A stretch of 64,000 nt of DNA from Gemmatimonadaceae bacterium (GTDB lineage Bacteria > Gemmatimonadota > Gemmatimonadetes > Gemmatimonadales > Gemmatimonadaceae), in the NCBI GenBank assembly GCA_037721215.1, contig JBBJNV010000014.1, positions 1 to 64,000 on the forward strand. The letters are read 5' to 3'. Each line of letters begins with the position of its first letter. The stretch's first letter is position 1. The position numbers were made by a program, and so were the translations under genes. A model generated the notes under the pieces. That model saw nothing but the letters and a program-made list of their open reading frames with translations. It did no database searches and was not told the origin of the DNA. Positions 1-64,000 of the stretch are shown here, piece after piece.

Positions 1-99
1 TACTTTGTAAAACCGGCATTTCTGGTCGAGTGTCTGCACCAGCGTCATCGCGCGTTGGGAATCCGGAAAATCAAGAGCGACGATTGGGATCGCGGTCAT
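1..99 (-). CDS. pyrF: Orotidine 5'-phosphate decarboxylase, N-terminal fragment cut by window edge
   Basis: Reading the minus strand from an ATG at 99 gives 33 uninterrupted codons to the window edge. The residues include VALDF at 7-11 and FYKV at 30-33, which match the first beta strand and the following FYKVG segment of OMP decarboxylases. The enzyme makes UMP in the last step of pyrimidine synthesis. The gene starts 22 bases after the stop of pyrD, so the two are probably co-transcribed. Only the N-terminus is visible; the catalytic DxKxxD motif lies outside the window. Confidence 0.8.
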   Translation of the reverse strand, partial: MTAIPIVALDFPDSQRAMTLVQTLDQKCRFYKV

Positions 100-121
100 G
101 ACCGGCAAACTACCGTAAGTC

Positions 122-1057
122 TCACGTCGGCCATTGCAGCGCTCCGACAATTTCAGTCAGGCTGGAAACAGAGTTCGAGGCGCACCAGTCTCCGATTTCC
201 CCAGCGATGCGCTCCGGTGCCCGGGGGTCGCGAAGCGCCGCGGTGCCCACCCCCACCAGGCTTGCTCCGGCGAGAATGTACTGAATTGCATCTGTGCCTT
301 TCATCACTCCTCCAATTCCCAACAGCGGCAATCGCACTGCCCGACTGACCTTCCACACTGCCAGGACGCCCACCGGCAACAATCCCGCTCCGCTGACGCC
401 CCCAGTTCCGAATCCCAGCGCGGGGCGACGAGTCGCAACGTCGACCACCAGCCCCGGTATGGTGTTGATGAGCGAAAGGCCGTCGGCGCCCGCATCGGCC
501 GCAACGCGAGCCGCGTCCGCGATGTTCGACAGTGTGGGTGACAGCTTCACAAACAACGGGCGCCTTGTTTCGCGCCGCGCGCGCGCAATCAGCGCCGACA
601 ACGTCGCATTGTCGGCGCCAAATTCCAGACCGCCGGCCCTTACGTTCGGACAGCTCACGTTGAGCTCGTATGCGTCGATACGGGCGGCATCCTCGAGGCC
701 AGCAACCACCGTGCTGAAATCCTCGACTGCACTCCCAACGACATTTACTATCACTCGCGCGTTTCGAATGTTTGCGGCGAGCCAGGGCATGTCGTCGCGA
801 CGCGCTGCGTCGAGTCCCGGATTTGCCAGACCCACGGCGTTGATCATCCCACCATCAAACTCGGCGACTCGCGGCGACGGCGCGCCATTCCGGGATTCCA
901 CGCTCACCGCCTTGGTGACAATTCCGCCAAGTGCGTCGAGATTCATCACTCCGGCGAGTTCACGGCCATACGCCGCCGTGCCCGCCGCAAGCACTACTGG
1001 ATTCTGAAAGGAAAGTCCAGCCGCAGCTACGCCGAGCGAGTGCGGCCTGGAATTCAC
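122..1057 (-). CDS. pyrD: Dihydroorotate dehydrogenase, class 1B catalytic subunit
   Basis: This 311-residue protein oxidises dihydroorotate to orotate with bound FMN. Visible landmarks are the N-terminal NPVVLAAGTAAYG segment, the catalytic-cysteine motif NVSCPN, the lysine of VKLSPTL, and the C-terminal GIGGV and GVGTA phosphate-binding turns. Length and the cysteine base point to class 1B, the NAD-linked form that pairs with PyrK; no pyrK is in the window. The start is a GTG overlapping the TGA of the upstream amidase by four bases (GTGA), with a GGAAG Shine-Dalgarno just upstream. It sits in a smpB-amidase-pyrD-pyrF series. Confidence 0.93.
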   Translation of the reverse strand: MNSRPHSLGVAAAGLSFQNPVVLAAGTAAYGRELAGVMNLDALGGIVTKAVSVESRNGAPSPRVAEFDGGMINAVGLANPGLDAARRDDMPWLAANIRNARVIVNVVGSAVEDFSTVVAGLEDAARIDAYELNVSCPNVRAGGLEFGADNATLSALIARARRETRRPLFVKLSPTLSNIADAARVAADAGADGLSLINTIPGLVVDVATRRPALGFGTGGVSGAGLLPVGVLAVWKVSRAVRLPLLGIGGVMKGTDAIQYILAGASLVGVGTAALRDPRAPERIAGEIGDWCASNSVSSLTEIVGALQWPT

Positions 1058-2277
1058 CGAGGGCCGCTTCCGACTCGCGCTTCGTAGCGCTCCAGATAGT
1101 CGAGAATCGCAAGCGCCACACTCGTCGCGATCTGACGCTGATTCACGCCGTCGCTCAGGTATTCCGCCTCCGCGGAATTGGTGCCAAAACCTATCTCTAC
1201 CAACACTGCCGGCATGTACGAGCCGCGAAGAACCGCAAAGTTCGCCTGCTGGACGCCCCTGTCGCGGCCGGGATGGAAGCGCCGAAAACCCTCCTGGATT
1301 GTCTCGGCGAGATCATTTGATTCGCGAAGGTGCTCGTTCTGCGCCATGTCGTTGATGATGAAACTCAGCGGATCGCCCTTCGGCGCATTGGAGCCAGTCT
1401 CGAACTTTACGGCCTCGTTCTCCATCTGCTCGACGCGACGCGCGTCTTCGCTTTTCGCCTCGGCGAGAAAGTAAGTCTCGTAGCCACGCTCCCGCGCCGC
1501 GGCCGCCCCACGCCCGCCCGTAGCATTCACGTGAATCGACACAAACAGGTCTGCCTTGTTGCGGTTGGCAATGCGGCCCCGGTCAGACAATGCAATCAGA
1601 GTATCAGTGGTGCGCGTCATCAGCACGTCCACACCGGTGTTGCGCAGCTCCTGGGTGACAAGCCTCGAAACGGCAAGCGTGATCTGTTTTTCGACGATCC
1701 GCGGTCCGCCACCGATCGGTCCCGTCATCCCATTGTCCGGCCCTCCATGCCCGGCGTCAATAACGACCATCCGCCGCTGTCCGGTTCGGGGGGTGCGGGA
1801 ACGGGGTGCCTCAACGGAAGAAGGCGGCGCGCTCTCAACCGGAGATGGGGACGGGGGTGTCTCAATTACACGCCGCGCGACACTGGAGAACATCATCAAC
1901 TCGCGCGTGCTCACGTCGTAATTAAATCCTGTCGCAAAGCGCGGGATCACCGCAACCACCATCTGATACGGTACCAGAAAGGTTTTTCCCGACCGCAACG
2001 GTGGCAGCCCGATTGGCACGATCACCGAGTCAGCACGAATGAACGGCACACCCTCGGTAAGCTCGAGGCGGGTATCGCCAAGCCTGATCCGGTAATGAAA
2101 GTTGGGTGCGTCTGCGACCGTTCCCCCCAGAGCCACCGCGAGGAGGTCGGCTCGAACGTACGATCCGCTGACGGTGCCGATTACAGGCACGACCTTCACC
2201 GTCGCGCCCTGTCTGATTACCAGATTTTGAGGCGGCAGAACCGCTACCTGCAAGAAAAGAATGGTGGCGGCGATCAT
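1054..2277 (-). CDS. N-acetylmuramoyl-L-alanine amidase (Amidase_3 family)
   Basis: This 407-residue exported enzyme cleaves the amide between MurNAc and the stem peptide. A hydrophobic signal segment is followed by a beta-rich region (about 20-135) resembling the copper-amine-oxidase N-terminal/stalk domain. Next comes a Pro/Ser linker with repeated SP and APPSS, and then the Amidase_3 domain from about 168. Zinc ligands are visible in DAGHGG, in the Glu of IVEKQ and in SIHVNA; the catalytic Glu is in LVEIGFGTN. It overlaps smpB and pyrD by four bases on each side, so translation is probably coupled. Confidence 0.92.
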   Translation of the reverse strand: MIAATILFLQVAVLPPQNLVIRQGATVKVVPVIGTVSGSYVRADLLAVALGGTVADAPNFHYRIRLGDTRLELTEGVPFIRADSVIVPIGLPPLRSGKTFLVPYQMVVAVIPRFATGFNYDVSTRELMMFSSVARRVIETPPSPSPVESAPPSSVEAPRSRTPRTGQRRMVVIDAGHGGPDNGMTGPIGGGPRIVEKQITLAVSRLVTQELRNTGVDVLMTRTTDTLIALSDRGRIANRNKADLFVSIHVNATGGRGAAAARERGYETYFLAEAKSEDARRVEQMENEAVKFETGSNAPKGDPLSFIINDMAQNEHLRESNDLAETIQEGFRRFHPGRDRGVQQANFAVLRGSYMPAVLVEIGFGTNSAEAEYLSDGVNQRQIATSVALAILDYLERYEARVGSGPR

Positions 2278-2744
2278 CGGACTCTCACCGCGCGCTGCAT
2301 ATCCCGCTCGTCATCGCGCTTTTTTTCGTCGGCTCGTTTGTCATAAAGTTTTTTGCCGCGCCCGAGGCCCAGCGCGACCTTTGCTTTGCCATTCCTGAAA
2401 TAGATCTCCATCGCGACAAGCGTCAGTCCCTGCCTCTCGACGGCGCCGATCATCTTTCGAATCTCGCGCCGGTGCAGCAGGAGCTTCCGCGTCCGCGTGG
2501 GCTCGTGATTGAAGTAGCTCGCCTTTTCATACGGCGATATATGGAGGTTCAGCAGATGAACCTCGCCATCCTTCACGATGCCGTACGCATCGGAAATATT
2601 CGCTTTGCCTTCACGCAACGACTTCACCTCGCTACCGGTCAGCACAATCCCCGCTTCCCACGTGTCAAGTATCTGATAGTCATGTTTCGCGCGTCGGTTC
2701 CGTGCAATCGCCTCTCTCTCTGTCTTCTCTGCCGTATCAGCCAT
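2274..2744 (-). CDS. smpB: SsrA-binding protein SmpB
   Basis: This 156-residue protein binds tmRNA and delivers it to stalled ribosomes during trans-translation. The beta-barrel core has the family features GSEVKSLR and NLHISPY, and the basic C-terminal tail contains GKKLYDKR followed by the usual RDxxRD pattern. Length is normal. It is the first gene of the minus-strand series whose later members overlap by four bases. tmRNA itself (ssrA) was not found nearby. Confidence 0.96.
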   Translation of the reverse strand: MADTAEKTEREAIARNRRAKHDYQILDTWEAGIVLTGSEVKSLREGKANISDAYGIVKDGEVHLLNLHISPYEKASYFNHEPTRTRKLLLHRREIRKMIGAVERQGLTLVAMEIYFRNGKAKVALGLGRGKKLYDKRADEKKRDDERDMQRAVRVR

Positions 2745-2859
2745 GGTTCATGCGGTCAAGTTAGAAGCAGGAAAGATTTTGAGAAAGGGTGCGCGACACG
2801 CGCGCGACGCAGAGTCGCGTTGACTTCACTTTGAGCGAAGTCTAGTTTGGATCATCATC

Positions 2860-2943
2860 GCCGAAGTGGTGGAATTGGTAGACGCGCTGGCTTCAGGAGC
2901 CAGTGGGTGCAAGCCCGTGGGGGTTCGAGTCCCCCCTTCGGCA
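2860..2943 (+). tRNA. tRNA-Leu (anticodon CAG)
   Basis: The 84-base sequence folds as a class II tRNA. The acceptor arms are GCCGAAG and CTTCGGC with discriminator A, the D-arm contains GGTAGAC, and the anticodon stem CTGGC/GCCAG carries the loop TTCAGGA. A variable arm follows, and the T-arm is GGGGG-TTCGAGT-CCCCC. The long variable arm and the CAG anticodon identify leucine. CCA is not encoded; the gene is followed by CTTTTT. It is read opposite to its neighbours smpB and the Rrf2 gene. Confidence 0.97.
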
Positions 2944-2997
2944 CTTTTTACAGAAACACGACAGTTATCCGCCGATCAGCAACGGAGCCGTGTCCGC

Positions 2998-3456
2998 CTA
3001 GGCGTGCTCCAGTATCGGCAAGCCAACCCGCGCTCTAACCGCGGGTTCGTCCTCCAGCAAGTCCGCCAGGCAAACGCTCTCCAGCACGTCGTCAATTCTC
3101 GTCTGAAGCAGCACCCATACCGGCCGTATGCTGCAACTGTGCGACGCGGAGCAGCGGTCGGATTCAACCGGATGGCTCACGCAATGAAGATCGAACGTCT
3201 CGAGCTCGGAGGCGTGAATCACTGCGCGAATGGAAATCTCCTGCGGGGGTCTCGCCAAGGCATACCCGCCACGCGCGCCACGGGTGCTGGTGATTACACC
3301 GGCGCGCCTCAGCCTCAGCAGAATCTGCTCCACGTAATCGGCGGGCAGGCGCTCCTGCGCCGCGATTTCCCTTCCAGTCACCGGGCCTATTGAAGCACGC
3401 CTCGCCAGGTGCAGCGCGCAGATAACGCCATACTCGGCCCACGTGGTTATGCGCAT
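2998..3456 (-). CDS. Rrf2-family transcriptional regulator with three-cysteine cluster
   Basis: This 152-residue winged-helix regulator begins MRITTWAEYG and continues with the Rrf2 helix-turn-helix; the wing contains TSTRGARGGYAL. Three cysteines lie in an IscR/NsrR-like spacing (CVSHP, DRC, SHSC), so binding of an Fe-S cluster is plausible. The ATG at 3456 matches family N-termini; a longer reading to 3546 would overlap the ammonia-lyase gene and adds unrelated residues. It lies directly downstream of the lyase gene. Its target is unknown; Rrf2 members typically sense Fe-S status, nitric oxide or redox. Confidence 0.85.
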   Translation of the reverse strand: MRITTWAEYGVICALHLARRASIGPVTGREIAAQERLPADYVEQILLRLRRAGVITSTRGARGGYALARPPQEISIRAVIHASELETFDLHCVSHPVESDRCSASHSCSIRPVWVLLQTRIDDVLESVCLADLLEDEPAVRARVGLPILEHA

Positions 3457-3514
3457 TGATGCACGATACGAGGATCGGCCGCGCTCGACAAGGCCATCTG
3501 GCGGTTCGCTCGAG

Positions 3515-4942
3515 TCAACCTGCTGACCCGCCTCCATGCTTTCCACCCGGAACGCCGATCTCGGTCATCTTTCTCAGGTCGAGCACCTTGTCGATTTCGG
3601 CATCAGGCAAGACACGCTCCCGTTTGACGAGTTCGCGGATGAGAACATTTTCTTTCACCGACTGCTTGCTGATCTCGGCAGCCCTTGCATATCCAATCTG
3701 CGGCGCGAGGGCAGTCGCCAGCGCTGCCGAACGCTCCAGCCAGTAGCTGCACTGTTCCGCATTTGCCTCGATTCCCTTCACGCAACGGTCAGCGAGGGTC
3801 GTAGCTGTCGAAGTCAGGATTTGCATTGACATAAGCACATTGTGCGCGATTACCGGCATCATCACGTTCAGCTCCAGCTGCCCATGCTCCGCCGATGCCG
3901 ATACGCACGCGTCATTGCCAATCACCTGGAAACAGACCTGGTTCACCATCTCGGGAATCGAAGGATTGACCTTGCCCGGCATGATTGATGAGCCCGGCTG
4001 CACAGCGGGCAGCCTGATCTCGTCGAAGCCGGTTCGCGGACCGCTCGCCAGAATTCGCAAATCGCTGGCGATTTTGCTCAGGTCAAGCGCAAGCACCTTG
4101 AGCTGAGCGCTGAATGCCGCTGCATCCCCCATGCTTTGCATGAGCTGAATGCGGTCGTCTCCTTCGCGCAGCTCGACACCAGTCATCTCCCTGAGCGCGC
4201 TCACCATCAACGCCGGGTATTCGGGCTCCACGGTGACGCCAGTGCCAACTGCGCTGCCGCCGATGCCGAGGTCGCGCAGGTATTCAGCAGCTTCCTCGAC
4301 TCTCCGGATGCATCGTCGAAGAGATCCCGCGTAGGCGGAGAACTCCTGACCGAGCCGGATAGGCATCGCGTCCTGCAAATGAGTGCGACCCGATTTGAGG
4401 ACACCGTCGAATTCCCGCCCTTTCTCCTCGAGCGCCACAATCAGCGATTCGTACGCCGCAAGCAGTTTTGGAAGCTCAGTGACGCACGCAACCCGGATAG
4501 CAGTGGGAATCACGTCGTTCGTCGACTGGGCCATGTTGACGTGATCGTTTGGGTGCACAGGCTTGTAATTGCCCCGCGCGCCGCCGAGGATCTCGTTGGC
4601 GCGGTTCGCCAGAACTTCGTTGGCATTCATGTTGTGCGATGTACCGGCTCCTGCCTGGTACACATCGACAACGAACTGATCCCGGTACTGGCCCGCCAGA
4701 ATCTCGTCGGCGGCGGCAACGATCGCATCCGCGAGCCGTGCCTCGAGCCGACCCGTCTTTTTGTGGGTGATCGCCGCCGCCCGCTTGATGCGAATAGTCG
4801 CATCGACGAAAGGCGTCAGCGCCCTGAGGCCGCTGATGGGAAAGTTGCGAACGGCCCGCAGGGTCTGGATTCCGTAAAGGGCCGCAGCAGGGACTTCCAG
4901 TTCGCCGAGCGGATCCTTCTCGGTTCTCGTTGAATCGGTCAT
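3515..4942 (-). CDS. aspA: Aspartate ammonia-lyase
   Basis: This 475-residue enzyme belongs to the fumarase/aspartase superfamily and interconverts aspartate with fumarate plus ammonia. The signature GSSIMPGKVNP (catalytic serine loop) is followed by IPEMVNQVCFQV, which favours aspartase over fumarase C; the N-terminal YGIQTLRAVRNFPIS and GAGTSHNMNANEVLAN segments fit the same choice. Substrate is inferred from these motifs. It sits upstream of the Rrf2 gene and 15 bases downstream of the MBL hydrolase gene. Confidence 0.88.
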   Translation of the reverse strand: MTDSTRTEKDPLGELEVPAAALYGIQTLRAVRNFPISGLRALTPFVDATIRIKRAAAITHKKTGRLEARLADAIVAAADEILAGQYRDQFVVDVYQAGAGTSHNMNANEVLANRANEILGGARGNYKPVHPNDHVNMAQSTNDVIPTAIRVACVTELPKLLAAYESLIVALEEKGREFDGVLKSGRTHLQDAMPIRLGQEFSAYAGSLRRCIRRVEEAAEYLRDLGIGGSAVGTGVTVEPEYPALMVSALREMTGVELREGDDRIQLMQSMGDAAAFSAQLKVLALDLSKIASDLRILASGPRTGFDEIRLPAVQPGSSIMPGKVNPSIPEMVNQVCFQVIGNDACVSASAEHGQLELNVMMPVIAHNVLMSMQILTSTATTLADRCVKGIEANAEQCSYWLERSAALATALAPQIGYARAAEISKQSVKENVLIRELVKRERVLPDAEIDKVLDLRKMTEIGVPGGKHGGGSAG

Positions 4943-4957
4943 GAAGTGTTTGACAGG

Positions 4958-5617
4958 TTACCGGGCCCGGACGATTCGTGCTGACCCGTTCAGGAAGGGG
5001 TTGCTGATGCGCTCGATCCCGATTGTCGTCGCTTCGCCGTGCCCTGGGTGCACTACAGTTTCCTCAGGCAGCGCCGCAATTCGCTGGAGCGAAGTTTCGA
5101 GGTGGGATGCGTTGGCAAACGGCAGATCGGTGCGGCCGATCGAGCCGGCGAACAGGCAGTCGCCGACGATTGCGCTACCGTGTCCATGGATCACCACGTG
5201 ACCGGGTGCGTGCCCCGGAGTGTGCATGACTGACAGTATCATGCCGCCAAGGGTTAGCGCGTCTCCCTCCGCGAACTCGCGGTCGGGAGGGGGCGGCTCT
5301 TCGTATGGGACCCCATACACTTCTGCCTGGCGGCCGCCGACCCGGTAAAGCGGTTTGTCGAGCGGATGAAGATAGATGGGCACGTTCCAACGACGCTTGA
5401 TGGCCGCAACCGCGCCAAGATGGTCGACGTGGGCGTGGGTGATCCAGATTGCCTCCGGCGTCCTTCCCGATCCTTCGACCTCGGCGATTATTCTGTCGCC
5501 TTCACTACCGGGATCGACGATTGCCGTCGCCGGGCCGTCCGGATCGGATACGATGTAACAGTTCTCCTGAAACGCCCCAACTGTGATCGGCGTGACCAGC
5601 AACATCGGCATCGTCAC
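4958..5617 (-). CDS. MBL-fold hydrolase (glyoxalase II-like)
   Basis: The 219-residue protein has the metallo-beta-lactamase fold metal site: THAHVDHLG (HxHxDH), HTPGHAPGH, a bridging Asp in GDCLFAGSIGR and a final HPGHG. These bind two metals and activate water for hydrolysis. The layout equals the short GloB-like hydrolases (hydroxyacylglutathione hydrolase or related thioesters), but without the C-terminal glutathione-binding domain of true GloB. The substrate cannot be named from sequence. It lies between trxB and aspA on the same strand. Confidence 0.85.
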   Translation of the reverse strand: MTMPMLLVTPITVGAFQENCYIVSDPDGPATAIVDPGSEGDRIIAEVEGSGRTPEAIWITHAHVDHLGAVAAIKRRWNVPIYLHPLDKPLYRVGGRQAEVYGVPYEEPPPPDREFAEGDALTLGGMILSVMHTPGHAPGHVVIHGHGSAIVGDCLFAGSIGRTDLPFANASHLETSLQRIAALPEETVVHPGHGEATTIGIERISNPFLNGSARIVRAR

Positions 5618-5648
5618 CGGATAAGACTTTCAGATTGGAAGGCAGGCA

Positions 5649-6707
5649 TTACGTCAGATTTGCCTGGGAACTTCCAATGAGCGACGGCGCCTCGGCCGTT
5701 TCGAGCACCGGCGATTGCGCGCCGGGAACGTGATGGTGGGCCAGCCACCGTTCGGCCTCGAGCGCCGCCATGCATCCCGAGCCCGCAGCGGTGATTGCCT
5801 GACGATAATAACTATCCATCACGTCGCCCGCGGCGAAGACTCCGGACACGCTCGTGACTGTGCGCCACGCCTCGGGAGTGCTGACGTATCCTGTTGGCTC
5901 CATCGCGATATGCCCGCGGAGAAAATCAGTATTCGGAGTGTGACCGATCGCAACGAAGAACCCGCTGCACTCGATAATGTTTTGAGCACCAGACTGCGTG
6001 TCCTCGACCAGAAGGCCAGTGATTTCCGTGTCACCAAGCACGTCCACGACCTTTGTATTCCAGGCGACGCGGATCTTCGGGTTCGCCAACACCCGGTCGG
6101 ACATTACCTTCGACGCACGGAACTTATCGCGACGGTGCACGATGACGACTTCACTGCCGAACTTGGTGAGATAAGTTGCCTCTTCCATTGCGCTATCTCC
6201 GCCGCCAGCCACACAGAGCACCTTGTTCCTGTATGCCGGAAGTGCTCCGTCGCAAACAGCGCAAGCCGAGACGCCTCCGTTCGACCGGGCGAGGCGCAAC
6301 TCGTTCGGGAGGCCGAGCCAGTTCGCGCGCGCCCCGGTGGCCAGGATGACGCTCATCGCCTGAACGCCTTCTCCCGTGTTGGTGGTAAGAAGGTGCGGGT
6401 GCCCGGAAAAATCGACAGCGCTGATGTCTTCGCCGACAATTCGCACGCCGTAGCGCAGCGCCTGTTCACGCATCCTCGCCATCAGTTCCTGTCCGTTGAC
6501 CGGCTCGGGGAAACCAGGAAAATTTTCGATATCCGTGGTCCACATCAGTTGGCCGCCCGGTATCATGTTGGCGGAGGCCTCTCCTTCGTAAACCACGGGA
6601 TCGAGGTTAGCGCGGGCAGCATAGATGGCCGCGGTCCAGGCCGCGGGACCGCTGCCAATGATGACGACCTTTTCGTGCTGGCGCATGACGCTCATGCTAT
6701 CGGACAC
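5649..6707 (-). CDS. trxB: Thioredoxin reductase
   Basis: This 352-residue flavoprotein transfers electrons from NADPH to thioredoxin. Visible parts are the FAD motif GSGPAAWTAA near residue 18, the redox-active CAVC (C149, C152), the NADPH-binding GGGDSAMEEA followed by HRRDKFRAS, and the C-terminal FAD contact AAGDVMD. A tail of roughly 30 residues past the usual end (PVLETAEAPSLIGSSQ) is slightly unusual. A TrxC-type thioredoxin is encoded at 35.8 kb and could be one of its substrates. Confidence 0.94.
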   Translation of the reverse strand: MSDSMSVMRQHEKVVIIGSGPAAWTAAIYAARANLDPVVYEGEASANMIPGGQLMWTTDIENFPGFPEPVNGQELMARMREQALRYGVRIVGEDISAVDFSGHPHLLTTNTGEGVQAMSVILATGARANWLGLPNELRLARSNGGVSACAVCDGALPAYRNKVLCVAGGGDSAMEEATYLTKFGSEVVIVHRRDKFRASKVMSDRVLANPKIRVAWNTKVVDVLGDTEITGLLVEDTQSGAQNIIECSGFFVAIGHTPNTDFLRGHIAMEPTGYVSTPEAWRTVTSVSGVFAAGDVMDSYYRQAITAAGSGCMAALEAERWLAHHHVPGAQSPVLETAEAPSLIGSSQANLT

Positions 6708-6796
6708 TTCGTGCTCGTGACTGGGTTGATCGGGCTGTTGCTCTGAATCCTAACGACTGACGGAAGCGCTGTCAGCGAATCGCCAGACTGCTGCGC

Positions 6797-7525
6797 TCAT
6801 TTCCTGATTCTGCGGCCGCCGTCGACTACCAGCGTCTCGCCGGTGACATAATCCGCCCGGAGCAGATACAACATCGCTTCAACAACGTCAGCAGGGTCAC
6901 CCAGCCGCGCGAGCGGTGTAGTGGCCGCGAAACGTCCGCCCGCATCGGCGTCCCACTCTTCGGGCAGAAGTACCGCACCTGGCGCAATGCAGTTGACTCT
7001 TATATCTGGTGCAAGGGCCCGAGCCAGTGATTCCGTCATTTTGACGACTGCCGCCTTGGAAATCGCGTGCGGTATGTAGGCAGGCCACGTTTCGTAGGCG
7101 GCAAGATCGGAGATGTTAATAATCGCGCTTCCCGCCGGCATGGACTGCGCCGCTGCCTGCGAGATAAAAAATGGTGCGCGCAGGTTGAGCGCGAACATGC
7201 TGTCCCACTCGTCTGTGGTCACTTCTCCCACAGGCGTTCGTTGCATGACCGCCGCCGAATTGACGACCACGTCGATCCCGCCCAATTCGGAGACCACCGC
7301 GCTGACCAGTTGAGCGGGTGCGCCGCTATCGGTGAGATCACTCTGAAACACGGCTCCGGAACCTCCAGCGCTTTCGATCATTGCGACGGTTTGAGCAGCT
7401 TCAGCCGGCGACGCGTGATGATGGACAGCGACTCGCATTCCCTCCCCACCGAGCGCAACGGCAAGAGCACGGCCGATTCTGCGCCCGCCACCGGTCACCA
7501 TTGCGATCTTTCCCGCGAGTATCAC
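6797..7525 (-). CDS. SDR-family oxidoreductase (pteridine reductase/FabG-like) with His at the catalytic Tyr position
   Basis: The 242-residue Rossmann protein carries TGGGRRIG (residues 11-18), the arginine-rich cofactor motif seen in FolM/PTR1-like enzymes, then NSAAV (N89), N114, S139 and K157. In classical SDRs the catalytic Tyr lies four residues before the Lys; here it is His153 (IPHAISKAA). The C-terminal GETLVVDGG is normal. It may therefore use altered chemistry or belong to a subgroup with His there. It overlaps the upstream PHP gene by four bases. Substrate is unknown. Confidence 0.8.
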   Translation of the reverse strand: MILAGKIAMVTGGGRRIGRALAVALGGEGMRVAVHHHASPAEAAQTVAMIESAGGSGAVFQSDLTDSGAPAQLVSAVVSELGGIDVVVNSAAVMQRTPVGEVTTDEWDSMFALNLRAPFFISQAAAQSMPAGSAIINISDLAAYETWPAYIPHAISKAAVVKMTESLARALAPDIRVNCIAPGAVLLPEEWDADAGGRFAATTPLARLGDPADVVEAMLYLLRADYVTGETLVVDGGRRIRK

Positions 7526-8451
7526 AGCACGACGCCCGACTCTCGGATCGATGCCACAGGGGGCAGATCGCGACCGCGCGCGACCCCGGTTTCTGCTCCG
7601 CCGCTACGTCGGGCAACAAGCTGATCCTGAATAGAAAGCCATGCTCCGGGAATGTGCATGCAGCCGATGGACCGATAGCCGCCGGTGGCTCCGTGCCAAT
7701 CCGACCCGCCGCTGGCAACCAGGCCGAGAAAATCTGCAAGTGCGCCGAGTCGCTTTATGTCCTCGACCTTGTGGCTTGGGTGAAGAACCTCCAGCCCATC
7801 AAGCCCAAGCGCCGCGAGCGGCTCGACGCGGGACCGCCGTCCCTCGCTTCCGGGATGAGCCCATATTGCCAGTCCTCCCGCGGCATGGGCGAGCTCGATC
7901 GCCTCGCGGATCTCGAGACGCTCCTTCTCCACGAATCCGGGCCGGCCAGCGGCGAGATACTGGTCGAATGCTTCCCGCTGATCGCTGACGATGCCGGTTC
8001 GCACCATTGCCCGCGCAATGTGCGGCCGTCCCACCGCGCCGCCCGCTGCCTCTTCCATGACCATCTCAAGCGGTATAGGAATCTGCATTTGCCCTAGCCG
8101 CTGGACGATGAGGGCGGCGCGTGTTTCTCTCGCCTGACGGAAACCCAACAGCCGCGATTCGATGAGTGCGTGGTTCGATATGTGAAGTGCGAGAATATGG
8201 ATCTCGCGGTTCCCGTCGTGAGCGCTGAGCTCAACGGCGGGCACGACGCGAACGCCGAGTGCACCACCCTCAGCGGTTGCTTCTTCGAGCCCGGCAAGCG
8301 TGTCGTGATCGGTGAGCGCGATGGCAGCGAGACCGGCAGCGTGGGCCGCCCGGACGACCTGCGACGGCGGGAGCGATCCGTCGGAGGCTGTCGAATGCAT
8401 ATGAAGATCGACTTCGCCCGGCGAAACGGTCGCCGAAACGCTACTGCTCAC
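7522..8451 (-). CDS. PHP-domain phosphoesterase (nucleoside bisphosphate phosphatase/RNase AM type)
   Basis: This 309-residue protein shows the PHP metal-ligand series: DLHMHSTASDG near residue 15, ALTDHDT, AVELSAH, the His of EIHILALH, IWAHPGS and GGSDWHG at the C-terminus. This layout matches YciV/RNase AM-type enzymes that remove phosphate from 3',5'-bisphosphonucleosides or short RNA 5' ends. Assignment beyond 'PHP phosphoesterase' is inference. Its stop overlaps the SDR start by four bases and its own start overlaps the end of the small gene upstream. Confidence 0.85.
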   Translation of the reverse strand: MSSSVSATVSPGEVDLHMHSTASDGSLPPSQVVRAAHAAGLAAIALTDHDTLAGLEEATAEGGALGVRVVPAVELSAHDGNREIHILALHISNHALIESRLLGFRQARETRAALIVQRLGQMQIPIPLEMVMEEAAGGAVGRPHIARAMVRTGIVSDQREAFDQYLAAGRPGFVEKERLEIREAIELAHAAGGLAIWAHPGSEGRRSRVEPLAALGLDGLEVLHPSHKVEDIKRLGALADFLGLVASGGSDWHGATGGYRSIGCMHIPGAWLSIQDQLVARRSGGAETGVARGRDLPPVASIRESGVVL

Positions 8452-8714
8452 CGCGCGTAGCCGGCCTCCGGCGACGTGAAACTGGGTTGCGATTGTTCAA
8501 ATAGCGTCACGAGCCGTTCATCGCTGAGCTCGGCGAACGACTGTTCGCGCGACCGGGACCCCTGAGGGGAGTAGCGCGTAACGCGAATCTCGCGATCCTC
8601 GCCCCACCCGCGGGCAAAGAACAATCCAAATTCGTCCTGATCGTATTGCGTGATGAATCCTGATGGATACACGCTCCACTCAGCCCCGGCGATCGAGATG
8701 CTCCTAGCCGGCAT
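8448..8714 (-). CDS. Small uncharacterised protein
   Basis: An 88-residue protein from the ATG at 8714 (MPARSISIAG), preceded by GGAAGTA. No motif is recognised. It is mixed alpha/beta in character, with an aromatic stretch (EWSVYPSGF) and FGLFFARGW. Its start overlaps the end of the preceding small gene and its stop overlaps the PHP gene start, which supports translation. A longer reading to 8786 only duplicates the upstream gene's bases. Confidence 0.6.
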   Translation of the reverse strand: MPARSISIAGAEWSVYPSGFITQYDQDEFGLFFARGWGEDREIRVTRYSPQGSRSREQSFAELSDERLVTLFEQSQPSFTSPEAGYAR

Positions 8715-8976
8715 TACTTCCAATCTCCGTTTCGCGGTAAATACGCGCGGGGTCCAGCACGCTGAAGGGTGAATTGGCGTGGGCAACTGTCAAGACGGTC
8801 TCGTCATCAGCCTCGGTGAATTCGATGAAAGCGCCCATCAGCGAGCTTTCCTCGAACACCCAGAATCGGCAATTCGCGGCAGTGTAGTGCGCTTTGCAGG
8901 CTTTAAGCCGTTCGAAGTATTTTGACCGCTCCGATGCCGGGACAGTGCTGCGCTGGATAGTGAGTGAGCGTGGCAT
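8704..8976 (-). CDS. Small uncharacterised protein
   Basis: A 90-residue protein starting MPRSLTIQRS with a GGAG six bases before the ATG. It starts one base after the E2 acyltransferase stop, so it is probably on the same transcript. The N-terminal half is basic and helical, and FWVFEESSLMGAFIEF looks like a beta hairpin. That resembles small alpha/beta-barrel (ferredoxin-like) proteins, but I cannot assign a family. Confidence 0.6.
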   Translation of the reverse strand: MPRSLTIQRSTVPASERSKYFERLKACKAHYTAANCRFWVFEESSLMGAFIEFTEADDETVLTVAHANSPFSVLDPARIYRETEIGSNAG

Positions 8977-8977
8977 G

Positions 8978-10333
8978 CTAAACTCCGCTTTCGGGAAATT
9001 CCTCTATTGTCGCCTTGACGAACGCAAGGAACTGATCGGCAATTGCGCCGTCGACGATACGATGATCGAAAGAAATTGAAAAATACGCACAGGTGCGAAT
9101 GGCGATGGTGTCTTCACCATCGGCGCCTGTGATGACCTTTGGCCGCTTCTCGATTGTGCCGACGCCCATAATCGCGACCTGCGGCTGGTTGATTATCGGC
9201 GTGCCCATCAGCGATCCGAAGACGCCCGGATTTGTGATAGTGAATGTTCCGTCCTGCACCTCTTCCGGCGACAGTTTTTTGGCGCGCGCTCGACCTGCGA
9301 GGTCGTTCAGCGCTCGCGTGATTCCGCCGAGCGAAAGATTTTCGGCGTTCCTGATGACGGGAACGATGAGGCCCCAGTCCAGCGCGACTGCGACACCGAT
9401 ATTGACGGGCTTGCGATAGATAACATTTTTCCCCGCGACCGACGAATTCATTATCGGAAAGGCCTGAATTGCTTTCACGACACTGGAAATGATGAACGGC
9501 ATGAAGGTGAGCTTTTGACCGTTGGCAGCCTCGAATTCGGCGCGTTTGCGTGCGCGGATGCGGGCGACACGGGTGAAGTCGACCTCCATGAACGATGTCA
9601 CGTGCGCGGAAGTGCGGCGCGAGGCCACCATATGGTCGCTGATGAGACCGCGCATTTTTGACATGGCTTCGACGCGGTCGCCGGGCCACGGCTGCGGCAC
9701 AGGACCGTGGGTGTCGGCGCCGCCAGGAGCGTGCATCGATGTTGCCGGTGCGACTTGAGCGGCGCCGGACTCGATGAATCCGAGGATGTCCTTGCGGGTC
9801 ACCCGCCCGGAGACGCCCGTCCCCTGGAGCGCGGCGACATCGAGGCCGTGCTCGGCGGCAATTCTTCGCACGAGTGGTGACGAGCGAGTGCGAATTCGTT
9901 CTTCGAAGGAGTTTCCGTTGCCTGATGGGGCTGTTGGGGCTGCTGGCGGAACGGACGGGCGTGCGTCCGCGGACGGGCCGGCGGTAAACTCCCCCTTGGG
10001 GGGGGCGAGCGTCGGAGTTGAGGCGGCACTTGCTACGCTGGCGGATTTCGCAGTCTCACCTGCCACGCCGGCAGCCACTATTGTAGCCCCCTTCTCCGTC
10101 TCGACACGCCCAACCACCGTCTGAACGGCAACCGTCTCGCCTTCCTTCACCAGAATCTCGGCAAGCGTTCCCGCCGAAGCCGCCGGTATCTCCGCGTCCA
10201 CTTTATCCGTGGAGATCTCGAAGATCGGCTCGTCGCGCTTGATCTCGTCACCGACCTTCTTTAGCCACTTCGAAAGAGTCCCCTCAGCAATAGACTCTCC
10301 CATCTGCGGCATGATTATGTCTACAAGCGCCAA
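8978..10333 (-). CDS. 2-oxo-acid dehydrogenase E2 (dihydrolipoamide acyltransferase)
   Basis: The 451-residue E2 core has three parts. The lipoyl domain (about 1-78) carries the modified lysine in ISTDKVDAEIP. A Pro/Ala linker leads to a peripheral-subunit binding domain (about 145-190, SSPLVRRIAAEHGLDVAAL). The catalytic domain ends in FDHRIVDGA, containing the active His and Asp. It moves acyl groups from E1 to CoA. With the E1alpha and E1beta genes just upstream, it forms most of a pyruvate or branched-chain complex; sequence alone does not decide between them. E3 is not in the window. Confidence 0.92.
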   Translation of the reverse strand: MALVDIIMPQMGESIAEGTLSKWLKKVGDEIKRDEPIFEISTDKVDAEIPAASAGTLAEILVKEGETVAVQTVVGRVETEKGATIVAAGVAGETAKSASVASAASTPTLAPPKGEFTAGPSADARPSVPPAAPTAPSGNGNSFEERIRTRSSPLVRRIAAEHGLDVAALQGTGVSGRVTRKDILGFIESGAAQVAPATSMHAPGGADTHGPVPQPWPGDRVEAMSKMRGLISDHMVASRRTSAHVTSFMEVDFTRVARIRARKRAEFEAANGQKLTFMPFIISSVVKAIQAFPIMNSSVAGKNVIYRKPVNIGVAVALDWGLIVPVIRNAENLSLGGITRALNDLAGRARAKKLSPEEVQDGTFTITNPGVFGSLMGTPIINQPQVAIMGVGTIEKRPKVITGADGEDTIAIRTCAYFSISFDHRIVDGAIADQFLAFVKATIEEFPESGV

Positions 10334-10343
10334 CGCTGTTTCC

Positions 10344-10622
10344 TCACTCTGTTTTGGGCGACGCGGGGGACCCGCCGCGCCGCAGCCTGCTCAACACCAG
10401 GACCGGCAATGTCAGAACACCCAGCAACATACCGACACCCGCATACAGGTGCCAATCACATGCCGGAAGCTCGGGTCCGGGATTGCAGCCCCGAACACTG
10501 CCCGCAACCTTGGCAACGAACACACCGATCATCCCGCCGCTGAAAAACCCAGCCACCGCCGTGACGCATCCAACTCCGATGTTCCGGGCTGCATTTGACC
10601 GCGGCTCGCCTTCCTGCTGCAT
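10344..10622 (-). CDS. Small two-helix membrane protein nested in the oxo-acid dehydrogenase operon
   Basis: This 92-residue protein has two hydrophobic segments (about 17-40 and 57-78) separated by a loop with two cysteines (RGCNPG, PACDWH), and ends in a basic tail. The ATG overlaps the E1beta TGA by one base (TGATG) and the stop is 10 bases before the E2 gene, so it is embedded between E1beta and E2. No family recognised. Confidence 0.6.
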   Translation of the reverse strand: MQQEGEPRSNAARNIGVGCVTAVAGFFSGGMIGVFVAKVAGSVRGCNPGPELPACDWHLYAGVGMLLGVLTLPVLVLSRLRRGGSPASPKTE

Positions 10623-11599
10623 CAGTACGCCGCCAGCCGACGCACAGCCTTCACGATGTCGGCCGTCTGAGGCAGAACGTAGTCCTCGAGCGGAGGCGAA
10701 TACGGCAGAGGAACGTCAGCGGCTGTAACGCGCAGGATCGGCGCATCAAGCCATTCAAAAGCAAGCTCGTTGATGCGGGCAGTGATCTCTCCGGCCACGC
10801 CGCCCGTTCGCGTATCCTCGTGTACGATCAGAACGCGGTTTGTTTTCTTCACCGTCGCCACGATGGCGTCATCATCCATTGGCGCCAACGACCGAAGATC
10901 CAGCACCTCCACCGACAGGCCGTCTTCACGCTCGAGCTGCTCAGCAGCCTCGAGAGACTTCCATACGGTTGCTGCATAAGTCACGATCGATACGTCGGTC
11001 CCATCACGCGCCATTCTCGCCTTGCCTATTGGCACGACGTGATCTCCAGCGGGCATCTCTTCCTTGATCCGCCGGTAGAGATACTTGTGCTCGAAAAACA
11101 GGACGCAATCCTCGTCGCGAATCGCCGCCTTCATGAGGCCCTTGGCGTCACTCGCGGTCGCCGGATAGACCATCTTGAGGCCCGGCGTGTGCAGAAATGC
11201 GGCTTCAGGATTCTGCGAATGAAACGGCCCGCCGCGCACATATCCGCCGCTTGGTCCGCGAACGACCATCGGGCACGGCAACATTGCACGGTACCGTGCA
11301 GTCGCCACGTAATTCGTCAACATGTCATAGCCGCACGAAATGAAGTCGATGAACTGCATCTCGCAGACCGGGCGCATCCCCATATGCGCTGCACCGGCGG
11401 CCGCTCCGATAATCGCGATCTCTGATATCGGCGTGTCGATCACCCGCGCTTCTCCGAATTTCGCCTGGAGGCCCTCCGTCACCTTGAACGCTCCCCCGTA
11501 CGCGCCGATGTCTTCTCCGAGACAGAATACATTCGGATCGCGCTCCATCTCTTCGAACAGCGCCTCCCGAATCGCGTCGAGGTACGTAATCTCAGCCAT
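10622..11599 (-). CDS. 2-oxo-acid dehydrogenase E1 beta subunit
   Basis: The 325-residue beta subunit of a thiamine-diphosphate E1 enzyme. It has the family's LGEDIGAYGGAFKVT, the ThDP-side MRPVCEMQFIDF, RGPSGG and HSQNPEA segments, and VEVLDLRSLAPMD in the C-terminal half. It works as a heterotetramer with the alpha subunit encoded upstream. I chose the ATG at 11599 (MAEITYLDAI), which matches family N-termini and overlaps the alpha stop by eight bases; a reading from 11629 adds ten unconserved residues. Confidence 0.92.
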   Translation of the reverse strand: MAEITYLDAIREALFEEMERDPNVFCLGEDIGAYGGAFKVTEGLQAKFGEARVIDTPISEIAIIGAAAGAAHMGMRPVCEMQFIDFISCGYDMLTNYVATARYRAMLPCPMVVRGPSGGYVRGGPFHSQNPEAAFLHTPGLKMVYPATASDAKGLMKAAIRDEDCVLFFEHKYLYRRIKEEMPAGDHVVPIGKARMARDGTDVSIVTYAATVWKSLEAAEQLEREDGLSVEVLDLRSLAPMDDDAIVATVKKTNRVLIVHEDTRTGGVAGEITARINELAFEWLDAPILRVTAADVPLPYSPPLEDYVLPQTADIVKAVRRLAAY

Positions 11600-12713
11600 C
11601 GTGAGTACCCCAGCTCGACGGCCGCTCATTCACATCGACAGCAGCGCGAACCCCCTCGCGGTACCACAGCGGCTTCTCCTCGGGAGGATCTGCATAAATC
11701 CCGACAAGCGCATCAGTGGGCTCGGGCATCGGTGACGCATCGGCTTCATCGGTTGCCGCGTCGATCTCGGCGGATATCCGAGTGTCTATTTCCTGAAGTT
11801 CCGACACTGTCACCCCTTCGGCTCTCAGCACAGCGACGAACCGGTCGATCGGGTCATTCGATGATGCCCACCGGTCAATTTCGCCGGGGGGCACGTACGA
11901 TTGATTGTCGTGCTCTGCGTGCCCTTTCCGGCGGTATGTGACGAGCTCGACGAGGGTCACACCGCCGCCGCCGCGTGCGCGGTCAACAGCTCGTTTCGTT
12001 GCCTCGTAGGTGGCGATTACGTCGTTGCCGTCAGCGTATTCCGCGGCGACCCCATACCCTGCTGCCTTGTCGCGCAACTCCTTCGCCGCTGTCTGCTTCG
12101 ACAGCGGCGTGGAATAGGCATAGCCGTTGTTTTCCACGACGACTACCAGCGGGCATCGCTGCACCGCCGCGAAGTTGATGCCTTCGTGAAATGCACCGGT
12201 CGATGTTGCCCCATCGCCAACGTACACAAGTCCGACCCGGTCCTCGCCCCGCATCTTGAACGACAACGTGACGCCCGCCATGACTGGTACCATGTCGCCA
12301 AGCTGCGAGATCTGCCCCACGAAACCCCGGATGAGGTCGCCATAGTGGATGTTGAGCTCGCGCCCGCGAGTGGGAGAATCGCCCTTCGCCATGTACTGCC
12401 GTAAGATCTCGAGCGGCAGGGCACCCTGAACGAGCATCGAGCCGAGGTTTCGGATCAGCGGTGACAGGATATCGCCCCTGGTGCGGTCGAGGGCATACGC
12501 GCTGCCAACCGCATCAGCCTCCTGGCCGAGCGAGCGAAAAAGCCCACCGACGACTTTGGTCTGCCGGTAGAGATTTACCAGCCGCTCCTCGAGCGCCCTT
12601 GTGAGCCGCATGTAGTAATACAGCTCGAGTTTCTGAACGCGGCCGAGCGATACTGCCCCGCCGCCAGCACCGTTGCTGGCTTTCGTTACGGGTTGCGTGA
12701 GTTTCGTCTTCAT
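11592..12713 (-). CDS. 2-oxo-acid dehydrogenase E1 alpha subunit
   Basis: The 373-residue alpha subunit decarboxylates the 2-oxo acid on thiamine diphosphate. The ThDP motif GDGATSTGAFHEG and the following VVENNGYAYST are clear, as are RSLGQEAD and HAEHDNQSYVP from the phosphorylation-loop region of homologues. The presence of both separate alpha and beta subunits fits pyruvate (Gram-positive type) or branched-chain complexes. The first ~25 residues (Gly/Ala rich) are not conserved in the family. Confidence 0.92.
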   Translation of the reverse strand: MKTKLTQPVTKASNGAGGGAVSLGRVQKLELYYYMRLTRALEERLVNLYRQTKVVGGLFRSLGQEADAVGSAYALDRTRGDILSPLIRNLGSMLVQGALPLEILRQYMAKGDSPTRGRELNIHYGDLIRGFVGQISQLGDMVPVMAGVTLSFKMRGEDRVGLVYVGDGATSTGAFHEGINFAAVQRCPLVVVVENNGYAYSTPLSKQTAAKELRDKAAGYGVAAEYADGNDVIATYEATKRAVDRARGGGGVTLVELVTYRRKGHAEHDNQSYVPPGEIDRWASSNDPIDRFVAVLRAEGVTVSELQEIDTRISAEIDAATDEADASPMPEPTDALVGIYADPPEEKPLWYREGVRAAVDVNERPSSWGTHDG

Positions 12714-12724
12714 TGCACGCGGGA

Positions 12725-13018
12725 CTAGTACGCCGCTTCGAGCTTATGCGCGGGATCCGCGTTGCGGTGCAGCTCGACGAAAAAACGTTTCGCATTACGA
12801 TCGAGCCTGCTCTCTCCCATCTGGTCCGTATGCACTTCGACGAATGTGTAGTGACCTCCCTCCTTCTTCACCATGAGCTGTAACGACCCCAGCAGACCGC
12901 TGAATGTCCTGGTGCGCGAGGTGTGAGCCGAACGTTCGAGAGGCAAGGAGGGGAAAAAAGCATCGGCGACCTTGAGTACTTCGACCGGCGTGAGCTGGGT
13001 CCTGAAAAAATGCTTCAT
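12725..13018 (-). CDS. Small uncharacterised protein
   Basis: A 97-residue protein, 11 bases upstream of the E1alpha gene and four bases after the lipoprotein gene, so likely co-transcribed. It contains a conserved-looking core (LTPVEVLKVADAFFPSL, then LLGSLQLMVKKEGGHYTFVEV) and a polar C-terminus. I do not recognise a family; no signal peptide or membrane segment. Confidence 0.55.
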   Translation of the reverse strand: MKHFFRTQLTPVEVLKVADAFFPSLPLERSAHTSRTRTFSGLLGSLQLMVKKEGGHYTFVEVHTDQMGESRLDRNAKRFFVELHRNADPAHKLEAAY

Positions 13019-13022
13019 CGTC

Positions 13023-13454
13023 TCAGCCGGGTCCCGAAGCGTTTTCTACCGACTGTATCCAGTTAACGCGCTCCAGCGGCTGCGTCGAGCTTCGCCTGAA
13101 CTGAATCGCTATGGCCCAGTCGCCGGAGGTGGGAAAGAAGAGGCGTGCGCCGTAGGTGCCGATCTCCGACGCTTTTGCCAGTCCGTCATCGGTACCCGCC
13201 CCGTCCTGGCTGGTGGCGAAAATTCGTCCTTCGCCAGTCTCGATAGGTTCGCCGGTTTTCTTGTCCTGCACCACTATCCTGTAGGCGGCATCCTCGATTG
13301 CCCGGGGCGGCGTCGGGTTTACAGTGATGCGGAACGCATAATTGTCCGACCACTGGCGATTTTCCTGTACGCGCGGCTTGCCGCCGCCGCAGGCCGCAAT
13401 CGCCACCGTAGCCGTGACGAGTGCAGCGGTGCCGCGCAGGGATAGCCACCACAT
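13023..13454 (-). CDS. Predicted lipoprotein
   Basis: A 143-residue lipoprotein: the N-terminal hydrophobic stretch ends in the lipobox AIAAC, with GGGKP following the acylated Cys. The mature part is beta-rich (YAFRITVNPTPPRAIEDA, YRIVVQDKKTGEPI) and resembles FixH/YtkA-like immunoglobulin-fold domains, an inference only. The ATG at 13454 follows AAGG. An alternative GTG at 13466 would overlap the inositol synthase stop as GTGA and has GGAG upstream. Codons further upstream are only a shadow of the inositol synthase gene. Confidence 0.7.
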   Translation of the reverse strand: MWWLSLRGTAALVTATVAIAACGGGKPRVQENRQWSDNYAFRITVNPTPPRAIEDAAYRIVVQDKKTGEPIETGEGRIFATSQDGAGTDDGLAKASEIGTYGARLFFPTSGDWAIAIQFRRSSTQPLERVNWIQSVENASGPG

Positions 13455-13462
13455 TTGTGCCT

Positions 13463-14833
13463 TCACGCGTAGTACTCCAGCCCGAGGTGAGTGATCTGAT
13501 CCTCGCCCATCAGATAGCGCAGCGTGTTCTTCAACTTGGTCTGCTGAATGAAGAGATCGTGCTCCGGCTGCAGTCCAGGCGCGGCCATCGGACTCTTGTA
13601 ATAGAACGACAGCCATTCCTGGATGCCCTTCATTCCTGCGCGGTGCGCGAAATCGGAGAACAGTGCGAGATCGAGCGCAATCGGCGCGGCAAGGATGGAA
13701 TCGCGGCAGAGGAAGTTGACCTTGATCTGCATCGGATAGTTCATCCAGCCAACGATGTCGATATTGTCCCACCCTTCCTTGTTGTCACCACGCGGAGGGT
13801 AGTAGTTGATGCGCACGACGTGAGAAAAATCCTTGTACAGATCGGGATAGACGTCCGGCTGTAGAATGTTGTGCAAAACCGAAAGTTTTGACTCTTCCTT
13901 GGTTTTGAACGATGCAGGATCGTCCAGGACCTCACCGTCGCGGTTGCCAAGAATATTCGTGCTGTACCAGCCGGCAAGTCCGAGCATCCGGGCTTTGAGT
14001 CCCGGCGCAATAACAGTCTTGAGCCATGTCTGGCCCGTCTTGAAGTCCTTGCCGGAGATTGGAACACCGCGATCGATTGCCAGCTGCATCAGCGCCTGCG
14101 TATCGACACAAAGGTTGGGGGCTCCATTGCAGAATGGCACTCCCTCCATGATCGCGGCGTAGGCATACAGCATCGACGGTGCGATCGCGTCATCGTTGCG
14201 CTCCATCGCCTTCTCGAACTGTTCTATCGTCGCATGCGGCGGGCCCGGGCGAATGAACACTTCGGTAGACGCGCACCATACGATGACGACGCGATCGAGC
14301 TTGTTCCGGGTCTTGAAGTCACGGATGTCCTGGCGCAGCTGTTCCGCGAGATCCCGTTTCGTTTTTCCTGTTTTGACGTTTGTACCGTTTATCCGCGTGA
14401 CGTATTTGTTCTCGAACACGGCTGGCATCGGCTTGATCGCCTTGAGGAAATCCGCGACCTGCTCGAGATGTTTGTCTTCGAGCACCCCTGCCTTCTTCGC
14501 GGCAGTATATGCATCGTCAGGAATGGGATCCCATGCGCCGAATACGATGTCGTTCAGATCGGCGAGCGGTACAAAATCCTTGATGAGCGGCGAGCGGTTG
14601 TCGGTGCGTTTGCCGAGTCTGATCGTCGCCATCTGTGTCAGCGAGCCGATGGGTTTCGAGTAGCCTCGGCGGACGCTTTCGACCCCGGCCATGAATGTCG
14701 TCGCCACCGCGCCCAGTCCGGGCGTCAGAATTCCGAGCTTGCCAGTCGCCGGCGCGGGGGTGGCTGGTGTACGTGATTCAGCAGATGGCGGCAAGTTGTG
14801 ATTCTCCGTAGGATTGGCACGCCGGTGCGCCAT
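13463..14833 (-). CDS. myo-Inositol-1-phosphate synthase
   Basis: This 456-residue enzyme converts glucose 6-phosphate to inositol 1-phosphate using NAD. The Rossmann motif LGILTPGLGAVATTF is at the start of the domain; the NAD-binding CASTEVFI, the catalytic-domain GVPISGKDFKTGQTWLKT and SLSFYYKSP-like C-terminal stretches fit the family. The N-terminal ~30 residues are Pro/Ala rich and unconserved, so the exact start (ATG 14833; GTG 14851; a TTG after GGAG near 14794) is open. It probably supplies inositol for phosphoinositide lipids or compatible solutes. A 16-base palindrome lies upstream. Confidence 0.92.
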   Translation of the reverse strand: MAHRRANPTENHNLPPSAESRTPATPAPATGKLGILTPGLGAVATTFMAGVESVRRGYSKPIGSLTQMATIRLGKRTDNRSPLIKDFVPLADLNDIVFGAWDPIPDDAYTAAKKAGVLEDKHLEQVADFLKAIKPMPAVFENKYVTRINGTNVKTGKTKRDLAEQLRQDIRDFKTRNKLDRVVIVWCASTEVFIRPGPPHATIEQFEKAMERNDDAIAPSMLYAYAAIMEGVPFCNGAPNLCVDTQALMQLAIDRGVPISGKDFKTGQTWLKTVIAPGLKARMLGLAGWYSTNILGNRDGEVLDDPASFKTKEESKLSVLHNILQPDVYPDLYKDFSHVVRINYYPPRGDNKEGWDNIDIVGWMNYPMQIKVNFLCRDSILAAPIALDLALFSDFAHRAGMKGIQEWLSFYYKSPMAAPGLQPEHDLFIQQTKLKNTLRYLMGEDQITHLGLEYYA

Positions 14834-14946
14834 TGGCGGCGGCGGCGACACTGTGTCTGGATCCAGCGCAGGCCGGGACCGGCGGACTGGATGTGAGGCA
14901 GTAGACTGTCAACCCTGTAAACCGCGGGAAGGGACAGAAAAACGGG

Positions 14947-14962
14947 TCAAATCCGGATTTGA
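14947..14962. promoter_or_regulatory. 16-base perfect palindrome upstream of the inositol synthase gene
   Basis: TCAAATCCGGATTTGA is a perfect palindrome, in the 240-base gap between the inositol synthase start and the stop of the next lipoprotein gene. Position and symmetry suggest a repressor or activator site; no regulator gene is adjacent. The rest of the gap (14834-15075) shows no coding potential. Confidence 0.3.
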
Positions 14963-15075
14963 TCAGATTGCTAAAGTTATCCGGCGCAGAGCTTCATTGC
15001 CAGAATGCTGACAGTCCGGCGGCTGGCATCAAACTACGAATTGAAGGCTGAACGCCGCTGCGAAACGGGTTCAGG

Positions 15076-15414
15076 CTATGGTACTCTCCAGTCATAGCTC
15101 GATGACAACGAAACATTATCGCGTGTGTATGTTCTCGTGCCGTCGACCGTTCGTGCTTTCAGCGTCACAAGTGAGCCCGCCGTGAGCCCCCTCACAGGTA
15201 CCAGTTCTACACTGCCAGCGGACACCTGCTTGAGAAACACGTCGGTGCCGCCCGACGTAACGTACAGGTTCACCGCCTGTGTGAGGTTATTGGTGAGCCT
15301 GACGGTGACATCTGCAACAGGCTCCGGGCCAGTGGTGACTTCCACCTGCCGGCCGGCACAGGCCAGTGTGGTTGCTGCCAGCACAAACGCGAGCGACGCG
15401 ATTCTGAGTCTCAT
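15076..15414 (-). CDS. Predicted lipoprotein
   Basis: A 112-residue protein with a short basic N-terminus, hydrophobic core and lipobox TLAC, then a beta-sandwich-like domain (VRLTNNLTQAVNLYVTSGG). GGAGG sits five bases before the ATG. The mature domain resembles small Ig-like periplasmic lipoproteins; no function is assigned. It appears to be a single-gene unit between the NamZ gene and the inositol synthase gene. Confidence 0.75.
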   Translation of the reverse strand: MRLRIASLAFVLAATTLACAGRQVEVTTGPEPVADVTVRLTNNLTQAVNLYVTSGGTDVFLKQVSAGSVELVPVRGLTAGSLVTLKARTVDGTRTYTRDNVSLSSSYDWRVP

Positions 15415-15492
15415 GCGATCCTCCGGGAAAATTGGTGCGACTCAATTGTACTGATGTGACTTTGCAAAAGCTGTGCGACTGCGGGCACTCCG

Positions 15493-16788
15493 CTACCTGT
15501 AGAGCAGGTATTGGCGTGTTCGCTCGCGGAACTGGAATGCATCGCGATATTCACGATCGATGACGGCATCCGGGTCTTCGCCGCGCATGAGAGCCTCCCG
15601 CACCCGAGGCGAGCCGAAGCGATGATCGAACGCTAGCTCGTCGAGCTTCAAGCCCTCTCGCGACGTCTTGGCAATCGCCCACAACAGCGACGCTCCAACA
15701 CGGGCCGACTGCAGCGATGTCCGGTTAGTGACCACAATTCTGATTCCGGGAATACGCTGGCCCGCATACTTGCCATCGGTAGGGCTGAGAGGAGTGAACT
15801 CCTCTTCTACAAACCGCACACCCCGGATCTCCCGATCACGGAGCAACGCAACTGCCGCGCGCGCTTTGAGCCATGGTGCTCCAACAATCTGGAACGCTGT
15901 CGGCGTGCCCCTTCCGACCGACAGATTCGAACCCTCGAATGCGACGATGCCGGGATACAGCATTGCGCTCTGCAGCGACGGCATGTTCGGAGACGGGCGA
16001 ACCCAGGGCAGGCCGGTCCGGTCGAACCAAAGCTCACGGCGCCAGTTCGCCATTGGCACGACCTTCAGGTTCGCCTTGATACCGAGAACTTCGTTGAAGA
16101 AAAGCGCCATTTCACCCATTGTCATCCCATGCCTCAGCGGGGTCGGATAAAGCGCATAGGCCCGCCCCCGCACGGCCGGAGTCGGGTCATTCGGATTGGC
16201 GAGTCCGCTGTCGAGCACCGGGCCCTCAACGATGAAACCGGTCAGTGGATTAGGCCGATCCAGAACGACGATCATCTTGCCCGTTCGCGCAGCGGCGCGC
16301 ATCGAGTAAATCATCGCCCCGACATATGTCCATGTCCGGGTACCGATATCCTGCAGGTCGAATACGAGCGCGTCGAGCTGGCGCATGAGACTATCCGGCG
16401 GCGCCGTCGTCTGCCTGCCATACAGCGATATGATCGGGAGCCCGGACTTTGCGTCGATGCCGTTGGCAAGGTCTTCCCTGTCCTCAGTACCGCGTATGCC
16501 GTGCTCGGGGGCGAACAGCATGGTAAGGGTTACGTTCGCCTTCCGGGCCCTGGGGCTCCGAAGCAGATCGATATCGGATTCGCCCTTCTCGTTGACTCCC
16601 GTCTGGTTGGTAAGCAGTCCTATCTTCTTGCCGCGAATCAGCTCGATGCTGTCGCTGAGCAGGACACTGATGCCTGGCCGAACCTTCGCTCTGGCGAGCT
16701 CATCGGGAGGGTCCAGCCTCTTGCTGGTGACGGTGCACCCCGTTGCTAGAAGCAGAAATCCCAACCCTGAGAAAAAGCATCGCGCCAT
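15493..16788 (-). CDS. namZ: Exo-beta-N-acetylmuramidase NamZ (DUF1343) lipoprotein
   Basis: This protein of about 431 residues carries the DUF1343 hallmarks GKKIGLLTNQTGV, LFAPEHGIRGTE, PIISLYG, VFDLQDIGTRTWTYV, VLDRPNPL and LSVGRGT. In characterised members it removes MurNAc from the non-reducing end of muroglycans. From the ATG at 16788 the N-terminus is a lipoprotein signal with lipobox LATGC, so it is membrane-anchored in the periplasm. It is divergent from a sodium:solute symporter and close to a BadF-family kinase, which together suggest MurNAc salvage. Confidence 0.9.
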   Translation of the reverse strand: MARCFFSGLGFLLLATGCTVTSKRLDPPDELARAKVRPGISVLLSDSIELIRGKKIGLLTNQTGVNEKGESDIDLLRSPRARKANVTLTMLFAPEHGIRGTEDREDLANGIDAKSGLPIISLYGRQTTAPPDSLMRQLDALVFDLQDIGTRTWTYVGAMIYSMRAAARTGKMIVVLDRPNPLTGFIVEGPVLDSGLANPNDPTPAVRGRAYALYPTPLRHGMTMGEMALFFNEVLGIKANLKVVPMANWRRELWFDRTGLPWVRPSPNMPSLQSAMLYPGIVAFEGSNLSVGRGTPTAFQIVGAPWLKARAAVALLRDREIRGVRFVEEEFTPLSPTDGKYAGQRIPGIRIVVTNRTSLQSARVGASLLWAIAKTSREGLKLDELAFDHRFGSPRVREALMRGEDPDAVIDREYRDAFQFRERTRQYLLYR

Positions 16789-16882
16789 TGCTGTCACCGT
16801 CGTAAGTTGACCTTCGTCTTGTCTCATACCTAATCATACATATGCGCGTTCCCCTTTGCTCGCGCGCGCCTTCCATCCAGCC

Positions 16883-18721
16883 ATGACACTCACCGCGATC
16901 GACTGGGCGATCATCGCCGCCTACTTTCTCGTCACGACAGTCGTCGGACTCATATTCACCAAACGCGGCGGGGAAAGTCTCGACGAGTATTTCCTCTCGG
17001 GACGAAGCGTACCATGGTGGCTCGCCGGCGCTTCGATGGTGGCGACCACGTTTGCCGCTGACACTCCCCTCGTAGTAACGGGCCTCGTGGCGTCGCGAGG
17101 TGTGGCGGGCAACTGGCTGTGGTGGAGCATGGTGATGAGCGGCATGCTCACGGTGTTTTTCTTCGCCCGGCTCTGGCGCCGGGCAAACGTCCTCACCGAC
17201 GTGGAATTCGCGGAAGTCCGGTACGGAGGCGAGGGCGCTTCCTTCCTCAGAGGATTTCGCGCCATCTACCTTGCCATTCCCATCAACCTGATCATCCTTG
17301 GCTGGGTGACGCGGGCAATGATCAAGGTCCTGACGATTTCGCTTGGCGTTTCACCATATGTGGCGGTTGGAATCTGCTTCGTGATCACTGTCGTCTACTC
17401 TACCGCCGCCGGTCTTCGCGCGGTTCTCTGGACCGACCTGTTGCAGTTCATCATCATGATGTCGGCGGTGATACTGCTTGCTTTCTTCGTGGTGGATGCT
17501 GTCGGTGGCATGGGTGCACTCAAGACGGGAGTCATTGCTCACTTCGGAAGCGAGGCGGCGGCGATCGGCGTGATGCCGGTGTCAGTTACTTCCGAAGGGC
17601 TGACGGCGTACGCCTGGATGCCGCTGTTGACGCTGGCGGTTTTTCTGTCGGTGCAGTGGTGGGCTGCATGGTATCCGGGGGCGGAGCCTGGAGGCGGCGG
17701 TTACATCGCCCAGCGGATTTTCTCGGCGAAGACCGAACGGGACGGCGTTCTCGCCACGCTCTTCTTCCAGGTTGCTCATTACGCGTTGCGCCCGTGGCCA
17801 TGGATTATCACCGGCCTTGCCACGGTCATCCTTTACCCGAATGCGACCGATAAGGAAGCCACCTATGTCCAGGCATTTGTGGACTATCTACCGAGTCCGT
17901 GGCGCGGCCTGCTATTGGCGGGATTCGCGGCTGCTTATATGTCAACGGTCGCGACTCATCTGAACTGGGGTGCATCATACCTGGTCAACGACGTCTACAA
18001 GAGATTTTACAAGCCCGGCCAGTCCGAGGCGCATTACGTCAAGGTCGCACGGTTGGCCACGGTGTTCATCTTTGTCGCGTCGATCGCCGTCACCTCACAG
18101 CTTTCGTCGGTTGAGCAGGCGTGGAAGTTCCTTCTTGCGATGGGAGCTGGAACTGGCCTCGTGCTGATTCTCCGGTGGTACTGGTGGCGCATCAACTCGT
18201 GGTCGGAGATCAGCGCCATGGTTGCGTCGCTGATAACTTCGCTAATCGCGTTTCAGACCATACCTCAGCGATTTGCCGCTGGCGATCCAAACGCCGACGC
18301 GACGATAATGCTCGTCACCGTGGCGGTGAGTACGGTCGTGTGGCTGAGTGTTACGTATCTCACGGCTCCGGAGCCCGATTCCGTTCTCGAGGCGTTCTAC
18401 CGGCGAGTGAGGCCGGGCGGTGCTGGCTGGAGCAGAATCAGCCAGCAGGCCGGCTTTGGGCGGGAAGGCATTGCCGGGGGCGCGCTCGCGTGGACGAACT
18501 GGATCGCCGGCGTTGTGGCGGTGTATGCGACGCTGTTCGGCATCGGCAAACTCATCTTCGGCGATTTCGTGCCCGGCATGATAATGCTCGCGATCGCGGC
18601 GGCGTCGTTCGCGTGGATCGCAAAATCATTCCGGCAGGATGGGTCCGAAGGATCAGAGGGTGGGGGCCCGGACGCCACGCAGAACGCGCGCGCACTTTCG
18701 AGTACGCCCCGAAGGCCCTAA
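16883..18721 (+). CDS. Sodium:solute symporter (SSS family)
   Basis: A 612-residue transporter with about 14 hydrophobic segments. It has the SSS N-terminal pattern (DWAIIAAYFLVTTVVGL, then DEYFLSGRSVPWW and the Na-site region ASMVATTFAADTP) and GFAAAYMSTVATHLNWGASY in the middle. Sodium-coupled sugar or sialic/muramic-type solute uptake fits the family. The ATG at 16883 matches family N-termini; the intergenic region shared with divergent namZ contains a TTGACC and TAATCA pair (16807-16836) that could be its promoter. Substrate MurNAc is inferred from context only. Confidence 0.88.
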   Translation: MTLTAIDWAIIAAYFLVTTVVGLIFTKRGGESLDEYFLSGRSVPWWLAGASMVATTFAADTPLVVTGLVASRGVAGNWLWWSMVMSGMLTVFFFARLWRRANVLTDVEFAEVRYGGEGASFLRGFRAIYLAIPINLIILGWVTRAMIKVLTISLGVSPYVAVGICFVITVVYSTAAGLRAVLWTDLLQFIIMMSAVILLAFFVVDAVGGMGALKTGVIAHFGSEAAAIGVMPVSVTSEGLTAYAWMPLLTLAVFLSVQWWAAWYPGAEPGGGGYIAQRIFSAKTERDGVLATLFFQVAHYALRPWPWIITGLATVILYPNATDKEATYVQAFVDYLPSPWRGLLLAGFAAAYMSTVATHLNWGASYLVNDVYKRFYKPGQSEAHYVKVARLATVFIFVASIAVTSQLSSVEQAWKFLLAMGAGTGLVLILRWYWWRINSWSEISAMVASLITSLIAFQTIPQRFAAGDPNADATIMLVTVAVSTVVWLSVTYLTAPEPDSVLEAFYRRVRPGGAGWSRISQQAGFGREGIAGGALAWTNWIAGVVAVYATLFGIGKLIFGDFVPGMIMLAIAAASFAWIAKSFRQDGSEGSEGGGPDATQNARALSSTPRRP

Positions 18722-18749
18722 TTTTCGGAAGACAAAGGAGATTCGCAAA

Positions 18750-19106
18750 ATGTCCACATCGACTACATCTGATATCGATCTCACCGTCACGCCAAATGCG
18801 GCGGTCGAGGTAAAGAAGTTCATGGACGCCGAGGGCGTCACTGGCGTCGAGGGCGGCCTTCGCGTAAGCGTGCAGTCGGGTGGCTGCAGCGGCTTCAAGT
18901 ACAGTCTCGTCATCGAAGACAAGCACGCCGAAGATGATTTCGTGCTTAATGGCGATGGGTTCCATATTTTTGTCGACCCGTTCTCCGCGCAATACATCTC
19001 GGGAGTCACCATTGACTACGTCACCTCCATGCAGGGATCAGGATTCACCTTCAAGAATCCCAACTCAACGGGCGGCTGCGGCTGCGGTAGCTCGTTTACC
19101 GCGTAG
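18750..19106 (+). CDS. A-type iron-sulfur carrier protein (ErpA/IscA family)
   Basis: A 118-residue protein with the three conserved cysteines of the family: C46 in GGCSGFKY and C110/C112 in GGCGCGSSF. It receives Fe-S clusters from the assembly machinery and hands them to apoproteins. The ATG at 18750 is preceded by AAAGGAG ten bases upstream. It lies 28 bases after a symporter gene and 39 bases before another, which looks like chance or hitch-hiking rather than shared function. Immediately downstream is a strong hairpin with a T-run. Confidence 0.93.
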   Translation: MSTSTTSDIDLTVTPNAAVEVKKFMDAEGVTGVEGGLRVSVQSGGCSGFKYSLVIEDKHAEDDFVLNGDGFHIFVDPFSAQYISGVTIDYVTSMQGSGFTFKNPNSTGGCGCGSSFTA

Positions 19107-19130
19107 TCCTGTTCCAAGAAACGCGAACGC

Positions 19131-19178
19131 ATCGAGGGCGGTGAAATGAGAACCAATTTCACCGCCCTCGATTTTTTT
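19131..19178 (+). terminator. 17-bp perfect hairpin plus T-run overlapping the next start codon
   Basis: The arm at 19131-19147 and its exact complement at 19156-19172 enclose an 8-base loop and are followed by seven Ts (19172-19178). This is a textbook rho-independent terminator for the Fe-S carrier gene. However, the start codon of the next symporter (19146-19148) lies in the first arm and its first codons form the loop, second arm and T-run. It therefore could also sequester the ribosome site or act as an attenuator. Confidence 0.85.
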
Positions 19179-20663
19179 GTCATGATCGTTTATCTGGCCG
19201 GCACTACCGCCCTCGGAGTGTGGCTGGGCCGCGGCCAGAAGGACGCGAAGGATTACTTTGTCGCCGGCAAGACGATACCGTGGTGGGCCATTCTGTTCTC
19301 GGTCGTCGCGACCGAGACGAGCGCCCTCACCTTCATTTCGATCCCAGGGCTGGCATACGTTACCAACCTTGGCTTTCTGCAGATCGCCGCCGGATACCTT
19401 CTCGGCAGAATCGTCGTCGCCTACACGCTGCTTCCGCGCTACTACAACGGCGAGCTCGTAACCGCCTACGCTTTGCTCGAGCGCCGGTTCGGATTGGCGA
19501 CCCGCCGCTTCGCTTCGACCGTTTTCATGTTCACCCGCGCATTCGGAGATTCGGTGCGGGTGTTTGCGACCGCCATACCGATTGCTCTGATCATCGGACC
19601 GGCAGTGCCGCAACAGTACGTCACTCCAATTTCGATTCTGATTCTTGGCGTTCTCACCTTGTTCTATACCTGGCACGGTGGAATGCGTGCTGTGGTCTGG
19701 ACGGATGTCGTCCAGACGGCCGTGTACGTTGGCGGTGGCCTGGCGGCGCTGGTGCTTCTCGGCCGCGGAGTAGACGGGGGCTGGTCTTCGATCCTCTCGA
19801 CGGTTGGCAGCGTCGGCAAGCTCGACGCAGTGGACACGTATATGGGCTTCGACAGGCCTACAACACTTTTCGCCGGCTTGCTCGGCGGCGCCTTCCTTTC
19901 GATGGCCTCACATGGGGCTGATCAGCTCATCGTACAGCGGCTCCTCGCTTCGTCGAGCCTGAAAGACGCGCGCAAGGCGCTCATCGGCAGCGGAATCGCC
20001 GTGTTCATCCAGTTCGGATTGTTTCTGATGATCGGACTCGGATTGTTTGCGTACTATCAGGGACGCAAGTTCGCGGTTCCGGATTCCATTTTCCCGACGT
20101 TCGTCGTCGAAGTAATGCCCCCCGGCCTCACCGGCCTCGTGGTCGCTGCAATTCTCGCGGCGTCGATGAGCACGCTATCCGGCTCTATCAATTCTCTAGC
20201 TGCCGCTACCGTGCACGACATCTGGCTGCCGTTGAGCAAGAGAGCTGTCGACGAGAAGCGAACGCTTCGCCTTGCCCGGGCCTTTTCACTTGTCTGGGGA
20301 GTAATTCTTCTCACTGCAGCCCTTCTATACCGCCAACAGGGCACACCGGTAGTGGTAGTGGCGCTCTCGATCGCGTCGTTCACTTACGGAGCTCTACTCG
20401 GGGGCTTCTTTCTGGGGATCCTCTGGCGGCGGGCAATGCAGAGAGATGCTATTACGGGTATGGCCACCGCGATCTTCGTGATGACGTTTATCGTGTTTGC
20501 CAAGCCGTTACTTCCGCTGCTGCCCTCGCTTTCCGGGATTCTTGTTCCGTTCACGAAGATCGCCTGGCCCTGGTATGTCCTTATCGGTACGTCCATCACC
20601 CTGGCGGTCGGAATCCTTTCGTCATACACGCATGGCGATCGTGAGCGGCACGCGGATGATTAG
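19146..20663 (+). CDS. Sodium:solute symporter (SSS family)
   Basis: A 505-residue multi-pass transporter: N-terminal FTALDFFVMIVYLAGTTALG, the motif KDYFVAGKTIPWW, then VVATETSALTFISIPG (sodium-site region) and MSTLSGSINSLAAAT. It resembles the SSS subgroup that takes up sialic acid, sugars or related acids. The ATG at 19146 gives the family-like N-terminus, yet it sits inside a 17-bp hairpin, so expression is probably conditional. It is followed 88 bases later by a BadF-type kinase, which suggests a sugar as substrate. Confidence 0.9.
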   Translation: MRTNFTALDFFVMIVYLAGTTALGVWLGRGQKDAKDYFVAGKTIPWWAILFSVVATETSALTFISIPGLAYVTNLGFLQIAAGYLLGRIVVAYTLLPRYYNGELVTAYALLERRFGLATRRFASTVFMFTRAFGDSVRVFATAIPIALIIGPAVPQQYVTPISILILGVLTLFYTWHGGMRAVVWTDVVQTAVYVGGGLAALVLLGRGVDGGWSSILSTVGSVGKLDAVDTYMGFDRPTTLFAGLLGGAFLSMASHGADQLIVQRLLASSSLKDARKALIGSGIAVFIQFGLFLMIGLGLFAYYQGRKFAVPDSIFPTFVVEVMPPGLTGLVVAAILAASMSTLSGSINSLAAATVHDIWLPLSKRAVDEKRTLRLARAFSLVWGVILLTAALLYRQQGTPVVVVALSIASFTYGALLGGFFLGILWRRAMQRDAITGMATAIFVMTFIVFAKPLLPLLPSLSGILVPFTKIAWPWYVLIGTSITLAVGILSSYTHGDRERHADD

Positions 20664-20751
20664 CTGGAACCCTCACGTTGGTGTCTGACAACGACGGGCA
20701 GGGATCGGTCGCGTCGGTGGCGAATGATATCGAGCTGGAAGCCTGGCCCTG

Positions 20752-21732
20752 ATGGCTGATATTGTAGCAGGAGTAGATGGCGGCGGGACAAAAACGCATG
20801 CGATCGTTGCTGGCTTCGATGGAGAGGCAGTGGGTGAAGCCATCGGGCCGGGCTCTGCCACCGGGCCCGGCCGCGCCGAGCGTTCTGCCCAGAGCATCGG
20901 TGAAACCGTACGCAGCGCAATGGCTGCGGCTGGAGAACCCGAGGGAAGAGCTAGAATACTCGTGGCCGGCGTTGCCGGAGCCGGCCGGGCGAATGAGGCT
21001 CGGGCGTTGCGCGACGCGCTGGAGGACCTTGACGTTGCGGATGAAATCGCTGTCGTCGGCGATGGCGAGATCGCGCTCACCGATGCTTTCGACGGACGGG
21101 CTGGAATCATTCTCATCGCCGGCACTGGCTCGATTGCTTATGGACGGAGTCCGTCCAACACGATCGCCCGTTGCGGAGGCTGGGGTCCGGCGTTTGGCGA
21201 CGAAGGCAGTGGCGCGTGGATTGGCCGCCGCGCACTCGGTATAGTTGCGGCCGCTGCTGATGGGCGGGAACCATCCACCGAGTTGACGGGAGCGATTCTT
21301 ACTGCAGCTGAGGCGAATGAACCTTCGGAGCTCATTCCATGGGGCATCGCAGCGACACCGATGGACCTTGCCATGCTTGCTCCCATCGTTTTCAACGCTG
21401 CATCGGGCGGCGACATTCGCGCCAACGCACTAGTGTCGCTGGCGGTCGAAGAGCTAGTGCTTCATGTGCGGGCGCTCGCGATTCGACTTTTCGGCGACGA
21501 TCGCGCAGCGGCGCCGGTTGCGTTCGCCGGCGGGCTGCTGCAGAAGGGAGCGCCCCTCAGAAAGCGTCTCGAGCACCGGCTTAGGTCGGCTGTGCCTGGG
21601 GCTCAGCTGAGAGCAGGCGATATCATCGCGGCGCGAGGCGCGGTGAAGGCGGCGATACACATGCTTCAAGGCGCCGATGGCAATGCCTCAGTTTTGCCGG
21701 TCGCGCCGACGGTGGGCAAGCCGATCGAGTAG
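20752..21732 (+). CDS. BadF/BadG-family ATPase, probable N-acetylhexosamine (GlcNAc/MurNAc) kinase
   Basis: A 326-residue member of the ASKHA kinase fold: phosphate-1 motif VDGGGTKTHAIV at residues 8-19, GTGSIAYG, the glucosamine-kinase-like GGWGPAFGDEGSG, and FAGGLLQ near the C-terminus. Members phosphorylate GlcNAc, glucosamine or MurNAc; the Fe-S dehydratase-activator branch has cysteines that are absent here. The location after two sugar-type symporters and near namZ favours an amino-sugar kinase. GGAAG precedes the ATG by about 13 bases. Confidence 0.85.
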   Translation: MADIVAGVDGGGTKTHAIVAGFDGEAVGEAIGPGSATGPGRAERSAQSIGETVRSAMAAAGEPEGRARILVAGVAGAGRANEARALRDALEDLDVADEIAVVGDGEIALTDAFDGRAGIILIAGTGSIAYGRSPSNTIARCGGWGPAFGDEGSGAWIGRRALGIVAAAADGREPSTELTGAILTAAEANEPSELIPWGIAATPMDLAMLAPIVFNAASGGDIRANALVSLAVEELVLHVRALAIRLFGDDRAAAPVAFAGGLLQKGAPLRKRLEHRLRSAVPGAQLRAGDIIAARGAVKAAIHMLQGADGNASVLPVAPTVGKPIE

Positions 21733-21825
21733 CCGGCCGCGCGCGGAAAGCGCGACGATACGCTCGGCAGAGGGCGCAAGTTGGTTGGAAGCCCGAAGCG
21801 GCGTAACGGAACTGCGGAACTGCGT

Positions 21826-21943
21826 GTTTTCAGGTTGTGCAGATGCCTGGCCCCAGCCGTCAGTAACTGCAAACTGAGAAACGCCGACCCATCAGTTGTC
21901 TGTAACAAATGACTCCAGCAGGCGAGGTCGGGGGTCAGGGAGG
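21826..21943 (+). repeat. Left arm of a 118-bp inverted repeat
   Basis: This segment matches the reverse complement of 22417-22534 without gaps; by hand I count about 93 identical positions of 118. Well-conserved blocks include AGGTTGTGCAGA, CAAACTGAGAAA and GCCGACCC. The two arms flank the IVP-family gene at 22025-22405. Both arms read as a short open frame with DGSAFLSL, probably just a result of the sequence similarity. Confidence 0.8.
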
Positions 21944-22024
21944 ATTTCTTTCCGTGCGGATTTCTGGAGGCCCGCGGAATGAAAGGGCGGGCGGAAGATA
22001 CATGGGGCGCGTGAAGTTTCGGGC

Positions 22025-22405
22025 GTGTCAGATTTTAAAAAGCTTCTCGTTTGGCAAAAGGCCCATTCGTTGGCACTTGAGTGTCATCGCGTTGGGACCG
22101 CAATGCGAGGAACCGAACATCCAAGTCTTCGCAGTCAGATGGTCGAGCGGCGATGTCGATCCCGGCGAACATCGTTGAAGGGGTCTCAGGACACCCGGCG
22201 CGAATTTGCGCGCTACCTGAAAATTGCGGTCAATTCGGCCGCTGAGCTGGAGTACCACTTGATAACAGGCCGCGATATCGGCGCCATCGGGAAGCCCGAT
22301 TTCCTGTCTCTCCTCAATCAGCTCGTGGAGGTAAGAAAGATGCTGCACGGCTTGCTCAACTATGCGCGCAAGTCCGAGGCAACCCTCGATGCCACGACAC
22401 ACTGA
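22025..22405 (+). CDS. Four-helix-bundle protein (23S rRNA intervening-sequence protein family), with compensating frameshifts
   Basis: The 126-residue product starts at a GTG as SDFKKLLVWQKAHSLAL, the IVP-family N-terminus, and ends with SAAELEYHLITGRDIG and LLNQLVEVRKMLHGLLNYA, also typical. Between codons 39 and 53 the frame is wrong: the sequence one frame over reads RAAMSIPANIVEG, the family consensus. One base is missing at 22142-22144 and one extra G is in the GGGG run at 22180-22183. The gene is therefore probably damaged though still open. Function of the family is unknown; copies often sit in 23S rRNA intervening sequences. Confidence 0.75.
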   Translation: MSDFKKLLVWQKAHSLALECHRVGTAMRGTEHPSLRSQMVERRCRSRRTSLKGSQDTRREFARYLKIAVNSAAELEYHLITGRDIGAIGKPDFLSLLNQLVEVRKMLHGLLNYARKSEATLDATTH

Positions 22406-22416
22406 ATCCCCAGCCG

Positions 22417-22534
22417 CCGCCTGGCCCCTGAACCTCGCGTGCTGGAATCATTGGTTCCCGACGACTGACGGGTCGGCTTTTCTCAGTTTGCGGCTACTGA
22501 AACCCGATGCCAGGCTTCTGCACAACCTCAAAAC
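22417..22534 (-). repeat. Right arm of the 118-bp inverted repeat
   Basis: Reverse-complement partner of 21826-21943 (about 79% identity by hand count, no gaps). It starts 12 bases after the IVP stop codon and ends 14 bases before the stop of the symporter gene on the other strand. A transcript crossing both arms would fold into a very long stem with the IVP gene in the loop. Confidence 0.8.
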
Positions 22535-22547
22535 TCAGCTTTTTATC

Positions 22548-23804
22548 TCACGCCGCCAGTGACTGCTCCACCGCAACATCGGGTACCGGCACGAACTCCC
22601 CTTCCCACCGTGCCATCACCACCGTTGCGAGACAGTTGCCCACAAGATTTACGGTCGTTCTCGCCATGTCCATCAGCTCATCGACACCCAGGATGAGTGC
22701 CACGGCCTCGAGCGGCAGCCCGAACGACGCCAGCGTTCCCGATAGAATCACGAGCGAAGCACGTGGCACTGCTGCGACGCCCTTACTGGTTACCATCAGC
22801 GTCAGCATCATGATGAGCTGCTGGCCGAAGGTCATGTCGACGCCAGCCGCCTGAGCCGCGAACACCGACGCGACCGCCAGGTAAAGCGTAGTACCGTCCA
22901 GATTAAACGAGTAGCCGGTCGGCATCACGAACGCGACGATTCGCCGCGGCACGCCGATGCGCTCCATCGCCTGCATCGCGCTTGGCAGGGCGGCTTCTGA
23001 CGATGTCGTCGAAAACGCGATGAGTGCCGGGGCCTTCACTGCTTTCAGGAACTGTCTTATCGGCACCTTGAACATGATCGCGACAGGGACCAACACGAAG
23101 GCGACCAGAACGATCAGAGCCCCGTATAGCGTCAGGATCAGCTTGCCGAGGTTGATGAGAACTCCGACGCCGCTATGACCGACGGTGACAGCCATTGCGG
23201 CGCCGATGCCGATTGGCGCGTACCTCATGACGATGCCCGTAAACTTGAACATCACCTCGGCAAGCCCTTCAGCACCCGCAAGTACGAACTCTTTCGGCTT
23301 CCCGCGTACCTGCGATAGCGCTATCGCGAACAGGATGGAAAAGAACACGATCTGCAGCACGTCGTTTTTTGCGGCCGCTTCGAAAAAGCTCTGTGGGACA
23401 ATGTGCTCCAGGAATCCACCAGCTGTCGGGGTATTCGCGGCGAGTTTCTGTCCCTGGTCTGCCGATCCAGCCAAAACCACTCCTTCGCCAGGCCGCACCA
23501 GATTCGCGGCCCCAAGCCCGATGAACAGCGCCAGCGTGGTGACAATCTCGAAATAGATGATCGACTTGAAGGCAAGCCGGCCGACGCGCTTCATGTCGTC
23601 GCCATGGCCAGCAATTCCCATCACGAGCGTTCCGAATATGATCGGCACGATGATGGACTTGATCATCCGGAGGAAAACTGTGGATAGCGGCTTGAGCGAC
23701 TGGGCAAAGTCGGGAGCGAGCCATCCAAGTATGGCCCCGACAACCATGCCGATCAGGATCCACTTGGTCAGCGAGACCCGGCGTAGCTGAGTAAAGACGT
23801 TCAT
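22548..23804 (-). CDS. Dicarboxylate/amino acid:cation symporter (DAACS family)
   Basis: A 418-residue transporter of the GltP/DctA type, which takes up glutamate, aspartate or C4-dicarboxylates with sodium or protons. Signatures seen: IVPIIFGTLVMGIAG, the serine-rich re-entrant loop IAFSTTSSEAALPSA, PTGYSFNLDGTTLY and the second hairpin SKGVAAVPRAS. The ATG overlaps the TGA of the upstream permease by one base. An aspartase gene at 3.5 kb could consume imported aspartate, though it is not linked. Confidence 0.93.
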   Translation of the reverse strand: MNVFTQLRRVSLTKWILIGMVVGAILGWLAPDFAQSLKPLSTVFLRMIKSIIVPIIFGTLVMGIAGHGDDMKRVGRLAFKSIIYFEIVTTLALFIGLGAANLVRPGEGVVLAGSADQGQKLAANTPTAGGFLEHIVPQSFFEAAAKNDVLQIVFFSILFAIALSQVRGKPKEFVLAGAEGLAEVMFKFTGIVMRYAPIGIGAAMAVTVGHSGVGVLINLGKLILTLYGALIVLVAFVLVPVAIMFKVPIRQFLKAVKAPALIAFSTTSSEAALPSAMQAMERIGVPRRIVAFVMPTGYSFNLDGTTLYLAVASVFAAQAAGVDMTFGQQLIMMLTLMVTSKGVAAVPRASLVILSGTLASFGLPLEAVALILGVDELMDMARTTVNLVGNCLATVVMARWEGEFVPVPDVAVEQSLAA

Positions 23805-25321
23805 CAGGCGTTCGGTGGAGGTTCAGTCACGGGCGCGGTGCCGCGGCGAAGCGTTGAATGACGATAGCCATAGGCAAAGTAGATCGCTACACCGATCGCC
23901 AGCCAGATGCCGAACCGCTCCCATGCCCGCACCGGGAGGCCGGTCATGATATAAATGCACGAGCCAGCGCCGACCAGCGTCACCGGCCACACAAACGGCA
24001 CTCTGAAAGGCCGGGGCCGGTCTGGCTGGGTGTATCTCAGGACAAGCACTCCGATACAAACAATCGCGAATGCCGAGAGCGTTCCAATATTGGTGAGATC
24101 GTAGATCTCGTTCTCGTCGGCGAACAGGGCACCAACTCCTACCGCAATCCCTGTAATGAGCGTGGTAATGTGTGGTACCCTTGATTTTTTGCTGACCTTC
24201 GATGCCCACCCCGGAAGCAAACCGTCGCGGCCCATGGCGAAGAAGATGCGCGGCTGCCCGTACTGAAACACCAGGAGCACAGCAGTGAGCGATATCACCG
24301 CGCCCAGCGCAACGATCCAGCTCGCCGTCCCGAGCCCCGCGAGGGTGAGTGCTCTGGACAACGGATCGGCCGCCTTCAGGTCGGTATAAGGCACGATGCC
24401 GGTCGCGACTGCGCCGACGATGACGTAGATGACCGTGCAGATTGCGAGACCACCAAGAATTCCTATCGGCATATTGCGTTGAGGATTCTTTGTTTCTTCG
24501 GCCGCGGTGGAGATGGCGTCGAAGCCGATGTAGGCGAAGAAGATGATCGCCGCGCCCTGGTGAATTCCGCGCCAGCCATTCGGCGCAAAGGGCACGTAAT
24601 TCGAGGTGTCGATATGCATCGCGCCAATCACGACGAACAACCCCAGCACCAGCAGCTTTATCACGACCATGACGTTGTTGACGCGTACGCTCTCGCGCAC
24701 GCCCCGCAGCAACAGCCAGGTAATGGCCATAACGATCGCAAACGCGGGAATATTCAGCAGCACCGGTATTCCGGCGATGCGTGGCGCAGTCTGCATCAAA
24801 CCCTGCACTGCCGGATCGGAACTGAGCGCCACCGCCCTGTATCCGTGCGTCGCCCACGCAGGAAACGCCAACCCGAATGCTGACAGGAACGAGCTGAAAT
24901 ACCCGCTCCAGGCGACTGCGACGGCGACGTTTCCGACTGCATACTCGAGGATCAGATCCCAGCCGATAATCCACGCCACCAGCTCGCCGAGGGTCGCGTA
25001 CGAATACGCGTACGCGCTTCCAGCCTGCGGAATCATCGACGCGAGTTCGGCATAGCACAGGGCCGCAAGGCCGCACACAGCTCCGAGCAGGATGAAGGAC
25101 ACCACCAACGCCGGCCCCGCACCATACCGTACAACCACACCGCTCGGCAATATTTCACCCGCCGCGGCCGTGCCGATGGATGAGAAAATCCCGGCACCAA
25201 TCACCGCCCCGATCGCGAGCATGATCAAATCGCCTGCTCCCAACGCGCGTTTTAACGCGTTGGGATGTCCCTCCTCAGCGAGAAGGTCGGCAATCGGCTT
25301 CCGCGCGAAGAGCGAATTCAT
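23804..25321 (-). CDS. APC-family amino acid permease (cationic amino acid transporter type)
   Basis: A 505-residue permease with 12 or more hydrophobic segments. The N-terminal KRALGAGDLIMLAIGAVIGAG contains the glycine-rich TM1 hinge, followed by CYAELASMIPQAGSAY (TM3 region) and FFAYIGFDAISTAAEE. This set matches the CAT/YfnA branch. It is nine bases downstream of hppA and overlaps the DAACS gene by one base, so the three may form one transcript. Confidence 0.9.
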   Translation of the reverse strand: MNSLFARKPIADLLAEEGHPNALKRALGAGDLIMLAIGAVIGAGIFSSIGTAAAGEILPSGVVVRYGAGPALVVSFILLGAVCGLAALCYAELASMIPQAGSAYAYSYATLGELVAWIIGWDLILEYAVGNVAVAVAWSGYFSSFLSAFGLAFPAWATHGYRAVALSSDPAVQGLMQTAPRIAGIPVLLNIPAFAIVMAITWLLLRGVRESVRVNNVMVVIKLLVLGLFVVIGAMHIDTSNYVPFAPNGWRGIHQGAAIIFFAYIGFDAISTAAEETKNPQRNMPIGILGGLAICTVIYVIVGAVATGIVPYTDLKAADPLSRALTLAGLGTASWIVALGAVISLTAVLLVFQYGQPRIFFAMGRDGLLPGWASKVSKKSRVPHITTLITGIAVGVGALFADENEIYDLTNIGTLSAFAIVCIGVLVLRYTQPDRPRPFRVPFVWPVTLVGAGSCIYIMTGLPVRAWERFGIWLAIGVAIYFAYGYRHSTLRRGTAPVTEPPPNA

Positions 25322-25330
25322 GCTGCGCTG

Positions 25331-27817
25331 CTACTTCTCGATTCGCATGCCATAGAAAGAGCGGTGCACGAAGAAGATGGAAATCAGGAAGAAGACGCCC
25401 GCCAGTACGTGACTGAGCAATGGCCCGCGTTCAGCAGTAAGCGAAACGGCAAGCTCCACAGCAAGGAGTCCGAACAGCGTCGTGAACTTGATCACAGGAT
25501 TGAGAGCCACCGAAGATGTGTCCTTGAATGGATCGCCAACCGTATCACCGACAACCGTTGCCGCGTGAAGCTCGGTTCCCTTCTGCTTGAGCTCGACTTC
25601 CACGATTTTCTTCGCGTTGTCCCATGCGCCACCGGCGTTTGCCATGAAGATCGCCTGATACAACCCGAACAACGCAATTGAAATCAGATAGCCGATGAAG
25701 AAATACGGCTCAACGAACGCGAACGCGAGGGTCGAGAAGAATACCGTGAGGAAAATGTTGAACATTCCCTTCTGCGCATATCTGGTGCAGATCTCGACGA
25801 CTTTCTTGCTGTCCTCGACCGATGCCTTCGCCGCACTTTCGAGGTTGATGTTCGCCTTGATGAACTCCACCGCCCGGTATGCACCGGTCGTGACAGCCTG
25901 AGTCGACGCGCCGACGAACCAATGGATCACGGCGCCACCTGCGATCAGGCCCAGGAGAAATGGCGGATGCAGAATAGAGATGTATTGCAGGAACTCCGGC
26001 TGCAACCCCTGAGTGAGTGACACGATGATCGAGAAAATAAGTGTCGTCGCACCAACGACCGCGGTACCGATCAAAACCGGCTTGGCGGTGGCCTTGAACG
26101 TATTGCCCGCGCCGTCATTCTCCTCGAGAAGGTGTTTGGCGCGTTCGAAATTGGGCGTAAACCCATAGTCCCGGTTGATCTCTGCATTGATGTTCGGCAG
26201 TTGCTCGATGGTGGAAAGCTCGAACACTGATTGAGCATTGTCCGTCACGGGGCCGTACGAATCGACGGCAATCGTCACCGGACCCATCCCCAGAAATCCG
26301 AATGCGACGAGACCGAACGCAAACACCGCAGGTCCGATCATGAGTGTCTCGAAGCCGAACGTGCTCACACCGTATGCAATGGACATGAGGATCATGATCG
26401 CCATGCCCAGCCAGTAAGCGCTGAAGTTTCCGGCGACGAGCCCGGATAGAATGTTCAGCGACGCACCGCCTTCGCGCGAAGACGTCACCACTTCCTTGAC
26501 GTGCGTTGATTCGGTCGACGTAAAAATCTTCACGAGCTCTGGAATGATCGCGCCGGCCAGCGTGCCGCAGGTAATGACCGTCGACAGCTTCCACCAGAGG
26601 GAACCATCGCCGAGGTCAGGGATAAGCAGCCACGACACGAGGTAGGTCATCACCACTGACACGATCGAGGTGAGCCACACGAGTGACGTAAGCGGCGCCT
26701 CGTAGTTCATGTTGTCGGCATTCACGTAGCGCGCCTTGGCGGCTGCTTCATTCATCAGATAGGAGACACCGCTGGCAACGACCATCATGATCCGCATGGC
26801 GAAAATCCAGACCAGCAACTGCACCTGGACGACGGGTGACGCCACCGCCAGCAGGATGAATGAAATCAGGGCGACACCCGTGACCCCGTAGGTCTCAAAG
26901 CCGTCCGCGCTCGGTCCAACCGAGTCGCCGGCATTATCCCCGGTGCAGTCGGCGATGGTGCCCGGATTGCGGACATCGTCTTCCTTGATATTGAAGACGA
27001 TCTTCATGAGATCGGCGCCGATGTCGGCGATCTTGGTGAATATTCCGCCGGCGATTCGAAGCGCGGCCGCGCCGAGTGATTCACCGATCGCGAAACCGAT
27101 GAAGCACGGACCCGCGTAGTCGCCCGGGATGAACAGCAGGATACAAAGCATCAGAAACAGCTCGACGCTGATGAGCAGCATGCCGATGCTCATGCCGGCC
27201 TTGAGCGGAATCGAATAGCACGGATACGGCTTGCCCCTGAGACTGGCGAAGGCAGTGCGCGAGTTGGCGAAGGTATTGATACGAATGCCGAACCACGCAA
27301 CGCCGTAGCTGCCGGCAATGCCGATGAGGCTGAACAGCAGGATTATCGCGACCTTGGTTGCCTCGAAATCGAGCAGAAATCCGAAATACAGCAGAATCAC
27401 GAACCCGATGAACAGCTCGAGGATCAGAATGAACTTTCCCTGCGTGATCAGATAAGTCTTGCAAGTCTCGTAGATCAGCTCCGAGATCTCGAGCATCGAT
27501 CCGTGCACCTCCATCTTCTTCAGCTGACCGTATATGACGAGGCCGAAGAGAAGTCCGAGTATGCAGACCAGCAGTCCGCCGGTGAGCAGCGTCGTTCCCG
27601 ACATTCCAAGAAACTCGACTGCGCCGAGGTCAGGTATGATGAGATTTGCTTCGCCGCCCGGTCGGTGCACTGGAGCCGGCTCGACGGAAGTGCCTGTCGC
27701 GGGGCCTGCCTGAGCCAAGCCGGTCGCCGCGGATAACGTGCTGCCAGCGAGGGCAATCAGCGCAACTGACATTACAGTCACAGCCCGACGGAACAGCGGG
27801 TGAATCCAAATCGTCAT
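25331..27817 (-). CDS. hppA: Membrane-bound proton-translocating pyrophosphatase
   Basis: An 828-residue integral membrane pump that couples PPi hydrolysis to ion export. Seen are GDNAGDSVGPSADGFETYG with the preceding IADC, the PPi-site NDG-type loop (EENDGAGNTFKATAKP) and ANAGGAWDNAKK. The Lys in GNTFKA occupies the position that makes these pumps potassium-independent, so proton transport is most likely. The ATG at 27817 has AGGAG seven bases upstream; a longer reading to 27889 lacks support. The first 60 residues form a signal-like segment plus a periplasmic stretch. Confidence 0.95.
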   Translation of the reverse strand: MTIWIHPLFRRAVTVMSVALIALAGSTLSAATGLAQAGPATGTSVEPAPVHRPGGEANLIIPDLGAVEFLGMSGTTLLTGGLLVCILGLLFGLVIYGQLKKMEVHGSMLEISELIYETCKTYLITQGKFILILELFIGFVILLYFGFLLDFEATKVAIILLFSLIGIAGSYGVAWFGIRINTFANSRTAFASLRGKPYPCYSIPLKAGMSIGMLLISVELFLMLCILLFIPGDYAGPCFIGFAIGESLGAAALRIAGGIFTKIADIGADLMKIVFNIKEDDVRNPGTIADCTGDNAGDSVGPSADGFETYGVTGVALISFILLAVASPVVQVQLLVWIFAMRIMMVVASGVSYLMNEAAAKARYVNADNMNYEAPLTSLVWLTSIVSVVMTYLVSWLLIPDLGDGSLWWKLSTVITCGTLAGAIIPELVKIFTSTESTHVKEVVTSSREGGASLNILSGLVAGNFSAYWLGMAIMILMSIAYGVSTFGFETLMIGPAVFAFGLVAFGFLGMGPVTIAVDSYGPVTDNAQSVFELSTIEQLPNINAEINRDYGFTPNFERAKHLLEENDGAGNTFKATAKPVLIGTAVVGATTLIFSIIVSLTQGLQPEFLQYISILHPPFLLGLIAGGAVIHWFVGASTQAVTTGAYRAVEFIKANINLESAAKASVEDSKKVVEICTRYAQKGMFNIFLTVFFSTLAFAFVEPYFFIGYLISIALFGLYQAIFMANAGGAWDNAKKIVEVELKQKGTELHAATVVGDTVGDPFKDTSSVALNPVIKFTTLFGLLAVELAVSLTAERGPLLSHVLAGVFFLISIFFVHRSFYGMRIEK

Positions 27818-27954
27818 CGAAAATCTCCTGAGGGTAAAAAACTGGCGCCCCGATCCGGCGCCATGGCGGGAAGCAACATCAACGTTCAACAGCTCATTCT
27901 TTCAGTTCTCGAGGCACAAGCGGCGTCGCGCTTCCGCTCCGGGGGCGCACATTG

Positions 27955-29478
27955 TCAAGCTTGCGGAGACATCTTGCGCCAGAGCGAATACACGGGTATG
28001 CCGATGGCCACGAGAACGAGGCCGGACAGTGCCTGCGCCCTCGTCTTGTCAGCGATCAGCAGGACAATCGCAACCGTACCCGCCAACAGAATGTAGAGCC
28101 CTGGCAGGACGGGATAGCCGATCGCGCGGTACGGGCGTTCAGCGTCGGGTTTCGTGGACCTGAGGATGAACAACCCAACGGTCGTGAGTACGTAAAATAT
28201 CAACGCTGCGAAAATGACGAAGTCGAGTAGCTGGCCGTAAGTCCCCGTAAGGCACAGCAGGCTTGTCCAGACAGCCTGTACGATCAATGCGGTTGAGGGA
28301 ACCCGATTGACGTTGAGCTGCGCGGCGCGCTTGAAGAAAAGACCGTCGCGAGCCATCGCGTAGTAGACTCGCGACCCGGCGAGGATCAACCCATTGTTGC
28401 AGCCGAACGTCGAGATCAGAATGGCGCTCGCCATTATCGTTCCGCCTATCGCGCCGAATATCACCTCCGCAGCCGCACTTCCGACACGATCCTGCGTCGC
28501 GTGCTGAATGCCACGGCCTATAACAGACGCGGCATCCTTGGCGCCGTCAAGCGGCAGCACGTTGAGATAAGCAATGTTGGCCAGAAGGTAGAGCGCGCTG
28601 ACCAGTCCGGTTCCCATCAGCAGGGCGAGCGGAAGATTTCGCTGCGGATTCTTTACTTCAGCTGCCGCGAACGTGACGTTATTCCACGCGTCGCTCGAGA
28701 AAAGCGATCCCACGAGTGACGCACCGAAAGCGATGAGAAACACCGACGAAACATCGACATTGCCGGTAAACCTGCCGGGGCCGAAGTTGGCGGCGACGGC
28801 GTCGGCATTTCGACCAACGGTGAGAGCGAGAAGAATGAGCGCGGCAAGCGCCCCCGTCTTCACCACAGTGAGCGTGGTCTGGACAAACTTTCCTTCCTTG
28901 ACGCCGCGGAGATTGATCCACGTCAAAACCCATACGCTCAGGAGAGCGATGAGCCGCTGGGGCGACAGCCCCATCTCCACGAGTCCGCCAGGGGTATTGA
29001 AATCGATCTGCGGAAACCAGGAAAAGCGGTCGGGTGTGATGCCGGGCCATAGGACTCCCAGGAAGCGCCCGAATCCTACAGCCACGGCCGCAATCGTTCC
29101 CGTTTGAATGACAATGAACAGCGTCCAGCCGTATAGAAAACCCATGAGGGGCCCCATGGATTCACGCAGGAACACGTACTGGCCTCCCGCACGCGGATAC
29201 ATTGCAGCGAGCTCGCCGTACGCAAGCGCGCCGAGCATGGTGATCACTCCGGCGACGACCCACGCAAGCATCAGCCACAGGGGCGAGCCGACCGTCCGCG
29301 AAATATCGGCCGACACAATGAAGATTCCGCTGCCAATCATCGATCCGGCGACGAGCATCGTCGCGTCGGTGAGCGTCAGCGCCTTGACGAAGTCACCCGA
29401 CGTCGGAGTTCCGTCGGGGGATCTCGGGTCGTCATCGACCTGCTCGGGCGCGTCGTATGTGCCGGGCATATTCGTCAT
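27955..29478 (-). CDS. APC-family amino acid permease (LAT-like)
   Basis: A 507-residue multi-pass transporter: after a 30-residue hydrophilic head, TLTDATMLVAGSMIGSGIF is TM1, then AYGELAAMYPRAGGQYVFLRE is the TM3 region. FSSDAWNNVTFAAAEVKNPQ resembles the LAT/SteT exchanger branch. GGAG precedes the ATG by seven bases. It stands 137 bases upstream of hppA; the gap (27818-27954) holds the hppA ribosome site and a short GGCGCC repeat pair but no gene. Confidence 0.9.
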   Translation of the reverse strand: MTNMPGTYDAPEQVDDDPRSPDGTPTSGDFVKALTLTDATMLVAGSMIGSGIFIVSADISRTVGSPLWLMLAWVVAGVITMLGALAYGELAAMYPRAGGQYVFLRESMGPLMGFLYGWTLFIVIQTGTIAAVAVGFGRFLGVLWPGITPDRFSWFPQIDFNTPGGLVEMGLSPQRLIALLSVWVLTWINLRGVKEGKFVQTTLTVVKTGALAALILLALTVGRNADAVAANFGPGRFTGNVDVSSVFLIAFGASLVGSLFSSDAWNNVTFAAAEVKNPQRNLPLALLMGTGLVSALYLLANIAYLNVLPLDGAKDAASVIGRGIQHATQDRVGSAAAEVIFGAIGGTIMASAILISTFGCNNGLILAGSRVYYAMARDGLFFKRAAQLNVNRVPSTALIVQAVWTSLLCLTGTYGQLLDFVIFAALIFYVLTTVGLFILRSTKPDAERPYRAIGYPVLPGLYILLAGTVAIVLLIADKTRAQALSGLVLVAIGIPVYSLWRKMSPQA

Positions 29479-29580
29479 CCAATAACTCCGCGGGTATGGA
29501 TACCGTCTGTCGCCCGGTGATCAGCGGGCGGAATCTACAGGCGACGCCGGTGTACTGCTAGGAGGCAGGACAGTCTGGAT

Positions 29581-30360
29581 TCAGAAGATGAATTGGATGT
29601 CTACGGTGTCTCGTATCGGGGTTCCATCGGCCTTGACCCCCGGACGGAACCGAAGTGCGAGCAGAACCTCACGCAGTCGGCGGTTGTATCCGCCATCGCG
29701 GGATGGGTTGAAGCCGAGCAGCGTCGACTTCCCTTTTTCGTCAACATCGAAGTAAGCCGTCAGGTGATACCCTCTGAGCGACGAAGGCGCCGGAAGTGGT
29801 GGCAGGAAAAACTGCGTTGGAGTGGGAGGAAAACTGCTTCCGGGACCTCCTCCTGTGCCTGGACCATTTGCCGATCCTGTGCCCGTCCCGACGCCCGATC
29901 CAACTCCGCCCCCGCTTCCCGGTCCGGCGCCCGCTGACCCGCTGGTGCCAGCGCCACTTCCGGCAGGCCCGGTTGTAGCCGCACCCGTTGGCGGTAGCAC
30001 GGACGGCGCCTGGGCGAGAGGCACCGCGGCGGGTGGCACCACCGGCACCGTCTTCGGCAGTTCCATCGGGATTGGCGCAACGAGCGCTGCCGCGTCGGGA
30101 GCAGGTGGCTTGATGCGAACGAATTGCAAACGCTGTGCGGCACCGGAACGTCCGCCCCCTGAACCTCCCCCGCCTCCGCCCGCCGGCCCTGCACCGCCGC
30201 CGCCAGTGGCAGGTTCAGCCTTGAAACTCTTACGAGCTATTGGAAACAGAACGAGGAAAATGATCAGCGCATGTGCAAAAAGAGAGGCGGCGACACCCTT
30301 CCACCGCCCCTCTCTGCTGCTTCGTGGTACGCCGACGGGCGCTCGGTACCGGTTACCTAT
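29581..30360 (-). CDS. TonB-like energy transducer (second copy), no usual start codon
   Basis: The open frame runs from a TAA near 30367 to 29581. From the 30360 codon the product is about 259 residues: basic head (REGRWKG), one membrane helix (FAHALIIFLVLFPIA), a long Gly/Ser/Pro periplasmic stalk and a C-terminal domain (LTAYFDVDEKGKSTLLGF, LREVLLALRFRPG) as in TonB. ATG, GTG and TTG are absent until a TTG after the helix, which cannot be right for a TonB. An ATA at 30360 overlaps the upstream stop as ATAG, the geometry of an ATGA overlap. The start is therefore uncertain. Confidence 0.7.
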   Translation of the reverse strand: MGNRYRAPVGVPRSSREGRWKGVAASLFAHALIIFLVLFPIARKSFKAEPATGGGGAGPAGGGGGGSGGGRSGAAQRLQFVRIKPPAPDAAALVAPIPMELPKTVPVVPPAAVPLAQAPSVLPPTGAATTGPAGSGAGTSGSAGAGPGSGGGVGSGVGTGTGSANGPGTGGGPGSSFPPTPTQFFLPPLPAPSSLRGYHLTAYFDVDEKGKSTLLGFNPSRDGGYNRRLREVLLALRFRPGVKADGTPIRDTVDIQFIF

Positions 30361-30785
30361 GGAGCCGCCGGATCCTTATCCTTCGGAGACACACCGATGA
30401 CCTTGACGCCAGCCCCGCGGGCGACATCCATGGCATAAATCACCTGAGAATACTTGACGGCCTTAGGTGCACCCTTGACGAAAATGATCTTCTCAGGACG
30501 CGCCTTGTAAATCTCGGTCAACCGTGCCAGCAACCGCGCCTTTGGAACCTCCTCTTTGTTCACGAGATACTTTTCGCCAGCAAGTACTTCGAGCACGATC
30601 TGCGGAGGCGGATTGGTGCTCTCAGTGGTTTCGATGGGATCAGGTAGCTGAAGATCGATCGCCTTCCTCGACATCGGCACCACGAGCATGAAGATGATCA
30701 GCAGTACCAGCAGCACGTCGATCATCGGAGTGACGTTGATCTCGTTGGTTAGAGCCCCGCCTTCCCCTCCAGTAGACATTGACAT
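30357..30785 (-). CDS. exbD: Biopolymer transport protein ExbD/TolR (second copy)
   Basis: A 142-residue protein with a cytoplasmic head, one membrane helix (INVTPMIDVLLVLLIIFML) containing the essential proton-carrying Asp, and a periplasmic domain ending VIGVSPKDKDP. With ExbB it uses the proton motive force to drive TonB. Start overlaps the previous exbD stop by one base. The periplasmic part (KYLVNKEEVPKARLLARL) differs from the first copy, so the two likely form a heteromeric or alternative stator subunit. Confidence 0.92.
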   Translation of the reverse strand: MSMSTGGEGGALTNEINVTPMIDVLLVLLIIFMLVVPMSRKAIDLQLPDPIETTESTNPPPQIVLEVLAGEKYLVNKEEVPKARLLARLTEIYKARPEKIIFVKGAPKAVKYSQVIYAMDVARGAGVKVIGVSPKDKDPAAP

Positions 30786-31267
30786 CAGTCTTTACCGCCT
30801 GCGGGTTTGCCACCACCCAGAAGGTTATCGGTGGCAATCAGGGAAACAGTCCCTGGCTGCTGATCCGTGATCATTCCCGTAACGCGAACTTCGTTCTTCG
30901 AGGCGATGTCGAGAGCGTCGAGAACCTTCCCGTACTCGAGATCCTTGTGCGCCTTTACATACAACAGTTTGTCATCCTCACGATTCTCGTAGATCGTCTT
31001 GAGACGCTGAGCGAGCTCCGCGTTTGGAATCGGCGCCTTGTTCAGGAAGTATTGCCCGTTGGCGTCGATGCCGAGAACCTGGTCGCGATCCTCCTCCGGA
31101 TGTGGCTTGAGGTTCACGCCCTGCGGAGGAATCGCCTGAAAGCCGGCGCTGATCGCGGGAATGACGAGCATGAAGATGATGAGGAGAACCAGCATGACGT
31201 CGATCATCGGCGTCACGTTGGGTTCTGCCTTGATATTACTGCGCGTTGCGCCTGATGACATGGACAT
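30785..31267 (-). CDS. exbD: Biopolymer transport protein ExbD/TolR (first copy)
   Basis: A 160-residue ExbD: the helix AEPNVTPMIDVMLVLLIIFM carries the conserved Asp, followed by a periplasmic region beginning VIPAISAGF. The C-terminal NLLGGGKPAGGKD is Gly/Lys rich. It follows exbB by 18 bases and overlaps the second exbD. Two unlike ExbD genes after one ExbB is a pattern known from some Gram-negative phyla. Confidence 0.92.
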   Translation of the reverse strand: MSMSSGATRSNIKAEPNVTPMIDVMLVLLIIFMLVIPAISAGFQAIPPQGVNLKPHPEEDRDQVLGIDANGQYFLNKAPIPNAELAQRLKTIYENREDDKLLYVKAHKDLEYGKVLDALDIASKNEVRVTGMITDQQPGTVSLIATDNLLGGGKPAGGKD

Positions 31268-31285
31268 GGGCCGGAACTCCTTGCG

Positions 31286-32026
31286 CTAATTCGAGATAGG
31301 CGCGGATCCGGCCGTAGCCGTGGTGTTGAATTCGCGGGTGAAGCGCGACCGGCCGAACTCGCCGCTCACGTTCTTGATCATGTAGTCGATCATCTCCTTC
31401 GAGGTATACGTCATCTCGGCGGTGAGATTATCGATCTTGACCTGGAAGAAGTTGTACGACCACACCGCCGGAATTGCGACGATGAGTCCGAACGCCGTGG
31501 TAATGAGTGCCTCGGCCACACCGGCGGAGATCGCGGAAAGTCCGCCGGAGCCGGACGATGCCATACCGACGAACGCGTTGACGATACCCATCGTTGTTCC
31601 GAGCAACCCGACGAATGGAGCGGTCGCGCCGACCGTGGCGAGAATGCCGAGGCCGCGCTTCAGATCGGTGATCGTCATCAGCATCTCGCGCTCGATCGCG
31701 CGCTCAGCCGAGTTGATATCACCGACGTTGACTGTGCCATCCTGAATCAGCGGCTTGATTTCCGTAAGCGCGCCGCCAAGGACGCGGGCAACATGCGACT
31801 TCTTGTACTTCTCGGAAAGCGTGACCGCTTCAGTGAGATTGTCTTCTTCGAGAAACTGCGAAAATTCAGGAGCGAACTTACGGGTTTCCTTCTGGGCTTG
31901 CTTCAGATCCCACCACTTTTTGATCGTGACCGTGAGCGACCAGATGGACATGAAGAGAAGCGTGAAGACGATGCCTTTGGCGAACCAGCCCATTTCATGC
32001 CAGAGGTCGATAAGAGAAAGTCCCAT
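31286..32026 (-). CDS. exbB: MotA/TolQ/ExbB proton channel protein
   Basis: A 246-residue three-helix membrane protein: first helix after MGLSLIDLWHEMGWFAKG, then the family signature region LGILATVGATAPFVGLLGTT and ITTAFGLIVAIPAVWSYNFF. It forms the proton-conducting stator with ExbD that energises TonB. It lies 36 bases after the tonB gene and heads the exbB-exbD-exbD part of the operon. Confidence 0.94.
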   Translation of the reverse strand: MGLSLIDLWHEMGWFAKGIVFTLLFMSIWSLTVTIKKWWDLKQAQKETRKFAPEFSQFLEEDNLTEAVTLSEKYKKSHVARVLGGALTEIKPLIQDGTVNVGDINSAERAIEREMLMTITDLKRGLGILATVGATAPFVGLLGTTMGIVNAFVGMASSGSGGLSAISAGVAEALITTAFGLIVAIPAVWSYNFFQVKIDNLTAEMTYTSKEMIDYMIKNVSGEFGRSRFTREFNTTATAGSAPISN

Positions 32027-32062
32027 GGTATTTGATTCCCGGTTGGTTGTTGTTGTGGTTGG

Positions 32063-32782
32063 TTATCTGTCGAGCTTGAACTGGAAACTCTGCTGCACGA
32101 GCTGCTTTACCTTCTTTCCGCCGACTTCGGCCGCGTAGAAACGCATCTGCGGCAGCGCGGTGCGGACCGCGTTTGCAAACATGTCGTTGGTAGCCTTGAG
32201 GACCTTGAATGAGCTCGTCTCGGCTTTGCCGTCCTCGTTGACGACGAACTGCGCCTGTACTTCACCCTCGACTCCCGAGGATCGGAGTGCATCGGGATAG
32301 CGCGGGCTGCCCGTACCCGGAATCTGGGCGACAGGCTTCTCGACCTGAAAATCGAAATACGGCTCGTTGCTGATTTTCTGCGGCGTACCGCCAGCGACAC
32401 CGGCAGCAACTCCGCCCTTTACGCCCTTGCCACTGAAGTCGGCTTCATTCGTGACTTTCTTGCTGAGATCAATATCCGGAATCTTGATCGGAATATCGAC
32501 CGGTGCCTGAAGCACCTGGAAGCCTTTCGGCGGCGGCGCCTTCATGACGACATCCTTCGGCGGCGGCGGCGGCGGCTCCTTGGGCTTGGGCGGCGGAGGC
32601 GGTTCCTTCTTCATTTCGACGAACTGGATCTTTTCGTTCTTCGTCTTGTCGTCGGCGATCCCGGCACGCGCAGTCGCAATGACGGCGAGCGCGATCAGAC
32701 CTCCATGGAACACCATGCTGAACATGGTTCCGCCTGCAAGCTTCTGCTTCTTGGGCTGCGACTCGATCAGTAGATTGAACAT
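32063..32782 (-). CDS. tonB: TonB-family energy transducer (first copy)
   Basis: A 239-residue protein: cytoplasmic head with KQKLAGG, membrane helix (FSMVFHGGLIALAVIATARA), a Pro/Lys spacer (EPPPPPKPKEPP, then PPPPKD) and a C-terminal TonB domain (GVEGEVQAQFVVNEDGKAE, ALPQMRFYAAEVGG). It transmits energy to outer-membrane TonB-dependent receptors; none are in the window. First gene of a five-gene operon ending with a second TonB-like gene. Confidence 0.92.
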   Translation of the reverse strand: MFNLLIESQPKKQKLAGGTMFSMVFHGGLIALAVIATARAGIADDKTKNEKIQFVEMKKEPPPPPKPKEPPPPPPKDVVMKAPPPKGFQVLQAPVDIPIKIPDIDLSKKVTNEADFSGKGVKGGVAAGVAGGTPQKISNEPYFDFQVEKPVAQIPGTGSPRYPDALRSSGVEGEVQAQFVVNEDGKAETSSFKVLKATNDMFANAVRTALPQMRFYAAEVGGKKVKQLVQQSFQFKLDR

Positions 32783-32887
32783 TGATTCACCGAGTTGAGT
32801 ATGGGTGAGTTGTAGCTTATTCGCACCCGGGTCCCGAAGTAATAGCAGGAAGATTAAGAATCCATGAAATCGGTCTTAATCGGCGAT

Positions 32888-34339
32888 TCATGCTTTCACC
32901 TGCGTCGGCAAGGGCAGCGTTACAGTAAAGAGACTGCCTTTCCCCAATCGCGACGATGCAGTCAGCGTGCCACCATGTGCCTGAGCGATCCACTGGCTGA
33001 TGGCGAGACCAAGGCCGAACCCGCCGCGCTCCGACATGCGCGAACGTGCGCGGTCGGCCCGCCAGAACCGTTCGAAGATGTACGGCACGTCCGCAGCAGC
33101 AATTCCAATTCCCGTATCCCGAACCGCAAATGTCACGTTGTCGGGATGAACTCCAAGTCCGATATCTACTTTCCCGCCAGGCGGAGTGTACTTGATTGCG
33201 TTAGTCACGAGATTGAGAAACAACTGGCGCAACCTCGTCGGATCACCCATCACTGTAATCGTTGCCGTGAAGGGAAGATTCACAGCGACTCCCGCGCCTT
33301 CCCCAAGTATCTGCGCGGTCTCGTAAACATCCTTCACCAGTGGCTCGAGCTCGACCGGCTCGCGGTGGATGTCAAACCGTCCTTCGTCGGCGCGCGCAAG
33401 AGTGAGCAGGCTTTCGACGAGATCGGCCATCCGCGTCGTCTCATGCAGCGCCTCCTCCAGCGCCACCATTCTTTCGTCTCGCGACGGCTCGCTCATCGCC
33501 CGCTCGACGTCAGCCCGCATCACCGTCAACGGAGTCTTGAGTTCGTGACTCGCATCGGCAGTAAACCGTCGAAGCCCCATGAACGAGCTTTCGAGGCGCT
33601 CGATCATTGCATTGAGCGTCGACACCAGACTCGCAAACTCACGCCCCGAGTTATCCATGCTCAGCCGGCGGTGAAGGCTGCGACCGTCGCTGATCGCCGC
33701 GACATCGTGCGTCAGCTTGGCGATTCGCTGCGAGGTGAGTCCGAATGCCGCGTAGGCCCCCCAGCCCGCCAGTGCAATCAGAACTGGAGCAATGATAAAG
33801 AACGTCACTATAAACTCGCGCGGTAATGCGGTGCGCGAGCGCGTAGGCACTCCCACAACGACCCTGCCGAGGCTCGCCGTCGGGCTGGAGAGCGCATTCG
33901 CGATGAGCAACAGCCGCTCGTTCGCTGTTGGCAGCGACAGCAAGCCGGCCGGGCCTCCAACGCGCAGATTGACGAGCTGCCCCGCTAGCAGCGAAGAATC
34001 GGAAGCACCCAACCGCTGTGCCGCGGGAGACTGGTAAATGGGAATACCCCGGGTATCGGTTATTACCAGGTAGTCCGGAAACGCGCCGAGCATCGACCGC
34101 AGCAGCGGAGTGACGAACAGCGCCTGACCGGCGGTATCGCGTCCGACGACGGTTTGCACGCCTTCGCGCGTCTCACGAATCACCGTCGCCGCTAATTCCG
34201 CCTGCGTTGCGGCATGTCGCGCGATATCGCTGTATACGGATGCATTCCGCACCTGCCAGACGGTCAGGCCCAGCGCCGCAGTGACGGCGACGAGCCCAGC
34301 TACGAACGAGGCAGTAAGGTTCGTCCGGGTGGATGCCAC
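32888..34339 (-). CDS. Two-component sensor histidine kinase
   Basis: A 483-residue membrane kinase: helix 1 at 9-30, a periplasmic sensor (about 31-173, no recognised ligand domain), helix 2 at 174-200, HAMP, then the H-box with H265 in ADASHELKTP, the N-box (FLNLVTNAIKYTP), DTGIG and GGFGLGLAI. It autophosphorylates on H265 and passes the phosphate to the response regulator encoded six bases upstream. The architecture resembles the heavy-metal/CusS-like branch, but the signal is unknown. Confidence 0.93.
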   Translation of the reverse strand: MASTRTNLTASFVAGLVAVTAALGLTVWQVRNASVYSDIARHAATQAELAATVIRETREGVQTVVGRDTAGQALFVTPLLRSMLGAFPDYLVITDTRGIPIYQSPAAQRLGASDSSLLAGQLVNLRVGGPAGLLSLPTANERLLLIANALSSPTASLGRVVVGVPTRSRTALPREFIVTFFIIAPVLIALAGWGAYAAFGLTSQRIAKLTHDVAAISDGRSLHRRLSMDNSGREFASLVSTLNAMIERLESSFMGLRRFTADASHELKTPLTVMRADVERAMSEPSRDERMVALEEALHETTRMADLVESLLTLARADEGRFDIHREPVELEPLVKDVYETAQILGEGAGVAVNLPFTATITVMGDPTRLRQLFLNLVTNAIKYTPPGGKVDIGLGVHPDNVTFAVRDTGIGIAAADVPYIFERFWRADRARSRMSERGGFGLGLAISQWIAQAHGGTLTASSRLGKGSLFTVTLPLPTQVKA

Positions 34340-34345
34340 AATGCT

Positions 34346-35035
34346 TCAGCGGCTCACGGTTTGCGGCTCGTCGCGAATCACGTAGCCGACCCCGCGGATC
34401 GTGTGGATCAGTTTCGTGGCATGCGCGGCGTCGATTTTTTTCCGCAGATGATTGATGACAACGTCGACGATGTTTGTGCCGGGATCGAAATGATATCCCC
34501 ACGCATACTCGGTGATGAGCGTGCGGCTCATCACCCGGTCGGAATGCCTCATCAGATACTCGAGAACTGTGTATTCCTTTGGGGTCAGCTCGATCGATTC
34601 GCCAGCGCGGGAAACCTCCCGCGTGTCAAGGTGCAGCGAGAGATCGGCAACCTTGAGCGCCGGTGACGCCAGCGCGCGCGGGCGTCGTGAAAGTGCTTCC
34701 ACCCGCGCAAGCAGCTCCTCGAAGGCGAAAGGCTTGGTCACGTAGTCATCGGCACCTGCCCGCAGAGTTTCAACTTTGGCGTCGATGGCATCCTGGGCAG
34801 TGAGGACCAGCACCGGACGCTCGAAGCCACGCCTCCGCAGGTCGTTGAGCACCTGAAGGCCCGGCTTGCCCGGCAGCCGCATGTCGAGAATGACGAGATC
34901 GTAGTTGCCCGAAAATGCCATCTGCTCGCCGTCGTCGCCGTTTGCAACGAGATCCACACCCCAGCGCTGCTCTTCGAGGCCTCGCTTCACGAACTGGCCT
35001 ACTGTGGGGTCATCCTCGATGACGAGAATCTTCAT
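34346..35035 (-). CDS. OmpR/PhoB-family response regulator
   Basis: A 229-residue regulator. The receiver domain has acidic pocket EDD (7-9), phospho-acceptor D51 in LVILDMRLPG, and the Lys of YVTKPFAFEEL. The C-terminal winged helix ends GTNIVDVVINHLRKKID followed by IRGVGYVI. Forms an operon with the histidine kinase. Targets are unknown; the tonB operon lies directly downstream on the same strand. Confidence 0.94.
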   Translation of the reverse strand: MKILVIEDDPTVGQFVKRGLEEQRWGVDLVANGDDGEQMAFSGNYDLVILDMRLPGKPGLQVLNDLRRRGFERPVLVLTAQDAIDAKVETLRAGADDYVTKPFAFEELLARVEALSRRPRALASPALKVADLSLHLDTREVSRAGESIELTPKEYTVLEYLMRHSDRVMSRTLITEYAWGYHFDPGTNIVDVVINHLRKKIDAAHATKLIHTIRGVGYVIRDEPQTVSR

Positions 35036-35070
35036 CGGTGGAATCTACTGCGGGCCCGGCAACTGCAGAA

Positions 35071-35101
35071 AGAAACGGCCGGCGGGATTCCCCGCCGGCC
35101 G
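35071..35101 (-). terminator. Rho-independent terminator
   Basis: An 11-bp perfect GC-rich stem (35076-35086 with 35091-35101) with a 4-base loop, followed on the minus strand by TTTCTTTCT. It lies between the broken pilin-like gene and the response regulator start, and separates the two units. Confidence 0.8.
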
Positions 35102-35123
35102 CTGTCTCAGACCCGCCCGTGAT

Positions 35124-35491
35124 CTAGTACTCGACCCAGTTATCCACCCATGTGTTATTGAGGGGAACGAGAGCGCCAAGTCCGCAGCGCGCCTTGGCGA
35201 CTTCATAGGAATTGTACTGGTATGTCTTAGTGCCGTTGGCGCCGTTGATCGGCACGAACTTGTTGAGCTTCGCATCAGGCTGCCGATGATCGCGCCCTGA
35301 ATGTCGCTGCTGCCGTAGCCGGTTTTGACCCAGCCGACAAGTACGATGCCCTCCCAATTAAAGTTGTTGCCCAGGGTCGAGTTGTTTCCCGCCACGATCA
35401 GAAGCATGCTGAAGCCTGCGTTGCGACGAGGAACGCCAACGTCTGTTCTGAATGCGTAAGAACACGCAAGCCGCATAAACTCCTTCGTCAC
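35124..35491 (-). pseudogene. Broken surface/pilus-type protein (C-terminal remnant with frameshift)
   Basis: Two overlapping frames together encode one protein-like tail: NNFNWEGIVLVGWVKTGYGS then, after a one-base shift near 35265-35275, KLNKFVPINGANGTKTYQYN and a final NTWVDNWVEY. The style (LLIVAGN, FNWEGIVLV, IQGAIIGSL) resembles the C-terminal ends of PilX-like pilus assembly proteins in related bacteria; this is from memory of the family, not a search. The N-terminal membrane helix and most of the protein are missing. Upstream bases to 35752 hold no gene. Confidence 0.5.
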
Positions 35492-35752
35492 ATGCCGGTT
35501 GACTGCGGATGAAACCGATGTTGAGCCGTGCTTGACTGCTGTTCAGCGCATCGGTGCACCACAATGACGAGCACCTGCTCCACGGGTCACAGCAGGGGTG
35601 GGCCTGATGGGCCATGATTCACACCGCTGCATGTTCAGCCGGTCATCGCAGTCTTTGTTGTATTTCTGGATAACCGCCCGTGAGAGTGGGCTGCGTCGTT
35701 TATTGCAGTTGTGGACTGACTTATCGACTCAATTACCTGGAGCGTATGACTC

Positions 35753-36223
35753 ATGGATACCGATACCGCGAAGCAGACTTCGGCGAACAGCATCACGCTT
35801 CGATGCCAGTTCTGCGACCGCTGGAACCGGGTCGACGCCGCGCGTGCGGCGGATCGGCCGGTGTGCGGCAAGTGCTCGAAGCCAATGCTTCTCGACAGAC
35901 CGATTCAGCTCAACGACGAGACGTTTGGGCGCACAATTGCCGAGAGCGATGTGCCGGTGTTCGTGGATTTTTACGCCGATTGGTGCGGGCCGTGCAAGAT
36001 GATGGCGCCGGCGGTCGATCAGCTTGCGGCGAACTTCGTCGGGCGTGCGGTCGTCGCAAAGCTGGACACCGATGCCTCGCAGAAAACCGCGGGCTCGTTC
36101 CAGATTCGAGGCATTCCGACGACGATCGTTTTCAGCCGCGGGCAGGAAGCGGCGCGACAGTCAGGTGCAGTGCCGTATGCAACACTCGCCGCGATGATCG
36201 ATGACATCGCGCAGGCGAGCTAG
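35753..36223 (+). CDS. trxC: Thioredoxin with N-terminal zinc ribbon (TrxC/thioredoxin 2 type)
   Basis: A 156-residue protein: a zinc-binding module with C18/C21 and C38/C41, then a thioredoxin fold with the active site WCGPC (C78, C81) and the cis-proline loop GIPTT. It reduces disulfides in cytoplasmic proteins and would be recycled by TrxB. GGAG lies 11 bases before the ATG. An out-of-frame ATG closer to this site (35746) opens another frame and might reduce initiation. Its stop overlaps the converging nucleotidyltransferase gene by four bases. Confidence 0.93.
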   Translation: MDTDTAKQTSANSITLRCQFCDRWNRVDAARAADRPVCGKCSKPMLLDRPIQLNDETFGRTIAESDVPVFVDFYADWCGPCKMMAPAVDQLAANFVGRAVVAKLDTDASQKTAGSFQIRGIPTTIVFSRGQEAARQSGAVPYATLAAMIDDIAQAS

Positions 36224-37014
36224 AGGCGCACTTTCACATCTCTGAGGTGCTCTGCAACCGATGCGATGTCCGAGCGGCTCGACATGTCGAGCACCGGCGC
36301 ATCCATGCGAACCGCCTCAAACCGCATGTCCATTGCATCGATTCCCAGCTGCACCGCCTGTGGCAGTTCGAACTCACCGCGCGCTGAGAGCGGCACTTCC
36401 CGGCAGGCGCGGAAAATCTCGCTGGTGAACAGCCAGCAGTTGAGGCTGGAGTAAATGTCGTCATTGCTGCGGCCACCTGCCTCGCCGATGACACGGCGAA
36501 GGTATCCCGAGTCATCGATGTCCAGCGCTCCGAATCGTGCCAGCTTGCTCTGTGGAACGTTCCCCAGTCGAACCAGTGCGCTGCGCTGAAACGCGATGAG
36601 CGCCGGCCCTCGCCTGCGGTGCAGCTCGGCAAGCGCTGCTACCGGGTAGTAGTTGTCTGAATTCATGATCACGAACGGCTCTGCCCCGCAGAACGATTGT
36701 GCCGCTAACACCGCATCTGCCGTTCCGAGTGGTTCCCGCTGCACCGCGAACGTCATCCGCACGCGAGTCATGGTGAGAGTTTTCTCATAGTAGTCCCGGA
36801 CACTCATATGCTCGGGTCCGATGACCAGACACACTTCCTCGAATCCGGCGTCGGCGAGAGCGCTGATCAGATAGTCCATGAATGGCCGGCCGATGGGGAT
36901 CATGCCTTTTATCCCGGCGTCTGCGGCCGCATCCTGCGATGCGTCAAGCTTCGCGGCGTTGTCTTCCTTGCGCATCCGCGTACCGAGTCCGCGGGCGAGG
37001 ATCACTGCTTTCAT
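36220..37014 (-). CDS. Sugar-phosphate nucleotidyltransferase
   Basis: A 264-residue enzyme of the RmlA/GlmU/GalU fold: MKAVILARGLGTRMRKED is the nucleotide-binding start, IPIGRPFMDYLISAL the sugar-side loop, and FVIMNSDNYYP supplies the metal-binding Asp. It would activate a sugar-1-phosphate to an NDP-sugar; which sugar is not clear. I chose the ATG at 37014 because the motif begins right there; readings to 37035 or 37125 add unconserved residues. It is divergent from the next gene. Confidence 0.88.
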   Translation of the reverse strand: MKAVILARGLGTRMRKEDNAAKLDASQDAAADAGIKGMIPIGRPFMDYLISALADAGFEEVCLVIGPEHMSVRDYYEKTLTMTRVRMTFAVQREPLGTADAVLAAQSFCGAEPFVIMNSDNYYPVAALAELHRRRGPALIAFQRSALVRLGNVPQSKLARFGALDIDDSGYLRRVIGEAGGRSNDDIYSSLNCWLFTSEIFRACREVPLSARGEFELPQAVQLGIDAMDMRFEAVRMDAPVLDMSSRSDIASVAEHLRDVKVRL

Positions 37015-37097
37015 TGTGACGGCTTCTGGTTCCATGGTAATGTGAATTTCGCCCAACTTGCGCGGCTGTGCACTCCGCCATACTCTGACCGGTGCCA

Positions 37098-39362
37098 ATG
37101 ATCGCCCCAGCCGCGACTGTTTCACCCCCTCAATTGTGGTCGCGAGCCAGATCCCGGGGCGTCATAATTTTTCTCACGTTTACGGTGTTTTTCAACGCTG
37201 CGCTCATGTTCAGCGTCGAGCCGATGTTCTCCAAGCTGGTGCTGCCATTTCTGGGCGGCACACCCAGTGTCTGGAATACCTGCCTCGTGTTTTTTCAGGC
37301 GGCACTTCTGGTCGGCTATGGGTACGCGCACGTCGCCACCCGGTTTCTCGATTCGCAGAGGCAGGCAATCCTGCATGTCACCGTCCTTGCTCTGTCGTGC
37401 CTTGCGCTGCCCCTGCAGGTTCGTGCCGATGGAATACCGCCGGCCGGTGCAGGCGGCATCGCATGGCTGCTTGTCCTTCTGGTAGTGTCGCTTGGCGTTC
37501 CTTTTGTAATGCTTGCCAGCGGGGCGCCAATAGCGCAACGCTGGGTTGCGGACAGCGGCCATCCTCGCGCGGCTAACCCCTATTTTCTCTACGCCGCCAG
37601 TAACTTCGGAAGTCTCATCGCATTGTTGAGCTATCCGTTGCTGATCGAGCCGTGGCTAAGCCTCTCCACACAGCGCGGTGTGTGGTCGCTCGGCTACGTG
37701 ATGCTCGTGCTGCTCGTGTCTGCCTGCGCGGCGCTTCTGGTGCTTAACAGGAAGGGCCCGGATTGGGCCACCTTGCCGGCGGCGACCCGAGCGGTTGCAG
37801 CGACGCCCGCCGTCACCACTGGCGACCGCGCCCGATGGCTCGTTTACTCTGCCGTGCCGTCGAGTCTGCTGGTAGGCGTCACCACGTACATATCAACGGA
37901 TGTAGCGGCTGTTCCGCTGTTATGGGTAGTGCCGCTCGCGATATACCTTCTGACGTTCGTCATCGCGTTTGCAACCCGTCCGTGGCTGCCGCATCCGTGG
38001 ATGGTCCGCATCGAGCCACACGTTCTGCTCGCTGTTGCGATTCCGATCTTCTGGAATTTCAGGTTGCCGGCGCTGAGTGGAATTGGCCTGCATTTGACAG
38101 TCCTCTTCGTCGTCGCCATGGTCTGTCATGGCGAGCTGGCTCGCAATAAGCCACCGGCCGCACAACTCACCGCGTTTTTCGTCTGGCTGTCTGTTGGCGG
38201 CCTTGTGGGCGGCGTGTTCAACGCGCTCGTTGCTCCCGCCGTGTTCGATGGTATACGCGAGTACCCGATCGCCCTGGTTCTGGCGGCAATGCTGATGCCC
38301 GGTTCGCGAGCCGGCCGGCGCCTGGAGCTGGCCGATATCGTGTTCCCGGTCGTCGTAGGCGCTGGCCTCGTTCTGGTGACCGCAGATATAGGCGCACCGC
38401 CGGACGCGTTTCCGGTGCTGGTGACAGCGTGCTTCGCGATCGCCGTGTTCAGCTGCCGTAATCGTCCAGTTCGGTTTGGGCTTGCCCTCGCGGCGGTTGT
38501 TTTCGCCGGGCAGGCGCGCGCGACCGTTGCCGTGGGACGAACGACCGTACTTCACGCTGAGCGCAGTTTTTTCGGTGTATCGCGCGTTGTGCGGCCAGCG
38601 ACAGCGCGCGTGCAGACTCTTCAGCACGGAACGACTGTGCATGGTGCACAGTCGCTGATTGCGGGGCGCCGGCTGGAACCCATCACCTACTATCACCGTG
38701 AAGGACCGATCGGCGACTTTTTCAGAAGCACGACAGCAAGTGCGATCCCTCGCCGTCGCGTTGCTGTCGTCGGGCTCGGCACGGGAACGCTGGCCTGCTA
38801 TGGACGCGCCGGAGAAGAATGGACTTATCACGAGATCGATCCGGTGGTCGCGAAAATTGCGAGGGATCCGCGGTTCTTTACACTCCTGCGCGATTGCCCG
38901 CCGGCAGTCAAGATCGTTCTCGGCGATGCCCGTCTGACATTGGGCACGGCTGGAGGCGCCGCACGATACGATATTCTGATTCTCGATGCGTTCAGCTCTG
39001 ATGCGATTCCCGTGCATCTTCTCACGCGGGAGGCAGTAGCTCTTTATTTCCGGGCGCTTGCGCCAGGCGGTGCCATCGCCATGCACATCAGCAACCGGCA
39101 CCTTGACCTGGAGCCTGTCGTCGCCGCCATCGCGCGCGATCTCGGAGTCGCAGCGCTTGTTCGGCGCGATCTTCCGGTCCCTCCGCAGGCCCAGCTGTCC
39201 ACCGGCCGTGCCCAGTCGGTCTGGGTAGCGCTGGCGCGCTCGAGAAACGACCTTGGCGGGCTCACGGCCGACAAGCGGTGGGAGCAGCTCCGCAGGCGTA
39301 ACGACATCAAATCGTGGACAGACGATTACTCGAACGTCGCGCGTATTTTTGCGTGGCGATGA
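37098..39362 (+). CDS. Fused MFS-like membrane domain/spermidine synthase-like methyltransferase-fold protein
   Basis: A 754-residue protein. The first ~450 residues are membrane-spanning: FLTFTVFFNAALMFSVEPMF and FSKLVLPFLGGTPSVWNTC are typical of the family. The C-terminal ~280 residues form a Rossmann domain with VVGLGTGTLACYG, YHEIDPVV and ILILDAFSSDAIPVHLLT. This architecture is widespread as 'fused MFS/spermidine synthase', but aminopropyl transfer has not been established for it as far as I know. An arginine decarboxylase is encoded at 55 kb, so polyamine metabolism exists. Confidence 0.88.
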   Translation: MIAPAATVSPPQLWSRARSRGVIIFLTFTVFFNAALMFSVEPMFSKLVLPFLGGTPSVWNTCLVFFQAALLVGYGYAHVATRFLDSQRQAILHVTVLALSCLALPLQVRADGIPPAGAGGIAWLLVLLVVSLGVPFVMLASGAPIAQRWVADSGHPRAANPYFLYAASNFGSLIALLSYPLLIEPWLSLSTQRGVWSLGYVMLVLLVSACAALLVLNRKGPDWATLPAATRAVAATPAVTTGDRARWLVYSAVPSSLLVGVTTYISTDVAAVPLLWVVPLAIYLLTFVIAFATRPWLPHPWMVRIEPHVLLAVAIPIFWNFRLPALSGIGLHLTVLFVVAMVCHGELARNKPPAAQLTAFFVWLSVGGLVGGVFNALVAPAVFDGIREYPIALVLAAMLMPGSRAGRRLELADIVFPVVVGAGLVLVTADIGAPPDAFPVLVTACFAIAVFSCRNRPVRFGLALAAVVFAGQARATVAVGRTTVLHAERSFFGVSRVVRPATARVQTLQHGTTVHGAQSLIAGRRLEPITYYHREGPIGDFFRSTTASAIPRRRVAVVGLGTGTLACYGRAGEEWTYHEIDPVVAKIARDPRFFTLLRDCPPAVKIVLGDARLTLGTAGGAARYDILILDAFSSDAIPVHLLTREAVALYFRALAPGGAIAMHISNRHLDLEPVVAAIARDLGVAALVRRDLPVPPQAQLSTGRAQSVWVALARSRNDLGGLTADKRWEQLRRRNDIKSWTDDYSNVARIFAWR

Positions 39363-39694
39363 GGTGCTGCAACCCGCCGCTCTTATCATCGCAATGAATG
39401 CGGCAGTCTTCTAACCCGGGCTGCAGTGCGAGCCAGAGGACCATCGATCCATACCGGGATGTTCCCTTCATTTGGCCGCCTCAGCACGACAATGAGCGCT
39501 GGCAAGTACAGCCCTGGCAGGACATAGGGAGCGGCCACTCAGGAAACAGTACCAGCGAAAACAGCGTGATGGCTGCGGCACTGAAGGCGCCCCGCCATGT
39601 CGTGCGTACGTAACTTGACGTATGGGCAGCAGACGGCCACCGGCCATACCTTGGCGAACTCAATGCGAGAATTCCTGTGCCTTCAGGAGGCTGC
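39363..39694. other. 332-base gap without a clear gene
   Basis: No RNA gene or full coding region is apparent. A minus-strand frame contains a hydrophobic run (FSAAAITLFSLVLFPEW) that could be a relic of a membrane protein, but it has no start signal or family match. The end of the gap carries AGGAGG just before the aminotransferase start. Confidence 0.4.
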
Positions 39695-40981
39695 ATGCCC
39701 ACGAGTCAAAATTTCTCTGGTCAAGCGATATCTGTTGTCGACCCGGTTACAGCGAGGGCCGGCTGGCCCCGTCTCGCCCCGATTTATCCAGCGCTTCGAT
39801 TGGATTTGACCACTGCACATGTGGTCGCTGCCGCGGCTCGCCTTGTTGCTTATAAAACGACTCTTTGCCGAGAGGACGTCGAAAAAAGTTGGGAAGGAGG
39901 CGAGGCCGTTGCCTTTCTCTCGGTACGATCCGCCTTTACGGCGCTACTGGAGGCACTTGACTGGCCCGCAGGAAGCGAGATTCTGATCACCGGCATTAAC
40001 ATCGTCGACATGGCGCGCATCATCCAGTCTTTCGGGCATATCGCCGTGCCCATCGATCTAATGTCTTCGACTCTAGCGCCCGACCCCGCCGAAATCCAGA
40101 CAAGGATCGGGCCTGCCACTCGCGGTTTAGTCGTAGCGCATCTCTTTGGGGGCCACATCGACATGGCTCCGATCCTGGACGTTGCACGCAGACACCACCT
40201 CCTCGTAGTAGAGGATTCTGCCCAGGCGTACACAACGCAACGGGCTTCGGAAGCACGCCAAGGCGATGTACGGTTCTTCAGCTTTGGGTTGCTCAAGACA
40301 GGCACTGCCTTGGGCGGAGCCATCGCAGAAGTCGGCGACCCTGGACTTCGGCAGTTGATGCGAAACGTCCAAAGCCGCTGGCCGATGCAATCCAGATCCT
40401 GCTACGCGGCCAAGGTAGCGAAAGCGTTCATGTTTCTGGTGTTGCAAAGGCCACGGGAGTATGCTGTCTTCTTCTCGGTTTGCGCTGCTGCAGGTTCGTC
40501 GGCCACCGCTGTTCTGCGAAGATTGACACGCGGATTTGGCAATCACGACGTGTTTGCGCTTCTCAGGGCGTTGAGGCAACAGCCGTGCGCACCACTGCTG
40601 GCAATGCTGGCGTGGCGGTTATCCAACGAGGACGGCCAACGCGTGGCTCGCCGCAAGGCGACTGGTGAGAGAATCATGGCAAGCATGGCCGGTCTCAGCG
40701 AGGCCGGGCTTACCCTGCTGGGAAACAGCCAGGCTCGGCATAGCCACTGGCTTCTACCCGTTTGTGTGTCGGACCCCGTCGCGCTTCGGAACGACCTGAT
40801 GCTTGCCGGATTCGACGCGCATGGCGCATCGAATGTGGATGCTATTGGCGGATCGCGGGTAACAGCGATGATACGCGGGCTCGTGTTCCTGCCGTGTTAT
40901 CCCGAGATGAACGAGGCCGCTAGCGACCAGCTGTGCGGGGTAGTACGGGCTCACTGTCTCTCACGCAGCCAGATTGGATAG
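39695..40981 (+). CDS. DegT/DnrJ/EryC1-family PLP-dependent aminotransferase
   Basis: A 428-residue protein with the family layout: LVVEDSAQAY (Asp that pairs with the PLP ring nitrogen) and FFSFGLLKTGTALGGA (Schiff-base Lys). Members transaminate keto-sugars for surface glycans or antibiotics. The ATG at 39695 has AGGAGG four bases upstream. The central part (VLQRPREYAVFFSV) and a long C-terminus differ from classic sugar aminotransferases. No glycan gene cluster surrounds it, so it looks like an isolated, possibly acquired gene. Confidence 0.78.
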   Translation: MPTSQNFSGQAISVVDPVTARAGWPRLAPIYPALRLDLTTAHVVAAAARLVAYKTTLCREDVEKSWEGGEAVAFLSVRSAFTALLEALDWPAGSEILITGINIVDMARIIQSFGHIAVPIDLMSSTLAPDPAEIQTRIGPATRGLVVAHLFGGHIDMAPILDVARRHHLLVVEDSAQAYTTQRASEARQGDVRFFSFGLLKTGTALGGAIAEVGDPGLRQLMRNVQSRWPMQSRSCYAAKVAKAFMFLVLQRPREYAVFFSVCAAAGSSATAVLRRLTRGFGNHDVFALLRALRQQPCAPLLAMLAWRLSNEDGQRVARRKATGERIMASMAGLSEAGLTLLGNSQARHSHWLLPVCVSDPVALRNDLMLAGFDAHGASNVDAIGGSRVTAMIRGLVFLPCYPEMNEAASDQLCGVVRAHCLSRSQIG

Positions 40982-41130
40982 CGGCGTCGCGGAGGTCGCC
41001 GGCTTTCATTCCGGCACACCAAATTCATCCGCTTTGCTCGGCGAAAACTAGATCGATACTATAGCTGAGGTGCAGCAAACTACGTCAGCAAAGGCGATCC
41101 CAATCCAGGATCTCGCAAACGAACTCGACT

Positions 41131-41445
41131 CTAAGCGCCTGTGACGGGTGTCGAGAGGGCGGGGCTCGGCTCTTCCGAAGGAATTGGACGGGCCGGTTTA
41201 TGCCAGACCGGCCTCTGATGCACCGGGCGCGCCTTGATGGCCAGCACTTCAGCGTAGTAGGCGACAACCCGCTCCTGAACTGACTTCCTGGTATCGCTGG
41301 GCTGCGCCTCGAAAGGAGCGTAGCGCGTACTCCCCTCGTCGTTGACACGGAACCACCACCACGGCGGCGCTCCGGCGTGCCGGGGGGTCTCTACCGAACA
41401 GAAGAACGTGCGTCCCGCATCCACGAACTCGAATTCCTTGATCAC
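41131..41445 (-). CDS. Small conserved-looking hypothetical protein
   Basis: A 104-residue soluble protein beginning with a GTG (GGGGAAAA upstream) and reading KEFEFVDAGRTFFCSVETP, then PPWWWFRVNDEG and VVAYYAEVLAIKARP. The aromatic-rich core suggests a compact beta fold with a C-terminal Pro-rich tail. Function unknown. It is divergent from the marR unit. Confidence 0.6.
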   Translation of the reverse strand: MIKEFEFVDAGRTFFCSVETPRHAGAPPWWWFRVNDEGSTRYAPFEAQPSDTRKSVQERVVAYYAEVLAIKARPVHQRPVWHKPARPIPSEEPSPALSTPVTGA

Positions 41446-41581
41446 TTTTCCCCTTGATCGTATGGTGCAATCTACAGCATTATCCGCGAACGATGAACTT
41501 TTTGTTTGCGTACTCCTGCAGGGCGATTCTGCCTCTCCGGTTCTGCTTCTGACCGGTTTCAGGCAATTGCAGTCGGCCGGG

Positions 41582-41610
41582 TTGACATTAGGTGTTATAA
41601 CACCTAATAT
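41582..41610 (+). promoter_or_regulatory. Sigma-70-type promoter of marR with operator in the spacer
   Basis: TTGACA at 41582-41587 and TAATAT at 41605-41610 are separated by exactly 17 bases. The spacer and -10 contain a 20-base perfect palindrome, TTAGGTGTTATAACACCTAA (41588-41607). A dimeric repressor bound there would block RNA polymerase. The expected transcription start (about 41616-41618) falls essentially on the marR start codon. Confidence 0.85.
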
Positions 41611-41618
41611 TTATGTCC

Positions 41619-42086
41619 ATGGCGCATAGTCTCCGGCATGAAATAAAACAGAACAAGCAGTTCAGAAGCCGGTACGAGGAAGCTGTCCTCAACATTGCGC
41701 GAACCAGTAACATTCTGAGCAATTCGATGGAGAAGGTGTTCAGGCCACACGGCATCACCGCCACGCAGTACAACGTGTTGCGGATCCTGCGAGGGTCGGA
41801 ACCGGATGGCCTATGCCGAAATGAGATCCGGGACAGGATGCTGAATCGGATGCCGGATGTAACCAGGCTTCTCGACCGCATGGAGGAGGCGGGACTCATC
41901 AACCGCGTGCGCGATTCCGACGATCGACGGCTCGTCACGACGCGAGTGACGAAGACGGGTCGGAAGCTGGTAGATGGCCTCGACGAGGAAGTCGAGAATG
42001 AAAACCGCCGGCGGCTTGGGCATCTGACGGAGCACCAGTTGAAAACACTAATTGGGCTCCTCACCGAAGTCCGGTTTCCGGAATGA
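41619..42086 (+). CDS. MarR-family transcriptional regulator
   Basis: A 155-residue winged-helix repressor: ITATQYNVLRILRG (recognition region entry), DVTRLLDRMEEAGLINRVRD (recognition helix) and the wing SDDRRLVTTRVTKTG. An earlier in-frame ATG at 41613 would lie upstream of the predicted transcript start, so I take the ATG at 41619, implying a near-leaderless mRNA. The palindrome in its promoter suggests self-repression, and a second similar site precedes the DoxX remnant. Ligand unknown. Confidence 0.88.
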   Translation: MAHSLRHEIKQNKQFRSRYEEAVLNIARTSNILSNSMEKVFRPHGITATQYNVLRILRGSEPDGLCRNEIRDRMLNRMPDVTRLLDRMEEAGLINRVRDSDDRRLVTTRVTKTGRKLVDGLDEEVENENRRRLGHLTEHQLKTLIGLLTEVRFPE

Positions 42087-42103
42087 TTTTTTTAGCCGGA
42101 ATA

Positions 42104-42117
42104 GGTGTTATCACACC
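42104..42117 (+). promoter_or_regulatory. Second MarR-type operator
   Basis: GGTGTTATCACACC shares both half-sites, GGTGT and ACACC with 4-base spacing, with the operator in the marR promoter. It sits just upstream of TAGTAT (42121-42126), a possible -10, and 43 bases before the ATG of the DoxX remnant. This points to joint control of marR and doxX. Confidence 0.7.
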
Positions 42118-42159
42118 AAGTAGTATCACCCTTAGTTTCATTAAAAGGAGACGTAGAAA

Positions 42160-42356
42160 ATGCTGATCTCAGGACCAATACCGAACGCCATATCGATAGC
42201 GCACTGGCTATTGTCCGAATCGTCACAGGCTCGATCTTCATCGCTCACGGTGCGCAGAAGCTGTTTGTCTTCGGCATACCTGGAGTTACCGGTGCATTCA
42301 CGCAGATGGGCGTTCCAATGCCAGGAATCGTCGGGCCCGCAATTGCCAGGAGTTAA
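42160..42356 (+). pseudogene. DoxX-family membrane protein, frameshifted and truncated
   Basis: AAAAGGAG lies nine bases before an ATG at 42160, whose frame (MLISGP) soon becomes meaningless. One frame over, from about 42175, the bases encode [37 protein letters not shown] and [11 protein letters not shown], the first half of a DoxX protein. A single lost base near 42174-42177 explains this. The reading then ends at 42356, far short of the usual 130-150 residues. DoxX proteins are often controlled by MarR regulators, which fits the operator upstream. Confidence 0.75.
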
Positions 42357-42495
42357 CAACCGGCAAAAGGACGGGCGGAGACCACGTACTCCATTCAACG
42401 GCTGGCGGCTGAGTCGGAGGTTCACCGCATCCGGTAAGAATCTGGATGCCAGCAAGACAGAATGTGAGCCGGCAAAAGCATACTGACATTTTCAT
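42298..42495 (-). pseudogene. Truncated lipoprotein gene
   Basis: From an ATG at 42495 (GGAG seven bases upstream) the minus strand encodes MKMSVCFCRLTFCLAG followed by IQILTGCGEPPTQ, a clear lipoprotein signal and lipobox. After about 45 residues ([11 protein letters not shown]) the frame enters the antisense of the DoxX remnant and stops. The 3' part is missing, as if a deletion or rearrangement joined it to the truncated doxX at about 42350. Confidence 0.55.
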
Positions 42496-42746
42496 GAGTT
42501 CTCCATTGTGACAGGTTGATCGTTCGACACGAATCTGGCGACCACTGCTCATCTCGAACTCAGTAGAGTCTCATGCTTCAGTCAATTAGCTATCATCTTT
42601 CACTCAATTGGCTAATTGAGGCCTCAATTTCTCAGCGCTGACGAATTTCTTGTTGCGTTTTGCCGAAGGTCTGGGGTTCACTCTTTTGACTGGATCTCCG
42701 AATGCGGCTTCGCCTGAGGGCATAGGCGCAGTCAACGACTGCAGAT

Positions 42747-42776
42747 AAAAAGGCTCCCGCCTTCGGGAGCCTTTTT
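42747..42776. terminator. Bidirectional rho-independent terminator
   Basis: A 13-bp perfect stem (42747-42759 and 42764-42776, core GGCTCCCG) with a 4-base loop, and A/T runs on both sides. It ends the tRNA-Ala/act transcript on the minus strand and can stop plus-strand reading from the marR region. The bases 42496-42746 contain no recognisable gene. Confidence 0.9.
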
Positions 42777-42798
42777 GCGATTTCACGGCCTTAGTCGA

Positions 42799-42871
42799 TG
42801 GAGCGTACAGGGATCGAACCTGCGACCTCCTGGTTGCAAACCAGGCGCTCTCCCAACTGAGCTAACGCCCC
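42799..42871 (-). tRNA. tRNA-Ala (anticodon TGC)
   Basis: On the minus strand the 73-base sequence has acceptor GGGGCGT/ACGCTCC with discriminator A, D-arm GCTCAGTTGGGAGAGC, anticodon stem CCTGG/CCAGG around TTTGCAA, and a T-arm with GGTTCGATCCC. The G3-T70 wobble of alanine tRNAs is present (G at 3 opposite T). CCA is not encoded. It follows actF by 86 bases. Confidence 0.97.
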
Positions 42872-42957
42872 GCAATCCAAATATAGCGGGAGACTTCATA
42901 CTTCCAATTACTCCTCGCCGTCATGGACAATGCTGCCATCTGTCCGCCGTCGGTGAT

Positions 42958-44280
42958 TTACTCGTGCGCGGGCAGCGGCTCCATCGTCTTTGCATTCACA
43001 GGGACCTGCACTTCATCACGAAATGGCGACGTCATTAACGTCACGCGCATCCGCGGGAATGCATCCATGAACGCCATATAACACAAACCCCAGATCCCGA
43101 GATACCCAAGGCCGACCCCGAACTCCCAGAATCCAAAGGGCAGCTCTTTAGCCGTGGAATACAGCGAGGGATACACTTCCAGATATCGATGGAACCACAA
43201 GCCCACCAGAGTGCACGACGCGAAAAGCGCAAGCGTAGGCAGATACACCTTGGCCGCGCGGGATAACAAACCAAAGAAGGGCATCGCAAACATAAGCACA
43301 ACCGTGGCGATGGTGAGACCCACCCACGGATGGATGAGGCGCAGCCGCGCCCAGTGCGTCTCCTCTCCCAGATTGCCATACCAGATGACGAGATACTGGC
43401 CGAACGTCAGATAGCCCCAGAAGGCAGTGAATGCAAAGCAGAGCTTGCCGAGGTCGTGGAAGTGGTTCTCGGTGATGAGGTCGTAACGGCCGAGGTATTT
43501 CCGCCACGTCATGGTGAGAATCGAGAAACTCGCAAGGGCCGCCACCCACCCGCCCATGAATACCCACCACCCATACATCGTGCTCTGGAAGTGGAGGTCC
43601 AGCGACATCGACAGATCCCAGGCCAGCACAATCCAGAAGAAGGCAAACACGAGACCGAGAACGACCGCGAGCTTGCCCTGCAGTGAGTGCGTGGAATGAA
43701 TTTCCCGACGCTCGTCCCGGAAACCGCGACGCATCCGTTCCCTCAGGCCGCGTGCCCACTTCGCGCCAGCTTCGGGAGAACCGCCGACGTCGAGCCTCAC
43801 CGATGTGTAGATGTACCAGACACTGAGCGTCGCGATGACACCAAAGCAGAAGATCGAGCGAGGGATCAGGAATGCCGGATTTAGATAAATCTCCTTCTCG
43901 TGCACGTGCAGCGCTTCATGCGCCCAGGGGAAGATGTGCCCTGTTCCCAGGAAAATCACCAGCAGCAGAACGAACGCTACCGGAAGGAACGCAACATAAC
44001 CTTCAAGAATTCTGATGATCGACCTCGACCATCGAGCTGTAGTGATTCGCTGAACAGCGACAAACATCACGCCTGCTGAAGAAATGGTGCTGAAGAACAA
44101 CCAGTTGAACAGCAGCGAGCGCCACGCACGGTCCGACCCGGTAAACGCCCCGAACAGGAACACCAGTGTGCCGACAACGGCCAGCACCACGCAAATCAGT
44201 TTGAGCTTGCGCGGAATCGGCTTCGCAGTGCCTTCCAGAATCTCCTGGCGTGTTGGGACGTGCACATCGTGAGTACTCAC
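42958..44280 (-). CDS. actF: Alternative complex III subunit ActF (NrfD/PsrC-like membrane subunit)
   Basis: A 440-residue integral membrane protein with about ten helices, homologous in style to ActC. Recognisable parts are WRSLLFNWLFFSTISSAGVM near the start, HEALHVHEKEIYLNPAFLI (His-rich loop) and WDLSMSLDLHFQSTMYGWW. It is a quinol-side subunit of the cytochrome bc1-replacing complex. Start overlaps the actE stop by four bases. Last gene of the act operon. Confidence 0.9.
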   Translation of the reverse strand: MSTHDVHVPTRQEILEGTAKPIPRKLKLICVVLAVVGTLVFLFGAFTGSDRAWRSLLFNWLFFSTISSAGVMFVAVQRITTARWSRSIIRILEGYVAFLPVAFVLLLVIFLGTGHIFPWAHEALHVHEKEIYLNPAFLIPRSIFCFGVIATLSVWYIYTSVRLDVGGSPEAGAKWARGLRERMRRGFRDERREIHSTHSLQGKLAVVLGLVFAFFWIVLAWDLSMSLDLHFQSTMYGWWVFMGGWVAALASFSILTMTWRKYLGRYDLITENHFHDLGKLCFAFTAFWGYLTFGQYLVIWYGNLGEETHWARLRLIHPWVGLTIATVVLMFAMPFFGLLSRAAKVYLPTLALFASCTLVGLWFHRYLEVYPSLYSTAKELPFGFWEFGVGLGYLGIWGLCYMAFMDAFPRMRVTLMTSPFRDEVQVPVNAKTMEPLPAHE

Positions 44281-45074
44281 CGTCGTGCCCTCGACGTGTC
44301 GGTCGTCGCTGCAGCATTTGGCGGCAGTGGGTTTGCTCCCGGAGACGCCACCGTGTCTCTGACCAGAGTCGAATCTCGAACAGGCGCCCCGATGCGGTCC
44401 CCAGCCACCGACCCGCGCGTTCCAGCCACCCGATTCCGCGAATCCATAAACGGCGCAGGCCTCGTCGGCGCAGTGCGGGTGAAGCCAGGAAGCTTGTCTC
44501 CTGTCACGCCCGGTGCTGCCAGTGGCCCGGTCGGCACAGTGCGACCGGCAAGTCCCTGCAGAGCGCGCAGATAATTAACTACGTCCCAGCGGTCCATATC
44601 CTCGATTCTGTTATATGAAGGCATGAGCCCGCGCCCGTTGCGAATCATGCCGAATATGTAGCCGTCGGTTCTACCCTTCGTGATATCGGTGGCGATGCTG
44701 ATGGCGGGCATCCCGAATTTCGTTGCCGGCCCATCGCCCAGCGCGGCGTCGCCATGACAAACCGCACAGTTGATCTGATAATACCTGCGACCGTTCGCGA
44801 GCGACGAATCGCTGACGGGAGTCGGATTGGGGACTCCAGCGAGTGAATCAACGGTAGCGGGAAGCGGAGCGTACGAGACGACGAACCCAGCCACCGCGAT
44901 TCCTGTAACCGGCACCGAGTTCTGCGGGTTGCCCCGTGACGGGGTGAGACTGTCCTTCACCGGCTCCCACGTCCAGAGCGACGGCTGCCTCTTGAAATCG
45001 GTAAACCACTCACATCCCGTCAGCGCAAGCAGCGACGGCAGCAGCACGAGTACCAGGCGGGGTCTAACGCGCAC
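44277..45074 (-). CDS. actE: Alternative complex III subunit ActE (monoheme cytochrome c lipoprotein)
   Basis: A 265-residue protein. From the GTG at 45074 (GGAGG six bases upstream, overlapping the actD stop by 11 bases) it has a lipoprotein signal with LALTGC. A cytochrome c domain follows with one heme site CAVCH, preceded by ANGRRYYQINC, and an axial Met in MPSYNRI. A long Pro/Ala/Thr tail follows. It passes electrons toward the terminal oxidase. A longer reading to 45191 lies inside actD and lacks a signal peptide. Confidence 0.88.
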   Translation of the reverse strand: MRVRPRLVLVLLPSLLALTGCEWFTDFKRQPSLWTWEPVKDSLTPSRGNPQNSVPVTGIAVAGFVVSYAPLPATVDSLAGVPNPTPVSDSSLANGRRYYQINCAVCHGDAALGDGPATKFGMPAISIATDITKGRTDGYIFGMIRNGRGLMPSYNRIEDMDRWDVVNYLRALQGLAGRTVPTGPLAAPGVTGDKLPGFTRTAPTRPAPFMDSRNRVAGTRGSVAGDRIGAPVRDSTLVRDTVASPGANPLPPNAAATTDTSRARR

Positions 45075-45564
45075 CGCGCACCTCCACCGCCCCGTGCTGC
45101 TTGAGCAGCGACTCGGCCGCAGCCGCCCGATCGGGTGCACACTCAACCCAGATCCCATAATCACCATGGCTGAAGCGACCATCGTAACCAACGGTCATCG
45201 TCAGACGCGGAATTCGTGAATTGATGAACAACCCGATCACCGTCGACAACCCTCCGAAAAGCACCATCACCTCGAAACCGAAAATGGTGTACGGAACCCA
45301 CGATGCGATTGCTTTCCCGCCTACTACCAGCGGCCAGTAATCCGATACCCAGATTGCAATCCAGAACCCGAACGTCATCCCAAGCAGTCCCCCGATCAGC
45401 GTAAACCGCCGCACCACGCTCGGGCCGCGATCGATTGCGTGCTCGAGTTCATGACGAGGTGTCGGGGAGTACACCGTTATCTCACCCAGCTGCTCTTTTT
45501 TCAAGGCGGCGATTGCATCGACCGTCGCATCGAGCTCACGAAACGCTCCGAGTACTCCAGGCAT
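45064..45564 (-). CDS. actD: Alternative complex III subunit ActD (DUF3341)
   Basis: A 166-residue membrane protein with two helices (LIGGLLGMTFGFWIAIWVSD and TIFGFEVMVLFGGLSTVIGL) and soluble ends. It matches the DUF3341 family, whose Gly-Phe and PRLTMTVGYDGRFSHGDYG pattern is seen here. It is a structural subunit of the complex. One-base overlap with actC. Confidence 0.9.
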   Translation of the reverse strand: MPGVLGAFRELDATVDAIAALKKEQLGEITVYSPTPRHELEHAIDRGPSVVRRFTLIGGLLGMTFGFWIAIWVSDYWPLVVGGKAIASWVPYTIFGFEVMVLFGGLSTVIGLFINSRIPRLTMTVGYDGRFSHGDYGIWVECAPDRAAAAESLLKQHGAVEVRGAR

Positions 45565-47027
45565 CAGGCGCGCTCCCCCGGAGTGGCGGGGTCGAAGGGC
45601 GCGTGGCGCCCCGCGGGCTCGATTCCGTGGTCATGACGTTGCCGCATCTTCGGCGGAATGATTTCCTTGACTTCCGATATCGCGATCACGGGAAGCTGCT
45701 TGATGAACAGCAGGAACCACATCGAGAACCAGCCAAAGCTTCCGGCAAGAATTGCAAAATCGACCCAGGTCGGAGCGTAGCCTGACCACTGCCACGGCTC
45801 ATACTCGTGAGACAGGGACGGCACGACGATGACAAACCGCTCAAACCACATGCCGATGTTGATGAAGAACGAAAGAATGAACAGCCATGTCGGGTTTCGG
45901 CGCCACTTCTGAACGAACAGCGACAGCGGCAGGATCATGTTGCAGGTGTAGAGAATCGCTGACGACCACCACCACTGGCCCCAGATCCGGTTCGCAAAAA
46001 ACTCCTGCTCTACCTCATTGCCACTGTACCATGCAACGAACCACTCCGTTGAGTATGCACATCCCACCACGAGCGATGTAAACAGGCAGAGCTTCGCTGC
46101 GGCGTCCAGATGATTGATGGTGACATAGTGCTTGAGACCGAACCACTTCCTGAGCGGGATGATAATTGTGAACACCATCCCGATGCCCGAGAAAATTGCG
46201 CCGGCGACAAAGTACGGAGGGAAAATCGTCGTGTGCCAACCTGGTGTAAGCGCCATCGCGAAGTCGAACGAAACGACCGAGTGAACCGACAACACCAGCG
46301 GCGTCGACAACGCGGCCAGGAACAGATAAGCGCGCGCGAAATGTCGCCACTCCCGATCCGAATTCCGCCAGCCGAGCGAGAGGATGCTGAAGATCCGCTT
46401 CCTGACGGGATTCTTTTCACGGTCGCGCAGAACCGCGATGTCAGGTATCAGCCCGACATACAGAAACGTTGACGAAATGGTCAGATACGTAAGAATGGCG
46501 AATACGTCCCATACCAGCGGGCTTTTGAAATTCGGCCATATGTAGCGCCAGTTCGGATACGGAATGAGCCAGAAAAATTTCCACGGACGCCCCAGGTGCA
46601 GAATCGGGAACAGCCCTGCGGTCATGACGGCGAACACCGTCATCGCTTCTGCGCACCGGTAGATCGTGGTTCTGAATCCGGCTCGGAACAGATAGAGAAT
46701 CGCCGAGATGAGCGTGCCGGCGTGGCCGATACCTACCCAGAAAACAAAGGTGATGATGTACACACCCCACATCACCGGCGGGTTGTAACCCGCAACACCG
46801 AGTCCTGAATAAATCTGATAGATCCACGCGGATGCGCCGATTATCAGGAAAAGGACCGCGATACCGAGCCCGATGAACCACGCAGTGGTTGGATGCAGCG
46901 TGGCGGTAATCTCGCGATCGACCTGCTCGTAATCGCGTACTGCCGGAAGCTGCACATCAGCAGTGGCGATGTTGGGTCGCATTGGCGTCTGTCGATCTTC
47001 CCTCGTCGGCCGGGACATCGTCGCCAT
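45564..47027 (-). CDS. actC: Alternative complex III subunit ActC (NrfD/PsrC-like membrane subunit)
   Basis: A 487-residue ten-helix protein; landmarks are TAWFIGLGIAVLFLIIGASA, FWVGIGHAGTLISAILYLFR, SVHSVVSFDFAMALTPGWH and IGMWFERFVIVVPSLSHEYE. It binds menaquinol next to the ActB Fe-S chain. One-base overlaps with actB and actD indicate coupled translation. Confidence 0.93.
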   Translation of the reverse strand: MATMSRPTREDRQTPMRPNIATADVQLPAVRDYEQVDREITATLHPTTAWFIGLGIAVLFLIIGASAWIYQIYSGLGVAGYNPPVMWGVYIITFVFWVGIGHAGTLISAILYLFRAGFRTTIYRCAEAMTVFAVMTAGLFPILHLGRPWKFFWLIPYPNWRYIWPNFKSPLVWDVFAILTYLTISSTFLYVGLIPDIAVLRDREKNPVRKRIFSILSLGWRNSDREWRHFARAYLFLAALSTPLVLSVHSVVSFDFAMALTPGWHTTIFPPYFVAGAIFSGIGMVFTIIIPLRKWFGLKHYVTINHLDAAAKLCLFTSLVVGCAYSTEWFVAWYSGNEVEQEFFANRIWGQWWWSSAILYTCNMILPLSLFVQKWRRNPTWLFILSFFINIGMWFERFVIVVPSLSHEYEPWQWSGYAPTWVDFAILAGSFGWFSMWFLLFIKQLPVIAISEVKEIIPPKMRQRHDHGIEPAGRHAPFDPATPGERA

Positions 47028-50000
47028 CAGTGCGCACCCGCCGCAGGCGCCGACCGCACTGGCGCGCCCGGCGTCGGGTGATTCACCTTCTTCAGGTAGA
47101 CCACCGCAGTGAACGTGTTCAGCTCCTCGAACACATGATACGCGCGCTGATCGTTGACGAGCTTCGCCACAGTCCAGTTTTCATCGGCGGCGTCGCCAAA
47201 CGTGATTGCGCGCGATGGACATGCCTCTGCGCACGCAGTGGTGAATTCATCACCGGCAAGACCCCGGTGCTCGAGTGTTGCACGATTCTCGGCATCGCGA
47301 ATGCGCTGAACACAGAACGTGCACTTTTCCATGACGCCCTTCCCTCTCACCGTGACATCAGGGTTGAGCTGCCAGTTGAGAGGCTCCGGAAACGCATACT
47401 GCGAGCGGCCCGGTTCTCCATACCCGAACCAGTTGAAATACCGAACCTTGTAAGGGCAGTTGTTGGAGCAGTAACGGGTTCCTACACAGCGGTTGTAGAC
47501 CTGAACGTTCAGGCCGTCAGGCGAATGGTACGTGGCGTAGACCGGGCAGACGGGTTCACACGGCGCGTTTCCGCAGTGCTGGCAGAGCATCGGTACGAAA
47601 CGGGTATCGAAATCGGCTCCACCGTCCTCGCCGCCCTCGAAATAGCGCTCAAGCCGAAGCCAGGCCATCTCGCGGCTGCGGGTTATGTTCGCGCCAAACC
47701 CCGTGCGATCGGGCAGCACCTTCGGACCCTGCCACTCCGCGCCCACCGTTGGGATATTGTTCTCGGCATAACACGCTGTCACGCATGCCGAGCATCCGGT
47801 GCAGCGAGCGAGGTCGATCGTCATCGCCCATCGGTGCTTCGCCAGACCGCTCCAGTGCTTCGGATCGTACATGCCTTTGAAGTTGGAGTCCTGCGTTCCA
47901 AGAACTCCCTGTGCGTCATTTGCGACAGGCGCTCGCAACCCGGGCAGGAATTCATGGCTTGCGTCGCCCGGAAACTCCGTAGCCGCCGCTGCCGATTCAC
48001 CGTGCGAACCAGCGGCGGCCGTCGCGCCAGCCGCGCGCGCGGCGTTCGCGGGCGTCGTACTGCCCCCCGGGGCTACCTCGGCCGCATGCTCAGCTCCGCT
48101 GGCAGTGGCTCCGCCTGCCCCGGCGGCCAGATCGCCGACGAGAACTGCCTGACCGATACCACGGCCATACTGACGCGCCGATCCTTCGGTAGTCGCGAGC
48201 CGGGAAGAACCGCCCTCCTTCGTGACACGAGCGCGGCCCGACGTGTAAACTCGCGCACCTGAGCTGTCTTCAGCATACGGCAACAGATCGAATGCGTTGG
48301 AGCCGGCTCTTGCGTAGCGGCCGGCGGTGTCTGCGTGGCCTCGGCCAGCGGCGATTGCCACGGTATCCTGACGAATTCCCGGATACAGATAAACCGGCAG
48401 TGACATGCGGCCCGCCGGAGTCTGGACATTCACGTGATCGCCGTTCTCAAGCCCAAGCCGCTTCCCGGTCGCGGGATGCATCTCTGCAACTGTCTGCCAC
48501 GCGATCTTCGTCACCGGGTCCGGAAGCTCCTGGAGCCAGGGCTTGTTGGCTCCATCACCATTGCCCAATAGCGGATGCGAATAAATGACAAGCGAAAAGT
48601 CGCCCTGCGCAGCCGGCGCAGGCTGCGACACGAGAGGCGGCGGTGCCGCGCGGGTTGGCGTTGAAGGCAGCGTTCCTGCTGTCAGACCCCGTGGAAGTGA
48701 CGCGGCCAGAGTCGATGCGCCGCCCGGAAAACGGGCCACCAGCCAGCTTCGATAATCAGGCAGCGGATATCGTGTAGCCGTCGCGGGATTCGCCCTCACC
48801 GCCGCGATGAGCACATCCGGCGTGGGGCGCGTATCGAACACCACATCCATCGCGGGCTGCTGCAGCGAGATCGTCCCGCGAATTGGCTCTGCATCTCCCC
48901 ATGATTCGAGCGAGTGATTGTCGGGAAGAACAAGGTCGCACATTGCCGACGTTTCATCGGGAATGGATGAGAAGCTGACCTTGAACGGCACCTTCGCCAT
49001 TGCCGCGCCGAAGCCGAGCGACTTTCCCAGCGAGTAAACCGGGTCGGCGCCGCGCACCATCAACATCGGCACGGTTCCGGCCTGCATCCGGGCGGCGAGA
49101 AACCGCAAGTGAGACGGAGGTTCCATTCCCTCGAATGCCGTCAGCGGTTCGGACGGCCGGATCGTGACACCGACATTTCCCTGCGACTGGTTGAGTGCGT
49201 TGACCGCAGCGCAGAGTTGCGTGCCCTGTGCCGACCCGCCGCCGGCGAGAACCATGTTGGGCCTGGCCGACGCAAACTCGCGCTGCAGCGCGCTGAGCAC
49301 GGTAGCGTTTATGCCACTCATCTGCGCTGCCTGCTCCGGCGTGCCCGTCCCGCCGAGCATCTGTACTATCGCGAGCTCGGACCCTGCACGGGCGTCAATC
49401 CATTGATCCGCATTCAGACCCGTGAGCGAGCGCCGCGGGCCGATGTACACCATACGCGGCGCATTGACGAATTTAGCGCGCGCATCGGCCCACCCGAGCT
49501 GCTGCGGAACCGACGCACCCCAGCCATCGAGAAAATCTGCGCCGAACGAGACGATCAGCCGGGCCGCCGAAAAGTTAAGACTCGGCCACGCCACACCATA
49601 AGACTGGCGGTTGGCGGCAATAGCCGCGTGATCAGCATCCGAGTCATAGCTGATCGCCGCAGGCATTCCCATACCGGCCAGCCAGTCGTTGAGAAAGAGC
49701 GGAAAGCTTCCTGACTCGTGCCGGTTCACGAAAGCGGCATTGGCCGCCACACCGCGCACTTCGGCAAGCTTCTGCGCGAACAGACGCAGCGCTTCGTCCC
49801 ACGTGGCGCGCGCGAGCCGGCCATTCTTCCGGATCATGGGCCCGCGATACCTATCCGGGTTGTACAGACCCTGCAATGCCGCCTGCCCTCGTGCGCACAA
49901 TGCGCCCTTGTTAAGGGGGTGTGCAGGATTGCCTTCAAGCTTTATCGTGCGTCCATCACGAGTTTCCGCGATCACTCCGCAGGCAGCCGAGCATTCGCGG

Positions 50001-50179
50001 CAGGTCGTGGCGTAGTATGTCGATACGCCGGGAACCGTCTCGTCCGGGGAAACCAGATAAGGAATCAGCTTCTCGACTTTCTCGGACGAGCAGCCAATCG
50101 CAGTGGTCGTAGCTCCTGCTGCTCCGACCACCTTGAGAAAATCACGGCGTTTTACGCCAGCCTTTGTTTCCGTGCTCAT
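47027..50179 (-). CDS. actB: Alternative complex III subunit ActB (molybdopterin-like domain fused to Fe-S domain)
   Basis: A 1050-residue protein with a twin-arginine-type head ([14 protein letters not shown]) and a molybdopterin-oxidoreductase-like domain (about 50-650; CRECSAAC near its start) that in this family has no cofactor. Four cysteine groups for Fe-S clusters follow at about 820-1000 ([40 protein letters not shown] with CAEACP). Between the domains lies an unusually long Ala/Gly-rich linker (about 690-770). It carries electrons in the complex. Confidence 0.94.
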
Positions 50180-50224
50180 TGGACTGTCTCGGTCATGCGG
50201 CTGCCGCCTCGTGCATCGACGCCA

Positions 50225-50761
50225 TCAGTAGTGACAGGTCGCGCAATCGTAGCGCGCCTTCAGCGGAGGATTTGAGCGCCCAATGTGACAATTGATGCAC
50301 CACCCCATGTTGAGCGATTTAGCCTGCGACACCTGCTTCATGTTCTGGACATCGCCGTGACAGGTCTGGCACGACACTCCCCCGTTCACGTGGCGCATGT
50401 GAGGGAAGTGGACATACTCGGGCAGCTTGTGGATTCTGACCCACGGTACGGGCTGTTTCGCATTCCAGAACGCGGCAAGCTTCTGAACTTCCGGCTTGGT
50501 CGTCGCAATAACTGTATGGCATCCCATACAAGTTCCCACTGCCGGCATTCCAGGATCGGGAGATTTGTTAGCAGAGAAGTGGCAGTAAACGCAGTTCATC
50601 TTCAGCGCGCCTGCGGCGTGAGCCGGATGCGGAAATGCGACGGGTTGTACAGGGCTGTTGCGCTCGGACGAGGATGCACCTGCATATGCGGAGAGCATCG
50701 CTGCCGCCGCCGCCAGCGAGAGAAGACCCGGAACAGCAAACCATTTTTTTTGTGGTATCAC
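50225..50761 (-). CDS. actA: Alternative complex III subunit ActA (pentaheme cytochrome c)
   Basis: A 178-residue exported cytochrome with five heme-binding motifs: CVYCH, CMGCH, CQTCH, CINCH and CATCH. The N-terminal hydrophobic segment (VPGLLSLAAAAAMLSAYAG) serves as signal anchor. It starts at a GTG. First gene of actABCDEF, 45 bases before actB. No haem-copper oxidase genes follow within the window. Confidence 0.93.
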   Translation of the reverse strand: MIPQKKWFAVPGLLSLAAAAAMLSAYAGASSSERNSPVQPVAFPHPAHAAGALKMNCVYCHFSANKSPDPGMPAVGTCMGCHTVIATTKPEVQKLAAFWNAKQPVPWVRIHKLPEYVHFPHMRHVNGGVSCQTCHGDVQNMKQVSQAKSLNMGWCINCHIGRSNPPLKARYDCATCHY

Positions 50762-50882
50762 CGAAGAGCTAATCCTGGAGGTCGGACCATTCGACTGGCT
50801 TTGTGAAGATTTTCACAAGGTTTGGACACGGCGGAAAAATGGCTTCGCCCGTTATGCGCCGCAAGACGCACATTTCACCAGA

Positions 50883-51623
50883 TTACCGACGCCTGGATTC
50901 GGCAACCCGTTCGATCGTACGCACCACCTCGATTGCCATCGCCCGCAACAGGTCGAGCTCGCGGCTGTCCGGCGCCGCGCGAAAAACCAGGGATCTGAGA
51001 GAGCGCATCACATGCTCGGGATTTCGAGTCTTGAAAAACGCTATCTCGCTGAGTGCGCGGTGGGAATCGGCGAACAGAAAGTCAAGCTGCGCGCTGGTCG
51101 GGGGGTCGGCAGCCTTGCGAGCCGGCGCCATCGTTCTGGTCGCGTCCGCCGCGGCAGTGTGCAGCTCATACAGTGCGATCAATACCGCCTGCGCCAGATT
51201 TAACGATGCGTGACTGGTGGTAGGGATAGTTACAACCAGATGAGCGAGGTCGAGCGCTTCATTGGGCAGGCCCTTGTCTTCTCTGCCAAAGACGATCGCC
51301 ACCGGACCGGAACGGGCAAACTCCAGAAGTTCGTTTGCTGCGGTGCCCGGAGAAACAACTTCCCGCTTCGCCGCCCGCCGCCGGGCAGTGAATCCGGCGA
51401 CGCGCACACAGTCGGCGATCGCGGCCGGCAGCTCATCGAAATGTCCGATGTCGCGGATGATCTCCGCCGTGTCGTGGGCGACACCCGACAACCGTACCGG
51501 ATCGTACGCCACCGGTTTTACAAGACGTAGCCGCGACGCACCCATGTTCTTCATCGCGCGGATCGTGGCGGCAATGTTGACCGGGTCCTGCGGCTCGCAG
51601 AGAACGACGCGAACCGCGGACAT
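50883..51623 (-). CDS. TrmH/SpoU-family RNA methyltransferase (TrmJ-like)
   Basis: A 246-residue SPOUT enzyme, the length of TrmJ. Motif 1 is EPQDPVNIAATIRAMKNMG, motif 2 IVFGREDKGLPNEAL and motif 3 TTSHASLNLAQAV, forming the knotted SAM site. TrmJ adds a 2'-O-methyl group at tRNA position 32. The ATG at 51623 aligns with the family start; a TTG at 51671 would add 16 residues. The actA start is 121 bases downstream, with nothing else in between. Confidence 0.87.
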   Translation of the reverse strand: MSAVRVVLCEPQDPVNIAATIRAMKNMGASRLRLVKPVAYDPVRLSGVAHDTAEIIRDIGHFDELPAAIADCVRVAGFTARRRAAKREVVSPGTAANELLEFARSGPVAIVFGREDKGLPNEALDLAHLVVTIPTTSHASLNLAQAVLIALYELHTAAADATRTMAPARKAADPPTSAQLDFLFADSHRALSEIAFFKTRNPEHVMRSLRSLVFRAAPDSRELDLLRAMAIEVVRTIERVAESRRR

Positions 51624-51701
51624 GCGCGACGGTGCAGCCACCGGCGTCTGCTCTTCCCGCGGCAACACCAATTGCGGCAGGAGCAGGCGCGGGCGCGGGC
51701 C

Positions 51702-51851
51702 CTAGACTACCGGCCTGCCGGTAATGAGCCGGTACACCACTACGATGATTGCAATTACAAGGAGAAGATGAATCAACCCCCCGCCGATCGGCATGATGAA
51801 CGCGCCGAGCACCCAGAGAATGAGCAGAATTACAGCGATGGTCCAGAGCAT
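51702..51851 (-). CDS. Small hydrophobic membrane protein (lmo0937-like family)
   Basis: A 49-residue protein starting MLWTIAVILLILWVLG, with a short loop (MPIGGGLIH) and a second helix ending VVYRLITGRPVV. AGGAG lies nine bases before the ATG. The two-helix pattern with GG at the turn matches the widespread lmo0937-type hypothetical membrane proteins. Function unknown; often linked to stress regulons. Confidence 0.75.
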   Translation of the reverse strand: MLWTIAVILLILWVLGAFIMPIGGGLIHLLLVIAIIVVVYRLITGRPVV

Positions 51852-51944
51852 TGTGAAATTCTCCTGAAGGGGTAGATGTCGCGGTATGGACTGTGTATCG
51901 GCAACAGTCGTACCGAAACCGGAATCGGTGGAAAAATGTTCAGC

Positions 51945-52397
51945 TCAGCGCGGCGCCCGCTCTATGAATTTTCCGGACTCGCGCTTCGGCTGATGATCGT
52001 CGTGAAGTGCCTGCCGGCCAAGCAGAATCCGCGTTGCCCGCACGTCGTGTCCGATATCAATCAGGAGCAGCGCCAGATCGCCACTTCCCCAGAGCAGGCC
52101 CGCGAGGACTATCAGTCTGCTGATCTCGCCGAGAAGCGTAGGGATCGCGGCGGTGCCTTGGGCAACGAGTCCGGTAATGACTTCCGAGACAAGAAGCAGA
52201 AGCAGCACGACCGCCATGAATCTGAAGAGCTTCGACAGATAACCGAGGCCCACGTACGGCTCCAGATCGGCCGAGCGGACAGGCATGGCCGGGTCAGTCC
52301 GATTCGGCCGTGGGGCACCCTCCGGGGCTGCATTGACAGGGGTTGAGCTGACGGGAGCGCCATGCTCATCGACGACTGTACGCGACGCTTCATCCAT
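51945..52397 (-). CDS. Uncharacterised membrane protein
   Basis: A 150-residue protein: a polar head of ~50 residues, then two hydrophobic segments (FRFMAVVLLLLLVSEVITGL and TLLGEISRLIVLAGLLWG) and a basic tail with RATRILLG. GGAG lies seven bases before the ATG. It follows the M15-like gene by 18 bases, so co-transcription is likely. No family recognised. Confidence 0.65.
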   Translation of the reverse strand: MDEASRTVVDEHGAPVSSTPVNAAPEGAPRPNRTDPAMPVRSADLEPYVGLGYLSKLFRFMAVVLLLLLVSEVITGLVAQGTAAIPTLLGEISRLIVLAGLLWGSGDLALLLIDIGHDVRATRILLGRQALHDDHQPKRESGKFIERAPR

Positions 52398-52415
52398 TGA
52401 TTGTCTCCGTTTCCA

Positions 52416-53567
52416 TTACCAGCGCGCGGGATTTCCGCGTGTGTCAATATGAGTAAAAGGGCCATGGGCGGAAGTGCCCGAGTAAACTCCGCACCCTCCA
52501 ATCAGCGAAGGATGTGCCGCTTCGACACGGTTGACTGCCGCCAGCAACACGCGCGCGTCGCCGATATTCACCCTGCCATCCCGATTCAGGTCGTCCATGC
52601 TGCCGTTACCGTCATTGTCGATGAAGATATCGGCTGCGTCCCCGTACATGTGTCGGCTCAGTCCCGCGCGCCCCTTCGTGTCGCCCACACCCGAGTTGTA
52701 CTGGGGAGTTCTAAAAGCGCTCAGCACCCTGACACCTTTGGAAGAAATTCCGCGCGACTCGAGATCGGCCAGCACCAGCTCGAGCTTGTCCACCAGTTTC
52801 ATGTCGACGACGATGTATTTGGGCCACACCGACGCCTGATCGTGGGGAAAAAAATCACGCAGGCGGAAGTGCTCCGACAACGCGGTGTGTTGCGAGCTTT
52901 TCGTCACCTCGATGAAACCGCTGGGCGCGTCGTACTTTGGAGATGCGATCCGGCCACGGGCGCTGGGCCAGTTGCCGATGTAGTACAAACCGATGCGGCC
53001 TTTTTCTTTCGCCGACGCGGGCTTGAGGGTGATCACTGAAAAATTGGCGATCGGCTTGATGGCTGCGCCGACAGCAATGGCGACGGACCAGATGCCCGTC
53101 CGCGCGGGCGCATTCAACGCCGCAGTGCGTTCAGGCCCGGCGTCGCCAGAAAATGTGGCTACCGCGCCTGTGGGCAATGTGTCCGACGCCACCGGTTGCC
53201 CCGGCGCCTGAATGCGAGCCCGCAGTTTCCCACTTGCCCCCCGAAGTGGCGTCACAAGGTCGAGCGCGGCATCGGTGAGGTAGGATGTCGAAGTAGCCCC
53301 GGTGGTTGTCAGTGCGTTGGAGATAGCGCTCGTTGCGGGCGTAATGGCGCCATCCCCCCCGGACCTGGCGGTGGCGATCGACCACGACCATCCCAGCGCA
53401 AAGAGGCCCAGCACCACCGTCGAGGCGACGTTGAATACCCGCTCTGTGCGTGTTGACATTCCTTTCCGCTGCCAGCGACTCCTGGCTGGCTCGGGAAAGG
53501 TCAGGGCGAGCTCGGTCACGGTTGACCAAAGCCCTTCAATTGCTGAAGTTGACGTTCTTCTATCCAT
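52416..53567 (-). CDS. M15/DUF882-type peptidase with calcium-loop insertion
   Basis: A 383-residue protein with a single membrane helix near residues 50-68 (VFNVASTVVLGLFALGWSW), a beta-rich middle domain and a C-terminal D-Ala-D-Ala-carboxypeptidase-like domain. There YSGVGDTKGRAGLSRHMYGD and AADIFID hold the first zinc ligands and GPFTHIDTRG the last. Between them lies an EF-hand/dockerin-like insert (DNDGNGSMDDLNRDGRVNIG). The ATG at 53567 has GGGGAGGGGAG directly upstream. It likely binds or trims peptidoglycan in the periplasm. Divergent from the DedA gene. Confidence 0.8.
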   Translation of the reverse strand: MDRRTSTSAIEGLWSTVTELALTFPEPARSRWQRKGMSTRTERVFNVASTVVLGLFALGWSWSIATARSGGDGAITPATSAISNALTTTGATSTSYLTDAALDLVTPLRGASGKLRARIQAPGQPVASDTLPTGAVATFSGDAGPERTAALNAPARTGIWSVAIAVGAAIKPIANFSVITLKPASAKEKGRIGLYYIGNWPSARGRIASPKYDAPSGFIEVTKSSQHTALSEHFRLRDFFPHDQASVWPKYIVVDMKLVDKLELVLADLESRGISSKGVRVLSAFRTPQYNSGVGDTKGRAGLSRHMYGDAADIFIDNDGNGSMDDLNRDGRVNIGDARVLLAAVNRVEAAHPSLIGGCGVYSGTSAHGPFTHIDTRGNPARW

Positions 53568-53586
53568 CTCCCCTCCCCACTGCTTC

Positions 53587-54222
53587 ATGGATCAGCTGCG
53601 CGAACTCTTTGCCAACCTTTCCGACCTGCCAGCTCTGATAAAGTGGGCCGGGTACATCGGCCTCACCGCGATAGTTTTTGCCGAGACCGGTCTTCTGGTC
53701 GGCTTTTTTCTTCCCGGAGATTCGCTGCTCGTGACCGCCGGTCTGGTGTCGGCCAAGGGACTGCTGAATGTCTACAAGCTCGGACTGCTGCTGAACATTG
53801 CCGCCGCGGTGGGTAATTCGGTTGGTTACTGGTTTGGCCGCGCCACCGGGCCGCGCATCTTTACTCGCGAAGATTCCCTTTTGTTCAACAAGAAGCATGT
53901 CTTCCGCGCTCAGCAGTTTTATTCCCGCCACGGGCGGAAGGCAATCGTCTTTGCGCAATTCATGCCAATCATCCGGACATTCTCGCCTGTGGTTGCCGGT
54001 GTCGGCAAGATGCCATATCGCCAGTTCCTCGCTATCAGCGTGGCCGGGACCGTCGTCTGGGTATGGAGCATGCTGTTCACAGGGTATTTCCTGGGCACAT
54101 ATATTCCCGGAATCGATGAGCACGTCGAGATTCTCGTCCTCGTCGTGATTTTCGTATCGATACTGCCGGGCCTGATCAGCTGGTGGCGCCAGCGCGGCAA
54201 ACCCGCCGCGGCGACGCATTAA
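53587..54222 (+). CDS. DedA-family membrane protein
   Basis: A 211-residue integral membrane protein: FAETGLLVGFFLPGDSLLVTAG (family E and G-D motif), GNSVGYWFGRATGPRIF and KAIVFAQFMPIIRTFSPVVAG (the FxRxxPxxRT-like segment). DedA proteins take part in undecaprenyl-phosphate or phospholipid flipping and membrane homeostasis. The ATG at 53587 matches the family N-terminus; it is 19 bases from the divergent peptidase start, so the two share a very short regulatory region. A short gap of 15 bases leads to SOD. Confidence 0.9.
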   Translation: MDQLRELFANLSDLPALIKWAGYIGLTAIVFAETGLLVGFFLPGDSLLVTAGLVSAKGLLNVYKLGLLLNIAAAVGNSVGYWFGRATGPRIFTREDSLLFNKKHVFRAQQFYSRHGRKAIVFAQFMPIIRTFSPVVAGVGKMPYRQFLAISVAGTVVWVWSMLFTGYFLGTYIPGIDEHVEILVLVVIFVSILPGLISWWRQRGKPAAATH

Positions 54223-54237
54223 ATCAAGGAGCATCCG

Positions 54238-54837
54238 ATGGCGTTTCAACTTCCCTCCCTGCCGTACGACTTCGCTGCACTCGAACCGCACATCGACGCG
54301 AAAACGATGGAAATCCATCACGGCAAGCATCACCAGACCTATGTCACCAAGCTCAACGAGGCAATCGACAAAACACCCGAGCTGGCGAATAAGTCACTCG
54401 ACGACCTTATGCGCGATATCGACTCCGTTCCCGAAAGTGTGCGTGCCGCGGTGCGGAACAACGGTGGCGGTCACTGGAACCACTCGATGTTCTGGGACGT
54501 CATGACACCGGGCGAATCGGGCGCCCCGCGCGGACCTCTGGCCAAGGCGATCGATCAGAGCTTCGGTGGTTTCGACACTCTGAAGGAACAGTGGGCGGCG
54601 GCCGGCGTGGCCAGGTTCGGTTCGGGCTGGGTATGGCTGCTAAACGACAGCGGCAAGCTGTCGATTACGAGCACACCGAATCAGGATAACCCGCTGATGG
54701 AAGGGAAGACTGCGATCCTGGGACTCGATGTATGGGAGCACGCGTATTACCTGAAATATCAGAACAAGCGCCCCGACTACATCACTGCATGGTGGAACGT
54801 CGTCAACTGGCAGAAAGTCGGAGAGACGCTCAGCTAG
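54238..54837 (+). CDS. sodA: Superoxide dismutase (Fe/Mn type)
   Basis: A 199-residue enzyme. Metal ligands are in [19 protein letters not shown] and [28 protein letters not shown] and NQDNPL are typical. It converts superoxide to oxygen and hydrogen peroxide. NQDNPL-like context favours manganese but does not prove it. AAGGAG lies seven bases before the ATG. Its stop overlaps the converging speA gene by four bases, with no terminator between. Confidence 0.95.
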
Positions 54838-56777
54838 CGCGCCGCTTCTCCCTCGAGGTAGGTGTAGCCCTCGAGACCCGCCACATACTCCGCGATGAAG
54901 GTGTTCGCCTCCTGGCGGGTGATGCCCTGGGCGGCGTTCACCTTGCGACGAAACGTCGCAAGCAGATCTGCCGCACGAAACTGCACGTAGGCCAGCACTT
55001 CCGTCACCGTATCTCCGTGCACCAGCTCGGCGACTTCGTAACCGTTAGGGGATAGCCGGATATGCACCGCATTGGTGTCCCCGAACAGATTATGCAGATC
55101 GCCCAGGATTTCCTGATAGGCGCCCGTCAGAAATATTCCCAGTATGTACTGTTCGTCGTCGGCGAACGGATGGAGCGCCAGATTGGGCTTCGGAGTGCGT
55201 CCCCCTATGAAACTTTCGATCTTTCCATCGGAGTCGCACGTTACGTCCTGAATGGTCCCGCGGCGGTTTGGCTCTTCGCCCAGCCGGTGGATCGGCATTA
55301 TCGGAAATAGCTGATCGATTGCCCAGCTGTCCGGTAACGACTGGAAAAGTGAGAAGTTGCAGAAGTATCTGTCGGTCAGAATCGCATCCAGTTCCTCGAT
55401 GATGTCCTCGTACTCCTCCCGGTCCTGCTGCGCGAGGCGGGCCACGGCAGTGATCGTCGCAACGTAGATCTGTTCGGCAAGCGCCCGGTCGCGCAGCGTC
55501 AGAACACCGCTGTTGAACAGCTCCTGCGATCTGTCCTTCGCAAACGTCGCATCGTGGTACACTTCGCGAACCCGTCGCGTGGACACCGCATCGTAGTCGG
55601 CCGCCATCTCGTGTAGAAATGAATGGTCGTCGTCGCTGATGTCGGGCATCACGTTGTCGGCCTGCGACTCCACATCGATGACGCTCAGGAGCAGCAGAGC
55701 GTGATGCGCCGTCAGCGCGCGACCCGATTCGCTGATGATGTGCGGCATCGGCAGATCGTGTTCGCGGCACGCCTCGGCGAGCGTGTACACGACGTCGTTC
55801 GCATATTCCTGCAGCGAATAATTCACGCTTGCCTGCGATGTCGAGCACGAGCCGTCGTAGTCAACGCCAAGGCCGCCGCCAACGTCGACGTGGGTTATGT
55901 CGACTCCCATGGCGCGCAGCTCTGCATAATACCGCGAGACTTCCTGAAGCCCCGCCTTGATGTACCGGATGTCCGTGATCTGCGAGCCAAGGTGGAAATG
56001 GATCAGCTTGAGCACGTCCAGCCGACCTGCAGCGCGGAGCTTGTCGACGAGTTTGACGAGCTGCGCGGTGCTCAATCCGAACTTCGATTTCTCTCCACCG
56101 CTTTTTGCCCACCGTCCGGAGCCTTCCGAATGGAGCTTGATCCGCACGCCAGCTGTTGGGTTTACGCCAAGGTCGTCTGCCGCCTGCAGCAGAACGTCGA
56201 CTTCGCTGAGCTGTTCGAGAACGATGAAGACTTTGTGCCCGAGCTTCTGACCCATCAGCGCAAGGCGCATGAATTCTTCATCCTTGTAGCCATTGCACAC
56301 GATCAGATGATCAGTATGCTCGGCAATGGCGAGCACTGCCTGAAGCTCCGGCTTGCTGCCGCATTCGAGCCCGACGCCAGACTCCGTTCCGAACTCGACG
56401 ATCTCCTCGAGAACGTGGCGCTGCTGGTTGACCTTGATCGGATAGACGGTCGTGTACTGGCCGGTGTACTCGTACTCGGCAATCGCCCGGGCAAACCGCG
56501 CATTTAGCGATTCAATGCGCGACCGCAGAATGTCGGAGAATCGCAGCAGCAGCGGCAGGCCAACTCCCTGCGCCTCCAGATCGCTCGCAAGCTCGAATAG
56601 ATCGAGCTCGTTCGATGGATTGTCAGCATCCGGCCGCACCACAACGTGGCCGGCTTCATTGATATCGAAGTAGCCGATTCCCCATCCTTCGACGTTGTAC
56701 AGTGTGCGCGCCGAGTCGATCGTCCACGGCTCCTGGACTTCGCGTTGAGTCACCGGGGAAATACGAGTCATTGTCAT
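54834..56777 (-). CDS. speA: Biosynthetic arginine decarboxylase
   Basis: A 647-residue PLP enzyme that decarboxylates arginine to agmatine, first step of polyamine synthesis. The PLP lysine is in [11 protein letters not shown], followed by [20 protein letters not shown] and [14 protein letters not shown]-terminal [18 protein letters not shown] also fits SpeA. I chose the ATG at 56777; an adjacent GTG at 56783 or ATG at 56771 change the start by two residues. Single-gene unit downstream of pdxH. Confidence 0.95.
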
Positions 56778-56816
56778 GCGCACAGTCTAGGGCATGAAGC
56801 GGGGAATGTGTACCTG

Positions 56817-57419
56817 TTAAGGGTACAGTGTGACCATCGTCCAGCCGTCGCCGGCGCGGGAGTACAGATGACGTTCGTGCAGGCGGCCGGGACGGTTCCT
56901 CCAGAATTCGATCCTGTCGGGACGGAGGCGGAAACCTGACCAGAATGGCGGGCGTGGAACGAGCTCACCCATGAACTGCGCCTCGAATTCCTTCACACGA
57001 TCGACAAGGTCATTGGCCTGCTCGATGGGCTGGCTCTGAATCGACGCCCACGCGCCGATCTGGCTTTCGCGCGGACGAGTCGCAAAATATTCATCGGCCT
57101 CGGCATTGCTCACCTGCGTGACGGGCCCTTCGGCTCGCACCTGCACTTCCAGCGATGGCCAGTGAAAACATATTGCGGCCATGGGCCGGGTTCTCAGGTC
57201 CCTTCCCTTTCGCCCCTCGAGGTTTGTGTAGAAGAGAAAACCACTCTCGTCCACGTCCTTCATCAGCACGATGCGAACGGACGGGTTGCCCCCCATCCCG
57301 ACGGTCGCGAGAGACATCGCGTTGGGATCGGGAAGGATAGCCCTGTCGACCTTCTGAGCCTGTACGTACATGCGGCGGAAACGGCTAAGCGGATTTTGAA
57401 CTGGGTAGGCAGTCGTCAT
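56817..57419 (-). CDS. pdxH: Pyridoxamine 5'-phosphate oxidase
   Basis: A 200-residue FMN enzyme that makes pyridoxal 5'-phosphate. Seen: SVRIVLMKDVDESGFLFYTN, RPMAAICFHWPSLEVQVR, QSQPI and, at the C-terminus, RIEFWRNRPGRLHERHLYSR, the classic signature. The cofactor product serves the neighbouring SpeA. It lies 39 bases upstream of speA on the same strand. Confidence 0.94.
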   Translation of the reverse strand: MTTAYPVQNPLSRFRRMYVQAQKVDRAILPDPNAMSLATVGMGGNPSVRIVLMKDVDESGFLFYTNLEGRKGRDLRTRPMAAICFHWPSLEVQVRAEGPVTQVSNAEADEYFATRPRESQIGAWASIQSQPIEQANDLVDRVKEFEAQFMGELVPRPPFWSGFRLRPDRIEFWRNRPGRLHERHLYSRAGDGWTMVTLYP

Positions 57420-57470
57420 GGCCGCTTGTGAGGGTTACGCCAGTATGGCTCTCCGGTCATTCGAAGCGGC

Positions 57471-59126
57471 TCAACGTGCAGTCCCGACACCCGGGACGCA
57501 AGCGTACCCGGCCGACAGAGGAACAGGCCTGGCTGGGAGCGGAGTTCTCCCCACTTGCGCCCACCATGCGCCAGTAACCCACAAGGCGGCAGACCCCGGT
57601 TCCCTGTGGACTACCGCAACGCGCTGCCAGCCTGGGGCCTTGTCAAGGACCGATCCGATCGCGCCGCCAACGGGCATGATCGCAAGATTCGCCGATCGCC
57701 ATGGGCCTTCGCGCAATGGCTCTCTGATCGGGTCGTAAAACGCTTCTGCTTTTGCCACCGAATCCGGGAAAATCGTCCGCCCGTCGATCGACATGGAATA
57801 GTTGCGAAGACGCCATGTCAGCGGGCTGCCGTAATCGAATTGAGTAAAAACCCGCCCGCCAGCGCCCTCGAGCGTATTGCATTCCAGCCATGTGGCGAGC
57901 TGCTCGAGTCCGTTTTCGTAGATCGGCGAGAGGCGTCGTGCTCCAGCCGGATCTTCGCGTGCCCATGCCATAGCTTCGAACCGCCCCGACGAAACGATGA
58001 GTGCAGCACAGATTGACCAGACTCCAAGTATGCGCAACAGTCTGATCTGCTGGCTTTCACTGGCAAGCAACGACTGGCTGATCGAGTAGATGGCGAAAGC
58101 GGCGAGTGGAAGCACAAGCATCCACCAGACGAGCAGCAACCTGAACGCGCTTGCGAAGGCAAAGAGCCCGGCCAGCCAGGCGCCGCCGAAGGCGAGTCTC
58201 AGCGCGAGCGGATCCCTGGCCCGTTGGGTCCACCATGGCAGTGTTGCGAGGAACAAGCCGGTGAAGAAAGCGATTCCGTTCAGGCGCATCGCAAGAAATC
58301 CGGGCACCGTCTCACTGATCGGCGAGGGGAATACCAGGAGCGGGTTCGTCAAAACGTTCGAGCGGAAGACAGATGGCCATGACAAAGCGTACGGCGTAAT
58401 TAGCCATCCGATGACGGTCGCGCCGGCTATTGCCCAGAGTCTTCGCCGATTCGCCGACGCCTTTGCGGCCCAGAGCAGCCATGGCGCAGCGGTGAGAGGA
58501 AAAAAAATGTGCACATTGGCTGCAGCGGCGGAGATGACAGCGAGTCCGATTAACGCGAGCCGCGGGTGCGCCGCGGAAAGCGCCGTGTAGTTGAACGCCC
58601 AGGCGAGCGGAACGAGGCTGAACAACAGCGCCTGCGGTCTGACGGGGGCGACCAGGGCACTGAGGATCACGACATTCAAGGCCGCCATCAGAAGTGAAGT
58701 TCGTGGATCCCATCTTGCGGCGCGGCCGAGCAGGATCATCGAGGCACCGGCACCGCCCACCATCAACCCGTGCAACAGCCGGAGCCAAAGCTTTCCGCCC
58801 CCTTCCGCAGCAGCAAAAAAAAGGACTTGTGCCGCCCAGGAATACGAGTAATACGGGGCTCCGGGGCGCGTCCAGGCGAACGGTTCGACGACGGGCACGC
58901 TGCTGTTGCGAACGATCCACTCGCCAAGTGCGAGGTGCATCGGGAGATCAGCATCTCCGAGTGTTTCGAGCGCCCCGCGAATGACCAGAAGTACGAACAA
59001 TACGGCCAGCAAGGCCTGCCAGTGCCGTCCATAGGCTATACGCCAATCTTCTGACCAGGAGTCGCGACGGGACTCCATTGCCGCCGCCTCTGCCGGAGAT
59101 TCGGAAGGCACGGAGTCAGCTATCAT
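57471..59126 (-). CDS. Polytopic membrane protein of GT-C glycosyltransferase type
   Basis: A protein of about 551 residues: a short cytoplasmic head, ten or more hydrophobic segments and a ~130-residue soluble C-terminus. The first loop, GDADLPMHLALGEWIVRN followed by PVVEPFAWTRPG, has the Asp/His style of GT-C enzymes (usually D-x-W-H-L and a-x-d-P-F-S). It probably transfers a sugar from a polyprenyl carrier, an inference. Start is uncertain: ATG at 59126, TTG at 59138, or ATG at 59078 with GAGG upstream. Confidence 0.65.
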   Translation of the reverse strand: MIADSVPSESPAEAAAMESRRDSWSEDWRIAYGRHWQALLAVLFVLLVIRGALETLGDADLPMHLALGEWIVRNSSVPVVEPFAWTRPGAPYYSYSWAAQVLFFAAAEGGGKLWLRLLHGLMVGGAGASMILLGRAARWDPRTSLLMAALNVVILSALVAPVRPQALLFSLVPLAWAFNYTALSAAHPRLALIGLAVISAAAANVHIFFPLTAAPWLLWAAKASANRRRLWAIAGATVIGWLITPYALSWPSVFRSNVLTNPLLVFPSPISETVPGFLAMRLNGIAFFTGLFLATLPWWTQRARDPLALRLAFGGAWLAGLFAFASAFRLLLVWWMLVLPLAAFAIYSISQSLLASESQQIRLLRILGVWSICAALIVSSGRFEAMAWAREDPAGARRLSPIYENGLEQLATWLECNTLEGAGGRVFTQFDYGSPLTWRLRNYSMSIDGRTIFPDSVAKAEAFYDPIREPLREGPWRSANLAIMPVGGAIGSVLDKAPGWQRVAVVHREPGSAALWVTGAWWAQVGRTPLPARPVPLSAGYACVPGVGTAR

Positions 59127-59138
59127 CGGGGCAATCAA

Positions 59139-59808
59139 ACGTACAAATCGTGTGCCTTCCGTGGGATTGACTCATTGCTGGCGCGAAATCGATTGCTACC
59201 TGGCCGTTGCGTGGGACCGCTTAACTGCACGGCTGAGGTCTCGCAATATATCGGCGCAGGAGGGCTGAAGCTCGACAGCACGGCCGAAGAAACGCGGGCT
59301 GGTTATGTAAACATATGACGTTCGATTTCCAGTGAAAAGTCGCAAATGAGATGTGAGCGGCAATCGCGTGCGCCCGGGTTTCGGTTCCACTAGCGTGGAC
59401 CCAAATAGGAAAGGGATCGCCGCAGGCAGGGCTGAAGTGGTTTCGGACGGCAATCGTCGACGTCTTTGAAACGGTGCCAGCGGGGCGGATTCGGATCCCG
59501 CAGTATGGCTGGTGTGCGCGTGCACAATCGCTGCGCAGGTCGCTTCAAGCAGAGTCTGTGCGGAGCACGTTTACGCTCAAGATAGGCTCGCCGCCTAACT
59601 CCGGTATTTCGGATCGTTCAGAATTCCTGATCCAGACGACCCGAACGCGAACGGTGGAAAGCTTTACAAGAGCAACATCATCAACTGCAACGGTACCCGG
59701 CTTGGACCGGGCGGCGAGCTCAACACCCAAAAGGAAAGGGCGGACTAACGCCGCTGAACACCACCATCAAGAGACCAATTCTGGTGAATTAGATGCCTCG
59801 CGGACATG
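59139..59808. other. Long gap with no convincing gene
   Basis: About 670 bases lack a recognisable coding region or RNA. One plus-strand frame (about 59599 to 59748) reads DPDDPNANGGKLYKSNIINC and NGTRLGPGGELNTQKERAD before a stop, which looks like a protein C-terminus without a start. The complementary strand frame is also open. It may be a decayed gene remnant plus the promoter of the GT-C-like gene. Confidence 0.35.
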
Positions 59809-59846
59809 AAAAAAAAGGTGCACCTGCAAGGGTGCGCCTTTTTTTC
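59809..59846. terminator. Bidirectional hairpin terminator
   Basis: GGTGCACC (59817-59824) pairs with GGTGCGCC (59831-59838), with one G-T pair, around a 6-base loop. It is flanked by a run of eight As and a run of seven Ts. It lies 69 bases before the persulfide dioxygenase gene and insulates it from upstream reading. Confidence 0.8.
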
Positions 59847-59914
59847 TTAGTTCCTGTATTTTGATTGGACACATTCCCTTCCCTCATCAGCGTGACAACG
59901 GCCCCGAGGTCCCA

Positions 59915-61345
59915 ATGATCCTTAAACGCCTTTTCAGCGATCAGCTCGCGCAGGCGAGTTACCTCGTCGCGTGCGATCATGCGCGTGTCGCGCTGGTGGT
60001 CGATCCGAACCGCAACGCCGATGCCTATATCGACGCAGCCGCTGCCGAAGGTGTCCCGATCACGCACGTCACAGAAACCCACATTCACGCCGACTTGGTC
60101 TCGGGTGCGCGTGAGCTTGCCACTCGCACCGGCGCACAACTCTACCTCTCGGGCGCAGGCGGTGCAGAGTGGCAGTACCGCTACGCGGCCGAGGCAAATG
60201 CCGAGCTGCTCACCGATGGCTCGCACTTCTTGGTCGGCGATGTACGCATCGACGCTGTCCACACTCCCGGGCACACCCCCGAGCATCTGAGCTTCCTCGT
60301 CACCGACACGGCTGTCGGCGCAGAACCTGTGGGAGCCCTTACAGGTGACTTCATCTTCGTGGGCGATGTTGGTCGGCCCGATCTGCTCGAGCGCGCCGCG
60401 GGGCACAGCGGGACTATGCATGCGGCTGCGCGAACGCTTTTCACGTCGCTGACAGAGTTCAAGAGACTGCCCGACTACCTCCAGATCTGGCCCGGACACG
60501 GAGCCGGGTCGGCTTGCGGCAAGGCGCTCGGTGCCATGCCGCAATCGACACTGGGGTACGAAAAGCTGTGCAACTGGGCAATGGCCGAATCCGATATGAA
60601 CCGCTTCGTGGAGGCAGCTTTGAGCGGGCAGCCCGAACCACCTGCCTACTTCGCGCGAATGAAGCAGATCAACCGTGACGGCCCCTCACTCTCGGGAATG
60701 ATGGAGCCGCCACCGGCCATCACTGCCAAGGATCTGGCGGCCCGAATCGGCGAATGTCAGACAGTCGTCGACACTCGATCGGCTTCCGAATACGCGGCAA
60801 GACACATTGCCGGCACCATCAACGTCCCTCGTAACAAGTCGTTTCTCACATGGGCCGGTGCGTTGCTCCCCTACGATCGCGATCTATATCTGATCGTTGA
60901 TGGCGCTGACGCCCAGCGAATGGCAGTTGCAAGAGAGTTGTCCCTTGTTGGCCTGGAGCGAATCAGCGGCGTATTGCCGTCGTCGAGCCTCGGCCTTCTT
61001 GCGGATAGCGGGGCAGAATTGCGGGCGACACCGCAGATGACCGTCGGGGAACTCGCCGCAGCCAGAGGTGCAGTGATCCTCGATGTACGCGCACGAACCG
61101 AGTGGGAGGCCGGGCACCTGCCGGGCGCCATCCACATTCCCCTTGGTGCATTGCAGGCGCGAATCAGCGAGCTGCCCCCTGGTGACGTGGTCGTGCAATG
61201 TCAGGGCGGGGGCAGATCTGCCATCGCCGCCAGCATTCTCGAGTTGAACGGGCGGACCAATGTCTCCAACCTGACGGGCGGCTTTGCGGAATGGTCGCGT
61301 GCCGGTAATCCCGTTGCACGCGAGGCCTTCTCTGGACGAAGCTGA
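59915..61345 (+). CDS. CstB-like persulfide dioxygenase-rhodanese fusion
   Basis: A 476-residue protein with three domains: an ETHE1-type MBL domain (iron ligands H56, H58, D60 of THIHAD, H120, D145, H195), a rhodanese-like domain without its cysteine (about 265-355) and a rhodanese with the active loop CQGGGRS (C429). C201 in GSACGKALG lies next to the metal site, as in Staphylococcus CstB. It oxidises persulfides to sulfite and transfers sulfane sulfur to make thiosulfate, i.e. sulfide detoxification. The ATG at 59915 has GAGGT upstream. Confidence 0.88.
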   Translation: MILKRLFSDQLAQASYLVACDHARVALVVDPNRNADAYIDAAAAEGVPITHVTETHIHADLVSGARELATRTGAQLYLSGAGGAEWQYRYAAEANAELLTDGSHFLVGDVRIDAVHTPGHTPEHLSFLVTDTAVGAEPVGALTGDFIFVGDVGRPDLLERAAGHSGTMHAAARTLFTSLTEFKRLPDYLQIWPGHGAGSACGKALGAMPQSTLGYEKLCNWAMAESDMNRFVEAALSGQPEPPAYFARMKQINRDGPSLSGMMEPPPAITAKDLAARIGECQTVVDTRSASEYAARHIAGTINVPRNKSFLTWAGALLPYDRDLYLIVDGADAQRMAVARELSLVGLERISGVLPSSSLGLLADSGAELRATPQMTVGELAAARGAVILDVRARTEWEAGHLPGAIHIPLGALQARISELPPGDVVVQCQGGGRSAIAASILELNGRTNVSNLTGGFAEWSRAGNPVAREAFSGRS

Positions 61346-61390
61346 CGCTTGACCAGTCCACTCACGCCCATGGTGTCACGCGGACGGCGG

Positions 61391-63223
61391 ATGAACGAGA
61401 AGCCGCCCAGCTGGAGGGAGCGAGTGGCGGCATTGCGATACGTCGTTCCGATGATGCGACTCATCTGGCGTACGCATCGTGGCTACACGGCGTCGATGCT
61501 CGCACTGCGGCTGGTGCGCGCCTTCGTACCGGTGGCGACCTTCTGGGTGGGCAAGCTCATTCTCGACACCGTGATCGGCATTCGCGCCGGCCAGGCCACT
61601 TACGACGACCTCTGGCGGTATGTGGCGATGGAGATCGCCATCGTCGTGACGGGCGAAATCCTCGCCCGCGCGTCGTCACTCATCGAGAGCCTGCTCAGCG
61701 ACCTCTTCTCGAATGACATGAGCATCCGGCTCATGGAGCACGCGGCGACGCTCGACCTGGCGCAGTTTGAAGACCCGACCTTCTACGACCACATGGAGAG
61801 GGCACGCCGGCAGACTGTGGGCCGTATCGCGTTGCTCACTCAGGTGGTGTCCATGACCCAGGACGGCATCACTCTCCTCACACTGGGCGGAGTGCTGATT
61901 GCATACAGCCCGTGGATGCTGTTACTGCTGCTGCTTGCGGTGTTGCCGAGCTTTCTCGGCGAGACACACTTCGCAGCCCTCGGATACTCCCTGCTCTTCC
62001 GTTGGACGCCGGAACGCCGTCAGCTCGACTATCTGCGCTTTGTCGGCGCGAGTGACAAGACCGCGAAAGAAGTTCAGATGTTCGGCCTTGCCCCCTGGTT
62101 GACTGACCGATACCGGACGCTATCGCTCAAGTTCTACGAGGAGAACAAGCGGCTGTCGCTTCGCCGCGGCGCGATGGGAGCAGTGCTGTCGATATTCGGC
62201 ACTCTGGGCTATTATACGGCCTATGTAGTGATTCTGCTGCGGGCGGTTCGCGGGGAGATCACACCCGGCACGCTCATCTTTCTTTCGGCATCATTTGCCC
62301 GCGGTCGCGATACCATACAGGGTATCCTGCTCTCCGCATCAAGCGTTTATGAACAGGCGCTTTATCTGCGCGACCTGTTTGTGTTTCTGGAAATGCAGCC
62401 CACTATCAAGTCGGGCCCGGATGCGCAAAAGGTACCGGTGAAAATTCAGAGCGGTTTCGAGTTCGAGAATGTCGGATTCAGGTATCCAGGCAGCGAGCGG
62501 TGGGCCATTCGCGGACTGAATCTCAAGCTCAATCCGCGCGAGCGTGTTGCACTGGTCGGCGAGAATGGAGCGGGCAAGACGACCATCACCAAGCTCATGG
62601 CGAGGCTTTACGAGCCAACCGAAGGCCGTGTGACGCTCGATGGTGTCGACCTGCGCGAATACGATCTGGCGTCATTGCGACACGCAATCGGAGTGATATT
62701 CCAGGACTTCGTGCGTTACGACATGCGCTTCGACGAGAACATCGGCGTCGGGGAAATCGAATCTGTTCGCGCTCAGCTCGGCAACGGGAATGCAGTGCCG
62801 CCAAGTATCGAAGCTGCAGCAACCAATTCGCTGGCTGCATCGCTGCTACCGCGTTTCCCGCTGGGTTTTCAGCAGATGCTGGGACGCCGGTTCGAGCAGG
62901 GTGTGGACCTTTCAGGCGGCGAATGGCAGAAGATTGCCCTGGCCCGGGCGTATATGCGGGACGCTCAGGTTCTCATACTGGACGAGCCCACGGCGGCACT
63001 CGACGCGCGTGCCGAGTACGAAGTATTCGTCCGCTTCTCTGAACTGGTTGCCGGCCGAATGGCGATTCTGATTTCACACCGCTTCTCGACGGTGCGCATG
63101 GCTGACAGAATCATCGTGCTGCACAACGGAGCAGTCGCCGAGCAGGGGTCGCACGACGAGCTGGTTGCGTTGGGGGGGCTCTACGACGAGCTGTTCAGGA
63201 TGCAGGCCGCCGGGTATCGCTGA
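61391..63223 (+). CDS. ABC transporter, fused permease/ATP-binding protein
   Basis: A half-transporter of about 610 residues: a six-helix exporter domain (about 1-320) and an ATPase domain with Walker A GENGAGKTT, the Q-loop FQDF, signature LSGGEWQK and Walker B VLILDEPTAALD plus SHRFSTV. The domain order equals MsbA-type exporters and the sequence resembles ABC proteins adjacent to peptide or lipid processing genes. Substrate unknown. Readings from TTG 61349 or ATG 61370 are possible; I chose ATG 61391 after GGACGGCGG. It follows the CstB-like gene by 45 bases. Confidence 0.87.
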   Translation: MNEKPPSWRERVAALRYVVPMMRLIWRTHRGYTASMLALRLVRAFVPVATFWVGKLILDTVIGIRAGQATYDDLWRYVAMEIAIVVTGEILARASSLIESLLSDLFSNDMSIRLMEHAATLDLAQFEDPTFYDHMERARRQTVGRIALLTQVVSMTQDGITLLTLGGVLIAYSPWMLLLLLLAVLPSFLGETHFAALGYSLLFRWTPERRQLDYLRFVGASDKTAKEVQMFGLAPWLTDRYRTLSLKFYEENKRLSLRRGAMGAVLSIFGTLGYYTAYVVILLRAVRGEITPGTLIFLSASFARGRDTIQGILLSASSVYEQALYLRDLFVFLEMQPTIKSGPDAQKVPVKIQSGFEFENVGFRYPGSERWAIRGLNLKLNPRERVALVGENGAGKTTITKLMARLYEPTEGRVTLDGVDLREYDLASLRHAIGVIFQDFVRYDMRFDENIGVGEIESVRAQLGNGNAVPPSIEAAATNSLAASLLPRFPLGFQQMLGRRFEQGVDLSGGEWQKIALARAYMRDAQVLILDEPTAALDARAEYEVFVRFSELVAGRMAILISHRFSTVRMADRIIVLHNGAVAEQGSHDELVALGGLYDELFRMQAAGYR

Positions 63224-63298
63224 TAAAGGAGAGGTAGACGCGAGGCTGCGGGCTTTGAGGTACCTGACCCTGAAGCCAAGCGATACACGTCACGAGAC

Positions 63299-64000
63299 TC
63301 AGGGCGCCGCCGGCTGTGCGGCGGCCCATCGCGAAGGATCGAAAAGCCGCGACGGGATGGGCTCGTTCACGCGAACGTTCTCATACTTTTCCTTGAAGAA
63401 CGGCTTGCCGTCACGATATGACAGAAACTCGAACGCCACCGGGAACCCAGCGACGTCCCGGTAGTCGCTCACTCTCGTGTCGGTAATCGTCGTTCGATCC
63501 CCCCGTCGGTCCCGCTGAATGAACCGCATGAGCAGCAATCGATCTGCATCCACCCAGATCTGAGTGGACTCCAGATCGCCCGACTCGGCGCCGATAACAT
63601 AAGTACGCTCCTTCTGCCACCGCGTCTCGTGGAACTTCGAGAGATCGATGCCAAGCGAGTCGATCCGGCGAATGGTAACTGACGCCGGAATGGCGTACAC
63701 ATCAGCCGTGAGAGTAAGGAGGGGTTGAATGGAGCGACGGGTCTGGACGCGGCGGCCGTTATCGAACGTCGTCACGCGATTATTGAGAATTAGCATCCCG
63801 CTCCGGGCGGACAACGGCAGAAAGTCGATGCGAAGCCTTCCCGGTACCGAAAGGTTCTCGACCCACTGGGACTTCTCTTCCTTACCCGACTGGGTATAGA
63901 ACGTGTTGGTCTGCTCGAAACGCAGTGTCCTGTACCACTTGCCGGCATAACGATCGTGCATCTCGCGAATGAGCACGCGGGAGCCGTCGATGCCACCTCG
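63299..64000 (-). CDS. Uncharacterised protein, 5' end cut by window edge
   Basis: At least 234 codons, continuing off the right edge with no stop. Soluble, beta-rich: GKWYRTLRFEQTNTF, LSVPGRLRIDFLP, TQIWVDADRLLLMRFIQ and DVAGFPVAFEFLSYRDGKP. The pattern of repeated long strands recalls LolA/LolB-like or outer-membrane lipoprotein-sorting folds, but I cannot assign it. It converges on the ABC transporter; the gap 63224-63298 is featureless. Confidence 0.65.
   Translation of the reverse strand, partial: RGGIDGSRVLIREMHDRYAGKWYRTLRFEQTNTFYTQSGKEEKSQWVENLSVPGRLRIDFLPLSARSGMLILNNRVTTFDNGRRVQTRRSIQPLLTLTADVYAIPASVTIRRIDSLGIDLSKFHETRWQKERTYVIGAESGDLESTQIWVDADRLLLMRFIQRDRRGDRTTITDTRVSDYRDVAGFPVAFEFLSYRDGKPFFKEKYENVRVNEPIPSRLFDPSRWAAAQPAAP

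Follow-up and report, generated by a model that had tools for sequence, protein, structure and literature searches.

An IVP-family gene between long inverted arms as a probable small transposable element in a Gemmatimonadaceae bacterium

IVP/S23 ("four helix bundle protein") genes form a common bacterial family for which we know of no role. In Coxiella burnetii, an IVP gene lies in the 23S rRNA intervening sequence (IVS), between terminal inverted repeats of 28 bp and with heptamers (GACAGAT) adjoining the open reading frame; RNase III cuts this IVS at its terminal stem, and its distribution is sporadic (PMC4990558). Mobility of IVSs has been suspected in the literature since 1993 (cited in PMC4990558). 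RAYT/REP (REPIN) systems resemble the IVP elements considered here in placing one gene between inverted palindromes, alongside numerous gene-less palindromes of that family, and MITEs and insertion sequences resemble them in having terminal inverted repeats, target duplications, and gene-less derivatives. To our knowledge, the heptameric repeats of bacteria have so far had no explanation. Heptamers occur in Nostoc and in Xanthomonas (GGGAATC; two genomes of the latter have 70 and 75 inverted pairs), and are described as simple repeats or G-quadruplex sequences with no partner gene (PMC4692102).

The unit described here lies in the window, that is, the whole 64,000-nucleotide stretch of Gemmatimonadaceae DNA that was analysed, and shares with the IVS class an IVP/S23 open reading frame, complementary and stem-forming terminal arms (118 nt, 79%), and sporadic occurrence among genomes (Table 1). 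A sequence-only reading had described two oppositely oriented arms, about 79% identical, around one IVP-family gene and between two ordinary genes without rRNA, and all of this was borne out. A repeat search of the window returned a single inverted pair at the expected coordinates, 79% complementary over 118 nt ungapped with a 473-nt spacer (82% over 114 nt when aligned with gaps). In a uniform arm test, in which the flanks of a 318-nt slot were aligned, each against the reverse complement of the other, this pair scored 123; none of 395 other positions in the window scored above 34, and the same arms in direct orientation scored 30. A chance inverted repeat was thus ruled out, as was a low-complexity artefact, since the direct-orientation and cross-locus controls scored far lower. 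The enclosed frame matches PF05635 (6.8e-17) and TIGR02436 (8.7e-16), and its protein has two sequence relatives of solved structure, 2GSC and 2RLD. Rfam found no rRNA in the window, where its only matches were two tRNAs, and with no Rfam match to the unit a known RNA family was ruled out. Unlike a 23S IVS, therefore, the unit lies between two protein genes and outside 23S rRNA; its arms are also longer than those of the Coxiella IVS (~100 bp versus 28 bp), and several IVP families per genome, gene-less copies, and target duplications in sister families further set these elements apart. Because an IVS is by definition inside rRNA, the window unit is not one, while the gene and the architecture are common to both. 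The sequence GGAACTGCGGAACTGCGT may be the true outer end of the element; at the outer ends of this genus's IVP elements, an inward-pointing AACTG occurs at 22 of 52 and CAGTT at 3 of 52.

Table 1. Features of the IVP element in the window and copies of its arm family elsewhere in the same genome (C, contig).
Feature	Position	Strand	Remarks
Whole element, arm to arm	21826..22534	+	709 bp; bounded by the arms; absent from this site in same-genus genomes
Left (upstream) arm	21826..21943		Outer end GTTTTCAGG, recurring with small differences in the family's other genomic copies
Right (downstream) arm	22417..22534		Inverted copy; outer end CCTCAAAAC
GGAACTGCGGAACTGCGT	21808..21825		Just beyond left arm; suggestive only
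IVP-family four-helix-bundle gene	22025..22405	+	GTG start, 126 aa; PF05635/TIGR02436
Conserved motif RAAMSIPANIVEG	22144..22182	+	In another frame than the ORF; two compensating frameshifts
Left neighbour, BadF/BcrA-type ATPase/kinase gene	20752..21732	+	Host gene, outside element
Right neighbour, sodium:dicarboxylate symporter gene	22548..23804	-	Convergent; host gene, outside element
Arm-only palindrome	C26:61580-61824		Window family
Arm-only palindrome	C11:113649-113880		Window family
Arm-only copy	C1:58725-59113		Window family; IVP remnant and inner heptamers
Single arm	C2:104507		Window family

Comparison with relatives shows that the site exists without the unit. In same-genus genomes the two neighbour genes are adjacent, whereas 815 bp separate them in the window genome: the empty-site gap is ~26 bp in relative G013 and ~60 bp in G005, and the genes overlap or touch in G002, G011, and G014. 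Absence at the orthologous site in relatives was also found for the element on contig C29, whose flanking stretches are 163 bp apart in G013, and for elements of cyanobacterial plasmids. As seen by eye, the BadF-symporter gap holds different, gene-less palindromes in G012, G020, and G026, which suggests that the gap between these convergent genes is a favoured landing site and a possible insertion hotspot.

The unit's own genome (3.5 Mb in 45 contigs, 97% complete) contains at least four other copies of the window arm family, so that related copies occur at unrelated sites of one genome. Small differences apart, the paired copies all have the ends GTTTT(C/G)AGG...CCT(G/C)AAAAC, and the flanks are unrelated. 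The copy at C1:58725 retains the first 18 IVP codons (HMM E 5e-4) and carries GGTGTCA heptamers on its inner side; because the IVP start and the heptamers are kept, it resembles a full element that has lost part of its interior. Seven PF05635 loci were found in this genome, six of them (including the partial C1:38174) flanked by inverted repeats scoring 37-123; the seventh (C4:136381-136527) is a decayed, armless IVP fragment interrupted by a TAG codon. The other IVP families of the genome also have extra copies or arm-only palindromes elsewhere. By analogy with RAYT/REP and MITE pairs, the IVP element would work as a transposable element with non-autonomous derivatives. A search of the genome for the Y1 (PF01797) transposase found none, and RAYT/REP was ruled out on this ground; in addition to lacking the Y1 (HUH) enzyme, the IVP elements differ from RAYT/REP in that their gene encodes a four-helix bundle, their arms are longer, and target duplications occur in sister families. 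Unlike MITEs and insertion sequences, they have no recognisable internal transposase (none among the open reading frames of the window unit, and none in the same-arm copies examined), arms that are entirely different from one IVP family to the next and in many cases have a 7-nt period, and duplications of variable length. A separate observation concerns C1:24338-38617, where seven like-oriented palindromes of ~120-160 bp, all sharing their arm family with the IVP element on C1, lie 1-3.5 kb apart and, in the first part of the region, alternate with toxin-antitoxin-like genes (HipA, PIN, Fic, PIN, Doc/Fic) in the manner of a cassette array.

Sister elements move into new sites, duplicating 5-9 bp of the target; the sites seen so far lie between genes, and such duplications were found in two families. 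The first is the family of an element on contig C4, further near-identical copies of which (89-96% identity) are broken at contig ends (C16, C33, C35, C44, and both ends of C5). Comparison of junctions placed its ends at GGTAGTGGGTCA...TGACCCACTACC, and the duplicated targets are 7, 8 (with a single mismatch), and 9 bp long. The flank pairs AAATCGG (C44 with an end of C5) and GGGCGTCGG (C33 with C35) are pairings inferred from contig ends, and the contiguous copy has the flanks CGTGTTCT/CGCGTTCT. In the second family, plasmid C of Trichormus is filled where plasmid2 of Nostoc linckia NIES-25 is empty, at ~98% identity, and GTAAT (5 bp) stands on both sides of the filled site; at the same point, plasmid E of Nostoc C052 has an apparent truncated IVP remnant. 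The elements of Nostoc C052 and Calothrix NIES-22 were also compared with empty sites, but differences of some tens of bases at those sites left no clean junctions. Elements 71-81% identical were also found in unrelated flanks of different genomes. By eye, neither the window copy nor any other copy of its family shows a target duplication, and a bulk search with ends defined by arm alignment gave a negative result, perhaps owing to imprecision of those ends. The three target sites of the C4 family resemble small hairpins, and IVSs sit in rRNA helices; we do not claim insertion into hairpin targets, since flank complementarity, tested in bulk, gave a negative result (z 0.9). The empty sites, the further copies, and the target duplications of sister elements support the idea, first raised from the letters of the window, of a free-standing or mobile intervening-sequence element.

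The IVP gene of the window copy itself is probably degraded and inactive, unless a sequencing error is responsible. The most conserved motif of the IVP family, RAAMSIPANIVEG, is present in the gene and out of frame, so that two frameshifts must cancel around it. This copy is an old one. In pairwise comparisons of full-length IVP genes, some of them between different sites, dN/dS is 0.04-0.14; IVP proteins are under purifying selection and their reading frame is kept, so the element seems to need the protein in order to persist.

The pairing of IVP genes with inverted arms extends well beyond this genome. Most of the genomes used are draft or metagenome assemblies. IVP genes were present in 51 of 61 relatives (genomes of the same genus, family, and order), at up to 11 per genome. 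Relative G033 is Gemmatirosa kalamazoonensis, since an IVP gene on its contig C3 agrees in position and strand with NZ_CP007129.1, and this places the window organism in the GTDB family of Gemmatirosa. With an inverted-arm score of at least 38 as the threshold, which misses short arms, 76 of 85 IVP loci of Gemmatimonadota had inverted arms, compared with 10 of 85 in direct orientation and 0.8% for swapped arms. Among 72 loci that a single scan of 84,980 genomes gave for other phyla (Chloroflexota, Planctomycetota, Bacteroidota, Bacillota, CPR, and others), the corresponding values were 26, 6, and 0.2%; some two thirds of the loci outside Gemmatimonadota fall below the threshold, and arms there may be short or absent. 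None of 20 armed loci of other phyla lay in rRNA. Arm sequences differ between IVP families, and what they have in common is complementarity and often a 7-nt period, with arms often composed of degenerate heptamers. Within 180 nt of the IVP gene, this period was strong at 49 of 156 loci, compared with 1 of 156 in far flanks (p 1e-15); the next-best period, 8, was found at only 9 loci. Read on the gene's sense strand, the upstream arm is rich in G at 63 of 76 loci in Gemmatimonadota and 20 of 26 in other phyla, indicating that arms and gene have a fixed polarity. When ten genomes with armed IVP loci were searched, the arms or similar heptamer arrays had matches elsewhere in most of them, some being uncertain on account of low-complexity units.

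Heptamers may connect these elements with repeats already described. Like the STRR of cyanobacteria and the heptamers of Xanthomonas, many IVP arms consist of 7-nt tandem units that often form inverted pairs between genes. The period is clear for the IVP class as a whole and for the GGTGTCA units at C1:58725, and weak in the window arms (lag-7 identity of 0.36 and 0.33). In cyanobacterial plasmids, heptameric arrays of the same kind bracket IVP genes in inverted orientation, with 7 of 15 loci above the arm threshold; in Nostoc sp. C052, for example, the IVP gene is preceded by GGGAACA units and followed by TGTTCCC units. The solved IVP protein 2GSC bears an X. campestris locus name, XCC0516. 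In contrast to the heptameric repeats described without a partner gene, IVP arms have one. At the site of a full IVP element in Nostoc sp. C052, plasmid pNsp_c of Nostoc sp. ATCC 53789 has a gene-less heptamer palindrome. IVP genes also occur within CRISPR-cas operons of cyanobacterial plasmids, in the orders cas6-IVP-cas4 and cas10-IVP-cmr3.

These data are best read as showing a class of palindromic transposable elements in which IVP is the resident gene. The window unit is likely to be one copy of such a small element, with long inverted arms and a single IVP gene, in which IVP moves the arms. In the model we propose, the IVP protein, a four-helix bundle that is presumably a pentameric ring as in a solved relative, would recognise the arms, probably as a hairpin, and would bring about their movement in cis and in trans. 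Once transcribed, the arms could form a long hairpin that RNase III might excise, which would make insertions in operons or rRNA tolerable, and 23S rRNA IVSs would be members of the class that landed in rRNA. The role of IVP as a mobility factor is inferred, as no catalytic site was recognised in it. More tentatively, IVP could be a new mobility protein that spreads palindromic, often heptamer-armed DNA by means other than a known recombinase or reverse transcriptase, which might account for free-standing IVP genes, 23S IVSs, and many heptameric inverted repeats of cyanobacteria, xanthomonads, and others. The Coxiella IVP open reading frame, which is seemingly not expressed and decaying (PMC4990558), counts against our explanation. 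The idea of mobile IVSs is old; a search of openly licensed full texts turned up neither free-standing, heptamer-armed IVP elements nor their derivatives and duplications. The pairing of IVP with arms provides both the gene family and the heptameric repeats with a testable function, as gene and substrate of one mobile element, and a decades-old guess about 23S IVSs becomes directly testable.

Several other explanations must be weighed against this reading. IVP may instead be a passenger, picked up by MITE-like terminal repeats that are moved by an ordinary transposase encoded elsewhere, as the inverted repeats, target duplications, and many gene-less copies might suggest; nor was a nuclease motif recognised in IVP. 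We consider this unlikely, given that IVP and inverted arms recur together in many phyla with unrelated arm sequences, that IVP is under purifying selection, and that arm matches in the unit's own genome were arm-only palindromes, IVP elements, or contig-end fragments. The duplication length, moreover, varies (5, 7, 8, and 9 bp), unlike that of most DDE transposases. Taken with the lack of Y1 and reverse transcriptase matches in the genome, this variation suggests that IVP has an unrecognised activity or directs a host enzyme.

A role in RNA was also considered. The sequence-only reading had offered, as its second option, a long-hairpin RNA that carries its own protein, and the fold agrees with the hairpin part: the 709-bp unit folds as RNA with z = -14 relative to dinucleotide shuffles, and arm-only copies with z of -11 to -22. 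The unit could then be kept for a regulatory or processing function, much as RNase III cleaves the terminal stem of the Coxiella IVS RNA (PMC4990558), with mobility being incidental. Any long palindrome folds equally well, however, and between families arm sequence is not conserved, only complementarity and often the 7-nt period. Together with the sporadic presence of the unit at its site among relatives, these points leave a primary RNA role quite improbable.

Movement through RNA has a partial precedent in Avd, a distant four-helix-bundle relative that is the partner of reverse transcriptase in diversity-generating retroelements. An IVP element might similarly move with a reverse transcriptase supplied in trans, and the variable duplication length would suit target-primed copying. 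We give this a slender chance, as RVT_1 matches were absent from the unit's own genome (97% complete), which ruled out dependence on reverse transcriptase there, and from IVP-rich relatives such as G011, G023, G033, G036, G037, G045, and G052. The notion that the palindromes are recombination sites of an integron-like cassette system, with IVP as one cassette, is prompted by the alternating array at C1:24.3-38.6 kb and is almost certainly wrong: the genome has no integron integrase above the TIGR02249 cut-off, on which ground an integron was ruled out, the palindromes were seen by eye to be without attC-type ends, and the window gene lies between two halves of one palindrome rather than between two whole palindromes (direct 30 versus inverted 123). 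The preferred reading remains that of a palindromic transposable element with IVP as its resident gene.

Finally, a like arrangement was noticed around genes of another family. We claim no 9-nt period for the arms of GxxExxY (PF13366, PDDEXK_3) genes, for which the period test is too weak. Inverted arms were present at 10 of 21 such genes of the relatives, some with CACAGATG- or CGCGGAGAA-type units, and GxxExxY is possibly a second gene with a like element.
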